DNA from: a bacterium
Lineage (GTDB): Bacteria; Verrucomicrobiota; Verrucomicrobiia; Verrucomicrobiales; Akkermansiaceae
NCBI GenBank assembly: GCA_018222765.1
Contig: JAAEZT010000001.1
Span: 269,462 to 333,461, forward strand
Length of the DNA: 64,000 nucleotides
Reading direction: 5' to 3'
Both the position numbers and the translations under genes were made by a program. Below the pieces are notes generated by a model that saw only the letters and a program-made list of their open reading frames with translations, had not been told where the DNA came from and ran no database searches. Below, piece by piece: positions 1 to 64,000 of this stretch. Every line of letters begins with the position of its first letter. Position 1 is the first letter of the stretch.

Positions 1-583
1 AGGTCGTGAAATCGCTCACGTCATGGGACACCCGGCGATCAACTGGCTCGAACGTGACAATCGCGAAGCCGAGGAATCCCCGCGCATGGCCATCAAAATG
101 ATCGAGTTAAAACCCGGTCAAGTGCTCGCCGATGTCGGGGCAGGCTCCGGCTACTATAGCCTTCGCCTCGCCATGGAACACCCCGAGAGCCAGATTATCG
201 GCGTCGATATCCAACCTGAAATGCTCACCTTCCTCGAGAAACGCAAAAAGCAACTCGACGTCAAAAACATCAAGACCCACCTGGGAAAAATTCACGACAT
301 CAGCCTACCTCCCGAAAGCATCGATGCCGCCCTCATGGTCGATGCATACCACGAGTTTTCCCATCCCTACGAAATGATCAAGTCGATCTACGACGCCATG
401 CGACCCGGCGGACGCATTTACCTTCTCGAATACCGTGCCGAGGATCCAAACGTCCCCATCAAAAAACTCCACAAAATGACCCAGGCTCAGGCAAAAAAAG
501 AAATGGCCTTCGTCGGATTTGAATTGGAAAAAACGATGGACCAACTTCCGTGGCAACACTTCATGATTTTCAAAAAACCATGA
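1..583 (+). CDS. Class I SAM-dependent methyltransferase (5' truncated by window edge)
   Basis: VLADVGAGSGYYSLRLA SAM-binding motif; frame is open to the window edge (GREIAHV precedes the first ATG at 23). Confidence 0.85.
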   Translation, partial: GREIAHVMGHPAINWLERDNREAEESPRMAIKMIELKPGQVLADVGAGSGYYSLRLAMEHPESQIIGVDIQPEMLTFLEKRKKQLDVKNIKTHLGKIHDISLPPESIDAALMVDAYHEFSHPYEMIKSIYDAMRPGGRIYLLEYRAEDPNVPIKKLHKMTQAQAKKEMAFVGFELEKTMDQLPWQHFMIFKKP

Positions 584-1515
584 AGCCACCAGATTGGCTG
601 GACCCCGAAAACGACCACCTGCTTGGACTTTCCGGCGGACGCGACTCCGTCTTTCTCGTTCACTGGCTCCATCAATCCGGCTTTCAAAACATCACCCTCT
701 GTCACCTCAATCATCAATTCAGAGGAGAGGAAGCCGAACACGACGCCGCTTTTTGCAAAGAACTCGCCCAAGCACTCGACTTCCCCTTCCTCGCCGATTC
801 CGTCGATGTCACCGCTCTCGCCAAGGAACAAAAACTCTCTCTCGAAACCGCAGCCCGACAAGCCCGCCATACCTTTTTCGCCCGCTGCGCGGCACAAACA
901 AACTGCCCCCGTATCCTCCTCGCTCACCATGCTGAAGATCAGGCCGAGACGATCCTCTTCCGCCTCATCCGCGGCTCGGCAGGGATCAGAGGAATGGCTG
1001 CTCAAAAAGAAATCATCGTAAACGACACCCCTCTCCAGCTCCTGCGACCAATTCTCGGTCTCCGCCGAAGCCAGATCGACGCCTTTCTCTCAGGAGAGCA
1101 AATCGACTACCGTGAAGACGAAAGTAATCGTGAAGCTTTTGCCGTCCGAAATCGTATTCGGCACGAAGCCCTCCCTCTCCTGAGCGACATCTTCTCTCGC
1201 GACCCCATCCCCCCGCTCTTACGCGCCGAAGAACATGACCGTGAACTACGCGAACTCATGCGGTCCCAACTGGATCAACTCAACCCACTGGACCCCCAGG
1301 GACGCCTCCACCTTCCAACGCTAAGACAGCTCCCCCGCGCCATTCAACGTCAAATCCTTCACGACTACCTCCACGACCACGATATCCATGAGCTCTCCTG
1401 GGATCTTATTTCCAGGTCGATCAAGCTCCTTGAAACAGAATCCCCGCCCGCCCTCGCTCTTCCGGGTGGACTTCGCCTCCGCCGCCGCGAATCCCGCATT
1501 TTCATCTCACCATGA
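580..1515 (+). CDS. tilS: tRNA(Ile)-lysidine synthase
   Basis: LGLSGGRDSVFLVHWL PP-loop motif, HHAEDQAETILFRLIRGSG-like motif; start ATGA-overlaps the upstream stop. Confidence 0.9.
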   Translation: MKPPDWLDPENDHLLGLSGGRDSVFLVHWLHQSGFQNITLCHLNHQFRGEEAEHDAAFCKELAQALDFPFLADSVDVTALAKEQKLSLETAARQARHTFFARCAAQTNCPRILLAHHAEDQAETILFRLIRGSAGIRGMAAQKEIIVNDTPLQLLRPILGLRRSQIDAFLSGEQIDYREDESNREAFAVRNRIRHEALPLLSDIFSRDPIPPLLRAEEHDRELRELMRSQLDQLNPLDPQGRLHLPTLRQLPRAIQRQILHDYLHDHDIHELSWDLISRSIKLLETESPPALALPGGLRLRRRESRIFISP

Positions 1516-1967
1516 AATACCTCACCCTGATTCTCGCCCTCGGCCTTTGCTCCTGCAGTACATCGGAAGAAGATCCCAAGGACAAAAACGACCCCCATAA
1601 AAAGGACATCTCGATTAAAAAACAGATCATCGGGCGCATCGCCTCTGTTTCCTCCACCGGAGGATTCGTGCTCATCCAAAAGTACAGCGTCGGCAAAATG
1701 CCCGTGAATGCCATCATTCAAACCAGCGGGCCAGATGGTCGAACAGCCAGCCTGAAGCCCTCAGGCGAGAGAGTGCGAAACTTCTTCGCCGCCGATATCG
1801 TCAATGGCGAAGTCCAAATCGGAGATGCCGTCGCCGCCTATTTCGATCAACAGGAAAAAAAAGACCCGCCACACGCCGAGGACGAAAGCGAAAAAGAGGA
1901 CGAATCTGTCATATCTTCGCCGGAAAAAGACGATTTCAAGCCCTCAAACAACAAAGTTAAAACCTAA
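1512..1967 (+). CDS. Small putative lipoprotein of unknown function
   Basis: Signal peptide with lipobox-like LGLCSCSTS; ATGA overlap with tilS stop; charged C-terminus. Confidence 0.7.
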   Translation: MKYLTLILALGLCSCSTSEEDPKDKNDPHKKDISIKKQIIGRIASVSSTGGFVLIQKYSVGKMPVNAIIQTSGPDGRTASLKPSGERVRNFFAADIVNGEVQIGDAVAAYFDQQEKKDPPHAEDESEKEDESVISSPEKDDFKPSNNKVKT

Positions 1968-2137
1968 AAACATTGCGATTTTCGTGATAAAATCACCATT
2001 ATAGGAGGCTTCAGCCGGTTTATTTTAAAAAAATTAGTATTTTTGACTTGGAAGTTTTACGACTTTCTGGGCAATGTGAACAACGAAGCTGCTGGGCATC
2101 GAAAATTGTCCAAAATAACCAAAAGTCAAACATCTCC

Positions 2138-2593
2138 ATGAAATCGAACTCCGTTAACTCTCCCACGAGTCAAATTGATACCAACCGACTCGCCGACTTT
2201 GTCCTACTCACACAAAGATCCTGCATTCTCAACCTCTCAAGCGAACTGAGTAAAGGAAACCTCTCCTTCCCCCAGTTCTTTCTTTTGACCTACCTCTCCA
2301 GCGAAGATTACCTGACCATGTCAGCCATCGCCAAGAAAATGGGTCACTCCACCGCTGCTGCCACCGGCCTTGTTGACCGCCTCGAGAAGCTGGGCTTCGT
2401 CGAGCGCGTGCACGCTGCGGAGGACCGCCGCAAGATCATGGTCCGCATCACTTCCGAAGGAAGCGCCATCGTTTCAACGATGCGTGGACACATCGCTTCG
2501 GAACTCTCCTCCATCATGGCAGATATGGACGATGAAGAAGCCCAATCGGTAGCTGTCGCTAACGACGCCATCATTGGCAAGGACCTCCAATAA
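2138..2593 (+). CDS. MarR-family transcriptional regulator
   Basis: Winged-helix MarR pattern (TMSAIAKKMGHSTAAATGLVDRLEKLGFVERVHAAEDRRKIMVRITSEG); start trimmed to ATG 2138. Confidence 0.85.
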   Translation: MKSNSVNSPTSQIDTNRLADFVLLTQRSCILNLSSELSKGNLSFPQFFLLTYLSSEDYLTMSAIAKKMGHSTAAATGLVDRLEKLGFVERVHAAEDRRKIMVRITSEGSAIVSTMRGHIASELSSIMADMDDEEAQSVAVANDAIIGKDLQ

Positions 2594-2649
2594 GGAAAAA
2601 CTTCCCGATTGCCGCCTTGGAAACTTGGCGAAACAGGGACGCTTCCGCT

Positions 2650-2683
2650 ACGCTTCCCGCGTGGAGGAAGCGTTTTTCTTTTT
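2650..2683 (+). terminator. Rho-independent terminator downstream of marR-like gene
   Basis: ACGCTTCC-CGCGTGGA-GGAAGCGT perfect 8-bp stem followed by TTTTCTTTTT. Confidence 0.85.
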
Positions 2684-2690
2684 GAATCCC

Positions 2691-3317
2691 TTGATAAACA
2701 TTGAGGGTATCTGCGCTGATTTCGTGGAGCGGGTCCCGGGCATCCCCACCTCGACCAACAAAGAGGAAACCCTTTCCAAACTCCTCCCCCACCATGCGCT
2801 CGCCGCATCAAAATTGGGCTACACTTCCACCCACCTCGCCGAACAGGTTCATGGATCGAAAATCATCACCGTCACTCTGGACACCCCACTGATCTCCGAC
2901 GGGGCCGACGGGCTTATCAGCAACAAGCCGGGGACCCTCCTTGGTATTCACGTCGCCGACTGCGGCGCAGTTTATCTCGTCGACCAACGAAGCAAAGCGA
3001 TCGCGCTCCTCCACTCCGGAAAAAAAGGAACTGAAGCCAATATCACCGGTCAGGCCATCGAGAGAATGACGCAAGAATTCGACAGCAACCCTGCTGACCT
3101 CATCGCCGTCCTCGCGCCTTGCATCAGACCTCCCCACTACGAAATCGACTTCGCCTACACAATCCGCGAACAAGCCCTCGACGCTGGTGTTTCTGCACAC
3201 AATTACCACGACAAAAATCTCTGCACTGCTTCCAATCTCGAACGTTATTATTCCTATCGCGTCGAAAAAGGAAACACCGGCCGTATGCTCGCCTTACTCG
3301 GAATTCTTCCATCATGA
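2691..3317 (+). CDS. YfiH/PgeF-family (multicopper polyphenol oxidase-like, laccase-domain) protein
   Basis: HLAEQVHGSKI, HVADCGAVYL, ALLHSGKKGTEANI, LAPCIRPPHYEI motifs; TTG 2691 proposed as start because the track start (2574) reads through a terminator. Confidence 0.75.
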   Translation: MINIEGICADFVERVPGIPTSTNKEETLSKLLPHHALAASKLGYTSTHLAEQVHGSKIITVTLDTPLISDGADGLISNKPGTLLGIHVADCGAVYLVDQRSKAIALLHSGKKGTEANITGQAIERMTQEFDSNPADLIAVLAPCIRPPHYEIDFAYTIREQALDAGVSAHNYHDKNLCTASNLERYYSYRVEKGNTGRMLALLGILPS

Positions 3318-4180
3318 CCGTCTCCGCTCCCGCCAAAATCAATCTCTCCCTCCGCATCACCGGTAAACGAGAAGATGGATTTCACGAACTGGAAACACTC
3401 GTTCTTCCCATTGAGAGCCTTGCCGACGAACTCACCTTCACCGAAAGCGATCGATTCTCCCTCCACTGCACCACCCCCGGCGTTCCGACCGACGAAAGCA
3501 ATCTTATCTCCCGCTCCCTTCGTCTTTTTGAAAAGGAAAGCGGCCTTGCCTGCCCTTACGAAATCCATCTCACCAAAAACACCCCGCACGGAGCCGGACT
3601 CGGGGGCGGCAGCTCCGATGCCGCGCACACCTTTCTCGCGCTCAACGAACTGACCAAGGCCAACATCCCTCTTGAAACCCTCGCCGCGTGGGCCGGCCAA
3701 CTCGGCTCAGACATTCCCCTCTTTCTCTACCAAGCCCCTTGCTGGTGTCGCGGACGCGGCGAGATTATTGAACCAACACAACTCGATTGGAATCGACGCA
3801 TCCTCCTCCTCAAACCCGCTTTCAGCATCCCCACACCCTGGGCTTACTCCCGATGGAAAGAATCACGCGAACTCCCAGGAGTTTCCTACACTGAACAAAC
3901 TGCGTGCGACCAAATTCTCATCAACGACCTCGAACGCCCCGTCTTCGAAAAGTTCCAGTTCCTCGCCGAACTCAAACAATTCCTTCTGGAGCAAACGGCA
4001 ATCGAAGCCGCCATGATGTCCGGATCAGGCTCCACCGTTTTCGCTATTCTCAAGGACAATGCTGACGCAGAGGGCCTCCTAAACAACACCCTCGAGGAAC
4101 TCGATCCCACGATGTGGCATCACATTACTCCGGCATCCGATTCTAACCCCGACCGGCTTTCGAGCCACGGGAGCGTCTGA
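3314..4180 (+). CDS. ispE: 4-diphosphocytidyl-2-C-methyl-D-erythritol kinase
   Basis: APAKINLSLRITGKREDGFHEL and PHGAGLGGGSSDAA GHMP-kinase motifs; MSGSGSTVFAI; ATGA overlap at start. Confidence 0.93.
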   Translation: MTVSAPAKINLSLRITGKREDGFHELETLVLPIESLADELTFTESDRFSLHCTTPGVPTDESNLISRSLRLFEKESGLACPYEIHLTKNTPHGAGLGGGSSDAAHTFLALNELTKANIPLETLAAWAGQLGSDIPLFLYQAPCWCRGRGEIIEPTQLDWNRRILLLKPAFSIPTPWAYSRWKESRELPGVSYTEQTACDQILINDLERPVFEKFQFLAELKQFLLEQTAIEAAMMSGSGSTVFAILKDNADAEGLLNNTLEELDPTMWHHITPASDSNPDRLSSHGSV

Positions 4181-4197
4181 CTCACCTTGCTCAGGAT

Positions 4198-4212
4198 GCC
4201 CAATAATTGGGC
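4198..4212 (+). repeat. Small inverted repeat (possible hairpin) in the ispE-clpX spacer
   Basis: GCCCAAT-A-ATTGGGC. Confidence 0.4.
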
Positions 4213-4267
4213 GGGACAGAGCCCCCTTTTATGCTAGGTTTCTCTCGTAAACAGCAACTGATCACCA

Positions 4268-5539
4268 ATGGCACGCGCATCAAACCTCACCATGTGTTCC
4301 TTCTGTGGCAAAAGCCACTCGGAGGTCAAAAAGTTGATTGCCGGGCCTGGCGTCTATATTTGTAACGAATGCATCGACGTCTGCTCCACCATTCTACGCA
4401 AGGAATTGGCCGGCGACGACGGCAGCAGTCTCGATGACGCCAGCCCGATTCTCGACGAAGGTATCCCCACACCCGCCGAACTTTGTGACTACCTCAACGA
4501 CTACGTCATTGGCCAAGACGACGCGAAGAAAGTTCTCTCCGTCGCAGTCTACAATCACTACCAGCGGCTCCGCCAACACGAAATTGCCGACGACGAATTC
4601 CGCGATGTTGAGATTGAAAAATCCAACGTCCTCCTGCTTGGACCAACCGGTTCCGGAAAAACTCTCCTTGCCAAAACTCTCGCCCGCCTTCTTGACGTTC
4701 CCTTTTGCATCGTCGATGCCACCACGCTCACTGAAGCGGGTTATGTTGGCGAAGATGTCGAGAATATCATCCTCCGTCTCCTCCAGGCTTCCGACTTCGA
4801 TGTCGACCGCGCCGAACGCGGCATCATTTACGTCGATGAAATCGACAAGATTGGACGCAAAACCGAAAACGTCTCCATCACCCGTGATGTCTCCGGAGAG
4901 GGTGTTCAACAAGCACTTCTCAAAATCCTCGAAGGCTCCACTTGCAACGTTCCCCCTCAGGGAGGACGCAAGCACCCGCAACAGGAATATATTCAGGTCA
5001 ACACCGAGAAGATCCTCTTCATCTGCGGAGGGGCATTTGTCGGCATGGAAGACATCGTCCGTCGCCGCCTCGGAAAGCGCGTTCTCGGTTTCACCAATCA
5101 GGAAAATATTAGCGAAGAGGAGGAGGAAATCGCTCTCCTCAAAGAGGCCCGACCGGAGGATCTCCTTCACTTCGGCCTCATCCCCGAATTCATCGGACGC
5201 CTCCCAGTGATTTCTTCACTTCGCAAACTAACAAAGGAAGAACTTGTCAAGATTCTCACCGAACCCAAAAACGCTCTTCTCAAGCAGTATCAAAAGCAGC
5301 TTTCCATGAACGACGTGAAGCTGAAGGTTCCCAAGGATGCCTTGAAAGCCCTCGCTCAACAAGCTATCGAACGAGGCACCGGCGCCCGTGCGCTGCGCTC
5401 TATCTTCGAGGGTCTTATGCTCGACATCATGTTCGAAGTTCCTTCCAAGGAAGACATCGAATCAGTCACCATTTCCAAAGACGTGGTCGACGGGACCAAA
5501 GACCCCGTCATGAAAAAGCGCCGCTCCAACGCGGCGTAA
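4268..5539 (+). CDS. clpX: ATP-dependent Clp protease ATP-binding subunit ClpX
   Basis: N-terminal C4 zinc finger ([11 protein letters not shown]...CNECID), [15 protein letters not shown] Walker A, full-length ClpX pattern. Confidence 0.98.
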
Positions 5540-5550
5540 GGCGACAGCTT

Positions 5551-5581
5551 CACAAAGCGGGCATCGGCTCGCTTTTTTGTG
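5551..5581. terminator. Terminator between convergent clpX and osmC-like genes
   Basis: AAGCGGGC-atcg-GCTCGCTT (one G.T pair) followed by TTTT; flanked by CACAAA/TTTTTTGTG. Confidence 0.75.
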
Positions 5582-5597
5582 ACCGCATCGCACAATT

Positions 5598-6008
5598 TCA
5601 TTCAGCCCAAGACCAAGCAACCCGAACATCGATATCCGGATGGATACTGTGATGCACGGGACAGTTTAACGCTCCCTGCACAAGCGCTTCTTTATCAGGG
5701 TGATCTTCACTGACCGGCACATCGATCTGAAGATGCAAAGCCGATACTCTTCGAGGTAAATCCGAGGACATTTCCTTCTCCACCACGATCTTCATTCCAA
5801 CCAAATCAATTCCTTTTTGATCCGCAACAATTCCCATGATCGTGGCCATACAAGTTCCCAGAGCCGTCGCGACAAGATCGGTAGGAGAATAACTCTCACC
5901 CCTCCCCTTGTTATCCACCGGAGCATCGGTCTCGAGGGCACTCGATGAAGGTCCGTGTTGCGCCACGCAGCGAAGCTGCCCGTCGTAGTTAATTTTAATT
6001 TCCACCAT
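5598..6008 (-). CDS. OsmC/Ohr-family protein
   Basis: SPTDLVATALGTCMATIMGI and ALNCPVHHSI: the two OsmC cysteine motifs. Confidence 0.88.
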   Translation of the reverse strand: MVEIKINYDGQLRCVAQHGPSSSALETDAPVDNKGRGESYSPTDLVATALGTCMATIMGIVADQKGIDLVGMKIVVEKEMSSDLPRRVSALHLQIDVPVSEDHPDKEALVQGALNCPVHHSIHPDIDVRVAWSWAE

Positions 6009-8634
6009 TGTCTTTTTCAGTTTCGTCTTTTTCTACTTCAATCAATTCTTCCAACGACTCGCGCGCAAGAACTACTCTGAAGCCATTGGTAATCCCACGC
6101 TCTTCGGGCTCCACGATATCGCGAAATCTCAACTCTAGATGATTCGGTTGGTAGCTTTTAAATCCTCCACCCCGCAAGACACCGTATACATCGCCTTCTT
6201 TGTATTGGTCGGAAACCCACTCGCGAACATTCCCGCCGAGATCGAACACACCCAAATTGTTCGCCTTGAATTTGCCAACCGGAGCCAGCAATTCAAAACC
6301 ATCATTGTAGTCCTCGATACTCTCATCGATAGGCGTGTATTCTCCGTCTGACGCCGTAATGTCCGCGTAGTTCCCAGATCGATCAGCAGGTGGCCAAATC
6401 AAGCCCCAAGGATATCGCCCCTCATTCACCAACTCTCCCTCTCGCAGGTAAGGAGCTTCTTTTTCCTCAATCAAGCCAACCATCCTACTCCACTCCGCGT
6501 CAGTGGGAAGCCGATAATGATCGCCCTCTTTAAGACGGGTCCCTTGCTCTGACTTGGTCAGCCATTCACAGAAGGCCTCGCATTCAGCGCGATTGACATT
6601 AGACACCGGAACTTCCTTGTTATCATCAATCGCGAATTGCCAGGAAGGTTCGGAATTCGCGATCACGAATTTGGCAAACTCATCGCTTTTCGTCCATTGC
6701 TCGAAGTCGCCACTGCGGGTTTCCCAAATGCAGACCATGAGATCCTCACCCTCTCCAAGCGGAACAAACTTCATCTCCAAGCTGTTAGACCATGGTTGAT
6801 CCCATTCCACACTGGCATCTTTTTTGAGTTTCTCGTCGACTTTCTCTTCCCCCTTATCCTCCAATACAGGATTCACCGTTCGACTCTCGTATCCGTCGAG
6901 CTCCAAGATCACATCAACCTGTCCGGGAGGAACCGAACCTTTCCACGGAGTGATTCCTTCGTATCGCCCATCGATAAAGACGTCTGCCCCCGGCGGATCG
7001 GAAAACACTTCCAGAATCGCGTAGGGAATCACCCTAACTTCACACTGGAATGGATACAGTCCAGCCTCCCTCGCTTGCTTGCTGAGAAGCTCGACCGGAA
7101 AACTGTGACCATAGTCGGAGACAAACTCACGGTTTCCGGCGAAGTCTTTTTCCTCGACCAACCCTTCCTGCAAAAAACCCTCCAGAATCGCCTTCTCAGT
7201 CAACCATTCAGCATACCTTGCGGCGCTTTCCTCGGAAACGGCCACGATGTCACGAATCCGGCCACCATCTGTGGAGCGGAAAACATGGGGCTTCAATTTC
7301 GGATCCTTCAGATTTGGATCAAGTTCCCGCTGAAAGATCGCCCACTCTGTGATCCCAACATGGGCACTTTTATGGCTATCGTTTTCCGGGAGGTATTTCA
7401 CACCCAGCGGCCCCATCCATACCTCGTCTTTCTCGGGAGGAGAACGCTCCATCTCCCCCGTGACAATCATCGAGAGCGATTGATCATCATTATTTACCAC
7501 GATCTCCAGAGGCAGGTCATGAAATCCTTTCTTCCGTAGGACCAGGCGCACTACTTCGTGCTCCTCCCGAAGCAAACTGAATTGGGTCACTCCCAATGCT
7601 TCACCAGTCAGAGCATCGTATACCGGCACCTGATCCGGTTTACTGAGAATCTTCACATTCACTACACTGGGAGGCATCGGCTCTCCTTCGACCACAAGAG
7701 TCCCCCAAGTTTTCTCCAGCCAAATACTCCACCCAAGGACCGCTCCGATCGTTAAAATCAGCAATGCCGGAACAAGAATCGGTGAAACTTTCTTCTTAAC
7801 ATTTTTCCCTTCCTCCAGGCGCGCCAGGGCCGAGGCCAGTTCCTCCCCAGTCTGGATCACACGCTTGGAAATTCGCGGCTCGCAGATATCGCAAATGATC
7901 CGATTCAAGCGAATCCACTTCTTACGCTGCTCTTCCGGCGGACCTTCTTCGGGTAACTCGGGAAACTGAAGTCGATCCATCCCGGTCACCATTTCGTAGA
8001 GTACTTTCCCCAGACTATAAATGTCAGCCTGTTCCGAACCCGGACCCTCCGGCGGCACGAACCCTTCAGTCCCCACGAAAGTCCGTTGATCGGTCGTCGC
8101 CACCAAGCCGACATCCGCCAGCTTGGCCTTGCCCTCCACAAAAATGACATTCGACGGTTTCACATCGCGGTGGGTCAATCCACGCGCATGCAATTCGGCC
8201 AACGCCTCCGCTAAAATCCGCCCGGTCTCAACACAGAAATCAGTATCTAGAGGATGCCCATCCGCCCGCTTGGTATCGGTCCGCAAGGTCCGCGGTTCAT
8301 ACTCGACCAAATTGATCTCACCCTCGGAATGAGCGTCGTCGCCCAACTCCATCACGTAGTAATAAAAGGGCGAGGCCCCATCGGACCGACCAACGTGCAG
8401 GACATTCACGAAGCCCGGGTGGTCTCGGGAGATCGGTTCAAATTTCAGAATCCCCTGAAATTCCCGTTCAAAAGTCCGGTCGTCGCTGAAGTCTTCGCGA
8501 TAGACCACCTTGACCGCACGCATCGCTCCGGTGACACCACGAGCGAGCCATACCTCGCCATAAGATCCGCCTCCGATCTTTCGGAAGACTTCATGATCCG
8601 GAATGATCGGATCAGGCCTGATCTTTTTTTGCAT
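5995..8634 (-). CDS. Membrane Ser/Thr protein kinase with PEGA repeats and C-terminal formylglycine-generating-enzyme (SUMF1)-like domain
   Basis: GGGSYGEVWLARG, AVKVV, THRDVKPSNVIF, ADVGLV, GTEGFVPPE; one TM segment; PEGA-like stretches; YRLPTDAEWSRMVG...GNVREWVSDQ...VLRGGGF. Confidence 0.9.
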   Translation of the reverse strand: MQKKIRPDPIIPDHEVFRKIGGGSYGEVWLARGVTGAMRAVKVVYREDFSDDRTFEREFQGILKFEPISRDHPGFVNVLHVGRSDGASPFYYYVMELGDDAHSEGEINLVEYEPRTLRTDTKRADGHPLDTDFCVETGRILAEALAELHARGLTHRDVKPSNVIFVEGKAKLADVGLVATTDQRTFVGTEGFVPPEGPGSEQADIYSLGKVLYEMVTGMDRLQFPELPEEGPPEEQRKKWIRLNRIICDICEPRISKRVIQTGEELASALARLEEGKNVKKKVSPILVPALLILTIGAVLGWSIWLEKTWGTLVVEGEPMPPSVVNVKILSKPDQVPVYDALTGEALGVTQFSLLREEHEVVRLVLRKKGFHDLPLEIVVNNDDQSLSMIVTGEMERSPPEKDEVWMGPLGVKYLPENDSHKSAHVGITEWAIFQRELDPNLKDPKLKPHVFRSTDGGRIRDIVAVSEESAARYAEWLTEKAILEGFLQEGLVEEKDFAGNREFVSDYGHSFPVELLSKQAREAGLYPFQCEVRVIPYAILEVFSDPPGADVFIDGRYEGITPWKGSVPPGQVDVILELDGYESRTVNPVLEDKGEEKVDEKLKKDASVEWDQPWSNSLEMKFVPLGEGEDLMVCIWETRSGDFEQWTKSDEFAKFVIANSEPSWQFAIDDNKEVPVSNVNRAECEAFCEWLTKSEQGTRLKEGDHYRLPTDAEWSRMVGLIEEKEAPYLREGELVNEGRYPWGLIWPPADRSGNYADITASDGEYTPIDESIEDYNDGFELLAPVGKFKANNLGVFDLGGNVREWVSDQYKEGDVYGVLRGGGFKSYQPNHLELRFRDIVEPEERGITNGFRVVLARESLEELIEVEKDETEKDNGGN

Positions 8635-9331
8635 CCTTCTCGAGCTTGGCCAATTCCTTCTTCAACACCGCGCCGACGCGATGCTTGGCAAGGTATACCT
8701 GAGCCATGCTGACTCCAAGGTGATCCTGAACTTTTTTCGCGTCCCACTGCTTAATTACATAGTAATCAAAAATCTGATACTGTTTCGGCGAGACTTGGGC
8801 CTTCACCTTGGTGAGAGCCATGTCTGCAATATTCTTCTGCCACTCCACGCTCCACATCCGCTCGAGAAGATCTCCCTTGGGATCCTCAAATCGATCAATA
8901 ATCGCGGTCTTGCGGTCGTCCTCCCATCCCCCTCCGGGCATTGCGGTATCCTTCTTTCGCTTTCGAAACTGATCGTTGATGCGCCAGCGCGTCATGTTCA
9001 TGAGCCAAGTCTTGAAGGAACCCTGTTTGGGATCATAGAGATTCTTCTTACTCTGCTTGGCAATAGAGAGAATCGTCTCCTGCACCACATCAAAGGCCTC
9101 GTCCTGACGCAATCCGGCTTTGATTCCCACCGAGTAAATGAGCTTCCAGTAGGTTTGATAAAATTCTTCCCACGTCCGCTGATCCTCCCAATTCTCCAGG
9201 CGCGCAATCAGGCTCTTGCGGGTCTTGGCGTAACCGGAAGTCATATCCACTTCCCTGCTCTTCTTCGCTGCTTTTTTAGTCGCTTTCTTCGCCACTTTTT
9301 TCGCTGCTTTCTTGGTCGGTTTGCCAGCCAT
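8612..9331 (-). CDS. ECF-like RNA polymerase sigma factor with Lys/Ala-rich N-terminal tail
   Basis: Region 2 (EAFDVVQETILSIAKQ...GSFKTWLMNMTRWRINDQFRKRKK), region 4-like WDAKKVQDHLGVSMAQVYLAKHRVGAVLKKEL; tail MAGKPTKKAAKKVAKKATKKAAKK. Confidence 0.88.
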   Translation of the reverse strand: MAGKPTKKAAKKVAKKATKKAAKKSREVDMTSGYAKTRKSLIARLENWEDQRTWEEFYQTYWKLIYSVGIKAGLRQDEAFDVVQETILSIAKQSKKNLYDPKQGSFKTWLMNMTRWRINDQFRKRKKDTAMPGGGWEDDRKTAIIDRFEDPKGDLLERMWSVEWQKNIADMALTKVKAQVSPKQYQIFDYYVIKQWDAKKVQDHLGVSMAQVYLAKHRVGAVLKKELAKLEKDAKKDQA

Positions 9332-9445
9332 TGGGGGAACTATAGGCGAGTCCGAGCAAGGCGAAAGTCTTTCCTCTCTCTTAAATATCTCAAAAAGAGT
9401 GCAAGATTTGTAAATTGTTGGACTGAGCTGCTTTGCGCGTCGGGA

Positions 9446-9916
9446 TTAGTCGGACAAGTCCCCAAAAACATGCGCAATTAGCCCTTCCAGTTGGCTTTGA
9501 TCCACTTCATCGAAGTTTCCCAAAACCTCAGAATCAACGTCCAGAACCGCGATCAGCCGCCCTTCGGCATTTTTTACCGGAATGACAATTTCACTCTGCG
9601 ATCGGGCATCACAGGCAATATGCCCCGGAAATTCATGCACATCCCGCACGATCTGGGTTTCTCCGGTCTCCGCTGCCGTGCCACAAACGCCTCGTCCCAA
9701 GGCAATCCGCAAACATCCCACCGAACCCTGATAAGGACCGATCACGAGCTCTTCACCAACCACCCGGTAAAATCCCGTCCAGAAAAAGCCCGCCATTTCC
9801 GAGTGCAATACCCCGATTACCGAGGCCATCAAAGCAATCTCGTCCGTCTCCCCCTCACAGAGCACCCGCACCTTCTCTCGACACCGCTCGTAAGACGCTA
9901 ATTTCTCCGCGTTCAT
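9446..9916 (-). CDS. msrC: GAF-domain free methionine-(R)-sulfoxide reductase-like protein
   Basis: FWTGFYRV, GPYQGSVGCLRIALGRGVCGTAAETGE, HIACDARSQSEIVIPV: fRMsr-type cysteine arrangement. Confidence 0.85.
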   Translation of the reverse strand: MNAEKLASYERCREKVRVLCEGETDEIALMASVIGVLHSEMAGFFWTGFYRVVGEELVIGPYQGSVGCLRIALGRGVCGTAAETGETQIVRDVHEFPGHIACDARSQSEIVIPVKNAEGRLIAVLDVDSEVLGNFDEVDQSQLEGLIAHVFGDLSD

Positions 9917-9941
9917 GGGCCAGAAGCTATTTCCAAAACTC

Positions 9942-9951
9942 TGTCATGACA
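9942..9951. promoter_or_regulatory. 10-bp palindrome between divergent msrC-like gene and dnaX
   Basis: TGTCATGACA. Confidence 0.3.
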
Positions 9952-9980
9952 AACTCTCATTCCTCTCTACACTCGTCCGC

Positions 9981-11429
9981 GTGAGCTATCAGGTCTTTGC
10001 ACGAAAATACCGTCCCCGCACCTTCGACGACGTCCTCGGACAGGATCACGTTGTCCAAACCCTGCGTAATGCCATCGAGCAAGAACGTCTTGCACACGCT
10101 TACCTCTTCGTCGGCCCCCGCGGCACCGGAAAAACATCCACCGCCCGAATTCTCTCGAAAGCCCTCAATGCCCAAGGCGGACCCAGTATCGAATTCGACC
10201 CCGAAGACCCTCTCTCGATTGAAATCGCCGAAGGCCGTTCTCTCGACGTCCTCGAAATCGATGGAGCCTCCAACAACGGCGTCGAGCAAGTGCGCGCCCT
10301 CCGTGAAACCGCCGCCTTCGCCCCCGCCAGCGCCCGCTTCAAGATCTACTACATCGATGAGGTTCACATGCTCTCGAACGCCGCCTTCAACGCCCTCCTC
10401 AAGACCCTTGAAGAACCGCCGGAGCACGTAAAGTTCATCTTCGCCACCACCGAGCCCAACAAGATTCTCCCTACCATCATCTCGCGTTGTCAACGCTTCG
10501 ATCTCCGCCCTATTCCCACCGACATCATCTCGGCACACCTGCAACACATCGCGCAGGAAGAAGGAGTTAAACTTGACGACTCCGCCGCCTGGGCCATCGC
10601 AAAAGGAGCGGACGGCGGCATGCGCGACGCCCAATCGATGCTCGACCAACTCGTCGCCTTTTGCGGAAACGAAATCACCGAAGCCAACGTTCTCGACGTC
10701 TTTGGTTTCACCTCCCGCGAAACCGTTGCCGAACTCCTCCAAGCCATTCTCGAAAAGCAACCAGCGAGCACCCTCAAAGTTATCAACGAACAATTCGAAG
10801 GCGGCAAGGACCTTTCCCAACTCCTCGGCGAAATCGTCGGAGCTATCCGCGCGCTCGTTGTGGCCAAGCTCGACCCTTCCGCCGGACGCGAAGGGTTTCC
10901 CGAAGCGCTCTGGACCGATCTCACCAAAGCCGGCGATTCCTATAAACCTGATCGTCTCCTCGCCATCATCGATACCTTTTCCGAAGCCGAGAGCCGCATG
11001 AAGTGGGCGACTAACAAACGTCTTCATCTCGAAATCGCTTCGCTTAAATCCATTCAAAACCTTCAGGAAATCAGACTGAGCGACGTCATCACCGCAATGG
11101 GCAAGGCAAACCCCGCCGAACTCGCCGGCGCAGTCCCTGCAGCGACAGCCAAGGCCAACCCAACTCCCGAAACAGCTGCACCCGAATCCACAGTTCCCAT
11201 GTCCGAGCCTGAACCCGCGCCGAGCGGAGGCTCCGTCATCGACAACCTCATCGCCAGCGCGCCCGACGAAGCGATCGAGCCCGAACCCGTTCGCCTCAAC
11301 CCCGGGCCCGCAGCGGCCGCAGCGGAAGAAAAATCTCCTGAGGAACCTGAAGTCCCCGAGAGCGATTTTCACGACGATCCCCTCATCAAAGAAGCCCTCA
11401 AGATTTTTAAAGGACGTCTGATTTCCTAA
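9981..11429 (+). CDS. dnaX: DNA polymerase III subunit gamma/tau
   Basis: YQVFARKYRPRTFDDVLGQDHVVQTL, GPRGTGKTSTARI, YYIDEVHMLS, TLEEPPEHVKFIFATTE; GTG start at 9981. Confidence 0.95.
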   Translation: MSYQVFARKYRPRTFDDVLGQDHVVQTLRNAIEQERLAHAYLFVGPRGTGKTSTARILSKALNAQGGPSIEFDPEDPLSIEIAEGRSLDVLEIDGASNNGVEQVRALRETAAFAPASARFKIYYIDEVHMLSNAAFNALLKTLEEPPEHVKFIFATTEPNKILPTIISRCQRFDLRPIPTDIISAHLQHIAQEEGVKLDDSAAWAIAKGADGGMRDAQSMLDQLVAFCGNEITEANVLDVFGFTSRETVAELLQAILEKQPASTLKVINEQFEGGKDLSQLLGEIVGAIRALVVAKLDPSAGREGFPEALWTDLTKAGDSYKPDRLLAIIDTFSEAESRMKWATNKRLHLEIASLKSIQNLQEIRLSDVITAMGKANPAELAGAVPAATAKANPTPETAAPESTVPMSEPEPAPSGGSVIDNLIASAPDEAIEPEPVRLNPGPAAAAAEEKSPEEPEVPESDFHDDPLIKEALKIFKGRLIS

Positions 11430-11439
11430 ACCCGGTTTC

Positions 11440-12444
11440 ATGAGCATTCGGCGACTGCGGACCCTATTCCCGGCAGGCCTGCTCCTGGCCTCCATCGGAC
11501 TCCATTTCGTCACGATGGTCCTCTACACCAGAATGCCGACCTCCTTCGCGGCCTTCACCACCTTCCCTATTTGGGTTTGGGGAATTGTCGGTCTCCTCGC
11601 TTCTTGCTCCACTTTCCTCTTATTCCGCACGCGCTTCTCGATGCTCGTCACCTGCATCTGGACTTTTACCATTTTCTTCATGGCCGATGAGGCGAAGGCC
11701 CTAGGACGCTTCTCCGCACCGACCATTGAAAAAGGCCCCGCCGGCACTCACCACGAAAGCCCGGTCCTTCGTGTCATCACCCTGAATTGCGCCCTCCGCA
11801 CCGATCCCTACGAAGCAGTCAAAGACTACCACCCGGACGTCATTTTCCTTCAGGAGGTAACCCACGCCTACATTTTAAAACGCCTCATCGACCAACTCTA
11901 CCAGGGCCAAGGCGACTATCGCTACGATCGGCGAAGATCCTGCGGCATCATCGTGAGAGGAAAAATCAAATCCTCCCTCCTCGTCCCTGAATACCGAAGC
12001 CAACTCGTCACCGTCGAGACGAGCTCGGGAAGGCACCTCGAACTCCTCAACGTTCACCTGCAGCAAGCCACCACCAATCTTCGTCTTTGGAAGCGCAGTT
12101 GCTGGCACCAACACTCTAACAACCGCCGGCAACGTCTCGTAGAACTCCATTACGCCCTGGAAACCCTCAAACAAAAGACCGCCTTTCCCCGCCTCCCTGC
12201 CATCGTCGCGGGCGACTTCAACGCTTCGGCCAACGACCCGGTTTACGAACTCCTCAGGCCGGAATTCATCGACGCCTTTTCAACTGTCGGAACCGGTTGG
12301 GGGAATACTTATCATCGCTCGCTCCCTCTCCTCCGCATCGACCGCATCTACAGCTCAGCTGAACTCATTCCTCTCCGCTCCCGCGCGATCAAGCTCCCCC
12401 TTTCCGACCACCGCATGGTCGTGGCGGATTACATCTTCCGGTAA
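11440..12444 (+). CDS. Endonuclease/exonuclease/phosphatase-family membrane protein
   Basis: N-terminal TM segments, then VITLNCAL, DVIFLQEV, VAGDFNASANDPVY, RIDRIY, PLSDHRMVVADY. Confidence 0.88.
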   Translation: MSIRRLRTLFPAGLLLASIGLHFVTMVLYTRMPTSFAAFTTFPIWVWGIVGLLASCSTFLLFRTRFSMLVTCIWTFTIFFMADEAKALGRFSAPTIEKGPAGTHHESPVLRVITLNCALRTDPYEAVKDYHPDVIFLQEVTHAYILKRLIDQLYQGQGDYRYDRRRSCGIIVRGKIKSSLLVPEYRSQLVTVETSSGRHLELLNVHLQQATTNLRLWKRSCWHQHSNNRRQRLVELHYALETLKQKTAFPRLPAIVAGDFNASANDPVYELLRPEFIDAFSTVGTGWGNTYHRSLPLLRIDRIYSSAELIPLRSRAIKLPLSDHRMVVADYIFR

Positions 12445-12447
12445 CGA

Positions 12448-12765
12448 CTACTCCAACTTAAAATCGGTATTCGGACGCCGTTTCCGCACCGAAGCCCGTC
12501 CCCCATTTGCTTTCCGGATCGGCTCAAAAATATGATCCGCCCCCGTGACCTTGATTTCCGAAATTATCGCCATCAACTCTCCTAGCCGCCCCTTCGGCCA
12601 CCCCCGCTCTATAAACCAACCGAAATACTCCGGCGGGAGATCAATTAAAGGCACTCCACGCGGGGGATAATCCTTCGGACCATACTTCCCAAATGGCATG
12701 TGGGCCTCCGCAATCTCATTGAGCAGGTTTCGAAAGTCTTCGCGGTCAATCTCAGTAAAATCCAT
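12448..12765 (-). CDS. DUF3820-like small protein
   Basis: MPFGKYGPKDYPPRGVPLIDLPPEYFGWFIERGWPKGRLGELM; internal ATG 12765 preferred over the track start. Confidence 0.7.
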   Translation of the reverse strand: MDFTEIDREDFRNLLNEIAEAHMPFGKYGPKDYPPRGVPLIDLPPEYFGWFIERGWPKGRLGELMAIISEIKVTGADHIFEPIRKANGGRASVRKRRPNTDFKLE

Positions 12766-12829
12766 TACTTTCTCTATTCTTGCGTCCGCAGGATTTTCTA
12801 CTAAGCTCCATTCAAAACCAAATAAATTT

Positions 12830-13546
12830 ATGGAAACAGTCAACCCATACGCCAGTCCATACTCCGTGGCCCAGTCCCCGGAAAATGTCCGTACTACCTT
12901 TTATCAGAAAACCTACCTCCACCTTGCCGGAGCGATCGCAGTTTTTATTTTCCTCGAACTGGCTCTCTTCAGCATTCCCGGAATCGAGACCAAAGTCCTC
13001 GGGATGATGACCGGATTCAATTGGCTCATCGTTCTCGGCCTCTTTATGGTCGCCTCGTGGGTGGCCAACAAATGGGCAATGTCCGATACCAGCAGCGGCA
13101 TGCAATATGCCGGACTCGGACTCTACCTCATTGCTGAAGCCATCATCTTCCTTCCCCTTTTGGTCATCGCGGCCTACTACACCGGACAGGATGGTCTTAT
13201 CGGACAAGCTGGCATCATTACCGCGGGCCTCTTTGCCGGACTCACCTTCGTGGCCTTCACAACCAAAAAAGATTTCTCCTTCCTCGGAGGAATGCTGAAA
13301 GTGGCTTTCTTTGTAGCCCTGGGCTTGATAGTCGCTTCGATCTTCATGGGCTTTAATCTCGGCCTCTGGTTTTCAGGAGCGATGGTCCTCGTCGCCGGAG
13401 GTTCCATCCTCTACCAGACAAGTAATATCATTCACCACTACCGTCCCGATCAGCACGTTGCGGCGTCTCTTGGTCTTTTTGCGAGCGTCGCCCTCCTGTT
13501 CTGGTATGTCCTGCAGATTCTCATTTCGCTTTCAAACAACGACTAA
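12830..13546 (+). CDS. Bax inhibitor-1/YccA-family membrane protein
   Basis: Seven hydrophobic segments, start METVNPYASPYSVAQSPENVRTTFYQKTYLHLAGA. Confidence 0.88.
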   Translation: METVNPYASPYSVAQSPENVRTTFYQKTYLHLAGAIAVFIFLELALFSIPGIETKVLGMMTGFNWLIVLGLFMVASWVANKWAMSDTSSGMQYAGLGLYLIAEAIIFLPLLVIAAYYTGQDGLIGQAGIITAGLFAGLTFVAFTTKKDFSFLGGMLKVAFFVALGLIVASIFMGFNLGLWFSGAMVLVAGGSILYQTSNIIHHYRPDQHVAASLGLFASVALLFWYVLQILISLSNND

Positions 13547-13565
13547 TCCACAACACCTTTTCCCC

Positions 13566-13600
13566 AAAGCCCGCTGATCGTCATCAGCGGGCTTTCTTGT
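13566..13600 (+). terminator. Rho-independent terminator
   Basis: AAAGCCCGCTGAT-CGTC-ATCAGCGGGCTTT, 13-bp perfect stem followed by CTTGT. Confidence 0.85.
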
Positions 13601-13657
13601 CTAAAGATCTTCCTTTTGACAAGCCTCCCACCTGCTCCTACAATTCAGCCCACATCT

Positions 13658-14353
13658 ATGAACACCACGAATATTCTCCTTGGCACCACCTCCCTGCTCT
13701 TGGTCGTGGCCTTCGCACTTTCCTTTGGGGATTTTAACAAAAACCGCAACAGCGCCTCCGCAAACAAGGAGTATGAGGAGATCCGCGCCGAACTCGCGGC
13801 TCAGAAAGCCCTCTTCGATAAAATGCAGCTGGAAAACCTCCGCAGCAGTGCAATCAAAAATCCCGCCCCGGCTCCAATCGCTTCCCCCCCCGCACAGACC
13901 GATACCGCGCCTCTTAGTGAGGATCTCAAGAGCAAACTGGAAGCCGAGATCGCCAAGCTCAAAGACGAAAAGGACAAAGCCGAGCTCAAAGCTGAAACAA
14001 ACGAAAAGGAAACTCTTGTTCTGATGCGCGAAAAAACCAAGGCCGCCCAGCGGCAGGAACGCGACGCCCAACGGGTCACCAATGCCCTCCTCATGGGTAA
14101 CGTGAGCGCCTTCAAAAAAGACTGGGCCTGGCTCAGCTTTTCTCCCACCGACAGCGCCAATTTCCAACCTGGACAAGAATTGGGCATTCGCCGTAACAGC
14201 GGTATCCTCGGTCGCATCACCATCGACCGCTTAGAAGGCGACCAATATGTTGCCAACGTTAAAGAAAACGCCTACGCCGGAGGTATCCCCGACATTGTCG
14301 AAGGAGACGAAATCATCGTCATTCCTCCCTTCTATGGTGTGAACGGAGAATAA
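13658..14353 (+). CDS. Membrane-anchored coiled-coil protein of unknown function
   Basis: N-terminal TM, long charged heptad-like central region, small C-terminal globular part. Confidence 0.7.
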   Translation: MNTTNILLGTTSLLLVVAFALSFGDFNKNRNSASANKEYEEIRAELAAQKALFDKMQLENLRSSAIKNPAPAPIASPPAQTDTAPLSEDLKSKLEAEIAKLKDEKDKAELKAETNEKETLVLMREKTKAAQRQERDAQRVTNALLMGNVSAFKKDWAWLSFSPTDSANFQPGQELGIRRNSGILGRITIDRLEGDQYVANVKENAYAGGIPDIVEGDEIIVIPPFYGVNGE

Positions 14354-14394
14354 GCTTTTCCGCCCGCACAAATAAATTGATACTCAGGCCGCTA

Positions 14395-14469
14395 GCCCCC
14401 GTAGTTCAACGGATAGAACAAGGGTTTCCTAAACCTTAGATGTAGGTTCGATTCCTGCCGGGGGCGCCA
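14395..14469 (+). tRNA. tRNA-Arg (anticodon CCT)
   Basis: GCCCCCG...CGGGGGC acceptor, D-stem GTTC/GAAC, anticodon loop TTCCTAA, T-arm AGGTTCGATTCCT, encoded CCA. Confidence 0.95.
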
Positions 14470-14480
14470 ACGCCCTGCCC

Positions 14481-15404
14481 ATGAAGAGTCTTTTCGATAT
14501 TCAGATCAACGGATTCGCGGGAGTCGATTTTCAGGCTGACCAACTCAGCATCGAGGAAATGCACCAAGCCGTCGATGGCTTGTCCAAGCACCAAACCCTT
14601 CGCTTTTTCCCCACCCTCATCACCGATTCTCTGGAATCGCTTGGGCGCAAATTTGCGCGCTTGGAATCATTCCGAAGCCAGGACCAGAAGCTCGCCGAGG
14701 CCATGTGCGGCTACCATCTGGAAGGCCCCTGGCTTTCTACCAAACCAGGATATCGCGGGGCGCATGATGCCCAATGGATGGGACCACCCGATCTGGATTC
14801 CTTCCAACGCCTTCAAGAAGCCGCCGGTGGCAATATCCGCTTGGTCACTCTCGCTCCCGAACTTCCCGGCTCGGAAAATTTTATTCGCGTCCTCGTCGAT
14901 TCTGGAACCGAAATTTCTCTGGGACACACTGCGGCCCCAGACGATGACATCAGCCGCGCCATCGATGCCGGAGCGCGGTTCTGCACCCACCTCGGCAATG
15001 GTGTTCCCAACGAACTTCATCGCCACAACAATGTCATTCAACGCCTCCTCGCCCGCGACGAACTCTTTGCCTTCTTCATCCCCGATGGCATTCACCTTCC
15101 TCCCCCGGTGCTCAGAAATCTCGTCCGGGCCAAACCCAAGTGCAAAGCCCTCTTCACCACCGACGCCCTGTCCGCCGCCGGAGCAGCTCCGGGACAATAC
15201 GCTCTCGGAAAACTCATAATGGAAGTCGGCGAAGATCGCATCGTCCGAATGCCCGGGGCCAAAAACTTTGCAGGCTCAGCACTCGCTCCGGACCAAGGTG
15301 TTACTCACCTCGAAAATTGGCTGGGCTGGCCGCCTAATAAAGCCCGCGCTTCCTTCTCGACCAACATCGCCGAGCTCTTCAGATTAGACCTACCAAAACT
15401 CTAA
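14481..15404 (+). CDS. nagA: N-acetylglucosamine-6-phosphate deacetylase
   Basis: DIQINGFAGVDFQ, YHLEGPWLS, SLGHTAA, THLGNG, DGIHL, TTDALSAAG motifs. Confidence 0.92.
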   Translation: MKSLFDIQINGFAGVDFQADQLSIEEMHQAVDGLSKHQTLRFFPTLITDSLESLGRKFARLESFRSQDQKLAEAMCGYHLEGPWLSTKPGYRGAHDAQWMGPPDLDSFQRLQEAAGGNIRLVTLAPELPGSENFIRVLVDSGTEISLGHTAAPDDDISRAIDAGARFCTHLGNGVPNELHRHNNVIQRLLARDELFAFFIPDGIHLPPPVLRNLVRAKPKCKALFTTDALSAAGAAPGQYALGKLIMEVGEDRIVRMPGAKNFAGSALAPDQGVTHLENWLGWPPNKARASFSTNIAELFRLDLPKL

Positions 15405-15416
15405 CAACTCGCCGCC

Positions 15417-16178
15417 GTGAAAAAGACCTTCGACCAACTTGAGACCATCGTTCATCCCAACCGCGCCGCAATGGGTGCCTCCGCCGGCCACGCTGCCGCC
15501 AAGATCCTCCGCGACGTCCTTTTCCTGAGCGGCGCAGCCCGCATCATCGTAGCCAGCGCTCCTTCCCAGGATGAAACCTTGGCGCAGCTTGCCCAAGAAC
15601 CGCGAATCGATTGGAGCAAAGTCACCGTCTTCCACATGGATGAATACGTCGGCCTCAGTGACTCACACCCTGCATCCTTCCGAGCCTATCAAAAGGAACA
15701 CTTTCTCTCCAAAGTCACCCCGAAAGCCTTCCACGGCATTCGAGCAGAGGCCGCTGACCTCGAAGCCGAGGTCGCCCGCTACACCGCTCTCATAAACGAA
15801 AGCCCCATCGATCTCGTCTGCATGGGCATCGGCGAAAACGGACATATCGCCTTCAACGATCCCCCCGTTGCAGACTTCAAAGATCCGCATACCATCAAGG
15901 TGGTCGAGCTCGACGAAGCGTGCCGCCAACAACAAGTCAACGACGGCTGCTTTCCTGACTTCGACTCCGTCCCCACCCACGCTCTCAGCCTCACCTGCCC
16001 CGCCTTGATGTCTGGAAAACACCTCATCATTACTGTCCCCGGAAAGCTCAAAGCAAATGCCATCAAGGAGACCCTCACCGGCCCCATCAATACCACTTGC
16101 CCGGCCAGCATCCTGCGGACTCATCCCGACGCGGAACTCCATCTCGATGCCGACTCCTACCAATTGGTCGGCGCATAA
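15417..16178 (+). CDS. nagB: Glucosamine-6-phosphate deaminase
   Basis: FHMDEYVGLSDSHPASFR, CMGIGENGHIAFNDPP, ALSLTCPALMSGKHLII; immediately downstream of nagA. GTG start. Confidence 0.92.
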   Translation: MKKTFDQLETIVHPNRAAMGASAGHAAAKILRDVLFLSGAARIIVASAPSQDETLAQLAQEPRIDWSKVTVFHMDEYVGLSDSHPASFRAYQKEHFLSKVTPKAFHGIRAEAADLEAEVARYTALINESPIDLVCMGIGENGHIAFNDPPVADFKDPHTIKVVELDEACRQQQVNDGCFPDFDSVPTHALSLTCPALMSGKHLIITVPGKLKANAIKETLTGPINTTCPASILRTHPDAELHLDADSYQLVGA

Positions 16179-16255
16179 AATCCCCGGGGCACCTTTGCCT
16201 TTGCCAAACAGGGAAATTTCCCTAGCTTGACGCCCTTCCCGCAGGGAACCTTATC

Positions 16256-17107
16256 ATGGCTGGATTTTTCAAAAAACTGATCAACAAGATCACCAACACG
16301 GCAGAAATTGATTGGGACGATCTCGAAGCCGAACTTATCACCGGTGATCTCGGCGTGAAACTCTCCCTGGAAATCGTCTCCGAACTTCAGGATCTCGGTC
16401 GCAAGGTCTCCGCCGATGATGTGGTGGAAACGACCCGGAAAAAACTCTCCGCGCTCTTCCCCGAAGACTCACCCGCCCTGCAACCCCGCACCGATGGCAA
16501 ACCCGCCGTCCTTCTGGTCGTCGGCGTCAATGGCACCGGAAAGACGACCTCCACCGCCAAACTCGGACACCTCCTCCAAAGCCAGGGCTACTCCGTCCTC
16601 CTCGCTGCCGCCGACACCTTCCGCGCCGCCGCCGTTGAACAACTCGTCCGCTGGGGCGAGCGACTCAACTTGCCCGTCATTACCGGCACCCACGAGGCAG
16701 ACCCTTCCTCGGTCTGCTACCAAGCCCACCAACGCGCCATCAACGAGAACTACGATTTCCTCCTCTGCGACACCGCCGGGCGTCTCCACACCCGCAACAA
16801 CTTGATGGACGAGCTCTCCAAGATCAAACGCACCATCAGCAAGCAGGACGAAACTGCACCGCACGAAACCTTCATCGTCGTCGATGCCACCACCGGAGGC
16901 AACGCCCTTAACCAAGCTCGCGAATTCCAAAAAGCGGTTCCTCTCGATGGACTCGTCATCACCAAGCTGGACGGCTCCGGAAAAGGAGGAGTCGCGGCTG
17001 CGATTCAAAAGGAACTCAACATTCCCCCTCGCTTCATCGGCACTGGAGAAGAGCCCGATCAGTTCTCACGCTTCCAACGCGAAGAATTCGTGCAGAACAT
17101 CCTTTAG
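16256..17107 (+). CDS. ftsY: Signal recognition particle receptor FtsY
   Basis: VGVNGTGKTTSTAKLG, AADTFRAAAVEQL, LCDTAGRLHTRNNLMDEL, TKLDGSGKGG. Confidence 0.96.
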   Translation: MAGFFKKLINKITNTAEIDWDDLEAELITGDLGVKLSLEIVSELQDLGRKVSADDVVETTRKKLSALFPEDSPALQPRTDGKPAVLLVVGVNGTGKTTSTAKLGHLLQSQGYSVLLAAADTFRAAAVEQLVRWGERLNLPVITGTHEADPSSVCYQAHQRAINENYDFLLCDTAGRLHTRNNLMDELSKIKRTISKQDETAPHETFIVVDATTGGNALNQAREFQKAVPLDGLVITKLDGSGKGGVAAAIQKELNIPPRFIGTGEEPDQFSRFQREEFVQNIL

Positions 17108-18585
17108 TAACGCTTCCAAAGCTTCGGCACGAAGATTACCAATAAGGCCACGTATTCAAGTCGGCCCAAGATCATCAGGCAGACAAAGAGAATCTTACTC
17201 GCCGAACTGATGTCGTGAACACTCTCTGTCGGCCCCATCTCTTCAAAGGCCGGCCCGATATTTCCGAGACAGGAAATGATCCCCGAAACCGCCCCCATCA
17301 GGGAATGACCTGGGTCGAACATTTGAAAAGCCATTGTTCCAGTGATCCCAAAGAAACCAAACAGCGTCAGCACCAAGAAAAGCTGACTCTGGGCTTCATC
17401 GGGCACCTGCCGGCCATTCAACTTCACCGGACTCACCGCCTGGGGGCGAAATGAACGCGCGAGCCCCGCAGCCATGAAGCGAAACCACAAAATAATCCGG
17501 CTCACTTTCAGCCCCCCCGAGGTCGACCCCGAACAACCACCGATCATCATCAACAACAACATGATCCCAACTCCCATCCGACTCCAGTGATCGTAATCGT
17601 CACTGACGTATCCGGTGCACGTCCCAATCGACACAATATTAAACACCAAATCAATTGCAGCAACATCGCTCCCGCCCCCCAATTTCTGGAGCAACATTAC
17701 CACACAGAAAAAACCAATCATCGCCAGGAACCACCAGACCTCTTCAAATCGCTTCCCAAGGTCATTGAAACGACCCCTCATCAGCACGAGATAGAGCGGG
17801 AAACTGATCGCCCCAATGATCATAAAAATGATCAACCAGCTTTTACTCCATACCGTGAAGATGCTCCCTACACTGTCGCTTTCCGTTCCAAATCCTCCCG
17901 TGGAAACCGCCGTCAACGAATAGTTGATCGCCTGAAATGGCGTCAGCCCCAGAAAGTAGAGCCCGGTTCCACAAACCAGGGTCAGCACGACATACAACGC
18001 CCAAAGTTGCCGCATCGTCTGACGAAGACTCGAGATATCCGAGTTCGCCAACGACGACTCTGCTCCAATTAAGGTCTTACTGCTCGAAGTCATCCCGGAG
18101 AGAACCACCACAAACATCGCGAGAATCCCCATTCCCCCGACCCACTGCGTCACCGAGCGCCACATCAATATTGATTTAGGCAGACTCTCGAGATTCGAAA
18201 AGATCGTCGCCCCCGTGGTAGTCAATCCCGACACCGCTTCAAACAAAGCATTCGGGAGAGTCTCATGAGGCTCGCAAAGACAATAAGGCAAGGCCGCCAT
18301 CAATCCGCAGACGAACCATCCACTCCCGACCAAGGCCGCCGCCTCACGGCGGCGCATGGTGTCGGGTCGACTGGAACGCTTCCCCAAATACTTTCCCGTT
18401 CCCCAAAGTCCGCCGCCCACAGAAACGGCAATCCCCAGACACAAGGCCCACCCCTTCAAATCCAATCCGGTATTGTGTCTTTCCCCCGTTGGGATGATCC
18501 ATGCCAGCAGCACGGAAAACACCATCGCGGCTCCCAAGAGGAGAACCACCATCCCGAGGGAACGAAGTAAAACGGCAATATTCAC
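17104..18585 (-). CDS. TrkH/KtrB-family potassium transporter membrane subunit
   Basis: Multiple TM/pore segments (SGLTTTGATIF, SLTAVSTGGFG, GGCSGSTSGGLKVSRI). Confidence 0.9.
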   Translation of the reverse strand: MNIAVLLRSLGMVVLLLGAAMVFSVLLAWIIPTGERHNTGLDLKGWALCLGIAVSVGGGLWGTGKYLGKRSSRPDTMRRREAAALVGSGWFVCGLMAALPYCLCEPHETLPNALFEAVSGLTTTGATIFSNLESLPKSILMWRSVTQWVGGMGILAMFVVVLSGMTSSSKTLIGAESSLANSDISSLRQTMRQLWALYVVLTLVCGTGLYFLGLTPFQAINYSLTAVSTGGFGTESDSVGSIFTVWSKSWLIIFMIIGAISFPLYLVLMRGRFNDLGKRFEEVWWFLAMIGFFCVVMLLQKLGGGSDVAAIDLVFNIVSIGTCTGYVSDDYDHWSRMGVGIMLLLMMIGGCSGSTSGGLKVSRIILWFRFMAAGLARSFRPQAVSPVKLNGRQVPDEAQSQLFLVLTLFGFFGITGTMAFQMFDPGHSLMGAVSGIISCLGNIGPAFEEMGPTESVHDISSASKILFVCLMILGRLEYVALLVIFVPKLWKRY

Positions 18586-18669
18586 AAGATAAGAAAATCC
18601 AATAAAACGCTCTCGGCGCTCTCACAGAGTATCCTGCCCTTCAGCCCCCTCCAATCTAAAAACTCCACC

Positions 18670-18696
18670 CGTAAATCTCGTAAATCCCGTAAATCC
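18670..18696. repeat. 9-bp tandem repeat x3
   Basis: CGTAAATCT CGTAAATCC CGTAAATCC. Confidence 0.8.
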
Positions 18697-18708
18697 ACAG
18701 CCTAACGC

Positions 18709-19959
18709 TCAAACCCCTCGATTTTCCGAAAATAATTCAATCGTTTCCATCATTGCCCCGTCGTGTTTTGAAATTACTTCCAGAGCCGCCTTCGTTTGTT
18801 TCGTCGAGTCCTCCAGCAATTCGACGAGAGCCTCTTTCAACTCCTCCTCATTTTCAACCATCCGGATCCCCCCGGCAGCTTTCAACTCACTCACCAAAGG
18901 TTCGAAATTCGCCATGTGTGGACCGCAAATCACCGGAACCCCGGCCAAAATCGCCTCACTGGGATTCTGTCCGCCTTTCTCGAAAAAGCTTTTCCCAATC
19001 ACAACAACATCGGCATGAGCCGTCCAATCGCGTAGCTCACCAGTACTATCGATCACGAAGACTTCGTCACCTGACGGAATCTCAAACCGGCTCCGTAATA
19101 CCATCTTACCATCCAAGGCTGCCCTCACCTCTTCCCTCCGTTCGGCATGTCGGGGAACAATCACCGCTTGCGCACCAACCTCTTCAAAAACTTTAGCCAA
19201 ATATTCCTCCTCTCCCGCGAAGGTCGACACCGCCATTGCAATGGGACGCTCAGGAAATTGCGCAAGCATCGCTCCAAATTCATCACGTTTTTGAGGTCGC
19301 ACCGCGCCTTGGGAATCGAACTTCACATTTCCCGTTAACACCGTGGCTTCGGAGCGAACTCCAATTTCCTGCCATCGAACCAAGTCTTCCTTCTCAGGAA
19401 TACCCACATGATCCAGAAGCGAAAGAAAAGGCTTCACCACCGACTTAACCTTACTCAACCGGCGACCGGATCGCGGCGATAGCCGGGCATTCATCAGACC
19501 GAGAGGAATTCCCTTCCGATACGTCTGGTAAATCAAGTTTGGCCACAACTCCGACTCCACCATGATAACCACTCGCGGCTCAAAGCGATCCATGACCCGC
19601 TTGATGAGGAATGGAAAATCAAGAGGAGCATAGATCACTCTCACTTCATGCCCCGCGTTTTCGCGGGCCACCGCCATGCCCGTCGCCGTGGTTGGGACCA
19701 AAACAAAATGCTCCTTGGTCTGCGTCTGCCACTTCTTGATAAACTTCAGCGCCAACAAAACCTCTCCCACACTCACCGCATGAATATAAACGCCACCGCA
19801 TTTCTCCATCTCCGCTTCGCAATCATATCTCCCAAGCCGCTCTAGCAACCCACTTCCCCAGCCGCCACGCCGCCACATTTTCAGCAACCAAAACGGCGAC
19901 GCCAAGACAACGACGATCGGATAAATCGTATTCCAAAATAGAAGAATCAACGTGCGCAT
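18709..19959 (-). CDS. waaA: 3-deoxy-D-manno-octulosonic-acid transferase
   Basis: IHAVSVGEVLLA, MVESELWPNLI, NARLS, VIDSTGELRDWTAHADVVVIGKSFFEKGGQNPSEAILAGVPVICGPHMANF. Confidence 0.93.
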   Translation of the reverse strand: MRTLILLFWNTIYPIVVVLASPFWLLKMWRRGGWGSGLLERLGRYDCEAEMEKCGGVYIHAVSVGEVLLALKFIKKWQTQTKEHFVLVPTTATGMAVARENAGHEVRVIYAPLDFPFLIKRVMDRFEPRVVIMVESELWPNLIYQTYRKGIPLGLMNARLSPRSGRRLSKVKSVVKPFLSLLDHVGIPEKEDLVRWQEIGVRSEATVLTGNVKFDSQGAVRPQKRDEFGAMLAQFPERPIAMAVSTFAGEEEYLAKVFEEVGAQAVIVPRHAERREEVRAALDGKMVLRSRFEIPSGDEVFVIDSTGELRDWTAHADVVVIGKSFFEKGGQNPSEAILAGVPVICGPHMANFEPLVSELKAAGGIRMVENEEELKEALVELLEDSTKQTKAALEVISKHDGAMMETIELFSENRGV

Positions 19960-19961
19960 AA

Positions 19962-20504
19962 TCAGGATTTTCGACGATAGATTGTGATACGGCTGCGACC
20001 ATAATCACGCTGCTGCACCAATTCGAGATCGCAGACCGGTAGCTCTCCGGCAGCCTCTCGCTCCACCACCAAAAATCCATCTTCCGACAACCACCGCCCC
20101 CATCCCTCCAGCGCAATCAAATCCGCCGCGAGGTCACTAACTCCGTCCGCATAAGGAGGATCGGCAAAGATCAAATCATAGGTAGCTCGTTCGCCTTTCA
20201 AGTATGTCAACACCTCACGCAAGACCACTTTGCCCCCTGTCAGCCCCGTTTTTTTTAGATTTTCCTCGATCGCACGAACCGCCCCTCGATTTTGATCGAC
20301 AAAGGCACAGGACATCGCGCCCCGGCTCAACGCCTCCATACCAAGCGCCCCCGAGCCCGCAAACAAATCAAGCACCCGGCTATCCCCGATTACCGTATGT
20401 AAGATCCCAAACAATGACTCCCGCACCCGGTCCGTGGTCGGACGAGCCACCTCACGAGGGACTTTGAGAGCGCGTCCTTTGGCAGTTCCTGAAATGATTC
20501 TCAT
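19962..20504 (-). CDS. rsmD: 16S rRNA (guanine966-N2)-methyltransferase
   Basis: MRIISGTAKGRALKVP, RPTTDRVRESLFGIL, VLDLFAGSGALGMEALSRGA, DLIFADPPY; start set at 20504. Confidence 0.93.
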   Translation of the reverse strand: MRIISGTAKGRALKVPREVARPTTDRVRESLFGILHTVIGDSRVLDLFAGSGALGMEALSRGAMSCAFVDQNRGAVRAIEENLKKTGLTGGKVVLREVLTYLKGERATYDLIFADPPYADGVSDLAADLIALEGWGRWLSEDGFLVVEREAAGELPVCDLELVQQRDYGRSRITIYRRKS

Positions 20505-21958
20505 TGAAGTAAATTGGCAGAAGGATCTTTTCCGGTCAGAATAGCTTTCAATGCAGGGAAGAGCAAAACAGACGTTCGTTTCTCTCCCAGATTCACAATC
20601 ATTCCCTCTTCGGATGATTCCATACGAAGATCCCGATAAAGTCGATCCTCTGTCACCAGAGGTTCGAAATCGAGAGTCCATCCTTTATTCGCTCGATGAA
20701 CACGCTGCTCATAAACCTCCGCCCGTTCCGGACTACCCACCACCCGCACGGTCGCGGCAGCCTCGCCATTGCTGGTGACAAACCCATTGAGCAAAATCGC
20801 CTCTTCATCACCAATCATCCGAGCATCCGGGATAATCAAGCCAGCTCGATTCACTCGGGCTTCACCGTAGCCACGATAAAACTCAATGATTCTGGTATCC
20901 CGGTCATCACAAATTTCCATCCCCTCAAATCCGGCATTCCCATACCCGGCAAAACTCTGTGGCATCATGAGATATCCCTGAATCCCGCCTCTAAAAGAGA
21001 ATTGCTCAATATTAACCGGACTCTTATCTTCGCCGAAGATCGGGGAAAGATCAACCTGCTGGTTTGGTGCCACCACTTGAAGTCCAACCGGGAGTCCTTG
21101 CGAAATTCGAATCGCCAAATTCATCTTCAAATTCAATCCCACCACCTTGAGCTCATGCTCGTCGATCCGAATGAACTGTCCCTTCCACTTCACGGGGATG
21201 ATTTCTTCCCCATTCACCATCTCCCCTCCCGCATGCAGGGCAGCAAACCCCACGTGACCTTTCCGCTCCGCACCCCAAACTGGAAGCACTCCCTCCAAAT
21301 CCTCCACTGCTATGGAAAGCTCCGGATGCTCCAGCGAAGTAAGCGCCAAGTTGACATCCTCAAATACAATCACCCCTTCAAAATCATCCACGGGGCTGGC
21401 GTGAAAATCGGGAGATTCTCTGGGCTCTTCCTCGTCGCTGATCACCTCGCCTTCCTTGTTGTCTTTTTGAGGAATTGTCCCAGACGGTGAAATATTCGGA
21501 GAATTCCCGTGGGTGTTTTCTTCCGACCCACGTTGATGAGCCTCCGAAACGACGTTCTTTTTCAGGAGAACCTTCAACAACTCAATCGAGACCTCTCCCG
21601 TCACCCCCGAAATCTCAAGCCGCTCGAACCTCTTCTTTCTCTGAACTAATGAGACCCATGAGAAATCAACCGTCACGGTATCGATCCGCAAAACCTCCCC
21701 GAGAAATCCTGAATCATCCCCGGGCTTCACTACGAAGTCCCTTACCCTAATTCCTCCCCACGGCGTCCAAGTCACACTCTCAAGATCACATGGCAGCCCA
21801 AGACGTTTTTCAATCCGCCCCGCAATCAAATCCGTCCCCCATGAGATCGAAAAAAAGAGATTCAACGATCCCCAAAAAACAACCAGCCCAACTAATACTA
21901 CGAGGACCAACCGTCGGACAATCCGCCAGCGTCTTTGTCTCGGGCTTCCCGGCTTCAC
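20501..21958 (-). CDS. AsmA-like outer-membrane-biogenesis-type protein of unknown function
   Basis: Single N-terminal TM, then FSISWGTDLIAGRIEKRLGLPCDLESVTWTPWGGIRVRDFVV pattern typical of AsmA/DUF748-like proteins. Confidence 0.6.
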   Translation of the reverse strand: MKPGSPRQRRWRIVRRLVLVVLVGLVVFWGSLNLFFSISWGTDLIAGRIEKRLGLPCDLESVTWTPWGGIRVRDFVVKPGDDSGFLGEVLRIDTVTVDFSWVSLVQRKKRFERLEISGVTGEVSIELLKVLLKKNVVSEAHQRGSEENTHGNSPNISPSGTIPQKDNKEGEVISDEEEPRESPDFHASPVDDFEGVIVFEDVNLALTSLEHPELSIAVEDLEGVLPVWGAERKGHVGFAALHAGGEMVNGEEIIPVKWKGQFIRIDEHELKVVGLNLKMNLAIRISQGLPVGLQVVAPNQQVDLSPIFGEDKSPVNIEQFSFRGGIQGYLMMPQSFAGYGNAGFEGMEICDDRDTRIIEFYRGYGEARVNRAGLIIPDARMIGDEEAILLNGFVTSNGEAAATVRVVGSPERAEVYEQRVHRANKGWTLDFEPLVTEDRLYRDLRMESSEEGMIVNLGEKRTSVLLFPALKAILTGKDPSANLLQ

Positions 21959-21970
21959 CCCGAAAGTTTT

Positions 21971-22687
21971 CTATTTAGCCGCTTCGATGGGGAATCGAAT
22001 CAGAAGGTTTTCATAAGCGAGGAATTTCCCTTTCCGGTTAGTATTCTGCAAGCGGTAAATGATGAGGCCATGTTTTCCGTCCTTCTCTTTTCCAATCGCA
22101 AAGTTTTCCTTGGTGCGGCCAAGGAGATTTTCTTTCTGAAACTTCCATTCCTGACCGGTCCAGGCCCCAAGGATTGTCTCTGGATCGGCTTCGATATCTT
22201 TGATACGCCCCATCTTTCCTCCAACGCCATCAAAGACATCATCCTTGGCATTGTAACGAAGCAAGGTCAGATCGACATCTTTGGCTGCAAAGCGAATCAT
22301 CCAACTCCCCCCCAAGGCTTCCAATCGAAGCTCAATGGGCTGAATAATCTTATGCGTTCGCTCACTCCAGAGTTGTCGATATTTCTGATATTCCTCCTTG
22401 GTCAACCCCAAGTTCTCGTGAAACGGTAAAGGAACTCCCGGCTTGGCATTACCTGCAAAATCGGCATACCACTCGGGATTTGCTTCCGAAGCAACCTTGA
22501 CCTTATCAACGTATTCCTTGATTCCCTCAGGAGGCAGAACGGCAATGATGTTACCCTTCACCACCTTGTCTTCTGGAAGATATTCCGTCAGTAATTCGGG
22601 AGCTTTCCCCTGGGAAAAAGCCTGTCCCAGCATAGCTCCAAATAACGTCAAAAAGGCCAGCACCTTGGTAGTTTGAGTAACTCTCAT
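21971..22687 (-). CDS. Secreted protein of unknown function
   Basis: Signal peptide MRVTQTTKVLAFLTLFGAMLGQAFSQ; start trimmed. Confidence 0.65.
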   Translation of the reverse strand: MRVTQTTKVLAFLTLFGAMLGQAFSQGKAPELLTEYLPEDKVVKGNIIAVLPPEGIKEYVDKVKVASEANPEWYADFAGNAKPGVPLPFHENLGLTKEEYQKYRQLWSERTHKIIQPIELRLEALGGSWMIRFAAKDVDLTLLRYNAKDDVFDGVGGKMGRIKDIEADPETILGAWTGQEWKFQKENLLGRTKENFAIGKEKDGKHGLIIYRLQNTNRKGKFLAYENLLIRFPIEAAK

Positions 22688-22799
22688 GAATCTTATCTGT
22701 GGCAAATCCAATACCCCGATTGCAGGGGCGCCAAAACGAAGCATATTTAAGTCCATAAGTAAACCAACACTCTGGAAAACCCTCTGATTCCCTGAATTC

Positions 22800-23900
22800 C
22801 TATTCCTCATCCGGATTCGTGGGATAGGCCCAAAAAGTTGCCACAATCTTATCGATTACCACGGACCGGGGAGCCTTACTTTCGGGCAGGAATCTCACGC
22901 GTAGAATGAAGGGCTGGGTTTTCGACTTTCCGGGAGGTGCCTCTAAATACTTTTTCATCTCACTCGCTAAGGTGGTCCCCTCCTTCACATATCCAAAAAT
23001 GACTTTATCGGTATGCTTGGTCGTCATGCGAACACAGAGATAACCGTCCTCTTCCAGAAATTCATAGGCGTAGAAATCATCAAAGCTACCGTAAACTCTC
23101 AAATCAATGGGAACAGTCGGCCTCTTCTTTAAATAATCTTCAAATGCGATTGGCTGGTAGCTGACAAATGACTCCCAGTCCACCAGATAACCTTTTTCGA
23201 CATCTTCAAGCAGAATTGGCAAAGTTTCCCCGTCAGCCACACGGACGCTCAAGGCTACAAATGGCCTCTTCTCCAGAGGAACAATGTTGTACGCGCTTAC
23301 GTCCTTATATTGATAGGATTGTATCGGGAATCGTCTGTAATGATCCAACATCAGGGGGGCCACCCGATTTGGGTGGCGCACATATTTTAGACGTTCTTCA
23401 ACCGTCTTTGCCGAGAGAAAGCCCCGCAAAATCTCTTCCATTTCATCGTAATCCCGGGCCGCCACCTCCATCAACTTTGCTTCCTTGTCTCGGAGATCGG
23501 ACTGACCGGGTCGGTAATAAGCTTCCTGATCGCTTCTGGACTCTGGCAACGCTCCGGCCTCTACTGTCCCATCCACCTCACCTTTTTTCTGAGAAAAAGC
23601 CCAAACCAAAACGCCTCCCAACACCGCGAACAAAAGAACAAACCAGCCCATCGGCACACTGGTCACCTCTTTGGTCTCCGCTGCTACAAGCCATTCGCTC
23701 TCGGGACTCAGGATCTCCGGAAGGTCATCCAAATCAGTATCGCCCATCATACCGGGCATTGCCATCTCCTCCTCACTCGGTTCCCTCATCGTCGAAGTCC
23801 CGGCTTCCGGAACGTCTAATCGGACAACATCCTCCTCTTCGGAATCTTCCACAACACGAATTCCATCAAATTCACTTTTTGTATCCTTGTTGGCAGGCAT
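22800..23900 (-). CDS. Single-pass membrane protein of unknown function
   Basis: Acidic N-terminus, one TM segment (GWFVLLFAVLGGVLVWAFS), long C-terminal domain. Confidence 0.7.
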   Translation of the reverse strand: MPANKDTKSEFDGIRVVEDSEEEDVVRLDVPEAGTSTMREPSEEEMAMPGMMGDTDLDDLPEILSPESEWLVAAETKEVTSVPMGWFVLLFAVLGGVLVWAFSQKKGEVDGTVEAGALPESRSDQEAYYRPGQSDLRDKEAKLMEVAARDYDEMEEILRGFLSAKTVEERLKYVRHPNRVAPLMLDHYRRFPIQSYQYKDVSAYNIVPLEKRPFVALSVRVADGETLPILLEDVEKGYLVDWESFVSYQPIAFEDYLKKRPTVPIDLRVYGSFDDFYAYEFLEEDGYLCVRMTTKHTDKVIFGYVKEGTTLASEMKKYLEAPPGKSKTQPFILRVRFLPESKAPRSVVIDKIVATFWAYPTNPDEE

Positions 23901-23977
23901 ATCTTCTAATTTACCCTAACCTGAAATGAGCATCGACGCAATGCCTGGGCGTCGCTACCTTCACATTCCTACGCAAC

Positions 23978-25072
23978 GTGGACAAAGCACGCATTCTTAT
24001 TCTTTCGGCTAGCTTCGGCGACGGCCACAATACCGCCGCCCACCATCTGGCCCAGGCTCTGTCCCCTCGCAACGAAGTCCGCATCGCCGACCCATGCGAT
24101 CTGGGTAGCCCCAAGACCAATCGCTTTCTTTGCAAAGTCTACCGTGAGGTCACTACTTACACCCCATGGCTCTGGGCCCTAATTTACCGATCCACCGACC
24201 GGCAAGATTTCACCAAACCACTCCCTTTACTCAAACCAGCCGAGGACGCACTGGGCACTCTCCTCGACGAATTCCTCCCCGACCTCATCGTTAGCACCTA
24301 TCCCATTTACCCATACATTCTTGAGCGGCTCTTCAAGAGTCGAAAAAAAGTCCCCATCGTCACTGTCATCACTGACTCGATAGAAATCAATGCGGCCTGG
24401 ACACGCTCACCTTCGGATCACCTCCTCGTCACCGACAACCACACCCGCGAATCACTAATTACTCAAAAGATCGCACCAGAAAGAATCACCATCACCGGAT
24501 TCCCCGTAAGCCCCCGCTTTGGTGAACTCACCAAACTCACCTCGGATGCGCACATCTCTCCCTTCAAAGTTCTCTATTTCCCCACCTCTCGCTCGCCTCA
24601 TGTCCGTAAGATAATGCGGTCTGTTCTCGAACATGACACCCATATCACTGTCGTTCTGGGTCACAATGTCCGCCGTCTCTATCGCAAAGCTCACGAGATC
24701 AAACAGGAATACCCGCATCGCGTAACGCTCAAAGGTTGGACCAAAAAAGTTCCCGACCTTCTTTGCTCCCACCACCTCGTGGTAGGGAAAGCAGGCGGAG
24801 CCACCGTCCACGAAGCCCTCGCCGCGCAATGCCCTATGTTAGTTCATCATATCGTGCCCGGTCAGGAGGAAGGCAACATCGAACTCCTCGAACGCCTCGA
24901 AGTCGGACGTCCCGCAACCGACCCACAAAAAATCAGCGATGCCATTGGCAGACTCCTCGGCGACAAAGGAGCACTCTGGCGGCAGCAGAAAGCCAACCTC
25001 CTCGCTCACGCCATCCCGGACTCCGCCGCCAACGCCGCGAAATTCATTGAATCCAAGCTCCCAGATTCATGA
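23978..25072 (+). CDS. MGDG-synthase-like / UgtP-like glycosyltransferase
   Basis: ILILSASFGDGHNTAAHHLAQAL, KVPIVTVITDSIEINAAW, VGKAGGATVHEALAAQCPML. Non-ATG start possible. Confidence 0.82.
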   Translation: MDKARILILSASFGDGHNTAAHHLAQALSPRNEVRIADPCDLGSPKTNRFLCKVYREVTTYTPWLWALIYRSTDRQDFTKPLPLLKPAEDALGTLLDEFLPDLIVSTYPIYPYILERLFKSRKKVPIVTVITDSIEINAAWTRSPSDHLLVTDNHTRESLITQKIAPERITITGFPVSPRFGELTKLTSDAHISPFKVLYFPTSRSPHVRKIMRSVLEHDTHITVVLGHNVRRLYRKAHEIKQEYPHRVTLKGWTKKVPDLLCSHHLVVGKAGGATVHEALAAQCPMLVHHIVPGQEEGNIELLERLEVGRPATDPQKISDAIGRLLGDKGALWRQQKANLLAHAIPDSAANAAKFIESKLPDS

Positions 25073-25653
25073 CCTTTCTTTTCGATATCGGAAATGTCCT
25101 TCTGAAACTTCATTTTGAGAACTACCGCGCCAAAGTCCTCGGAGACGCCAACGCGCCCCTCCCCGATAAGCTCGGCATTCTCAAAGACCCCTATGAAACC
25201 GGACAAATTTCTGACGATGAATTCGTCACTAAATCACTCCAAATCTTAAAGAGCAACCTCAGCCCGCAAGAATACACCGAAGCCTGGCAGAACATCTTCT
25301 CTCCCAACGATCCCATGTGGGAAGTCGTCGAAAAACTCCAGACCGACGGACACCGCCTCATCCTCTTCTCGAATACCAATGCGCTTCACAGCACTTTCTT
25401 TATGAAGAAATACGAAGTCTTCCAATATTTCCCGCATCACCATTTCTCTCAGGAAGTCGGAGCGATCAAGCCCCACGATGACTTCTACCAAAAAGCCGTC
25501 GATACCTACGATTTGATCCCCGCCGAGACCGCCTACCTTGACGATCTCCCCGAGAACATCGCTACCGGCAAAGCCTTCGGGTTCCAGAGCTGGCAATACG
25601 ACTTCAACGACCATGCCTCCTGCCTCGATTGGCTGAAGTCACTCGGCATTTAG
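25069..25653 (+). CDS. HAD-superfamily hydrolase
   Basis: FLFDIGNVLLKL, LILFSNTNALH, GAIKPHDDFYQKAV, YLDDLPENIATGKAFGF; ATGA overlap with upstream gene. Confidence 0.88.
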   Translation: MTFLFDIGNVLLKLHFENYRAKVLGDANAPLPDKLGILKDPYETGQISDDEFVTKSLQILKSNLSPQEYTEAWQNIFSPNDPMWEVVEKLQTDGHRLILFSNTNALHSTFFMKKYEVFQYFPHHHFSQEVGAIKPHDDFYQKAVDTYDLIPAETAYLDDLPENIATGKAFGFQSWQYDFNDHASCLDWLKSLGI

Positions 25654-28055
25654 CGGTGCACCTCTTCGCGGCGGCGCTCCAGAGTCCCCTCGGTCACTCC
25701 CAAACGCTCCAGCGCGCCCAACTGCCGCACCAAATCTTGTGCGGTGACGCCACCCTCAAAAAAACGTTGATACAGACCAACCAATCGCTCAGTCCTCTTC
25801 ACGCCTTCCTCCAGTAGCTCGATTCGAAAGCGTCCCAAGCCCCGCGTTAAAAGCTCATCAACACTCCCCGCTCCCGTCTGGGCACGTCCATTAAAAAGCG
25901 TATTACGACAACCCACATCTGCCTTAAGAACGTGAAGCTGCCCCACCCGGTCACGCAAATGCACCTCGTGTTTCTCACAGGGTTTCCCACAATCTTTCAC
26001 ACTCGTCCCCTCACTCATAAAAGTGCAAAACACACAATGCTCCATATGAAACATTGGCATGTGTTGGTGCATCGTCAGCTCAAACCACTCAGGCGGAGCC
26101 ATCTCTAACAAGTCACATACCTGTCCTTCATTAAGATCATACGAAACGGTGAGATTCTCAAAGCCTCCTTCTTCCATCAACAAACGAGCTGTCACCGGAT
26201 TGGCCACATTGAGCGAAAAGTCCGCAATACGGCGAATCCCGCGGTCTTTAAAATACTGCACTCCTCCGAGGTTGCGAACGAGCACCCCATCGGGCTCGGC
26301 CTTCTCCACTACTTTAAAATAACCCACCTCGGTCGGCTTTTGAATCCGAGGAGTTGCCAGAAAGATCGTCACTCCCGCTTCCCGAGCCATCGCCACCGCC
26401 TCCTGATACTGACGCAGGTCCTCAAAGTCACAATAGACGAATTTCGCCCCCGCATTGGCACATCCCTCGACCTGCTTCAGTGAACGACACATCACCCGAA
26501 GTTCCAGCGGTGAAGTCTCGCACTGTCCCTTCGACGGCATCAATCCCGCGAGTGCCATATTTCCATCCTTCACCTCAGGTTCCCCTCTTAGTTGCTCCAC
26601 CAAAAGCCGCCTCACCCGGTTCAATTCGCCCAAGGGAATCATCACCTCTCCTTCCAAGTCATTGATCACCTCCCCGAGCTGAAATTTCGTTCCACCCAAA
26701 CGCCCCAATTGCGCTGCCAAAACCTCCGTGGTCAGCGGGCGCTTCTCCGCCTGCATCAGATGCACATAACTCTCCACCCGCTTGCCCCGACACTCCAGGA
26801 CCAAAGACTGATCGACCGCACCCGTCACCCGAATCGACAGCTCCTCGCCCCTCTCGGTCAAGCGTCCGCCTTTCCAGGTCTTGCGCACTTCTTTCTCCAA
26901 CTTAGGATCGCTCGTCTTCCACAAGCCATCGCCCACCTGAATCCGTTCCCAGGAAATTCCCGACCGGGTATTGAAGAAGAGCTTGTTTCCATCCACTTCC
27001 CAAATCGTCCCGCCTTGCTCGTCATTGCGATCCTCGCCGGCATCAAACACAAAGCCATCGCCCACGCTGATATCAACCGTCGTCGATCCCAACTCCACCC
27101 AACCTTCACCCACCTCGGCAATCTCCCCGACAAACACGCCACGCTTCTTCCCCCACTTTCCATGAGTCAGCAGAGGATGATTCGTTCCGCCCAACCAACC
27201 GGTCGAAAGCCCCCGCGAGAACATCATTTCTAACGTGTAGCGATCATGCTCCGTCACTACCACTTCATCGAGCGCCTTGCGATACACTCGCGTAATCGCC
27301 GCCACATAGTCAGGCGATTTCAAACGCCCCTCGATTTTAAAACTCGTCACGCCCGCCCTCACCAAATCAGGAATCATGTCCACCGCCGACAAATCCTGCG
27401 GGCTCAACAAATACCGCACCTCATCCATCGGCTTGGTTTCGCCGTCAATCACCAGCTCGTAGGGCATTCGGCAGGCCTGCGCACACTCACCTCGGTTCGC
27501 CGAACGCTGACCCAGACTCTCCGAGGTCAAACACTGACCCGAATACGCCACACAAAGCGCGCCATGCACGAACACCTCTAGAGGCACCTCGCTTTTCTTG
27601 TGCACTCGACCAATTTCCTCCACCGACATCTCCCGCGCCAAAACCGCTCGATCGAGCTTGAGGAAGCCATCAACAAAAGCCATCCCCTCCGGAGAGGTGA
27701 TCGTCATTTGCGTCGAGGCATGCAGCTCCATTTCCGGCGCAATCTCCTGCACCAACTTGGCCACGCCCAAATCCTGCACAATCACCGCATCCACTCCGGC
27801 CCGCGCCATGATCTCGATTTGCTCCACCGCTCTCTCCAACTCTCTGGGGAAAATCAGCGTATTGAAGGCCACAAATCCTTTCACCCCGTGACGATGCAAA
27901 AACTCCATTAATTCTGGCAAATCAGCCTTCTTAAAATTGTCCGCCCGCATCCGGGCATTGAATCGTGGCAGACCAAAGAAAATAGCATCCGCCCCGTTCG
28001 CCACCGCAGCCCGCGCGCAATCCCAATTTCCCGCTGGTGCCAAGAGTTCCGTCAC
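25650..28055 (-). CDS. U32-family peptidase / RlhA-like protein
   Basis: MTELLAPAGNWDCARAAVANGADAIFFG; NRGECAQACRMPY; FKIEGRLKSPDYVA; C-terminal DCGKPCEKHEVHLRDR. Confidence 0.9.
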   Translation of the reverse strand: MTELLAPAGNWDCARAAVANGADAIFFGLPRFNARMRADNFKKADLPELMEFLHRHGVKGFVAFNTLIFPRELERAVEQIEIMARAGVDAVIVQDLGVAKLVQEIAPEMELHASTQMTITSPEGMAFVDGFLKLDRAVLAREMSVEEIGRVHKKSEVPLEVFVHGALCVAYSGQCLTSESLGQRSANRGECAQACRMPYELVIDGETKPMDEVRYLLSPQDLSAVDMIPDLVRAGVTSFKIEGRLKSPDYVAAITRVYRKALDEVVVTEHDRYTLEMMFSRGLSTGWLGGTNHPLLTHGKWGKKRGVFVGEIAEVGEGWVELGSTTVDISVGDGFVFDAGEDRNDEQGGTIWEVDGNKLFFNTRSGISWERIQVGDGLWKTSDPKLEKEVRKTWKGGRLTERGEELSIRVTGAVDQSLVLECRGKRVESYVHLMQAEKRPLTTEVLAAQLGRLGGTKFQLGEVINDLEGEVMIPLGELNRVRRLLVEQLRGEPEVKDGNMALAGLMPSKGQCETSPLELRVMCRSLKQVEGCANAGAKFVYCDFEDLRQYQEAVAMAREAGVTIFLATPRIQKPTEVGYFKVVEKAEPDGVLVRNLGGVQYFKDRGIRRIADFSLNVANPVTARLLMEEGGFENLTVSYDLNEGQVCDLLEMAPPEWFELTMHQHMPMFHMEHCVFCTFMSEGTSVKDCGKPCEKHEVHLRDRVGQLHVLKADVGCRNTLFNGRAQTGAGSVDELLTRGLGRFRIELLEEGVKRTERLVGLYQRFFEGGVTAQDLVRQLGALERLGVTEGTLERRREEVHR

Positions 28056-28210
28056 GCCGCGAAACTAGGGCCCTCGCCCCGTTCTAGCAAGCGAAGCATC
28101 GACTCAGGTAAAATAATGAAAAAAGTTCCAAAAAACAGGTGGACGGATCGTTTTCCATAGGTAGGAATCTGTTGGGATAATGGAACATCCCTTCTCAGCA
28201 CCCAAAAACC

Positions 28211-29068
28211 ATGTCAAATCTTGATACTGACAGTAGCACCCGTCTCTACATGCAAGAGATCACCAAAACTCCTCTTCTCACTGCAGAAGAGGAGGTAGCG
28301 TTGGCTGACCGGATCATGGAGGGCGATGAGGCAGCCCGAGAACACATGATTAAGGCCAATTTGCGTCTGGTCGTCAAAATAGCCCGGGACTACTCAAATT
28401 ATGGCGTTCCCCTTGCCGACCTCGTTTCCGAGGGAAACATCGGCCTCATGAAGGCGGTCGAGAAGTTCGATCCGGAAAAGGGAGGTAAACTCAGCACCTA
28501 TGCTGCATGGTGGATCAAACAGTCAATCAAGCGTGCCCTCTCGAATCAGGGGAAAACAATACGCCTTCCCGTCCACCTGGTCGACAAGCTGGCCCGCATC
28601 CGTCGAATCACTGCTATTCTCGCCGAGGAACTCGGCCGCGAGCCAACCGACGACGAATTAGTGGAGGAATTGGGTATTCCCCGGCAAAAGCTCGCCATGC
28701 TCAAGCAGGCCTCTCAACGCCCAACCTCTCTCGATGCCCCGGTAAACGACGATGTTGGAATGACTTACGCTGAAATGATCAGTGACGATGCGGCAGAGAA
28801 CCCTCTCGAGTCCCTCGCCAACAAGAACTACCACGGTGAACTGGAAGACCTCCTCAAGCTACTCAACGAGCGCGAATCATCCATCATCGATCAACGCTTC
28901 GGTTTGAATGGCAAGAAGCCACTCACCCTCGAAGAAATTGGGCGTGATTTCGGAGTCAGCCGGGAACGCATCCGCCAACTGCAAAATTCCGCCATCGCCA
29001 AGATGAAACGCGCCCTCGGACGCAAAGAGGCCCAGCCGAAAGGGAGCCTCAATCCTGAGAGCGCATAG
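28211..29068 (+). CDS. RpoD/RpoS-type sigma-70 factor lacking region 1.1
   Basis: RLYMQEITKTPLLTAEEE, NLRLVVKIARDYSNYGVPLADLVSEGNIGLMKAVEKFDPEKGGKLSTYAAWWIKQSIKRAL, VSRERIRQLQ. Confidence 0.93.
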   Translation: MSNLDTDSSTRLYMQEITKTPLLTAEEEVALADRIMEGDEAAREHMIKANLRLVVKIARDYSNYGVPLADLVSEGNIGLMKAVEKFDPEKGGKLSTYAAWWIKQSIKRALSNQGKTIRLPVHLVDKLARIRRITAILAEELGREPTDDELVEELGIPRQKLAMLKQASQRPTSLDAPVNDDVGMTYAEMISDDAAENPLESLANKNYHGELEDLLKLLNERESSIIDQRFGLNGKKPLTLEEIGRDFGVSRERIRQLQNSAIAKMKRALGRKEAQPKGSLNPESA

Positions 29069-29097
29069 GCTTCATCTTTCTCCAAAGCCCTCTCGTG

Positions 29098-29124
29098 AGC
29101 CCAGCTCCGGGTGGGCTTTTTTTC
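29098..29124 (+). terminator. Rho-independent terminator after sigma factor
   Basis: AGCCCA-GCTCCGGG-TGGGCT followed by a T-tract. Confidence 0.75.
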
Positions 29125-29178
29125 TTCCAATGAACTGAAAGCCCCCAAGACTCTGAGGAAGTATTATTCCTCCTCCAA

Positions 29179-31032
29179 ATGAAGCTCGTTTCTTTCTTTT
29201 CACTGCTCATCCTCTTCAACACGCACGCCCAAGAGCGTCCCAACATCCTCTGGCTTTCCTGCGAGGACATCAGCCCCACCATCGGCTGCTACGGTGATCC
29301 TCACGCCATTACACCCCACATCGACGCCCTGGCCAAACGCGGTGTTCGCTACACCCACGCCTTCACCACTGCCGGTGTCTGCGCGCCTTGCCGCAGCGGG
29401 ATCATCACCGGACTGTATCAGTCCACTCTCGGCACCCACCACATGCGCTGCAATGCCCAACTCCCACCGGAGGTAAAGCCCTTCCCCATCTACCTCCGCG
29501 AACAAGGCTATTTCTGTACCAATAATTCAAAAACCGACTACCAATTCAAAGCGCCCAAAGAAACCTGGGATATCTCGGGGAAAAAGGGGCACTGGCGTAA
29601 TCGCAGGGATCCTCAGCAACCCTTTTTCTCCGTCTTCAATTTCACCGGATGTCACGAATCCGGTATCGCAAGCACTTCGAAATATCAAACCGTTACCAAA
29701 ACACTCTCTCCCTCGGAGCGACAAGACCCCGCCAAGCTCACCACCCTGCCTCCATACTATCCTGACACCCCAGCCGTGCGCGAGGACTGGAGGCGCAACT
29801 ACGAAGTCATCACCGCAATGGACACCTGGGCCGGCGACCTTCTTGCCCAACTCAAGGAGGACGGCCTCGCCGAAAACACCATCGTCTTCTTTTGGTCCGA
29901 TCACGGCGTCGGGCTCCCTCGCGCCAAACGCTGGCTTTACGACTCCGGGACCCGAGTTCCTCTCATCGTCCACCTTCCCGAACGCTATCGCCAAAACAAA
30001 CAAGGTGCTCCCGGCACCGTCTCAAATCAACTTATCAGCTCTATTGATTTCGGCCCCACCACTCTCAGCCTCGCCGGTCTGCCCATCCCCAAAACGATGC
30101 AAGGCAGGCCCTTCCTAGGTAGCAAGATAGCGCCCGCCCGTGACTTCGTCTACGGTGCCCGCGACCGCATGGACGAGCGCTACGATATCATCCGCATGGT
30201 CCGGGACAAGCGCTTCAAATACATCCGCAATTACGAGCCCCTCAAAACTTTCTACCAATACATGGAGACTCCCGAAAAGGGTGTCACCATGAAGGAACTG
30301 CGAACCCTTCACGAAGCCGGAAAGCTCAAGCCCAACGCCGAAAAATTCTTCAACCCCACCAAGCCCAACGAAGAACTCTACGACTGCGAGGCCGATCCGA
30401 ACGAACTCAACAACCTCGCCGACGACCCTAAATTCTCCGGCGAACTCAAACGCCTCCGCTCCGCCCATCTGAAGTGGGTCAAGGACACCAAGGACGTTGG
30501 CCTCATCGCCGAACCCATCATCATCGAACTCGAAAAAGAAGTCGGCAGCCGCTACGGCATCCTCCGACAGAAAAATGGCGACGCCCTCGCCAAGAAACTC
30601 GCCGAAGCCGCCGTTCTCGCCTCATCCGGCCCATCCGCTCTGCCCAACCTGACCAAGCTTCTCGACGCTCACCACCCCGCCGTCCGCTATTGGGGAGCCA
30701 CCGGCCTCGGCAACCTCGGAGAAAAAGCCAAACCTTCCCAGACTCAACTCACCCAAGCTCTCGAGGACAAATCCCCCGCCGTCCAAATCGCCGCCTCGCG
30801 CGCCCTTTGCCATATGGGATCACCGGCAAAAGCCCTCCCTGTGCTACAACACCTTCTCATCAACGGAGCCGAGTGGGAACAGCTCCAATCAGCCATTGTC
30901 CTTGACGAAATCGACGACCAAGCCAAACCCGCCGAGGCGGAAATGAAAAAAGCCCTCAGCGCCAAAGTCGCCAAAAACAAGTATGTCATCCGCGTCATCA
31001 AACGCGCCTTTCAAGAGCTCGATATCCGTTAA
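29179..31032 (+). CDS. Secreted type I sulfatase with C-terminal HEAT-like repeats
   Basis: RPNILWLSCEDISPTIGCYG; TAGVCAPCRSGIITG (CxPxR); FFWSDHGVGLPRAKRW; C-terminal HPAVRYWGATGLGNLG...KSPAVQIAASRALCHMG. Confidence 0.9.
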   Translation: MKLVSFFSLLILFNTHAQERPNILWLSCEDISPTIGCYGDPHAITPHIDALAKRGVRYTHAFTTAGVCAPCRSGIITGLYQSTLGTHHMRCNAQLPPEVKPFPIYLREQGYFCTNNSKTDYQFKAPKETWDISGKKGHWRNRRDPQQPFFSVFNFTGCHESGIASTSKYQTVTKTLSPSERQDPAKLTTLPPYYPDTPAVREDWRRNYEVITAMDTWAGDLLAQLKEDGLAENTIVFFWSDHGVGLPRAKRWLYDSGTRVPLIVHLPERYRQNKQGAPGTVSNQLISSIDFGPTTLSLAGLPIPKTMQGRPFLGSKIAPARDFVYGARDRMDERYDIIRMVRDKRFKYIRNYEPLKTFYQYMETPEKGVTMKELRTLHEAGKLKPNAEKFFNPTKPNEELYDCEADPNELNNLADDPKFSGELKRLRSAHLKWVKDTKDVGLIAEPIIIELEKEVGSRYGILRQKNGDALAKKLAEAAVLASSGPSALPNLTKLLDAHHPAVRYWGATGLGNLGEKAKPSQTQLTQALEDKSPAVQIAASRALCHMGSPAKALPVLQHLLINGAEWEQLQSAIVLDEIDDQAKPAEAEMKKALSAKVAKNKYVIRVIKRAFQELDIR

Positions 31033-31159
31033 AGGATTCACTTCTCCTGATTTAAAAATCATCCAACAAGGTAAGCTCAAATCCTACCGTGGCTTTCTCC
31101 AGCTGTGAGATCTCGATGAAAGTTGCCCTTGCTCTCCCTTGCTAGACTAACCGCCTTCG

Positions 31160-31915
31160 CTAGCAAAACTCCACCACTCCCCACCTCAGCGGAAGGTGCA
31201 TATTCACAGCCCCCTGCGGACTCCATACCCAGTTATTTTCGGGGTGCTCCTGCTCTTCTGGATTAAGACTTTCGGCCAAAGGTGTTCCGTGAGGTGGAAT
31301 TCGAACATACTTTCCGTCCACGACGCGATGCTCCCACTGCACTCGAGAAAAATTGATCTTCCAGGAATCGCCGGGCTGTGGAGGCGACTGCTTCCCACGA
31401 TGATACTTCCGCAACTCCGACCACGGAAAAGCAATCTCAACCGACCAAGCTTCATCGAGATCATCGGGATTATTTAAAGAGCCTCGCACATGCACCGCGC
31501 TCTTCAAACCATTGAGATTGCATCCCAACACGGGAATTCCGCCTTCCCCGTATGGTTTCGGAAGACTCAGTTCCCATATCGACCCGAGCGCGTTGATCTC
31601 AAATTCGTAGTAATTCAAACCATCACAATCCGGATCGATGAAGACCTCAAAATCATTATCCTCGAACATCACCGCGTTCTTTTTGGTGATCGTTCCCCAG
31701 ACATGGGGCTCTTCCAGCTCAGCCCCGACGTAGAAAAACTCATCGTCCCACCCCATCTTTACACGCGTTCTAAAATGTGGCTTCAGTTCATCCTGTCCCG
31801 TGATGTCGACAAAATCGTCCGACCAAGGCAGGTCCGCCCAGGCAGAATCACTCATCGAACCATCGATAACAATCGGTGACTTCACCCGCTGACAGCGGTA
31901 GCGTCTCGGTTCCAT
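31160..31915 (-). CDS. CBM9-like carbohydrate-binding-domain protein
   Basis: IVIDGSMSDSAWADLPWSDDFVDITG...KMGWDDEFFYVGAELEEPHVWGT...FEDNDFEVFIDPDCDG...NALGSIWEL...WSVEIAFPWSEL. Confidence 0.8.
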   Translation of the reverse strand: MEPRRYRCQRVKSPIVIDGSMSDSAWADLPWSDDFVDITGQDELKPHFRTRVKMGWDDEFFYVGAELEEPHVWGTITKKNAVMFEDNDFEVFIDPDCDGLNYYEFEINALGSIWELSLPKPYGEGGIPVLGCNLNGLKSAVHVRGSLNNPDDLDEAWSVEIAFPWSELRKYHRGKQSPPQPGDSWKINFSRVQWEHRVVDGKYVRIPPHGTPLAESLNPEEQEHPENNWVWSPQGAVNMHLPLRWGVVEFC

Positions 31916-34194
31916 TAAAACTTGAGATTGAGTTGGGCAGCCGCAGCCATAGCTGGATCGAGACGTTCCTGATAAGAACTCCAAATTTCCTCCACACTCC
32001 GCGTCACTTTCCCCCGGAATTTTTCCACACCATTGACAATAACGATTACCTCTTGGTCCAACGACAGTAACTCGTCACTCAAACGGAGAGTCACTTGCCC
32101 AATCCCCTCGGCCTTGATCTCAATCTTTTGCCCAATCACCTGAGCTTCGATCACCTGCCCTCCCTTGGCCTGATCCTTGGGAACCGAGAGCCAATAGAAG
32201 CGATCATGGATGCGATTGCTCTGACACCAGACCACCTTCTTCGGCCAGGGATTGCGAGTATTCTTCGCCATCCACGGAAGAGCCTCGCGATCCTTACCAT
32301 TCATCCAATGACCGAGCTCTTTGTAAATCGTCACTTTGTGCCGATAACCACCAGAATCACCTGCGCGTAACTTCTCCAGCTTCTCCCCCCACTCGGCCGC
32401 GATCTGATTTCTTTTGTAGGCTGCATCCTTGCCACCCATGAAGATCATGAAGGGCAAATTGCGAAGCCCCAGAGGATTCGCATCATTGGGATGACCCGCC
32501 ATCATTGAGGCCGCCGCGAAACGATCCGCCATCCGTGGTGCCAGTTGATAGACGCCATCGCCTCCCGCCGAGTAACCCATCAGGTAAATCTTATTGGGAT
32601 TCACTCCCCGCACTGCGACCATGTTTTCGATCAAGCGCTGAAAGAGATCATCGATATGCCCTTCATGCCAAAGATTCCAGGTATTCGTGGGTGCACGCGG
32701 AGCGACCACGATCCCCTCAACCGGGGCGTAAAGCCTGATTTGGTTGTGCCATTGTTGATCATTAACACGAGCCGGAGCGCCTCCGCCACCATGCATGGAA
32801 ATCCACAAGGACCGGTCTCCCTCTTTCGCCTCACCAAAGACTTTCTCGAGAAATTTCATCTCCTTACCTGCCGCCTTGATCACCTTCGTATCCAATTCCG
32901 CCTTCCGCTCATTCAACGAATCTTCCAACAACTTCCCAAAAATCAATCCAGACGCCTCTTCTGCCTCTGCCTTCGTAACCGCTCCTTCCGGGACCGAAAG
33001 ATGACGCTCTTCCGGCAATAATTTGAGCCAATCCATAACACCTTCCTTAAAACCAGCCACTGCACCCAATTGATCCCAATACACTTCAACGGTAGCCTCT
33101 CCTTTGCCGGGAGATTTCACCATCGCAGTCCGTTTTACTCCGCCAAACTCTACCTCAAGTTGATGCGGTGAATCAGCGGACACTTTGAGGGTGGCCATAT
33201 CATTCAGATCTGACGTTCCCGCTTTGGAGGTCGCTGTTTCCGCATTCCCGATCAAGCTTATCTTCGCCACGATTCGTTTTCCACCCCGGCGATCCCAAAC
33301 ACGCAAATTGAGAACCACATCGCTTCCCTGCTTCGTAACAGGTTTGGCGTAGCGATCAGTGACATTGACTGCTGCCACACTCTTATCCTTGAGCGCCCAA
33401 ACCATGGGGAAATGGCTTCCCGATCTCTTCCAGGAACTCGCCCAGATGGCATGCTTCCAGTCACTCGCAATCGCCTTGGAAGCATCACCGTTGAACCACG
33501 CTCGATTTAAGCCTTTCTCGTTATACTCGTCAGCCCCCGTGAAAAACCACCCACCATCATAAAGTTCAACCCAAGTATGATTCCCCCGCTTGTTCGCCCA
33601 AAGCGCTGTCCCCGCAATACGTGCCGGCACTCCAACCGACCGGCAGGCATCGACCAAAATAATTGATAATCCCGTGCAGGTCGCCATCCCCAGAGCTTTC
33701 GATTCAGCCGGGCTTTGGTTCGGCGCTTTCCGCCCTGTATTGTAGTGCACCTTGATGATATTGAAGAACTCCCTGTTGATTGTCTGGGCAGCTTCGGTAG
33801 CCGTCTTGCAATCCTTCACCAACCTAGAGCATTGTTCATAAAATTCCGGCCGCCAGGACTCACGGGTTTCATCGAGCGAGGCATAAGGAAGAACATCATT
33901 CAGAAAAATTTCCTTGGGCACCGCCTTGGCCCACGTGAATTGCTTTCGTGCTTTAAAGGCCAAGGAGAGATTTTCCATAAGGAAACCCTTTTTCAATGAC
34001 TGAAGATCCTTCGGTGGCATTCCCTTCACCAAAAAGCGCGCTGCTTTGTTTCCGAATTGACCATGTTTCTTTCCGGCGTTTTCAAGAAACCCGGAAATTT
34101 CGGAAGCATTCTCTCCCGCTAATTTTAATTGATCCTCTATCGAAGCCTTCGCGAAGGCGCCGAGAAGAAAGAAAATCGTGAGCCACTTGTTCAT
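31915..34194 (-). CDS. Secreted transglutaminase-core domain fused to an alpha/beta-hydrolase (esterase-like) domain
   Basis: ESKALGMATCTGLSIILVDACRSVGVPARIAGTALWANKRGNHTWVELYDGGW (Cys-His-Asp core); WISMHGGGGAP...IYLMGYSAGGDGVYQLAPRMADRFAAASMMAGH. Confidence 0.82.
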   Translation of the reverse strand: MNKWLTIFFLLGAFAKASIEDQLKLAGENASEISGFLENAGKKHGQFGNKAARFLVKGMPPKDLQSLKKGFLMENLSLAFKARKQFTWAKAVPKEIFLNDVLPYASLDETRESWRPEFYEQCSRLVKDCKTATEAAQTINREFFNIIKVHYNTGRKAPNQSPAESKALGMATCTGLSIILVDACRSVGVPARIAGTALWANKRGNHTWVELYDGGWFFTGADEYNEKGLNRAWFNGDASKAIASDWKHAIWASSWKRSGSHFPMVWALKDKSVAAVNVTDRYAKPVTKQGSDVVLNLRVWDRRGGKRIVAKISLIGNAETATSKAGTSDLNDMATLKVSADSPHQLEVEFGGVKRTAMVKSPGKGEATVEVYWDQLGAVAGFKEGVMDWLKLLPEERHLSVPEGAVTKAEAEEASGLIFGKLLEDSLNERKAELDTKVIKAAGKEMKFLEKVFGEAKEGDRSLWISMHGGGGAPARVNDQQWHNQIRLYAPVEGIVVAPRAPTNTWNLWHEGHIDDLFQRLIENMVAVRGVNPNKIYLMGYSAGGDGVYQLAPRMADRFAAASMMAGHPNDANPLGLRNLPFMIFMGGKDAAYKRNQIAAEWGEKLEKLRAGDSGGYRHKVTIYKELGHWMNGKDREALPWMAKNTRNPWPKKVVWCQSNRIHDRFYWLSVPKDQAKGGQVIEAQVIGQKIEIKAEGIGQVTLRLSDELLSLDQEVIVIVNGVEKFRGKVTRSVEEIWSSYQERLDPAMAAAAQLNLKF

Positions 34195-34238
34195 ACCCAC
34201 GACCGTAGCCCCTCCCCGAGCGCACTCAAGGCGGGAAA

Positions 34239-34655
34239 TCACTCGGAACACCAACGCTCCTGCCATTCCTTGGGCAGGCGCTGGGGACGGCTCTGCGGCA
34301 TCTGCACCAAAGCCAGAGCCTGACGACAGGTGACGAGGGGCTTGGTCTCGCCTTTTCTCACCATGGTGAATTCACACCAAAACCTCACCCGCTCGAATTC
34401 CGTTACGTGGCCTTTGATTTCCAAATGATCACCAAGCTTCGCCGAAGCGCGGTAATCAATCTCAGTCCGAACAACCACTGGATACAACTGCGTCTCCGCC
34501 ATCGTAGGAAGATCCATCCCCATCAAGCCTGCCAATTTAGTGCGACAGGTTTCAATCATGCGCAGGTAGGCTATGTTGTGCACTACGCCACCACAGTCGG
34601 TATCGAAAAACATGACCTCCTCTTCGGTGATGTAATTTAACTCAGCAAGACTCAT
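34239..34655 (-). CDS. Acyl-CoA thioesterase (4HBT/YbgC-like hotdog fold)
   Basis: VMFFDTDCGGVVHNIAYLRMIETCRTKL, TEIDYRASAKLGDHLEI. Confidence 0.85.
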   Translation of the reverse strand: MSLAELNYITEEEVMFFDTDCGGVVHNIAYLRMIETCRTKLAGLMGMDLPTMAETQLYPVVVRTEIDYRASAKLGDHLEIKGHVTEFERVRFWCEFTMVRKGETKPLVTCRQALALVQMPQSRPQRLPKEWQERWCSE

Positions 34656-34694
34656 TGTTTACCCAACAGGTTGACCTTCATCGTTGTATGGAAG

Positions 34695-35040
34695 CTAAAC
34701 CAATGACACAGCGCGAACGTCGACGTCCTTTTTGTAGAGCTTGATGGGTTCCGGTTCAAGGGCTATTCGTGTAGCATCAACCTTCTCTTCCAACTCGGAA
34801 ATCTCCTCCTTGGGATCGACCACGATCGCCAGAGCATTATCCATCATTGCCTCCTCGAGTAGACCAATACATGGCCCGGTCTCTCAAGAACCGGTCATTC
34901 CCAGCACCACCCCCTTGCGTAACGAGGTCCTTTGAGTTGTAGAGAAGCAAATCTTCCGTGACCTCGCTTTTCTCGGTGTCATCTTCCTCGCCTAGGTAAA
35001 AAGACCCTAATTTTTCGTATCCACCGACTTGCTCGACCAT
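34695..35040 (-). pseudogene. Decayed remnant of a HerA/DUF87-type P-loop ATPase (internally deleted, frameshifted, nonsense in Walker A)
   Basis: Frame 1: YEKLGSFYLGEEDDTEKSEVTEDLLLYNSKDLVTQG; frame 2: VVLGMTGS*ETGPCIGLLEEAMMDNALAIVVDPKEEISELEEKVDATRIALEPEPIKLYKKDVDVRAVSLV*. Confidence 0.75.
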
Positions 35041-35096
35041 GGAAGAACGGAGGAATTCGGAATTTCTAAATCCAAAATTCCCTTTATTATCTCCCC

Positions 35097-36182
35097 GTGA
35101 CCGAATCACCACCACGCGCCTGGGCCGAAATCGACCTGAGCGCTCTGCTTCACAATCTCGCCGTTGCCCGCAAACTCTCTGGCAAGGAGGTCATGGCGGT
35201 AATCAAAGCGGGCGCCTACGGCCACGGTCTGGAGGAAACCGCCCGCGCTCTCGACGATTGCGGCCTGCCATTTCTAGGCGTCGCCAATGCCGGCGAGGCC
35301 CGCCGAGTCGCCCGCGCAGGCATCAAAACCACGCCTTATATCCTCGGCGCAACCCTCCCGGCAGAACGCGCTGAAATTGCCGTAAACGGATGGACACCAT
35401 GCCTCTGCTCTCTCGACGAAATCGCCCACTTTAATCAACTCGGGAGAGCGAAACCAATTTCCGCTCACCTTGCTTTAGATACCGGAATGGGCCGAGGCGG
35501 TTTTTTACCCGACCAAATCCCAGAAGCCCTTGTCGCCATAAAATCATCCCCCGGAATCAAGCTCACCGGCATCGGCTCTCATCTTCCGGTCGCAGATGAA
35601 GACGAAACCTTCACGCGTCAACAGATCGCTCTCTACGATAAAATTGCTACCACCATCCCACAGGATCATTCCCCTTTTCACATCCACATCAGCAATTCCG
35701 CCGGACTGATGAAATACCGCAGCGTAACAAGCAACCTCGTGCGCCCCGGCCTGTTGCTCTATGGAATCTCGCCCTTTCCGGATGAGCAAAAACAACTCAA
35801 GCCCGTGATGTCACTCAAAACACGCATCTCGGTGATCAACGAGCTTCCCAAAGGTCATGGTGTCTCATACGGGCGAACCTTGCTCACCCGCGACACTAAG
35901 GCGGCTGTTCTTGGGATTGGGTATGGCGATGGCTACCCTCGTTCACTCTCCGAAAAAGGAACCAAGGTCCTCATCAACGGAACGCTCTGTCCACTTCTCG
36001 GCCGAGTCACAATGGACCAAATCATCGTCGATGTTACCGAACTTTCCAAGTGCCAACCCGGCGATGAAGCGATCCTCTTTGGCGCCGACCTTCTCGTGTC
36101 AGATCTCGCGCTCAAAGCTGGATCCATTCCGTGGGAGCTTCTCACCCAAATCACGCCACGGGTCGAACGACGTTATCTTTAA
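35097..36182 (+). CDS. alr: Alanine racemase
   Basis: RAWAEIDLSALLHNLAV, VIKAGAYGHG (PLP Lys), HLALDTGMGRGGF, GVSYGRTL; GTG start. Confidence 0.93.
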   Translation: MTESPPRAWAEIDLSALLHNLAVARKLSGKEVMAVIKAGAYGHGLEETARALDDCGLPFLGVANAGEARRVARAGIKTTPYILGATLPAERAEIAVNGWTPCLCSLDEIAHFNQLGRAKPISAHLALDTGMGRGGFLPDQIPEALVAIKSSPGIKLTGIGSHLPVADEDETFTRQQIALYDKIATTIPQDHSPFHIHISNSAGLMKYRSVTSNLVRPGLLLYGISPFPDEQKQLKPVMSLKTRISVINELPKGHGVSYGRTLLTRDTKAAVLGIGYGDGYPRSLSEKGTKVLINGTLCPLLGRVTMDQIIVDVTELSKCQPGDEAILFGADLLVSDLALKAGSIPWELLTQITPRVERRYL

Positions 36183-38407
36183 CGTTCGAGGATCAACTTT
36201 TTCTCTTCCTTAAGGAAGGCTCTGAGCTCCAAATCATTCTCTCCAAAATCCATCAAGACAGCACCCGTCTCGGCCTGATTAAAGATCTCTATTCCATTAC
36301 GCTCCATCGTTTGAATCCAATTTTGGGGAGGCTTTTCAAAAGGCGGATAGTTCGCCGCACTAGTGATGACTGCTTTAGCACCAGTTGCTTTCAAAAAAGG
36401 CATGTTGATCGAATTTCCATGGTGATGCCTCCCAAGAAGAATGACATCGGCTGCCAAATCATATTCTCCTTTCAACAACGCCAATTCATCTTCCAAACCC
36501 AAGTCCCCTAACAGCAGGACACGCCAGCCTTTCCAATGCACCCGCATCACCATAGTACGATTGTCTGCAATTCCACGATCTTCCGACAACCCCTCTCGAA
36601 TCACCTCCAGCCAAACATCCCCACCCAATGGGTAGCGCTGGCCACGGGTCCCAACAAGAATCTTACAACCATGATCTTCAGCTCCTGAGGTAAACTCCCG
36701 GTAACTGGGACTTCGAGCTTTCATCGTTGGAATAATCGCCTCCCTCATGTCCCCCTGTTGCATCAAGAGATGAGCTCCTCCGACGTGGTCACCATCCGGA
36801 TGACTTAAGGCAAGCATCTCCACCTCCGCACCCCATTTTCTCAAAATTGACCGAAGAGTATGTCGATAGAATTTTTCACTTCCGACATCGATCATCACGC
36901 CTCCCCCCACATTCAGATAGGACGCCGCTCCGCCATCCGCCGGATCGAACACCACCCAATCCGCACCGGTTTCCCGCCTTGTCTTCCAATGCCCCATGGG
37001 CACGGACGCAAAACCATCCGCCGTATAGTATGCCGTGCGAGCAATCGCGCCATTAAGTCGATTCGAGAGCATTCCCAACTCCGGAAAAAACACACCCAGA
37101 AAAGAACCCGCAAAAGCCAAGCCCAGAATCACGGTGGTGAGAGGGATTAGGACAAGACTCGCAAGCACCGAGATCGGCGTGACAATTCCAAAATGCCAAA
37201 GCATAAAAGGAAACGACCCCAGCCAGGCCACAATCGAAGTCGCACCAAGAGCCGCAAAATATCTCCTCACTGCCAGCCACCTTCGCTGCCAAACATCGAG
37301 CAGCCGCAGTGGGAAAAAGGAATCTACCTCGGCGAACTTTCCCGTGAAACGGTAAGCAACCCCAACACCTGCCCCAATCGCCATCAGAACCCCATATGAT
37401 AATTGAAACCCAATTTGCTTCACTTGCGTTGGATCCCAAATCACTGCCAACACAAAACTCAAGGCGAGCGCGTTGAACAAAGAAGGCCGCCGTCGCAACA
37501 CAAAGGCTCCAAGGAAACAAGCTGCCATCAAGGTCGCACGCACTGCGGGCGGGCGGGCGCCCGTGACCATGGCATAGGACACCATCGCCAGAAGCACCAC
37601 CACTACCCCCACCCGCCGGGGAACGGGGAGATTCATCAACACCATCCAGGCGATCGCTCCCACCAAGGTGACATGCAAACCACTCACGGCAAAAACATGC
37701 ATTGCTCCGCTCTCCCGAAAAGCCACGCTGATTTCGGAATCGGCAGGCGGCTTTTCACCCAATACCATCGCTTGAATTACCGATTGACCCACCAAATCAT
37801 TTTCCAGACCGGCACTAACACCCTCTTGCAGCCTTAACTTCAACCTCTCCGCCCATCGGACGGGCGCCGATTGCCAACGAAGCCCCCTGGACTCAGCAAC
37901 AACGATGGACAAGCCCCGCTCAATCGATTTTTTTTCCCAGTAATCCAACATGGAAAACTCATCTGGATTTCTGAGAATTCCGGGAGAGAACAACTTCCCT
38001 CTCACCTCAAGAATCTCACCTGCACGATACTCTGAGGCACGCATCACCATCACTTTGCGGACTTCACCACTGTTCATCTCAAGCCGCCCGGATCGTTGAC
38101 TTTCAAAAACAGCGTCGACCCGCCCCAAGGTAAGAGTTCCTTCCACAAATTCGCTTCCCGATTGCCGATGACTTTCTCCCACCCGAGATTCAATCACTTC
38201 GGTTCGCCACGCCACACAAACGACCAAGCAAACTAACAGAATCCTCCATTTCCAATCAGGCTCGGAAAGCAACTGGGCCAGCCCCAGAAGCCCGAGTGCC
38301 CACACCACTGATTCAGAGAAGAGCACACCTGATAACGAGGCAAATGCCAGAGAGGCTAAAGGGGCCAGAACAATAAAGTTCTGCCATTTTTTCAATAACC
38401 AAGACAC
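36179..38407 (-). CDS. comEC: ComEC/Rec2-family DNA internalization competence protein
   Basis: DUF4131-like N-terminus, HVFAVSGLHVTLVGAI competence domain, C-terminal metallo-beta-lactamase-like ALSHPDGDHVGGA. Confidence 0.92.
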   Translation of the reverse strand: MSWLLKKWQNFIVLAPLASLAFASLSGVLFSESVVWALGLLGLAQLLSEPDWKWRILLVCLVVCVAWRTEVIESRVGESHRQSGSEFVEGTLTLGRVDAVFESQRSGRLEMNSGEVRKVMVMRASEYRAGEILEVRGKLFSPGILRNPDEFSMLDYWEKKSIERGLSIVVAESRGLRWQSAPVRWAERLKLRLQEGVSAGLENDLVGQSVIQAMVLGEKPPADSEISVAFRESGAMHVFAVSGLHVTLVGAIAWMVLMNLPVPRRVGVVVVLLAMVSYAMVTGARPPAVRATLMAACFLGAFVLRRRPSLFNALALSFVLAVIWDPTQVKQIGFQLSYGVLMAIGAGVGVAYRFTGKFAEVDSFFPLRLLDVWQRRWLAVRRYFAALGATSIVAWLGSFPFMLWHFGIVTPISVLASLVLIPLTTVILGLAFAGSFLGVFFPELGMLSNRLNGAIARTAYYTADGFASVPMGHWKTRRETGADWVVFDPADGGAASYLNVGGGVMIDVGSEKFYRHTLRSILRKWGAEVEMLALSHPDGDHVGGAHLLMQQGDMREAIIPTMKARSPSYREFTSGAEDHGCKILVGTRGQRYPLGGDVWLEVIREGLSEDRGIADNRTMVMRVHWKGWRVLLLGDLGLEDELALLKGEYDLAADVILLGRHHHGNSINMPFLKATGAKAVITSAANYPPFEKPPQNWIQTMERNGIEIFNQAETGAVLMDFGENDLELRAFLKEEKKLILER

Positions 38408-38418
38408 CGGTTCTCGCT

Positions 38419-39105
38419 CTATATCGCACCCAGTTCCCTCAGCTTATGAGTAGCATTGGCGGCATGCCTACCTCCGGGTAATTCCTCGATTACCTGCCGA
38501 AGAATTTGAATCGCCCCTTCATGCTGCTCCAAATCATGTTCATAAATATCGGCAATCCGGAACATGAAGAAAGCAGCATCATTCTCCCGCCAATCACTCG
38601 ACTCAAGAGCTTCTCTCAAGGTGTCAACTGCTAGTGACGGGCTCTCCAAATTATCGTGCTGGATCTTGGCGACTTCCACGATGGGAAACCGATTAGCCTT
38701 ATCCCGCTTCCAAACCTCCCGATAAAGCCGGATGGCCTCGGTATATTCTCCTTTGGCAAATGCGGCCTGCGCATCATGCATCTCATCCTCGTCGATCTCT
38801 TCCGTCGAACCATATACTTCCTCCGCAACCTTTTCTACTGCGGCAGGCAAAAAATAGGTCACCCCTAAAATACCGGCATACAGCACTGTGATCATGAAAG
38901 GCACTGCTGTCGCGATCATGACATCCCCCGTCCGATCAGCCTCATCAGCGACGTAGGTCTCGGCATAATCGTCATTCAAATAGGCCTCATCCGCATCCTT
39001 CTTTGCCTGTTCAGCCTTGGCATTTGCTCGGGCCCACGAGCCAACGGTAACTATCATCATGACCAACAAGATCATCATGTGGATTAAAAATTTCTTATTC
39101 ATCAT
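38419..39105 (-). CDS. Membrane protein with tetratricopeptide-like repeats
   Basis: Two TM segments, then AQAAFAKGEYTEAIRLYREVWKRDKANRF TPR-like pattern. Confidence 0.72.
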   Translation of the reverse strand: MMNKKFLIHMMILLVMMIVTVGSWARANAKAEQAKKDADEAYLNDDYAETYVADEADRTGDVMIATAVPFMITVLYAGILGVTYFLPAAVEKVAEEVYGSTEEIDEDEMHDAQAAFAKGEYTEAIRLYREVWKRDKANRFPIVEVAKIQHDNLESPSLAVDTLREALESSDWRENDAAFFMFRIADIYEHDLEQHEGAIQILRQVIEELPGGRHAANATHKLRELGAI

Positions 39106-39164
39106 TCACCCAACAATCTAGTCACGAATGAATTCAATGGGAAGTTCTCTTTGCATTCAAAAAA

Positions 39165-39192
39165 AAGAGCCGCGATCAAAATCGCGGCTCTT
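39165..39192 (-). terminator. Rho-independent terminator for the minus-strand small lipoprotein gene
   Basis: 12-bp perfect stem AAGAGCCGCGAT-N4-ATCGCGGCTCTT followed on the minus strand by a T-tract. Confidence 0.85.
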
Positions 39193-39222
39193 GGAAGATG
39201 ATTTCACCCCTAGGGTGTCCGA

Positions 39223-39408
39223 TTACTTCTCGTCAGTAACAGGAAGCTCCTCGATTACAGGAAGCTCCTCGGTTACAGGAAGCTCCTTGAACTTAGGAAG
39301 AGGCTTGAGAGAAGGAACAGCCTCTTCACCAGTGGCACATCCACATGAGCTGAGACCGAGTGATCCAATCGCGAAAGCAGAAAGGGCAATAAATTTAAAA
39401 GTTTTCAT
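39223..39408 (-). CDS. Small (61 aa) putative lipoprotein with ELPVTE repeats
   Basis: MKTFKFIALSAFAIGSLGLSSCGCA signal/lipobox; tail KELPVTEELPVIEELPVTDEK; own terminator downstream. Confidence 0.7.
   Translation of the reverse strand: MKTFKFIALSAFAIGSLGLSSCGCATGEEAVPSLKPLPKFKELPVTEELPVIEELPVTDEK
39238..39290. repeat. 18-bp tandem repeat (about three units) within the small lipoprotein gene
   Basis: ACAGGAAGCTCCTCGATT / ACAGGAAGCTCCTCGGTT / ACAGGAAGCTCCTTGAAC. Confidence 0.85.
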
Positions 39409-39443
39409 AGTGTATGAATTTGATGTGGTTGTGAACAGAATAG

Positions 39444-39479
39444 GCTCGGAGAGACAACGTCAAGTCGAGCTCTCCGAGC
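39444..39479. repeat. Inverted repeat between two small lipoprotein genes
   Basis: GCTCGGAGAG-N16-CTCTCCGAGC perfect 10-bp arms. Confidence 0.75.
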
Positions 39480-39505
39480 AAAACCTTTTTTAAGGTCTGC
39501 CGAAA

Positions 39506-39628
39506 TTACTTAGCAGGAATTTCAACTACAGGAGCAGGCACTGGTGCTGACTCAGGAGTGCTGCCACAAGAGGACAGTGAGAAACCAGCGAGAGCTGCGA
39601 CGAGACCGAGGACGGTTGCAATTTTCAT
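39506..39628 (-). CDS. Micro-lipoprotein (40 aa), absent from the ORF track
   Basis: MKIATVLGLVAALAGFSLSSCGSTPESAPVPAPVVEIPAK*; signal peptide plus LSSC lipobox, same architecture as 39223..39408. Confidence 0.65.
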   Translation of the reverse strand: MKIATVLGLVAALAGFSLSSCGSTPESAPVPAPVVEIPAK

Positions 39629-39753
39629 ATTTTCTTTTTCTGTTTTGGTTGGTTTTTGAGATCTACAGCCAATCACCTCCAGAAGAGTGAATCACCATAA
39701 AACTCGAGGAAGGACTTCGAAAGCACAAACACTTTCTTTCCAACTTGGGGGCC

Positions 39754-39810
39754 AGACTACTAAAGTCTTAAGGGCTTGCAAGCGGTTAAGTAAGGTTTTT
39801 CTTACTTTTT
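39754..39810 (+). promoter_or_regulatory. Candidate attenuator-like leader upstream of asd
   Basis: Overlapping inverted repeats: AGACT-N5-AGTCT (39754-39768), CTTAA...TTAAG (39767-39790), AAGTAAG-GTTTTT-CTTACTT plus T-run (39788-39810). Confidence 0.4.
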
Positions 39811-39862
39811 CAGGAGGCGAGGTTCCTATGAACCCAGTATTGCATCGTGAAAAAGTCTCGCT

Positions 39863-40879
39863 ATGTTCCCCGCTCCCATGACCAACCAGCCTCATGTCTC
39901 CATCGTTGGAGCTACCGGAGCAGTAGGCCGCGAAATGCTTGTATGCCTCGAAGAGCGGAACTTTCCCCTCTCCCAGCTCACTCTTCTAGCCTCAGCCAAA
40001 TCAGCCGGACAGAATCTCACCTTTCGAGGGGAAAAGATAACTATTAAGGAGCTAACCGCCGACAGCTTCGCGGGCATCGACATTGCTCTCTTCTCTGCCG
40101 GAGGAGGAATTTCCCTTGAATACGGCCCCATCGCGGCAAAGGCAGGATGCGTCGTCATCGATAACTCCTCCGCCTTCAGAATGGACGAGGGTGTGCCCCT
40201 CGTTATTCCCGAGATCAATCCCGATGCCGCCCGAAATCATCCGCGCAACATCATCGCCAACCCGAATTGCAGCACTATCATCACGCTGATGGGGCTGGCC
40301 CCACTCCACAAAGCATTTGGCCTCAAGGGAATTATCGCCTCCACTTATCAAGCCGTCTCTGGCAGTGGCGCCCAGGGAATCGCGGAGCTCGATGCTCAAA
40401 TCAAAGCTCTCACCAATGAAAAGCCCATAGAAAAGAAGGTCTATCCCCACCAAATTGCCCACAATGTTATCCCACATGTCGACGCCTTCGAGGACAGTGG
40501 CTACACAAAGGAGGAGCAAAAAATGCTGCATGAAGGGCGTAAGATTCTTGATCTCCCGGAGCTCAAAGTGACCTGCACCTGCGTACGTGTCCCCGTCATG
40601 AGATCACACTCGATCTCACTCACCGCGATTTTCGAAAATGACCCAACGCTCGGTGAGGCCCACAAAGCGCTCTCAAGCTGCCCCGGACTGAGACTCGTCG
40701 ACGATCCATCCCGGTCACTCTACCCAGTGCCACTTGACACCACCGGGAAAGACGAATGCCTCGTTGGACGTGTTCGCAAAGATCAGGTGATCCCCAACGC
40801 TCTCGCCCTCTGGATCGTCGGAGATCAAGTTAAGAAAGGAGCCGCACTCAACGCTGTTCAAATCGCCGAAATTCTCTAA
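39863..40879 (+). CDS. asd: Aspartate-semialdehyde dehydrogenase
   Basis: VSIVGATGAVGREML, FSAGGGIS, NPNCSTI, QAVSGSGAQGI, VPVMRSHS; start may be ATG 39878. Confidence 0.94.
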   Translation: MFPAPMTNQPHVSIVGATGAVGREMLVCLEERNFPLSQLTLLASAKSAGQNLTFRGEKITIKELTADSFAGIDIALFSAGGGISLEYGPIAAKAGCVVIDNSSAFRMDEGVPLVIPEINPDAARNHPRNIIANPNCSTIITLMGLAPLHKAFGLKGIIASTYQAVSGSGAQGIAELDAQIKALTNEKPIEKKVYPHQIAHNVIPHVDAFEDSGYTKEEQKMLHEGRKILDLPELKVTCTCVRVPVMRSHSISLTAIFENDPTLGEAHKALSSCPGLRLVDDPSRSLYPVPLDTTGKDECLVGRVRKDQVIPNALALWIVGDQVKKGAALNAVQIAEIL

Positions 40880-40990
40880 TTTTAAGACCTCTGCAAGGAT
40901 TCAGACTATTTCCCCGTCTTAATAATAGTAGCAGAATTCTATCCTTAATAGGCCGCATCGTGCCGCTTTCGGATAGAACCTTTCCCAAAA

Positions 40991-43675
40991 ATGTCAGAGA
41001 CACCTCCCAATCCGGCCGAATTCGTCGCTCCCTCTCCCGAGGAGTTGGCTCCCCTTTTTCCGGCCTACGAGATCGAAGCATTCATTGCGCAAGGAGGAAT
41101 GGGTGCCGTGTATCGCGCAACCCAACGATCGCTCGATCGACTTGTCGCCATTAAAATTCTGCCCCGGGAATTTGGCGAAGATAAAAACTTCCGGGCCTCC
41201 TTCGAAGCCGAGGCCAAGGCCATGGCCAAGCTGAACCATCCCAACCTCATCGGGGTGTATGACTTTGGTGATATTGATGGCATGCTCTTTATCGTTATGG
41301 AATTCGTAGAGGGAAAAGCCCTTTACTACTCCGTTCACAAAAAGGCCATCGATCCGCTCGTGGCTTTTGAAATGGTCTCGACAATCTCCCGTGGTCTCGC
41401 TCATGCACATGCCGGCGGCATCATCCACCGGGACATCAAACCGGCCAACATTCTCCTCGATATCGAAGCCAATCCGAAGATCGGCGATTTCGGACTCGCT
41501 CGCCCCCTCGATCAGGACCGATCTGGAGGCGTTGTCTTCGGCACTCCCGGCTACACCGCCCCGGAAGTCTACACAAACGACCACCCCGTCGACCAACGAT
41601 CGGATATTTTCTCAATTGGGGCCCTCCTCTACGAACTCCTCAGCGGAACCCCCCCTGTAGCGGATTCCACCGGCATGACCATTGGCAACGATCCTCGAAT
41701 CGATGCCATCCTCAAGAAAGCCACCCACGCCGACCCGTCAACACGTTACAACGATGCCCGGGATCTTGCCGATTCCCTCGACGAGTTGGCGCCAAAGCTC
41801 TCCGGCCCGCGCTTTGCTGCTCCCACTCATAACGGTCCAAGGCCGGTCATGGCAAATCCCAGCCTCGCCAGCCACAAGAACTCCTCCTTCCTCCCTCTAC
41901 TCCTCATCCTGCTTGCTCTGGGCGGAGGAGGAGCCCTCTCCTACTTCGCTTTTTTCAACAAAACCGAGGAGCCTAACATTCCCGTCATTAATGACTCCAA
42001 GAAAAAAGAGAAAGACACTCCCAAAAATGTCGTCGACAAGGCACCCCAAAAACCTACAGCTGGCCCACCCAAGGTGAAGCCGAAGCGGCCCAAAAAGGAT
42101 GCTCCGAAGAAACCTGAGAAAGTCGTTGTCAAAGAAACACCTCTCGAAGCTCTCCAGCGCCTCGGGGAAGACCTCCTCGCCGGCAAGCGGGAAGAATTCC
42201 CACCCTTTACTCAAAAGCGCAATGGCTCAGCTTACTTCTGCGCCAAGCTCCCGGTTACCTGGCACGAAGCGAACAAACTCTCATCCAGCTTTGGAGCAAG
42301 CCTCGCCCTCTTCCCCGATCCCGAAACCCTCAAGTGGGCTCGCGAATCATTCAAAGAGCAATCAGCCCTCTGGGTGGGGGCCTCTGATTCCGGAACTGAA
42401 GGGAAATGGCACTGGCAGGATGGCACAGCGGTCGCCGCTTCCGTATGGACCGAAGGGGGGCCGGACAACAATACGACTACCACCCCTGATGGTGAAGACT
42501 TCGCCGCGCTCTCAGAGAGCGCTCCCCTCCTCGAAGATCACGTGGCTTCGCTTAAACTCCCCTTCATTCTCGAATGGAAACTCGACGGAACGACACCTTG
42601 CTCCCTCGAATCCCAACTCGCTCGAACCGCCGCCGCCTTAAACGAAAAACGCGCTCCCATCTTCCCAGCTGGTACCGCCAACGTCGGGGGCGCCCGGTTT
42701 CTCCTTGTTCGCAGAGCCATGCAATGGGACGAAGCGTCGAACCTTGCAATTTCAGGCGGGGGACACCTGGCTGTCATGTCCAATGAAAACGAGGTAGCCT
42801 ATACCCACAGACTTCTTCAGGGAGTCCTCGAAGAGCAAAAATCGTGTTGGATTGGTGGTCGAAAAAATGACGAGGATAAATGGGAGAATGTCACCAGAGA
42901 AAGCTTCGACTTTATCAACTGGCTACCCGGGCAGCCAGACAACTTTGGCGAGGGGGAAGATTTCCTGGTAATCAGAAAAATGGACGGACAAGTTGGCGCT
43001 AATGACGAAAGCGGGGCCCAGATGCCGGTCAACTTCCTCCTTATCGAATGGTCCCACTCGTCTCAACGCAACTTCTCCGCCGTCGCCAAAGCCCCCGAAG
43101 ATGAACCCACCCCTCTTGAGAAAGCCTTTGTGGAAGTTCGGATGGACATCATCAACAAACACGGGAGAGACTATGGTCGCTTTCGGAAGAAGTATGACGG
43201 CATCATGGATGACTTCATCAAAAAATCGACCTCGGAAGTGATCAACCTCGATGATCGGATCACTCCGGATCAACAACAATTCCTGATCGCACAGCTCAAG
43301 GCAATGGAAGGAGAGTATTGGCTCCCCGAAGAAATCCCCGCGAGAACTCCGAAAAAAATCAAACGTTACTTTGATGATGCCCAAACCGACGCAGATGACC
43401 TTTGGGAATCCTACGAAGAAGATTTTGAGGAAGCTGTTCGTGATTATTTTGAACTCCTCGACGAAGCATCCCGCCAAGCCTTTAAAAAAGGCAACCAAGC
43501 TCTTGGCCTCGCCTTCAAACTAGAAACCGCATCGCTAAACGAGGACGATATTCTTCTTCACAAGATTCTCAATGGGGTAAAGGTCCCCCTGCCCACCGAG
43601 AAAAAGAAAGAGGAGGAAAAGCAGAAGGAGGATGAAAAACCCAAGGCTAAAGAAAAACCTAAGAAAAATGAGTGA
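40991..43675 (+). CDS. Membrane Ser/Thr protein kinase with two extracytoplasmic C-type-lectin-like domains
   Basis: [83 protein letters not shown] motifs [19 protein letters not shown] and [17 protein letters not shown]...[19 protein letters not shown]. Confidence 0.9.
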
Positions 43676-44024
43676 TCTGCTCGCATCGACTGCCAAACTA
43701 CTCAACCTTGGAAATTACGAACGGCATATTTTCCTCTGCGCCACTCCGACCGAAGCGAAGTGCTGCGCCGCTGATGAAGGCATGGCCTCCTGGCAATTTC
43801 TTAAAAACCGGCTCAAGGAACTCAAACTCTGCGGACCACAACCCCTTATTCACCGCTCAAAAGCCGACTGCCTCCGCATTTGCATGCAGGGCCCCGTTGC
43901 GGTGATCTACCCCGAGGCCACCTGGTATCACTCATGCACCCCACAGAATCTGGAGCGTATCATTCAGGAAGACCTTATCGGCGGACAGATCGTCGAGGAC
44001 CTGAGAATCCTCCCCCCAGCCTGA
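43668..44024 (+). CDS. (2Fe-2S) ferredoxin domain-containing (thioredoxin-like fold) protein
   Basis: [17 protein letters not shown]...[41 protein letters not shown]. Confidence 0.82.
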
Positions 44025-44402
44025 TTGCTAAAATCAAGGCTGCGTCTTTCCTGCAAGAACCGCAAGAACATCAAAAAATTCAGTGGCCGGGGTGGACATA
44101 TCCACTCATCGATCGATGCCCGCCTGAGTAGAAAACAAAGCCAACCGCCCACGGCAAAAATGGACACTATTCCTCCGCCGTAGCTCATGTAAGAGCTCAC
44201 ACCCTCACCCTCGGCAAGCCCTCCTCTCAGGAAAAGGTCAAGGCTACCCTGCAAATAAACTCCGACGCCAAAGGCACCATGCCCAAGCTTGGCATCTCAT
44301 TGACCACCAGCTAACCGGTGAATTTGTGGCAGCAGCCAATAGGTTAGGCCGCGAGCACTACCGCATGGGCTTCACCCTGCCGAGCGCCTAAACAGGTCGG
44401 GG

Positions 44403-44918
44403 TTACATCTCGTCTCCTTCGAATTCCATCTCGTCTCCGTCGCTTCCTTCGAAGTCGACTTCGCGGACGCGCTTCTTGTCGCGCAGCATCTCAACTTGCT
44501 TCCGCAGCTTCTCACGAATTCCAGCTCCATCTTTGACGGCCTTGATTTCCACTATCGGACATGTGCGGTCAGAAGTATTCAACACAATCGTAGAGAGGCC
44601 AAAAATCCGAAACCAGAATGGCTTGAGAATTCGGGTATCCTTAACACGATACAGCTCCACCTCATCAATATCCTGGCTAAAAACACCTTGATAGAGGCGA
44701 ATCCGCTCACTGGTGAATTCGAACACCTTGCACTTGGTTTGCAGCCAAGCCCATCCGCAATAAACCAAAGGAATAATCGAGCCCGCCGCGACCCAACCGC
44801 TGCTGTAAAAAGCACCAACGATTAAAGCGATCGCAATCAGAATACCGGTCAAAAAAGGCCGAAAATTCACAATCTGATTAGAACGACCTTTCCAGACAAC
44901 AATCTCTTCGGATGACAT
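44403..44918 (-). CDS. Bacterial PH-domain (YdbS/bPH2-like) membrane protein
   Basis: Two TM segments followed by FEFTSERIRLYQGVFSQDIDEVELYRVKDTRILKPFWFRIFGLSTIVLNTSD. Confidence 0.85.
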   Translation of the reverse strand: MSSEEIVVWKGRSNQIVNFRPFLTGILIAIALIVGAFYSSGWVAAGSIIPLVYCGWAWLQTKCKVFEFTSERIRLYQGVFSQDIDEVELYRVKDTRILKPFWFRIFGLSTIVLNTSDRTCPIVEIKAVKDGAGIREKLRKQVEMLRDKKRVREVDFEGSDGDEMEFEGDEM

Positions 44919-44965
44919 GCTGTCAGAATTGCGATAATCCCCTTCCCCCGCAAGTGCAGAAGCAC

Positions 44966-45709
44966 TCAGAAATTATAACTCTGCGAAATTCTGACGATCG
45001 CTTCCTTCACCACTGCCTGATGACAAGCCATGCGATCACTCAAATCAGCGCTACTTGGCGTCTCAAAAGTCAGCGAAATCGGGCAACCCATTTTGGCGAG
45101 ATAGATCGCCTCGGGCCATCCTTCAGGAAGATCCGGCTCCTCGGAATGGAAAATCCATCCTCTCTCAGTCACAGGATGATCATCGATCATCAATGCAGGC
45201 TCTGGCGAAAAATGGGCCGATGCCGCCGGCAGAATACCCTGATAAGCTGCTCCCTTTCCTCCGCAATTAATTTCGTAATAATAGAATCCACTGCTCTCCC
45301 AGTCTTCGTGAAGCGATAGAAATAAATCGGGTACCTTTTGACTCTTCAACCACTCGATGTGCGCACAGACCTCTTCAGCCTCGCACATTAAGTAGTCGCG
45401 ATTAAGATCCACGCCTCCGGCATTTTCCCTTGTCCCTGCTTGCAATCCCGTCGGATTCAACGCGGGGCAAATCAACCAGTGGTACTCCTCACCAAAAAAA
45501 CCGCTCCTCAGTAAATTCAACAAAGCCTGCGGCCCGGATGGCTCATCCCCATGGACGCCAGAGGAGAGATAAACCGTCGGAAGCGAGGAATCCCCTTTTT
45601 CAGAGGCCCATACCGCGAAACCGCTTACCTCGATTAATTTACGGGTCTTAAAACCCTGCTCCTCCGCAATATTCTTCCAGTCCAATAGGTAGGTTTGCCA
45701 ATCCATCAT
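44966..45709 (-). CDS. M14-type/succinylglutamate desuccinylase-like zinc carboxypeptidase
   Basis: SGVHGDEPSGPQALLNLL, CPALNPTGLQAGTRENAGGVDLNRDY, FLSLHEDWESSGFYYYE, LTFETPSS. Confidence 0.85.
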   Translation of the reverse strand: MMDWQTYLLDWKNIAEEQGFKTRKLIEVSGFAVWASEKGDSSLPTVYLSSGVHGDEPSGPQALLNLLRSGFFGEEYHWLICPALNPTGLQAGTRENAGGVDLNRDYLMCEAEEVCAHIEWLKSQKVPDLFLSLHEDWESSGFYYYEINCGGKGAAYQGILPAASAHFSPEPALMIDDHPVTERGWIFHSEEPDLPEGWPEAIYLAKMGCPISLTFETPSSADLSDRMACHQAVVKEAIVRISQSYNF

Positions 45710-45711
45710 CC

Positions 45712-46764
45712 CTACTTTTTCATTGGCATATGGGGCCAATCAGGAGTCCCGGGAGGAGAAGTCACGTGTGGAGTTTTCCCCAAGCCAAAATCAGCAGGAA
45801 CCATCTTCCGCTCGCTCCAAATTTTAGCATGCTTACCATTCCAAAAACCGTAAAAACTCGGAAAGAAAGGATCCACGTAATCGACGTCCGCTTTATCTAG
45901 CACCTTTAAGCCGAGGAGGTGATAAGTCGCATTCACTACGATGCGACGAAGGTCTTCGCTAAGAAAATCCACTGACGCTCCCATCGTAGTGCAAAAAGCC
46001 TGCCCCTTGGTCGTGCCATTTGGAGCCGTGTATCGATGTAACCAGGCCAAAGCCATCATGGGCTCGTTTTGCTTACCGCTGACATTCTTGGAGGCCGGAT
46101 CGAGTGTTTCCGTCACTGCTCCACGAAGAAGAACGGTATCCGCATCGATAAGATTCTTCACCCCATAGACATCACTGGGACCGAAAACGTCCTTCACCGA
46201 ATTCAAGATCGCGTGATCCTTATTCGCAGGCTCTATCACGCCACGCGCGCCCTGACCTTTGTGTTTTCCGTGATGATTCACCCATCTCTCACCGACAATC
46301 TTAATCCCCCAATCGTTTCCTGAAATAGTGCCAAATTTCCAGCTTCCTTTGAAGGCATGAGTCGAGGTCCGGTATCCCACGACCGGCTTCCCGGTGTTCA
46401 GGAAATCAGTCATATACTTGGCATCTTCCGGAGTGACGGTCCGCATACGCGTTCCAATGATCATCAGATCAGCCTTAGCCAACTGATCCCATCCGCGAAC
46501 GCCACCGGCATTATTGGGATCAATGTATTTCCCATCCTTGCTCCAAGAAAACAGCACGGTACAATCGAAGCCGTGGCGATGAGATAGAATCTTGGCCAAC
46601 ATCGGCATCGTTTCTTCAGAGCGATACTCCTCGTCACCCGAAATCAACACGATGTGCTTCCCTTTTCCCGGCCCTTCATTTCCCTTGAAAGAGAGCCACT
46701 TTTCTTCTGCCGTCGCTACACAAGCGATCAACGCCCAAACCGCGGTTGTCAAAAATCGTTTCAT
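45712..46764 (-). CDS. Secreted ThuA-like domain protein
   Basis: Signal peptide MKRFLTTAVWALIACVATA; GKHIVLISGDEEYRSEETMPMLAKIL, ADLMIIGTRMRTVTPEDAKYMTDFLNTGKPVVGYRTSTHAF. Confidence 0.78.
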   Translation of the reverse strand: MKRFLTTAVWALIACVATAEEKWLSFKGNEGPGKGKHIVLISGDEEYRSEETMPMLAKILSHRHGFDCTVLFSWSKDGKYIDPNNAGGVRGWDQLAKADLMIIGTRMRTVTPEDAKYMTDFLNTGKPVVGYRTSTHAFKGSWKFGTISGNDWGIKIVGERWVNHHGKHKGQGARGVIEPANKDHAILNSVKDVFGPSDVYGVKNLIDADTVLLRGAVTETLDPASKNVSGKQNEPMMALAWLHRYTAPNGTTKGQAFCTTMGASVDFLSEDLRRIVVNATYHLLGLKVLDKADVDYVDPFFPSFYGFWNGKHAKIWSERKMVPADFGLGKTPHVTSPPGTPDWPHMPMKK

Positions 46765-46892
46765 CCCAGCCACTAAAAATGGGATTCCCCTGCGAGGGAA
46801 GCACGAATGCTTAATCCCGACCGGGTTTTCCCCGATAGCAGAACGATACTTTTTGAGAGACCAAGCCCCCCCTCATCGGCTACACTCCAGCC

Positions 46893-48269
46893 ATGATGAA
46901 ATCAATCGTCCTGGCACTCCTTCCCTTGGCTCTCACAGCCAAGGAGTTTCCTGAGAAATTTCACGCTGCACCGAGGCCCCTCTCCAAAAACGCCCAAGTC
47001 TCCGAATGGCCTCGCGTCTTTGGCCCCAACGACAATTGCACCTCTCCAGAAGGGCCACTCCTCAAAAAGTTTCCGGAAACCGGATTGAAACCAGTCTTCG
47101 AGCTGGCACGCGGTGAATCCTACGCCTCCCCAATTCTCGCAGACGGGAAGCTCCTCCACTTTCACGCCGTCAAATCGGCAGAAACCCTCGACTGCCATCA
47201 CCCTGAAACCGGGAAACGACTTTGGACCTTCTCTTATCCTATCAAATACCGGGACCGTTATGGCTTCTCTTCCGGCCCTCGCTCCAGCCCGGTGGTTCAC
47301 AAAGGAAAAATCTACCTCATTGGTGTGACCGCCAAACTCCATTGCCTTGACCTCGATTCAGGAAAAGTCATCTGGAAACGCGATCTCAAAACCGAACTTT
47401 CCATTCCGCAATACTTCTTTGGCTATGGACCAAACCCCATGATCCACGGCGACCTACTCATCTTGAACACCGGGGGTAAAGAGAAGGGATCCTCCGGAAG
47501 TTCCGTAATTGGCGTAAGTTTAAAAACCGGCAAAACAGTTTGGACTCACGAAGATACTTGGGGAGCATCCTACGCTTCACCAGTCATGGCAAAACTCCAC
47601 GGCAAGGATGTCGCCCTCGTCATCGCGGCGGGAGAAAGCAAGCCGACTCATGGCGGCCTCCTTCTACTTGACCCAAAAACCGGAAAACTTCATTGCCGAT
47701 TCCCGTGGCGGGCTGACATATATGAATCGGTTCTAGCCTCCACGCCACTCGTGCTCCCCAACAATAAAATCTTCATTTCCGATTGCTATCAAAAGGGAGG
47801 TGTCCTTTTACAAATAGATGAAAATTTTAAAGCTAAACCTATTTGGACGGAGCGATACTTTGGCATGCACATGATGACCCCTCAATTGATCGATGGGCAC
47901 CTGTATGGATTCGCGGGCCGAAATATTCCCGACACCCAATTCAAGGGCATCAACTTAAAGACGGGGAAAATCACCTGGGAAGATGACATGCGGTGGAGAG
48001 AGAATAACCGTGTCACCGGACTTTTTCGTGGTTCCTTTTTACAATGTGGAAAACGGACCTTCGCGCTCGGAGAAGACGGAAGTTTCGCCGAACTCTCGCT
48101 CACACCTGAAAAGCCTGAAATCCTTCAAAGAACGCGTTTCTTTTATGCGCGGGAAACCTGGACTCCACCGGTAATTCACCGGGGCCTTCTCTATATTGTA
48201 CAAAACACCCCGGGCTTCGACGAGAGCAGTCGCAGGCTTATCTGTTACGACATGCGAGCCGAACAATAA
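46893..48269 (+). CDS. PQQ-like beta-propeller secreted protein
   Basis: Repeated propeller motifs (HPETGKRLWTFSY, LDSGKVIWKRDL, LKTGKTVWTHEDTWG, DPKTGKLHCRF, LKTGKITWEDD). Confidence 0.88.
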   Translation: MMKSIVLALLPLALTAKEFPEKFHAAPRPLSKNAQVSEWPRVFGPNDNCTSPEGPLLKKFPETGLKPVFELARGESYASPILADGKLLHFHAVKSAETLDCHHPETGKRLWTFSYPIKYRDRYGFSSGPRSSPVVHKGKIYLIGVTAKLHCLDLDSGKVIWKRDLKTELSIPQYFFGYGPNPMIHGDLLILNTGGKEKGSSGSSVIGVSLKTGKTVWTHEDTWGASYASPVMAKLHGKDVALVIAAGESKPTHGGLLLLDPKTGKLHCRFPWRADIYESVLASTPLVLPNNKIFISDCYQKGGVLLQIDENFKAKPIWTERYFGMHMMTPQLIDGHLYGFAGRNIPDTQFKGINLKTGKITWEDDMRWRENNRVTGLFRGSFLQCGKRTFALGEDGSFAELSLTPEKPEILQRTRFFYARETWTPPVIHRGLLYIVQNTPGFDESSRRLICYDMRAEQ

Positions 48270-48312
48270 ATTTAAAGTAATTCAGAACTAAAAGAAATTC
48301 CCTCTAATAGAG

Positions 48313-48342
48313 GGATTAAGCAATGGTAATCCCCCGTTTTTA
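48313..48342 (+). terminator. Probable rho-independent terminator
   Basis: GGGATTA-AGCAATGG-TAATCCC-CCG-TTTTT. Confidence 0.6.
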
Positions 48343-48379
48343 ACATTGACCATCAACGCCCTAAATCTAACCGTCAGCG

Positions 48380-48694
48380 ATGGCTAAAGCAAAAGCGAAA
48401 GGAAAAGCAAAGCGCTACACCGACGAGAAGAAGAAAGAGATTCTTGATTTTATCATCGCCCAAGGTCGTGGTGGACAAACCAAAGCTGTCAAAAAGTATA
48501 AGGTAACCGCCGCCACAATCGTAGCATGGAAAAAGAAAGTCGACGGCGCTTCCGCCCCTGCGACATTCAAAGGTGGTTCGAAAGAACTCAAAACCGTTCG
48601 CGAGCTCGAAAAACTCCTCAACGAAATTGCATCCACCGAAGTGAAACTCGACGACCTCCGGAAACGCTACAAGCAGGTGAAAGCCAAATTGTAA
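48380..48694 (+). CDS. Small basic protein with transposase-type HTH-like motif
   Basis: Lys/Ala tail MAKAKAKGKAKRYTDEKKKEIL then GGQTKAVKKYKVTAATIVAWKKKV helix-turn-helix pattern and C-terminal coiled coil. Confidence 0.72.
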   Translation: MAKAKAKGKAKRYTDEKKKEILDFIIAQGRGGQTKAVKKYKVTAATIVAWKKKVDGASAPATFKGGSKELKTVRELEKLLNEIASTEVKLDDLRKRYKQVKAKL

Positions 48695-48748
48695 GCCTGA
48701 CTCTTTTTACAACCGCATTTCAAGAAGCTCCCGCTCCCTGAAATTTTT

Positions 48749-49741
48749 TCATCCCCCAAGATAACTCATCTCGGCTTTCGGCAGATCCACCAGTCCCCTT
48801 TCCTCGGAATATCGATCCTTCCTGCTGGTCCAAAGTCCACGCAGGAAATCGACAACCTCGCTCTCATTTCCGCATTCACGGAGCACCTTCTTCAAGTCAG
48901 CACCTTGAGCGGAAAACAAACAGGTGAAAGCCTTTCCCTCAGCCGACACTCTCAAGCGCGTACAACCGCTGCAAAACGGCTTGGACACCGAGGAAATAAT
49001 TCCGAATTCACCTTCGCCATCCTCAAAGCACCATCGTCTGGCGACCTCCCCTGGATATTCGGGAGCAACCATTTCGCTGGAGAACTCGGAGGAAACAATG
49101 TTCAAAATCTCAGCAGCAGGGACAACCTGATCCTTCACCCAGCCATTTGATTCACCCACATCCATGAATTCGATAAATCTCAAAGTCACCTTCTTCTCTC
49201 GACACCACTTGAGTAAGGGCAAAATCTCAGTCTCGTTCACTCCCCGCTGCACCACCATGTTCACCTTCACCTGCAAGCCATGATGGAGGGCTGTTTCGAT
49301 GCCGGCCAAGACCCGCTCAACTTTCGCCCCGACCCCATTCATCGTAGAAAAAATCCCGCTGTCGAGTGCATCCAGACTCACCGTCACCCGATTCAATCCC
49401 GCCAATTTTAAATTCCCAGCATGATGATTGAGTAGAATTCCATTCGTCGTCATCGCAACATCCTCTACTCCCGCTACCGCCGCGATACGGGCCACCAAAT
49501 CCTCGACACCCCGCCTCATGAGGGGTTCCCCCCCCGTTAATCTCACTTTCTTAACACCCAACTCAACCGATGCTTGCACTGTTCGGACCATTTCTCCGAA
49601 TGTCAGCACTTCCGACTTGGGAAGAAAGGCATAGCCCGGCCCAAAAACCTCGACGGGCATACAATAGCGGCATCGAAAATTGCATCGATCTGTCAATGAA
49701 AGACGAAGATCGCGAAGCGGTCTTGAGAGTTGATCAAGCAC
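48749..49741 (-). CDS. moaA: GTP 3',8-cyclase (molybdenum cofactor biosynthesis)
   Basis: LRLSLTDRCNFRCRYCMP radical-SAM motif, RLTGGEPLMRRGV, C-terminal CSGCTRLRVSAEGKAFTCLF. Confidence 0.95.
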   Translation of the reverse strand: MLDQLSRPLRDLRLSLTDRCNFRCRYCMPVEVFGPGYAFLPKSEVLTFGEMVRTVQASVELGVKKVRLTGGEPLMRRGVEDLVARIAAVAGVEDVAMTTNGILLNHHAGNLKLAGLNRVTVSLDALDSGIFSTMNGVGAKVERVLAGIETALHHGLQVKVNMVVQRGVNETEILPLLKWCREKKVTLRFIEFMDVGESNGWVKDQVVPAAEILNIVSSEFSSEMVAPEYPGEVARRWCFEDGEGEFGIISSVSKPFCSGCTRLRVSAEGKAFTCLFSAQGADLKKVLRECGNESEVVDFLRGLWTSRKDRYSEERGLVDLPKAEMSYLGG

Positions 49742-49783
49742 ATAAGCAATGGATCACGGATCATTCCATCACTCCACCAAAAT

Positions 49784-50995
49784 TTACTCCGCCCGTAAGA
49801 GACGCTCCTCCGCCCAATCCTCCGGAGCCCGCTCAACCTTCTCGCAGATGCGCTCAAGACAGCGTTCCCATACTTCTTCTCCTTCAAGAATTTTCACCTC
49901 AATCCGCAGATAATAAATTGGGATATCCAATTCCTCCGGACGAGGAAAACGCACCGCGTCTTTTTCCGTAGTGACGATCATATCCACGCCACGAGTAAGG
50001 CAACGATACATGAAGGGCTCGATTTCCTTCGAAGTAAACGCATGGTGATCCGCGAAAGTCGTGTGAAAGAGAACCTTTCCGCCAAGCTTCTTCAACAAAC
50101 CATCAAAACTTTCCGGACGAGCGATCCCCGAAATAGCGCCGATATATTTCCCCTTCAGAAAGTCCAGCGACTGCTCATCATCATGAAAGACGCCATGTAA
50201 ATGCTTCGGACCGTGGGTGCACTGCATTATCTCGGCATTCTTATTGTATCGCCGAATTCTTCTAATCAGGGCGTCCTTGGGTTCCCCGTCACACTTAGTG
50301 ATGAATACGTAATCCGCTCTTTTCAAATTACGAGGAGGTTCGCGCAGTGTTCCGCGCGGTAAAATGTATTCGTTCCCAAATGGTGCATCCTGATCAACCA
50401 AGACCACATCAAGGCTATGAGCGAGGTCAAGATACTGCAGACCATCATCGAGCAATAAGGTATCAGCTCCTAATTCCTTCACCGCAAATCGACCTCCTCT
50501 CACCCGGTTTCGATCCACCACTACCGCAACACCCGGAAGGTTTTTCGCCAGCATAAAGGGCTCATCCCCCGCATATTTTGCATCCAGCAAAACCTCCCGT
50601 CCATCGCTTACAATCTTGGGTGGACCGGTAACCTGCTCTCCGCTCACAGGATTGGTCCACCGCTGTGGTTTTTTTAGATCAGCACTCTTATAACCCCGGC
50701 TGAGAATAGCGACCGTCCGCCCTCGTGCCGTAAGTTCGCGGGCAAACCTTTCCACGACCGGGGTCTTCCCGGTTCCTCCTACGGTCAGGTTTCCAATACT
50801 AACCACCATCGTTCCAAGATTGAATTGTTCTTTCCACCCCTTCCGAAACAAACGAAGCCGCACTTTAACTCCAAAACGATAAACCCAAGATAGGCCACGC
50901 AAAACAAGCCTCATCATCGACGGGAAGAAGCCCCGGATCTTCCCGAAAATCACATCGGTCGCCCACTGCTCCAACTCGCTCTTACTTCCGGCCAT
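49784..50995 (-). CDS. lpxK: Tetraacyldisaccharide 4'-kinase
   Basis: [71 protein letters not shown]. Confidence 0.95.
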
Positions 50996-51030
50996 CGTCC
51001 CATGCAGCTAATACTACTCGAGCCGATAAA

Positions 51031-51921
51031 TCAAACTTCCCGTGCCACCATCTCCAGACCCACCCGGGGAGCGTAAATCACACCTTTGGACCCCAGGCCA
51101 TTGACCATCCATCCGATCTCAGGATGATATTTCACCACGGGCTTACTGCGATTGATGATCGGGCGAATTCCCGCAAGATGATCGATCACCTGAAAATCCC
51201 TAGCCGTAAACGTTCTCAAAAGCCGCTCGACCTTTTCTCTTCCCTCTGGAGTCGGGCCGCTCTCCAAATTATCCCATTCGTAGGTTGCCCCAACTCGATA
51301 CCGGTCTTCCCCGATCGGAATGACCCAGCCACTCCGGTTCAAAATTCGCGATTCATGCCAACCTGGGACATAAACGGTAAGAATCTCCCCTTTGGCACTC
51401 CGATGTTCCACTTCTGGAAATTCCCGGGCAATCAATCCCGCCGCGCCGGTGCATCGAATTTGGGTTCCGCCCTCTGTATCCCTGCTCCACTCACCGCCTT
51501 GACCAAGAAAAACGTCTTTAGCGACTTTAAGAAAAGACCGTGTATCAATCCATCCTCCCCCCGTCCAAGTCACCCCCTCATCCGTCACCTGATCAATCCA
51601 CGACTCAAGCCGCTCCTGTTTCCGAACGAACTTGGCGCGATCTTTTTCATCACGCCACAACCTTAAAATGGGGACATCGTGATAAAAGGATTGCCCAGTG
51701 AGCTTTTCCAGCTCCCGGTAAAATGGCAAAGCCACCGCCCAGGCCTCCGCCACTTCCCAACTGGGTTCAAAATTCGGACCCGCCACCGGGTTCACCAATC
51801 CCGCAGCCACCTCGGTGCTTCCGCCACGGCCATCATCAACCACCCGGACCTTCTTCCCGTGCGCCTGCAACTGCAAAGCCACACAGGCACCTGCGAGCCC
51901 AAACCCCACCACCTCGGTCAT
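51031..51921 (-). CDS. FAD-dependent oxidoreductase (DAO family)
   Basis: EVVGFGLAGACVALQLQAHGKKVRVVDDG (GxGxxG), C-terminal NGLGSKGVIYAPRVG. Confidence 0.85.
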   Translation of the reverse strand: MTEVVGFGLAGACVALQLQAHGKKVRVVDDGRGGSTEVAAGLVNPVAGPNFEPSWEVAEAWAVALPFYRELEKLTGQSFYHDVPILRLWRDEKDRAKFVRKQERLESWIDQVTDEGVTWTGGGWIDTRSFLKVAKDVFLGQGGEWSRDTEGGTQIRCTGAAGLIAREFPEVEHRSAKGEILTVYVPGWHESRILNRSGWVIPIGEDRYRVGATYEWDNLESGPTPEGREKVERLLRTFTARDFQVIDHLAGIRPIINRSKPVVKYHPEIGWMVNGLGSKGVIYAPRVGLEMVAREV

Positions 51922-52112
51922 ATCCTCAAAGCGTGGTTTCCAGTGCCCCGATCACACCGCGCCCCCTCCCGGGCCTTTTCAATCACCTCGACACCATTTC
52001 GTTGCAGTTCTGACACGAGCTCTTTTCCTACTTCACCAGAGTCACAAAGATGCACTTTTCCCTTCGATGAAATCAGGAGATCACCAATCGTTACCATGTC
52101 CGGATTCAACAC
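51918..52112 (-). CDS. Short ORF (64 aa) coupled to the FAD oxidoreductase
   Basis: GTG start with upstream GGAG; stop overlaps next start as ATGA; no recognised family. Confidence 0.4.
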   Translation of the reverse strand: MLNPDMVTIGDLLISSKGKVHLCDSGEVGKELVSELQRNGVEVIEKAREGARCDRGTGNHALRI

Positions 52113-52113
52113 C

Positions 52114-52135
52114 CTCTCTCCACCGGTGGGGAGAG
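52114..52135. promoter_or_regulatory. 22-bp near-perfect palindrome (candidate operator)
   Basis: CTCTCTCCACCGGTGGGGAGAG, 10 of 11 bp per arm self-complementary, no spacer. Confidence 0.5.
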
Positions 52136-52388
52136 TAAATTACGAGGAATCTTGACTTGGATTACTCCCATTGCATTATTTAAAAGCGTCAAGTTTGCCA
52201 CTTTCAAAAAAAACACTCCCATAAAAACACTTATCCTTCTCTTGATAAATTCACCTTCGTTTAGTGATGCAAAAGGCTCCAAGAACGACGACTTTCCCGA
52301 TTCCATCTACCTGGGGGAGCTTATCCCATTACCGCATCCTGCCTGCCGACAGTAACAAGGTGAATGAAATCAAAGCTAAAAATATTCC

Positions 52389-53747
52389 ATGAAACTGAAC
52401 GCCATATTGACCTCAGCCCTGACGATTTCTCCCCTCATCGCCAACGACAACTTTGTCGATGCACAGGCTATTGCCTATACTGGAACTGCTCTCTCCTTCA
52501 TGGGAAATACCACTGATGCTTCCCGTGAAGTTGGAGAACCGATCCACGGCGCTCTCGACACTTCACTCAGGCCAGCCGTCGCTTCCGAGTGGTATTCGGT
52601 CACCGTCACCGAAGCCCAACGCATCGAAGTCGTCATCGATTTCGAGGGTATTCCTTCCGGCCTCGATTCCGTCGTTGCAGTCTATACCGGAAACGACGTC
52701 CAAAATCTGACTCAACTCAGTAGGTATCCCGATATTGATTTTCCGGCATTCAGTCGGCGCCTCTTCGAACCATTCGGACAGTTTTCCAGGCTGAACTTTG
52801 ATGCTATTCCGGGAACAACCTACTATATTGCCGTTGATGGAGAGGGCAACAAAGGCCCCTATCGCCTCAATCTAAGACCTTCTCGCGACCCACATAACCC
52901 CACTGCGGAAATGATCAGCCCGGATTCAGACTGGAGGGCTCTCATTGCCCGCGACGGTGGCGTCCCGGTTGACCCGCTCACCATCGATGACGAATTCTTC
53001 GACAAGTGGCATCTTTCGGCAAACCTGACCACACTGGGTTTCACAGTTCCCTCCCCCACCCCCTTGGGCTACGGCAACATCAATGGACTCGATGTCGCAA
53101 CCGGGCTCTGGAATACAGCAGATCCCAGCCAACAACCCCCATCGGGAAATCGATATACCGCCTATCTTCGTACCACCTTCACGCCCAGCAATCAAATCGA
53201 TGGACTAGGATTCGAAGGGCTCTTTGATGATGGCGCCATCTTCTATGTAAATGGAGTAGAGGTCGCCCGATCCAACGTCGATCCGGCTGCCGACGCCCTA
53301 AATTGGCAAACCGTTGCCCAGGCAACAACTCTTCCCGGAGGCGCCGGAGACACCGAGGAGGTTATTCAATACGCCACTGCCCCCGACGTCGTTCTGCCCG
53401 CCGGCGTCCCCGTGGAAATTTCAGTGAGCATGCACAATCAATCCGGAGGTAGTTCCGACATGGCTTTCAACATGAGAATCTGGGCCCTTGGCGGAGACGG
53501 CGTGGTCATCCCTTACACACCACCCTTCCTTGCAACTATCGCCCCGGCCACCACTCCGGGACGCCTTAATATCTCCTGGCCATCCAAGGCGGGTGAAATA
53601 TACCAGATCCAATCCAGCCCAAGTATGGAAAGTGACAATTGGACCGATATCTTTCCGAATGACATCTCCCCGAGCGGCACTGGAACCAACACCAGTAATG
53701 TTCTCGGTTCAGGAAATAAGGTCTTTTACCGGGTCATCATCCGGTAG
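52389..53747 (+). CDS. Large secreted protein of unknown function
   Basis: Signal peptide MKLNAILTSALTISPLIA; beta-rich, FEGLFDDGAIFYVNGVEVARSN jelly-roll-like; C-terminal ISWPSKAGEIYQIQSSPSMESDNWTDI pattern. Confidence 0.75.
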   Translation: MKLNAILTSALTISPLIANDNFVDAQAIAYTGTALSFMGNTTDASREVGEPIHGALDTSLRPAVASEWYSVTVTEAQRIEVVIDFEGIPSGLDSVVAVYTGNDVQNLTQLSRYPDIDFPAFSRRLFEPFGQFSRLNFDAIPGTTYYIAVDGEGNKGPYRLNLRPSRDPHNPTAEMISPDSDWRALIARDGGVPVDPLTIDDEFFDKWHLSANLTTLGFTVPSPTPLGYGNINGLDVATGLWNTADPSQQPPSGNRYTAYLRTTFTPSNQIDGLGFEGLFDDGAIFYVNGVEVARSNVDPAADALNWQTVAQATTLPGGAGDTEEVIQYATAPDVVLPAGVPVEISVSMHNQSGGSSDMAFNMRIWALGGDGVVIPYTPPFLATIAPATTPGRLNISWPSKAGEIYQIQSSPSMESDNWTDIFPNDISPSGTGTNTSNVLGSGNKVFYRVIIR

Positions 53748-53751
53748 ATTT

Positions 53752-54522
53752 TTAGCTTACCATGGGACGAACAGGAACGCCTCGCCCCTTAAAATATCCC
53801 TTCGCTTCGGGCACAGTGTGTTGCCCGAAATGGAAAATACTCGCCGCGAGAACGGCATCTGCTTTTCCATGTTCGAGCACATCCACCATGTGCTCCAAAT
53901 TACCCGCCCCGCCACTCGCAATCACAGGAATTCCAACCGCCTCGCTGATGGCCCGGGTCAACTCGATATCGTAACCGTCTTTGGTTCCATCGGCATCCAT
54001 ACTCGTCAATAAAATTTCCCCGGCCCCACGCTTGTAAACCTCCTTGGCCCACTCAATGGCATCCAATCCTTCGACAGGATTTCTGCCGCCGTGAGTGTAA
54101 ACGCCCCATTTTCCGGGCCCCTGTCGTTTGGCATCGATGGCAACAACGATGCATTGATTTCCAAATGCCTTGGCTCCTTCATCAACTAGCTCCGGACGGG
54201 TAATCGCCGCCGTATTGACTCCCACCTTGTCCGCACCCGCCAAAAGCATCCGGCTCATATCATCGACAGTTCGAATTCCTCCACCCACTGTCAGCGGAAC
54301 GAAGCACTTCGATGCCGTCTCCCTGACAACATCCACCATGGTGTCCCGTCCGTCTGAAGAAGCCGTAATATCGAGAAAGACAATCTCATCCGCTTGCTGC
54401 TCGTTGTATGCCACCGCACATTCCACCGGGTCACCGGCATCACGAAGATCGACAAAATTGGTCCCCTTGACCACACGGCCATTGGTGACGTCGAGACAAG
54501 GGATAATTCGCTTGGCGAGCAT
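53752..54522 (-). CDS. hisF: Imidazole glycerol phosphate synthase cyclase subunit
   Basis: [75 protein letters not shown]. Confidence 0.97.
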
Positions 54523-54674
54523 GACGCTTTCTATCTACTCGAGCCCCCATGCGCCAATCTTATTGGCAGCAAGTTCCTTTTCTCATTTTTTCCAGATAGG
54601 AACTCTGTTTCCTCCAAGCCCGGCCGCCGGACAAATCCGCACCCAATGTGTGCTCCCTCGCCAGACCATGGGCG

Positions 54675-54827
54675 TCAGTCGTCATCGGGGTGAGCTTTTT
54701 TTACCTCACTCACCTCTGGAAGCAGAATGGATCTCTCCCACTCTGGAGCACCATAACCCTTCCAGCCTTGGAAGAGCTTCGCCGCTACCAGAACAGCGAG
54801 CAAACTCGTCACCACGATCGACTTCAT
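54675..54827 (-). CDS. Small single-TM hypothetical protein
   Basis: MKSIVVTSLLAVLVAAKLFQGWKGYGAPEWERSILLPEVSEVKKAHPDDD. Confidence 0.45.
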   Translation of the reverse strand: MKSIVVTSLLAVLVAAKLFQGWKGYGAPEWERSILLPEVSEVKKAHPDDD

Positions 54828-54843
54828 TTTTCCTTTTATTCCA

Positions 54844-55473
54844 TCAGAGCCCAGTGTGTCCCCGGTAAACTCTATATGTCCCTGTCGGCACAACGACAGG
54901 GCGCCATTCTTTCTTTAAACGACGATATTTCTTAATAAAAGCCGACGGATCAGCCCAATTAGCATCACTCTTGGAAAAATTCTCCCGCTGCATCCCAATA
55001 TTGATATTGTGGCGGATTTCAAAATGCAAATGCGCGGCATACATGCCCCGGTTGTTCCCCATGGTTCCAATCTTCTGACCCCGCTTCACCACATCTCCCT
55101 TTTTCACCAAAATGGTTCGCAAATGAGCATATTGCGAATCGACATACTTTACTTTCCCGGTCCCGGGATCCCGGTAGGCATGACGAATCAAAACAACCCG
55201 ACCCCATCCGACGCGCACATCAGCGGCAAAGGTGACAACCCCATCCCCACAGGCATATATTGGATCGTGAAGATCAGTGTCCCCGCCTCCTTTTCCATTC
55301 CAGTCCTCACCAAAATGCACCGGTCGGGTCAATCGCAGGCCACGCGCCTTATAATATCCTGCTGCATTCGGCTTCCCAACCGGGTAATCAAATCCATCCA
55401 CCAACTTGATCCGAATCTGCCCCTCACCGAGCAAAGTCAGCAGAAGAATAATCAACGCAGAAAGAACCTTCAC
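54844..55473 (-). CDS. M23-family (LytM-like) metallopeptidase
   Basis: HFGEDWNGKGGGDTDLHDPIYACGDGVVTFA, YAHLRTILVKKGDVVKRGQKIGTMGNNRGMYAAHLHFEIR. Confidence 0.9.
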   Translation of the reverse strand: MKVLSALIILLLTLLGEGQIRIKLVDGFDYPVGKPNAAGYYKARGLRLTRPVHFGEDWNGKGGGDTDLHDPIYACGDGVVTFAADVRVGWGRVVLIRHAYRDPGTGKVKYVDSQYAHLRTILVKKGDVVKRGQKIGTMGNNRGMYAAHLHFEIRHNINIGMQRENFSKSDANWADPSAFIKKYRRLKKEWRPVVVPTGTYRVYRGHTGL

Positions 55474-55487
55474 GAAATGGGGTTTCT

Positions 55488-56297
55488 TTAAGCCGGAAGT
55501 GGAGGAATCCCCAGTTGATCAGGCTGTGCCGTCCTTGGTCGCCAGGTGAGAATCTCAGGATCACCATCGGTCACTAAAACAGTGTGTTCAAAATGTGACG
55601 AAGGACGACGATCAGAGGTCACCACGGTCCAGCCATCATCCAGCCAATCAACAGTTCCCACTCCTGCGTTAATCATTGGTTCGATCGCCAGAATCATTCC
55701 CGCTTTCAAGACCGGAGATTTTCCCGACGGTCTATAGTTGGGCACTTGCGGCTCTTCGTGTAATTGCCGCCCTACTCCATGGCCGACAAGATCACGAACA
55801 ACGGTAAAGCCAAACCTAGTCACATAATCTTCCACCGAAGCGCAAAGATCATGCAGTGGTGCGCCGGCCCGGGCGTGGGAGATCGCTACGAACAACGACT
55901 CCTCGGTAACAGCGAGGAGTCGCTTCTGCTCTCCGTTGATTTTTCCAACCGGGACAGTTAGGGCATTATCCCCAATCCACCCCTGCAACTTGATCCCCAC
56001 ATCCAGCTTTACCAAATCACCGTCGACAATGACACGATCTCCACCGATGCCATGCACTACCTCTTCATTCATCGAGATACAGGTATAGCCGGGAAAATCG
56101 CGATACATATGGAAGGCGCTCTTGCACTTCTTCTCTTCCATCAGGTCCTTGGCAAACTGATCCACTTCGCCGGTCGTCTTCCCGGCTGCGATAAACGCCG
56201 CTGTCGCCTGCAACACTTCGCTCGCCAGAGCGCCAGCAGCACGCATCTTCTCGATCTCTTGCTTCGATTTAATTGGAATCCTCGATCTCTTGCCCAT
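55488..56297 (-). CDS. map: Type I methionyl aminopeptidase
   Basis: KSKQEIEKMRAAG, SMNEEVVHGIGGDRV, LVKLDVGIKLQGWIGDNALT, GHGVGRQLHEEPQVPNY, AIEPMINAG. Confidence 0.95.
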   Translation of the reverse strand: MGKRSRIPIKSKQEIEKMRAAGALASEVLQATAAFIAAGKTTGEVDQFAKDLMEEKKCKSAFHMYRDFPGYTCISMNEEVVHGIGGDRVIVDGDLVKLDVGIKLQGWIGDNALTVPVGKINGEQKRLLAVTEESLFVAISHARAGAPLHDLCASVEDYVTRFGFTVVRDLVGHGVGRQLHEEPQVPNYRPSGKSPVLKAGMILAIEPMINAGVGTVDWLDDGWTVVTSDRRPSSHFEHTVLVTDGDPEILTWRPRTAQPDQLGIPPLPA

Positions 56298-56366
56298 CTG
56301 AAGAACTTGGGTAAAGACTTATCAGGTGGAGGTCAAGGCAGTGTCGGATCAGGCGGGATCATTTCC

Positions 56367-56990
56367 TCATGAAATTCGTACCCAAACCTCATCCGGAGAT
56401 CCTGTTCCATTGATAATTCTCCCCCGCATTCGATCCGTGTAATACTGAATTGTAGGCACCACCAATCGATGGAATTCCGCGAGCCGACTCTCAAAGGCTC
56501 CCGAGGCATCATCAGCTCTCGGAGCCAGATGTCCGCCACACTTTGGGCAATTCTCACCCTCGCCATCTTTGGCCACCCGGTGACAGGATTCACATTCCAG
56601 CCGACAGGTGATGCGGCGACGAAGTTCGTCGTCAGGGACGTGAAGAATCATCGCTTTTGGGAGAGAAAGTCCAATTTCCTCCATGGCAGCATCCAATGCT
56701 TCAGCCTGAGGAACGGTACGGGGAAAGCCATCCAACACCCAGCCACCGCCCTGGGATTTCACCCAATCAAGCACGCCCGGCAGCATAATATCGTCAGGCA
56801 CATACTCGCCTCGGTCTAGGTAAGGTTTGGCCAGTCGGCCTAATTGAGTGTCATCCCGTAGAGCTCCTCTGAGAAGCGCGCCGGTCGAAAGGTAAGCCCA
56901 TCCCTTTTCATCAGAGAGCCTTCGCCCCTGGGTCCCTTTTCCCGAGGCCGGTGGACCCAGAAAAACGAACGAATGGGACGCAAAGGCCAC
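56367..56990 (-). CDS. adk: Adenylate kinase-like nucleoside monophosphate kinase
   Basis: FLGPPASGKGTQGRRLSDEKGWAYLSTGALLR, GWVLDGFPRTVPQAEAL, zinc-type lid CESCHRVAKDGEGENCPKCG. Confidence 0.92.
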   Translation of the reverse strand: MAFASHSFVFLGPPASGKGTQGRRLSDEKGWAYLSTGALLRGALRDDTQLGRLAKPYLDRGEYVPDDIMLPGVLDWVKSQGGGWVLDGFPRTVPQAEALDAAMEEIGLSLPKAMILHVPDDELRRRITCRLECESCHRVAKDGEGENCPKCGGHLAPRADDASGAFESRLAEFHRLVVPTIQYYTDRMRGRIINGTGSPDEVWVRIS

Positions 56991-56997
56991 CGAATGC

Positions 56998-58515
56998 TTA
57001 CTTGTTAAGAATCAGCGCAACAATTGCCACGAGGACGATTACGGCCAGAACCACCCAAATGTAGAGGATGGAAGAACCGGAGGCCTGCGCGCCGGAGGCC
57101 ATCCGCTGCTGACGTCCTTTGATCTTCCCTTTGCGAAGGAAGCCATCGTATTGACGCTGGAGCAGGTGGGTCTCGATCTGTCGCATCATATCTAGGAGCA
57201 CCCCAACCAAAATCAGAAGACTGGTTCCTCCGAAAAAGGAGGTAATCAAGCCGTTGGGCGGCAGATTAAGCGGGAGGGCCACAAAGTTTGGCAACATGAA
57301 GATGAGCGTCAAGAACGCCGCGCCTGCGAAAGTCAGACGGGTCATGGTGAAGTCTAGGAAGTCCGAAGTTGGCTTACCGGGACGCACTCCCGGAATGTAT
57401 CCCCCGCTGCGCTTGAGGTTTTCGGCAATCTCACTCGGCTGGAACATCGTGGCCACCCAAAAGAAACTGAAGAAGAAGATCATCGCACCCGAGATCACAT
57501 AGAACCAAGGAGCATTGGGATCGAGGAAATCGCGAACCGTGCCTACCCAGGGGCTGGTTGGGAAAATCTGGCCCAACAGCTGGGTTGGCAGCTGCAAAAT
57601 AGCAGTTGCGAAAATCACGGGCATCACCCCAGCGTAATTCACCTTGAGCGGAAGATATTGAGTTCCTCCGGCCATCTCACGACGACCGGCAACACGGCGG
57701 GCATACTGCACCGCGATTCGACGCTGGGCTTGGGTAATTGAAATAATGGCTGCGACCACGAAGAGGAAAAAGACAAGAAGAAGCACGATCAAGAGCGGGC
57801 TAAACGGGCTACTGCGCTCAATCACGAAGGTATTCCAGAGTTGAACGATCACACCTGGGAGGGCCGAGATAATGTTCACCGAGATGATAAGGGAAACGCC
57901 GTTACCAATTCCACGCTCGGTGATTTGGTCACCAATCCACATAAGAAGAAGCGTTCCAGCCACGATAATAAGAACAGTCTGGGCAATAAACCCGGCTCCA
58001 TTCCCTGCGGCGAAGGCTGGCACTAGATCGGAACCCACAGCTTCAATTGCTTTCCCAATACCACCGAGAAGCGGGTTGCTTTCGGGATTTTCAAGAGATT
58101 TCGCGAGGAAGAATCCCTGAATGGTTGCAATCGCGATCGTCACAAAACGGGTATACTGGTTGATCTTCTGCTGACCGCCGTCCTCCTTCTTCAGGCGGGC
58201 GAGCTTGGGCACCACCGCACTGAGGAGCTGCATCATAATCGATGCCGAGATATAGGGCATAATTCCCAGAGAAAAGAGGCCCATCGCCTGCAATCCCCCA
58301 CCGGAGAACACATTCAGAATGGCTCCGACGCCACCACCGGCTCCGTCAGCACTATCAGTCGCCAACATATCGAGGTAGGTCTTGATGACGTCCATGTTCA
58401 CTCCGGGGAGTGGCAGGGCGACACCGAGACGCACGATCACGATCATGGCCATGGTGAAAAGAATGCGATCCCTCAGCTCGGGGATTTTCCAAGTATTAGC
58501 AAATGCAGAAATCAT
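56998..58515 (-). CDS. secY: Preprotein translocase subunit SecY
   Basis: FANTWKIPELRDRILFTMAMIVIVRLGVALPLPG; LGIMPYISASIMMQLL; multiple TM segments. Confidence 0.98.
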   Translation of the reverse strand: MISAFANTWKIPELRDRILFTMAMIVIVRLGVALPLPGVNMDVIKTYLDMLATDSADGAGGGVGAILNVFSGGGLQAMGLFSLGIMPYISASIMMQLLSAVVPKLARLKKEDGGQQKINQYTRFVTIAIATIQGFFLAKSLENPESNPLLGGIGKAIEAVGSDLVPAFAAGNGAGFIAQTVLIIVAGTLLLMWIGDQITERGIGNGVSLIISVNIISALPGVIVQLWNTFVIERSSPFSPLLIVLLLVFFLFVVAAIISITQAQRRIAVQYARRVAGRREMAGGTQYLPLKVNYAGVMPVIFATAILQLPTQLLGQIFPTSPWVGTVRDFLDPNAPWFYVISGAMIFFFSFFWVATMFQPSEIAENLKRSGGYIPGVRPGKPTSDFLDFTMTRLTFAGAAFLTLIFMLPNFVALPLNLPPNGLITSFFGGTSLLILVGVLLDMMRQIETHLLQRQYDGFLRKGKIKGRQQRMASGAQASGSSILYIWVVLAVIVLVAIVALILNK

Positions 58516-58544
58516 AATGAGATGATCAAACGAGCGGTTAAATA

Positions 58545-59003
58545 TTAGTTACGCCCCTCCCCCATCTGGGGTTCGGGTGCTTGATGGAAGGCCTGAAGGG
58601 CTGCGAGAATTTCAGCGGTCATCTTTCCCGATTGGGTCAATTTCTTTTGAGCTTCAAAAAAAGCCATAACGGCCTCGCTGTAGGCCTTGTTGTTTTGAAG
58701 AGCTTCTAATGCGACATCTCCTTCGGGCTTTGCCATGCTGTTGCTCTCCTCTTTCAGAATCATTATTTGAGCAACCAATTCGCTCACTTTTTCGTCGGCC
58801 GATGGGACATCCTTCCCTTCGGAAAGCTGGTTCATCATCTCGGCTAATCCTTGATAAGTGGCGGCTTGCATTTCCATGTTTGCCGTCCGAGGATCTTCCT
58901 CCCCGCAAGATGGCAAAATGAATAGAGTCATCAAAAACGCAAAAAACGCTGCAGCCCGGGGAACCGGGCTCAACGTAAACTGTGTTTGCGAGGAGATTTT
59001 CAC
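58545..59003 (-). CDS. Putative lipoprotein inserted between rplO and secY
   Basis: Signal peptide with lipobox FILPSCGEEDP; helical remainder. Confidence 0.7.
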   Translation of the reverse strand: MKISSQTQFTLSPVPRAAAFFAFLMTLFILPSCGEEDPRTANMEMQAATYQGLAEMMNQLSEGKDVPSADEKVSELVAQIMILKEESNSMAKPEGDVALEALQNNKAYSEAVMAFFEAQKKLTQSGKMTAEILAALQAFHQAPEPQMGEGRN

Positions 59004-59068
59004 TGGTGGGGAAGAAGCTCTACATCAAAAAAACAGAGGACAGGGTGCCCCCTGTTGCTCTTCATGAC

Positions 59069-59512
59069 CTAGACTTCAAGGGTGCCGCCGGCTTTTTCAA
59101 TCTTCTCTTTGGCAGAGGCACTTGCTTGGTCAACAGTGATCTTCAGCGCTTTGCTGAGCTCACCTTGTCCAAGCACCTTCACCTTGTCGATCTGGCCTTT
59201 CACGAGACCCTTTTCACGAAGAGTCACTTCATTGACCTCGTCTCCGGCCTCGAAATAGTACTCGAGTTGGGAAACGTTGACAGTCGCGATGGTGTCGCGG
59301 AATTGCAGGTTGCTGAAGCCACGCTTGGGAAGGCGACGAGCCAGAGGCATCTGACCACCTTCGAATCCAGGGCGAACACCACCACCGGAACGAGACTTTT
59401 GACCCTTGTGACCCCGTCCGGAGGTCTTACCAAGGCCCGAACTTTCTCCGCAACCAAGACGCTTGCGGCGATGCTTGGCTCCGGGATTCGGCTTAAGATT
59501 ATGGAGATTCAT
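59069..59512 (-). CDS. rplO: 50S ribosomal protein L15
   Basis: MNLHNLKPNPGAKHRRKRLGCGESSGLGKTSGRGHKGQKSRSGG. Confidence 0.98.
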   Translation of the reverse strand: MNLHNLKPNPGAKHRRKRLGCGESSGLGKTSGRGHKGQKSRSGGGVRPGFEGGQMPLARRLPKRGFSNLQFRDTIATVNVSQLEYYFEAGDEVNEVTLREKGLVKGQIDKVKVLGQGELSKALKITVDQASASAKEKIEKAGGTLEV

Positions 59513-59553
59513 TGGAATGAAGTTTCTTTAGAGTTAGTTGCTGGGAAGAAGGA

Positions 59554-60219
59554 TTAAATAGCCTTCTCTTTCTTCTTACCTCGAAGGGTAAGAATTTCGT
59601 CGCGATTGCGGAGCTGTGAAAGCGCCTTGAGAGTAGCCTTGACCACGTTGGCGTGGTTGTTGGAGCCGATGGACTTGGCGAGAACGTCGGTAATTCCGAC
59701 AGCCTCGCAGACCGCACGCACCCCACCACCAGCAATGATCCCCGTTCCAGGGGAAGCCGGCTTCAGAAGCACTTTACCACCACCGGACTCGGCGTAGATT
59801 TCATGAGGAATGGTGCCATTGTTAAGCTGCATTTTCTGCAGGCTCTTACTGGCGGTCTCGTTAGCCTTGCGAATACATTCGGCGACTTCGTTAGCCTTAC
59901 CAAACCCAACACCGACAGAACCTTTTTGGTTACCGGAGACGACGAGAGCTGAGAAACTGAAGCGACGTCCACCTTTCACGACCTTGGAGCAACGGTTAAT
60001 GAAGACGACTTTTTCAGTCAGCTCGTTACCATCTTTGTCCTGATACTTGGGAGGACTGAAGTCCTTACGAGGTCCGCGACTGCCACCGCGGCCACCGCCA
60101 CGATTATCACCACGACGGGAGTCATCAGGCTTTCCTGCGTCAGCAGGATTGGCAGCTACGTCAGCTGGCTTGGCGCCATCTGCATTGTCAGCAGGATTGG
60201 GAGTTTCGTTATTTGCCAT
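59554..60219 (-). CDS. rpsE: 30S ribosomal protein S5 with long N-terminal extension
   Basis: [25 protein letters not shown]...[31 protein letters not shown]. Confidence 0.97.
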
Positions 60220-60237
60220 TTTGAGTCAGAGGTAGAA

Positions 60238-60594
60238 TTAGAATTTAAGACCACCTTCGCGGGCGGCATCGGCGAGTGATTTCACCTTGGCGTTGTAAAT
60301 GTGACCACCACGGTCGAAGACAACTGCTTCGATCTTGGCATCAACGGCGCGTTGGGCGACGAGTTTGCCGACGGCTTCACCGGTTGCTTTGCTGGCTCCC
60401 GTCGCTTCGATCTCTTTATCAAGAGTCGAGGCGGAACAGAGAGTCTTACCCGCGACATCATCGATGACCTGGGCGTAGACGTTTTTATTAGAGAAGTGAA
60501 CAGCAAGGCGGGGGCGCTCGGCAGTTCCGGAGATTTTTTTCCGAATGCGGCGGTGCACCTTGCGGCGGAGTTCCTTTCGATTGAGAGTGCTCAT
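60238..60594 (-). CDS. rplR: 50S ribosomal protein L18
   Basis: [31 protein letters not shown]...[28 protein letters not shown]. Confidence 0.97.
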
Positions 60595-60626
60595 TGTAGT
60601 ATGAAGTTCTTTGGTTTCGTCAGGAT

Positions 60627-61163
60627 TTACTTAACGGACTTACCGGCTTTGCGGCGGACGTATTCACCAACATAGCGGACACCTTTGCCCTTGTATGGCT
60701 CGGGTGGGTAGTAAGCACGCACTTCGGCAGCGAACTGACCGACGAGTTGCTTGTCAACTCCCTCAACCTTAATCTTGGTATTCTCGGTGACCTCAACTTT
60801 GAGACCTTCGGGAATGGGATGAAGGATGGGGTGTGACTTACCGAGGCTAAGATCAAGATTCTTGCCCTTAACTGCAGCACGGAGACCAACACCTTGAATC
60901 TCGAGTTCTTTGACGAATCCTGCGGAGACGCCGATAAGGAGGTTGTTGATGAGGCTGCGGAATGTTCCGTGAAGAGCACGCACATGGCGTAACTCGCTGG
61001 AGCGCTCCACGGTGATTTCTTTCTCGTCCTGCTTGATGGTGATTCCTTCCGGAAGCTCAATGGCTAGTTTTCCCTTGGGTCCATCGACGGTAACGTTCTG
61101 CCCGTCGATGCTAAGGCTGACCTTATCGACTACGGGGATGGGTTTAAGTCCTACTCGTGACAT
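60627..61163 (-). CDS. rplF: 50S ribosomal protein L6
   Basis: [33 protein letters not shown]...[25 protein letters not shown]; start trimmed. Confidence 0.97.
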
Positions 61164-61189
61164 GGTTCTGTTTTCTGAGTTAGGGGTTT

Positions 61190-61588
61190 CTACCAAACGA
61201 AGGCGATAATCTCGCCACCGACTTTGTCTTTTCGTGCCTGATGCCCGGTCATCACACCTTTCGAGGTGGAGAGGATGGAAATACCCATGTTATTGAGAAC
61301 GCGGGGAATTTCCTGGGATCCGGTATACTTGCGACGACCACACTTGGAGACCCGCTTGAGGTCAGTAAGGGCCGGCACACCGTCAACGAACTTGGTCTTC
61401 ACCACGAGCTCGGGGAATTTCCCGGTGGTGTCGACTTCATAGTTCCAGATGTAACCTTCTTCTTTGAGGATACGGGCGATTTCCGTCTTAAGCTGGGAGT
61501 GCGGGGCGCGGAACGAGTCGTTGTTCGCACGCGAGGCATTCTTCAAGCGAATGAGGAAATCTGCGATAGGGTCAGTAAGAGTTGCCAT
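61190..61588 (-). CDS. rpsH: 30S ribosomal protein S8
   Basis: DPIADFLIRLKNASRAN...GISILSTSKGVMTGHQARKDKVGGEIIAFVW. Confidence 0.97.
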   Translation of the reverse strand: MATLTDPIADFLIRLKNASRANNDSFRAPHSQLKTEIARILKEEGYIWNYEVDTTGKFPELVVKTKFVDGVPALTDLKRVSKCGRRKYTGSQEIPRVLNNMGISILSTSKGVMTGHQARKDKVGGEIIAFVW

Positions 61589-61614
61589 GATTCTGTATTT
61601 TCCAGTTCGTGTGT

Positions 61615-62184
61615 TTAGGCAGCGGATTCTTCCTTCACGTTGTCACGGAAGGGCATCCCAAGTGCCTTGAGGAGGGCTTTGGCATCAGCATCACACTTCG
61701 CAGATGTCACAAAGATGAAGTCGAAGCCAATCTGGCGTTTGATCTGATCGAGTTCGATCTCAGGAAAGATCGACTGGTCCGAGAATCCAACGGCGTAGTT
61801 TCCACGCCCATCAAAGGACTTGAATGGAAGACCGCGGAAGTCACGAATGTTCGGGCAGGTGATGTTGATGAAGCGGTCGAGGAATTCCCACATGTGTGCA
61901 CCGCGAAGGGTGACACGGGCTCCGACGGCTTCGCCTTCACGAACTTTGAAGTTCGCCACACTCTTGCGAGCGTACACGACGGATGGCTTCTGCCCAGTAA
62001 TCTTGGAGACTTCCTGGACAGCGTCTTCAACGGCAGCCTTTCGCTCGTTGGCGTAGTGACCAACATGACTGTTGACCGAGATTTTCTCGAGGCGCGGGAC
62101 CTCATTAACGTTTTTGAAGCCGAGTTCTTCCTGGAGAGCTTTTGCAAGCGTCTCCTCGTAACGGCTTTGGAGTGTTGGTTTCAT
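61615..62184 (-). CDS. rplE: 50S ribosomal protein L5
   Basis: NVNEVPRLEKISVNSHVG...ITGQKPSVVYARKSVANFKVREGEAVGARVTLRG...GLPFKSFDGRGNYAVGFSDQSIFPEI. Confidence 0.97.
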   Translation of the reverse strand: MKPTLQSRYEETLAKALQEELGFKNVNEVPRLEKISVNSHVGHYANERKAAVEDAVQEVSKITGQKPSVVYARKSVANFKVREGEAVGARVTLRGAHMWEFLDRFINITCPNIRDFRGLPFKSFDGRGNYAVGFSDQSIFPEIELDQIKRQIGFDFIFVTSAKCDADAKALLKALGMPFRDNVKEESAA

Positions 62185-62266
62185 TGTTTTTGGCGGGTCA
62201 GCGTTTGATTAAACGTGCTTAAGCGCGCGGGTTGGTCGGGTTCCTGACATAGTCGGGAAGTCTGAC

Positions 62267-62494
62267 CTAGATTTTTTTAACATTGGAAATGTGAATGGGG
62301 CCGTCCAGCTCCTCGATTCCCCCATCCTGGTTCTCTTCGGTGCGACGCATGGCCTTCTTGATCTTGCGGACACCTTCGACGATGACCTGCTCTTTGGCGG
62401 CATTCACGGAGGTAACAGTCCCCTGTTTTCCTTTGTGGTTACCAGAGATGACGACGACTTCGTCATCTTTTTTTACGTGAGTCTTGATTTTCAT
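62267..62494 (-). CDS. rplX: 50S ribosomal protein L24
   Basis: [29 protein letters not shown] motif. Confidence 0.95.
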
Positions 62495-62521
62495 GTCTCG
62501 AAAAATTGAGGGTTGGTGGAA

Positions 62522-62887
62522 CTAGAGCACCTCGGGAGCGAGGGATACGATCTTCATGAAGTTCTTTTCGCGAAGCTCACGGGCAACGGGTCCGAAGATA
62601 CGGGTTCCCTTTGGATTGCCGTCCTTGTCGATGATGACCACTGCATTCGAATCAAATCGAAGAACAGAGCCATCAGCACGACGAACGGGATAAGCGGTGC
62701 GAACGACAACCGCCTTGACGACGCTGCCCTTCTTCACAGAAGCGGTGGGTATGGACTCACGAATGTGAGCAGTGATGATGTCGCCGACGCGAGCAGACTT
62801 GGTCCGCTTGCCGATAACACCGATCATCTTGGCCTGACGGGCACCGGTATTATCGGCAACCTCGATTTTTGATTCCATCTGGATCAT
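62522..62887 (-). CDS. rplN: 50S ribosomal protein L14
   Basis: [26 protein letters not shown]...[28 protein letters not shown]. Confidence 0.98.
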
Positions 62888-62944
62888 GGCTGAATAGGTA
62901 TCGTGGGATTAAAGTTAATGATTACGGGGCATTCCGCAGTTCGA

Positions 62945-63271
62945 TTAATGAACGAGAACTTCAACGAGTTCCCAACGCTTGAGTTTTGAAATTGGCTTGG
63001 TCTCCTGAATGCGGACCTTGTCTCCGACGGCAGCTTCGCTCTTCTCATCGTGTGCGTAGAATTTCTTCGACTGCTTGATGATCTTCTTGAACTTGGGGTG
63101 CGGGACACGGTTGACGTATTCGACAACGATTGTCTTGTTCATGCTGGTAGATTTGACGATGCCCACACGGACCTTCTGGTTTTTCCCATCTTTGGCCTCA
63201 GAAGGCACAAAGTCGGTTTTAGCAGCAGGAGCGGCTTCGGCAGCGGCGGTATTTTCCTGATCTTCGTTCAT
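62945..63271 (-). CDS. rpsQ: 30S ribosomal protein S17 with N-terminal extension
   Basis: RVGIVKSTSMNKTIVVEYVNRVPHPKFKKIIKQSKKFYAHDEKSEAAVGDKVRIQETKPISKLKRWELVEV. Confidence 0.97.
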   Translation of the reverse strand: MNEDQENTAAAEAAPAAKTDFVPSEAKDGKNQKVRVGIVKSTSMNKTIVVEYVNRVPHPKFKKIIKQSKKFYAHDEKSEAAVGDKVRIQETKPISKLKRWELVEVLVH

Positions 63272-63307
63272 TTTGGAAATTAGTTAAATGGTTGGATAGC
63301 TCAGGAA

Positions 63308-63508
63308 CTAAGCAGACTTGCGTTGATTGAGAGTGGTCATGACACGAGCAATTTCGCGGCGGACCATACGACGACGGGCGGTGTTTTCAAGCTGGCCGGT
63401 GGCCTGCTGAATACGGAGAGTAAGGGCCTCCTGCTTAAGTTCTTGCAGGCGGGACTGAAGTTCATCAGAGCTGAGCTCTGCGATTTCTTTAAATTTTGAC
63501 TGTGGCAT
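63308..63508 (-). CDS. rpmC: 50S ribosomal protein L29
   Basis: FKEIAELSSDELQSRLQELKQEALTLRIQQATGQLENTARRRMVRREIARVMT. Confidence 0.97.
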   Translation of the reverse strand: MPQSKFKEIAELSSDELQSRLQELKQEALTLRIQQATGQLENTARRRMVRREIARVMTTLNQRKSA

Positions 63509-63535
63509 GACAGAATTCCTTTCGATTGGTTAGGA

Positions 63536-63952
63536 TCAGTGCTTGCTGCGGGAAACAAAGCGGGTTTCAAATCCAAGCTTATAGGAAGCAAGGCGCATGG
63601 CCTCACGAGCTTGGGACTCAGGGACACCACCTACTTCGAAAAGCATGGCGCCAGGACGGATCACGGCGACCCAGGCATCAACAGAACCTTTACCCTTACC
63701 CATACGAGTTTCGGGTGGACGACGAGTAATTGACTTGTGAGGGAAAACCCTAATCCATGTCTTACCTTTACGTTTGAGAAAACGGTTAATGGTGACACGA
63801 CAAGCCTCGATCTGGCGGTTGGTCATCCATGCGCGACCGACGGCCTGAAGACCGAAGTCCCCGAAGCTTACGTTAGTTCCGCGTTGTGCGTTGCCACTCC
63901 GGCTCCCACGATGGGACTTCCGGAACTTTGTTCTTTTGGGCATTAAAGGCAT
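63536..63952 (-). CDS. rplP: 50S ribosomal protein L16
   Basis: [38 protein letters not shown]...[31 protein letters not shown]-type RBS upstream. Confidence 0.98.
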
Positions 63953-64000
63953 GATTCTATCCTCCTAAAATTTTGTGTTTAAATAAGGTGCCGGACTAGG

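Follow-up and report, generated by a model that had tools for sequence, protein, structure and literature searches.

A conserved pair of an ECF sigma factor and a receptor-type kinase in the Verrucomicrobiales, a candidate for an autoregulated circuit

In a 64,000-nucleotide stretch of DNA from a bacterium of the Akkermansiaceae (the whole stretch analysed is referred to as the window), an ECF sigma factor and a transmembrane receptor-type Ser/Thr kinase are encoded next to each other. The pair is conserved and has been lost jointly, the kinase active site and the core-binding residues of the sigma factor are intact, and, in relatives, a promoter-like element is largely confined to the sigma operon. 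We consider it somewhat probable that the two proteins form an autoregulated, kinase-controlled ECF sigma circuit that mainly drives its own operon; from these observations we infer that the element is read by this sigma factor and that the sigma factor is acted on by the kinase, and likewise the phosphosite, the direction (activation) and the signal.

The locus comprises four genes on the minus strand, i.e. an msrC-like gene for an fRMsr-type GAF protein (9446-9916), the gene for the ECF sigma factor (8612..9331; 239 aa), the kinase gene (5995..8634; 879 aa) and a gene for an OsmC-type protein (5598..6008; 136 aa); all window features described below are also on the minus strand. The arrangement given in an earlier sequence-only reading, including the overlaps of 23 bp between the sigma stop and the kinase start (8612..8634) and of 14 bp between the kinase stop and the osmC start (5995..6008), was reproduced to the exact coordinate. 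The four gene identities proposed there were likewise borne out: the sigma factor matches TIGR02937 at 64.5 bits (cut-off 42.9) as well as Sigma70_r2 and is, by its sequence, a standard ECF factor; the kinase has Pkinase, PEGA and FGE-sulfatase matches; the OsmC-type protein matches OsmC at 51 bits; and the best solved relatives of the fRMsr-type protein in the PDB are 5hl6/YebR, its cysteines being kept as judged by inspection. Of 89 relatives, 64 also have the sigma stop running into the kinase start (median -11), so this overlap is more than chance. By contrast, the msrC-type gene is separated from the sigma factor gene by a 114-bp gap that contains the conserved promoter-like element. Therefore, the term "four-gene array" was too strong, and the tight packing comprises the three genes for the sigma factor, the kinase and OsmC.

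We compared about 120 neighbourhoods and 80 named loci from Roseibacillus, Luteolibacter, Haloferula, Rubritalea and other Akkermansiaceae, and based adjacency counts on the 66 named loci whose downstream flank was long enough. In all 66, the gene directly 3' of the sigma factor gene is that of the kinase, and in 60 the kinase gene is followed by osmC; a conserved sigma-kinase-OsmC order is found, but osmC is separable from the pair. Sigma-kinase adjacency also occurs in other families and in other classes of the Verrucomicrobiota, and in these other classes the kinase domain is the sole part of the adjacent kinase that is still recognisable. The flanking genes vary by genus (dnaX, DEAD helicase/ruvC, HPF and flavoprotein genes), and therefore the conserved order of the pair exceeds genome-wide synteny. 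No anti-sigma gene was seen adjacent to the sigma factor gene in the window, and its neighbours vary between genera. An msrC-type gene was present near the sigma factor gene in 14 of 64 loci, which by the gene maps are all from the genus of the window, and msrC was therefore ruled out as a member of the module. At L049:1374-3336 and in about 26 loci of the family from several genera, a divergent two-gene cassette is located head-to-head with the sigma factor gene; it encodes a larger protein with a Pro-rich N terminus and a smaller coiled-coil protein, neither with a confident Pfam or NCBIfam match, and has no counterpart in the window.

Of the 289 genomes examined from the Verrucomicrobiales, 269 encode the sigma factor (E<=1e-20), mostly in a single copy. 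Among 149 genomes of the family (>=90% complete, <=5% contaminated), and with the kinase scored as absent where no hit reached an E-value of 1e-30, both genes were present in 136 and both absent in 11, while two were discordant, G100 having only the kinase and G166 only the sigma factor (Fisher p=1e-14, a figure that ignores the relatedness of the genomes). In the Akkermansia lineages in which linkage was checked, the two genes are unlinked and separated by as much as about 1 Mb; in the A. muciniphila type strain (G119), they are at 101 kb and 1,812 kb in 2,664,102 bp, i.e. about 950 kb apart. On a clpX tree built from 30 Akkermansia genomes, all four loss clades (G168; G128/G186/G188/G192; G172/G184; G136) are common to the sigma factor and the kinase, which random placement equalled in 24 of 20,000 trials. 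We cautiously conclude that Akkermansia lost the two genes jointly on three to four occasions or more, with three as the safe count because backbone support is weak at some clpX nodes. In total, the adjacency in 66 of 66 loci and the joint losses uphold the earlier suggestion of a functional sigma factor/kinase pair without a visible anti-sigma gene. Genomes without the pair retain osmC, and Akkermansia as well as some further genera have it at an unlinked position, which rules out OsmC as an obligate component.

Two further observations concern A. muciniphila. In the A. muciniphila clade, a PAS-PAS-SpoIIE phosphatase gene follows directly after the sigma factor gene (L100:2567-4204), and the phosphatase itself is conserved genus-wide; it was considered as the antagonist and ruled out, since genomes that lost both genes keep it and G147 has it at an unlinked position. 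At the unlinked kinase locus (L101:4309-10873), the preceding gene resembles, by eye, glycine C-acetyltransferase, and a second large Ser/Thr kinase is encoded shortly downstream.

The kinase consists of an N-terminal kinase domain (residues 16-220, 7975..8589; PF00069 at 77 bits, Foldseek matches to PknB/Aurora folds), a predicted transmembrane helix (residues 286-304, 7723..7779; hydropathy 2.33, helix 287-306 in the model), a PEGA domain (residues 540-584, 6883..7017; PF08308 at 38.1 bits) and an FGE/SUMF1-like C-terminal domain (residues 662-855, 6070..6651; PF03781 at 81.9 bits). In an alignment of 37 kinases, the catalytic residues K42, D157, N162 and D174 are invariant and the DFG motif reads DVG/DIG; judged from these residues, the Hanks-type active site is intact and catalytic activity is predicted. 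A search of the window kinase with domain profiles detected no anti-sigma domain. No conserved Cys, and hence no cysteine pair of formylglycine-generating enzyme (FGE), was found in the C-terminal segment in the kinase alignment, and a catalytic FGE role of the C terminus was rejected. The nearest solved relatives of this domain are PorK/GldK, which are FGE-fold proteins without enzyme function; while these are secretion-ring lipoproteins, the domain here forms the extracytoplasmic end of a kinase and is presumably a sensor. Lacking the cysteines of the enzyme and being similar to PorK/GldK, the domain would fit a ligand-binding role better than a catalytic one. A Foldseek search with the full AF2 model (mean pLDDT 85.7, pTM 0.52) returned kinase-domain matches only, and therefore the ectodomain fold rests on sequence. 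Right after the kinase domain, at residues 248 and 251 (window about 7882-7893), a C-x2-C motif is nearly invariant, except in Akkermansia, where C251 is changed to Ala.

The system resembles the ECF43 pairs EcfP/PknT of Vibrio parahaemolyticus and EcfK/PknS of Xanthomonas citri (PMC8999054, PMC13147305) in that an ECF sigma factor without an anti-sigma gene is encoded beside a transmembrane Hanks-type kinase. ECF43 members lack the acidic sigma-2.2 motif and carry in its place one with a Thr that is phosphorylated (PMC8999054, PMC13147305); EcfK is also controlled via a linker Thr, T106 (PMC13147305). By contrast, the verrucomicrobial sigma factor keeps E78/D81 and QE: the acidic residues of the window protein (E78..D81..Q84 E85) are intact, and E78 is kept in 84 and D81 in 83 of 86 kinase-linked sequences. 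Position 80, the third of DAED, is Phe in 67 of the 86 and Trp in 9/9 Akkermansia sequences. An ECF43-type phosphosite was rejected, since the acidic motif is kept and position 80 is mostly Phe. Because the sigma-2.2 charges are present, the charge-restoring mechanism of ECF43 cannot apply to the verrucomicrobial sigma factor, and any phosphosite in the sigma factor would putatively lie outside the sigma-2.2 acidic patch. The two systems also differ in the PEGA/FGE-like ectodomain of the verrucomicrobial kinase and in osmC as the third gene.

A comparison of kinase-linked with kinase-unlinked sigma paralogues for a Ser/Thr present only in the linked ones yielded no clean site. In the linker between sigma2 and sigma4, position 142 of the kinase-linked sequences carries Thr in 76 of 86, and 9/9 Akkermansia sequences have Glu there. 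However, of the 13 kinase-unlinked paralogues, one of which (L098) counts as unlinked only since its contig ends, 11 carry Thr as well. Thr142 is, from its conservation, a candidate phosphosite and no more. In L228-L236 (family f4, which includes V. spinosum), each genome carries two sigma paralogues; a kinase gene usually lies 190-260 bp downstream of one of them, and the other has none. V. spinosum, for which Tn5 and deletion tools exist (PMC12283558), has the adjacent pair at L231. The N terminus of the window sigma factor (9260-9331) is a Lys/Ala-rich, histone-like tail; the closest relatives have it, L088 has a similar one, and it is otherwise unconserved.

ECF groups other than ECF43 that are associated with Ser/Thr kinases (STK) keep a DAED-like motif (PMC8999054). 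They include ECF59, ECF61, ECF62, ECF217 of planctomycetes and ECF283, for which kinase control has been predicted from gene neighbourhood (PMC8999054), as it is here. The verrucomicrobial locus shares their general features, i.e. an adjacent Hanks-type kinase conserved across genomes and no anti-sigma gene at the locus, and is assigned to no particular ECF group. No description of an ECF-kinase pair from Akkermansia or other Verrucomicrobiota was found in the literature searched. The sigma-kinase circuit is probably of the STK-associated ECF kind, which is already known, and within that kind differs from ECF43 by the intact sigma-2.2 charges and the PEGA/FGE-like ectodomain.

The motif GAAAGAC, a candidate -35 element (9367..9373 in the window), occurs upstream of the sigma factor gene in 65 of 107 unique regions from relatives, with 3.3 expected from shuffling, and the full GAAAGAC-N16-GKTA in 41 of the 107. 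Genome-wide in 16 genomes, the strict pattern gave 11 matches, 10 of which are directly upstream of the sigma factor gene, while a reversed-pattern control gave 20 scattered matches. Where strict matches occur, the sigma ATG follows 11-12 nt after GKTA. The strict pattern was found neither in the genome of the window nor in its three sampled congeners, and several genera lack GAAAGAC upstream of the sigma factor gene. In the window, TATAGT (9339..9344) is a possible -10 element; it is uncertain because its spacing, 22 nt past GAAAGAC, is unlike the N16 of relatives. A looser pattern gave 41 matches compared to 65 for the control; the 12 sigma promoters among them are conspicuous. Of the other matches, those examined are mostly inside open frames, with no conserved extra target seen. 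Because the element is placed at the sigma factor gene and is rare, while a housekeeping element would be frequent, we infer that it mediates autoregulation of the sigma operon. A degenerate, wider sigma regulon is possible.

The sequence-only reading had described the locus as redox-sensing, i.e. a phospho-switch in which the kinase and the sigma factor control the repair of oxidative damage by MsrC and OsmC. In favour of this reading, Cys53 and Cys116 of OsmC are of the catalytic type and invariant in 55/55 sequences, osmC is the third gene at most loci, and the neighbouring fRMsr-type gene keeps its cysteines. However, msrC is adjacent in a single genus and beyond the promoter-like element, OsmC is kept without the sigma-kinase pair, and the ectodomain shows no pair of conserved cysteines in the kinase alignment. 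Moreover, the motif search in 16 genomes, which degenerate sites would escape, found matches essentially at the sigma operon only and none at promoters of peroxide or other oxidative genes, giving no sign of the oxidative regulon that had been suggested. A redox signal or an oxidative regulon is unsupported by these sequence comparisons and we regard the redox switch as improbable; the operon may nevertheless have OsmC as an optional output.

Two other explanations retain the pair and dispense with phosphorylation of the sigma factor. The kinase could control the sigma factor as a membrane anchor or in an anti-sigma-like manner, or via an unlinked protein such as one in a SpoIIE-type phosphatase pathway. 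With the acidic core-binding motif intact, a phospho-switch that restores charge is not needed, and in the A. muciniphila clade the PAS-SpoIIE phosphatase gene is next to the sigma factor gene. We consider such control unlikely given the invariant catalytic residues of the kinase, the behaviour of the phosphatase, which is kept without the pair and unlinked in G147, and the lack of a detected anti-sigma domain. Alternatively, the two genes might merely be co-transcribed, the kinase having its substrates elsewhere, e.g. among envelope or division proteins, and the sigma factor being controlled by its own transcription. ECF groups controlled by transcription only exist (PMC8999054), some sigma paralogues have no kinase neighbour, and outside Akkermansia the sigma factor is far more conserved between genera than the kinase (72-95% versus 40-55% identity). 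Against this, physically unlinked copies were repeatedly lost together and adjacency is order-wide despite changing flanks, making mere co-transcription rather improbable.

We therefore favour the autoregulated, kinase-controlled circuit. In it, the membrane kinase would receive an envelope or extracellular signal via its PEGA/FGE-like extracytoplasmic, putatively ligand-binding part, and its cytoplasmic Hanks-type domain would activate the ECF sigma factor translated along with it, in the simplest case by phosphorylation outside the sigma-2.2 acidic patch, e.g. in the linker between sigma2 and sigma4. The activated sigma factor would drive mainly its own operon, sigma-kinase-osmC, resulting in positive feedback; OsmC would be a linked passenger or an optional output, and msrC would be outside the circuit. 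The acidic motif, intact unlike that of ECF43, the absence of the strict promoter pattern from the genome of the window and its congeners, the lack of GAAAGAC in several genera, the two discordant genomes and the presence of Thr142 in unlinked paralogues count against this circuit.

A more far-reaching version, which we advance only tentatively as having a small chance of being correct, is that the sigma factor is a kinase-gated, order-wide core regulator that is phosphorylated outside sigma-2.2, e.g. at linker Thr142, which would be permanently Glu in Akkermansia, and that acts at essentially one promoter as a self-reinforcing switch with the operon's own products as the readout. Cultured members of the Verrucomicrobiales include Akkermansia muciniphila and Verrucomicrobium spinosum. 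The Akkermansia lineages without both genes provide natural comparisons, and the candidate promoter element is suited to a reporter assay. Kinase control of ECF sigma factors has been shown experimentally mainly for ECF43, and with this near-universal, single-copy pair a second mechanism by which kinases may control ECF sigma factors could be put to the test.
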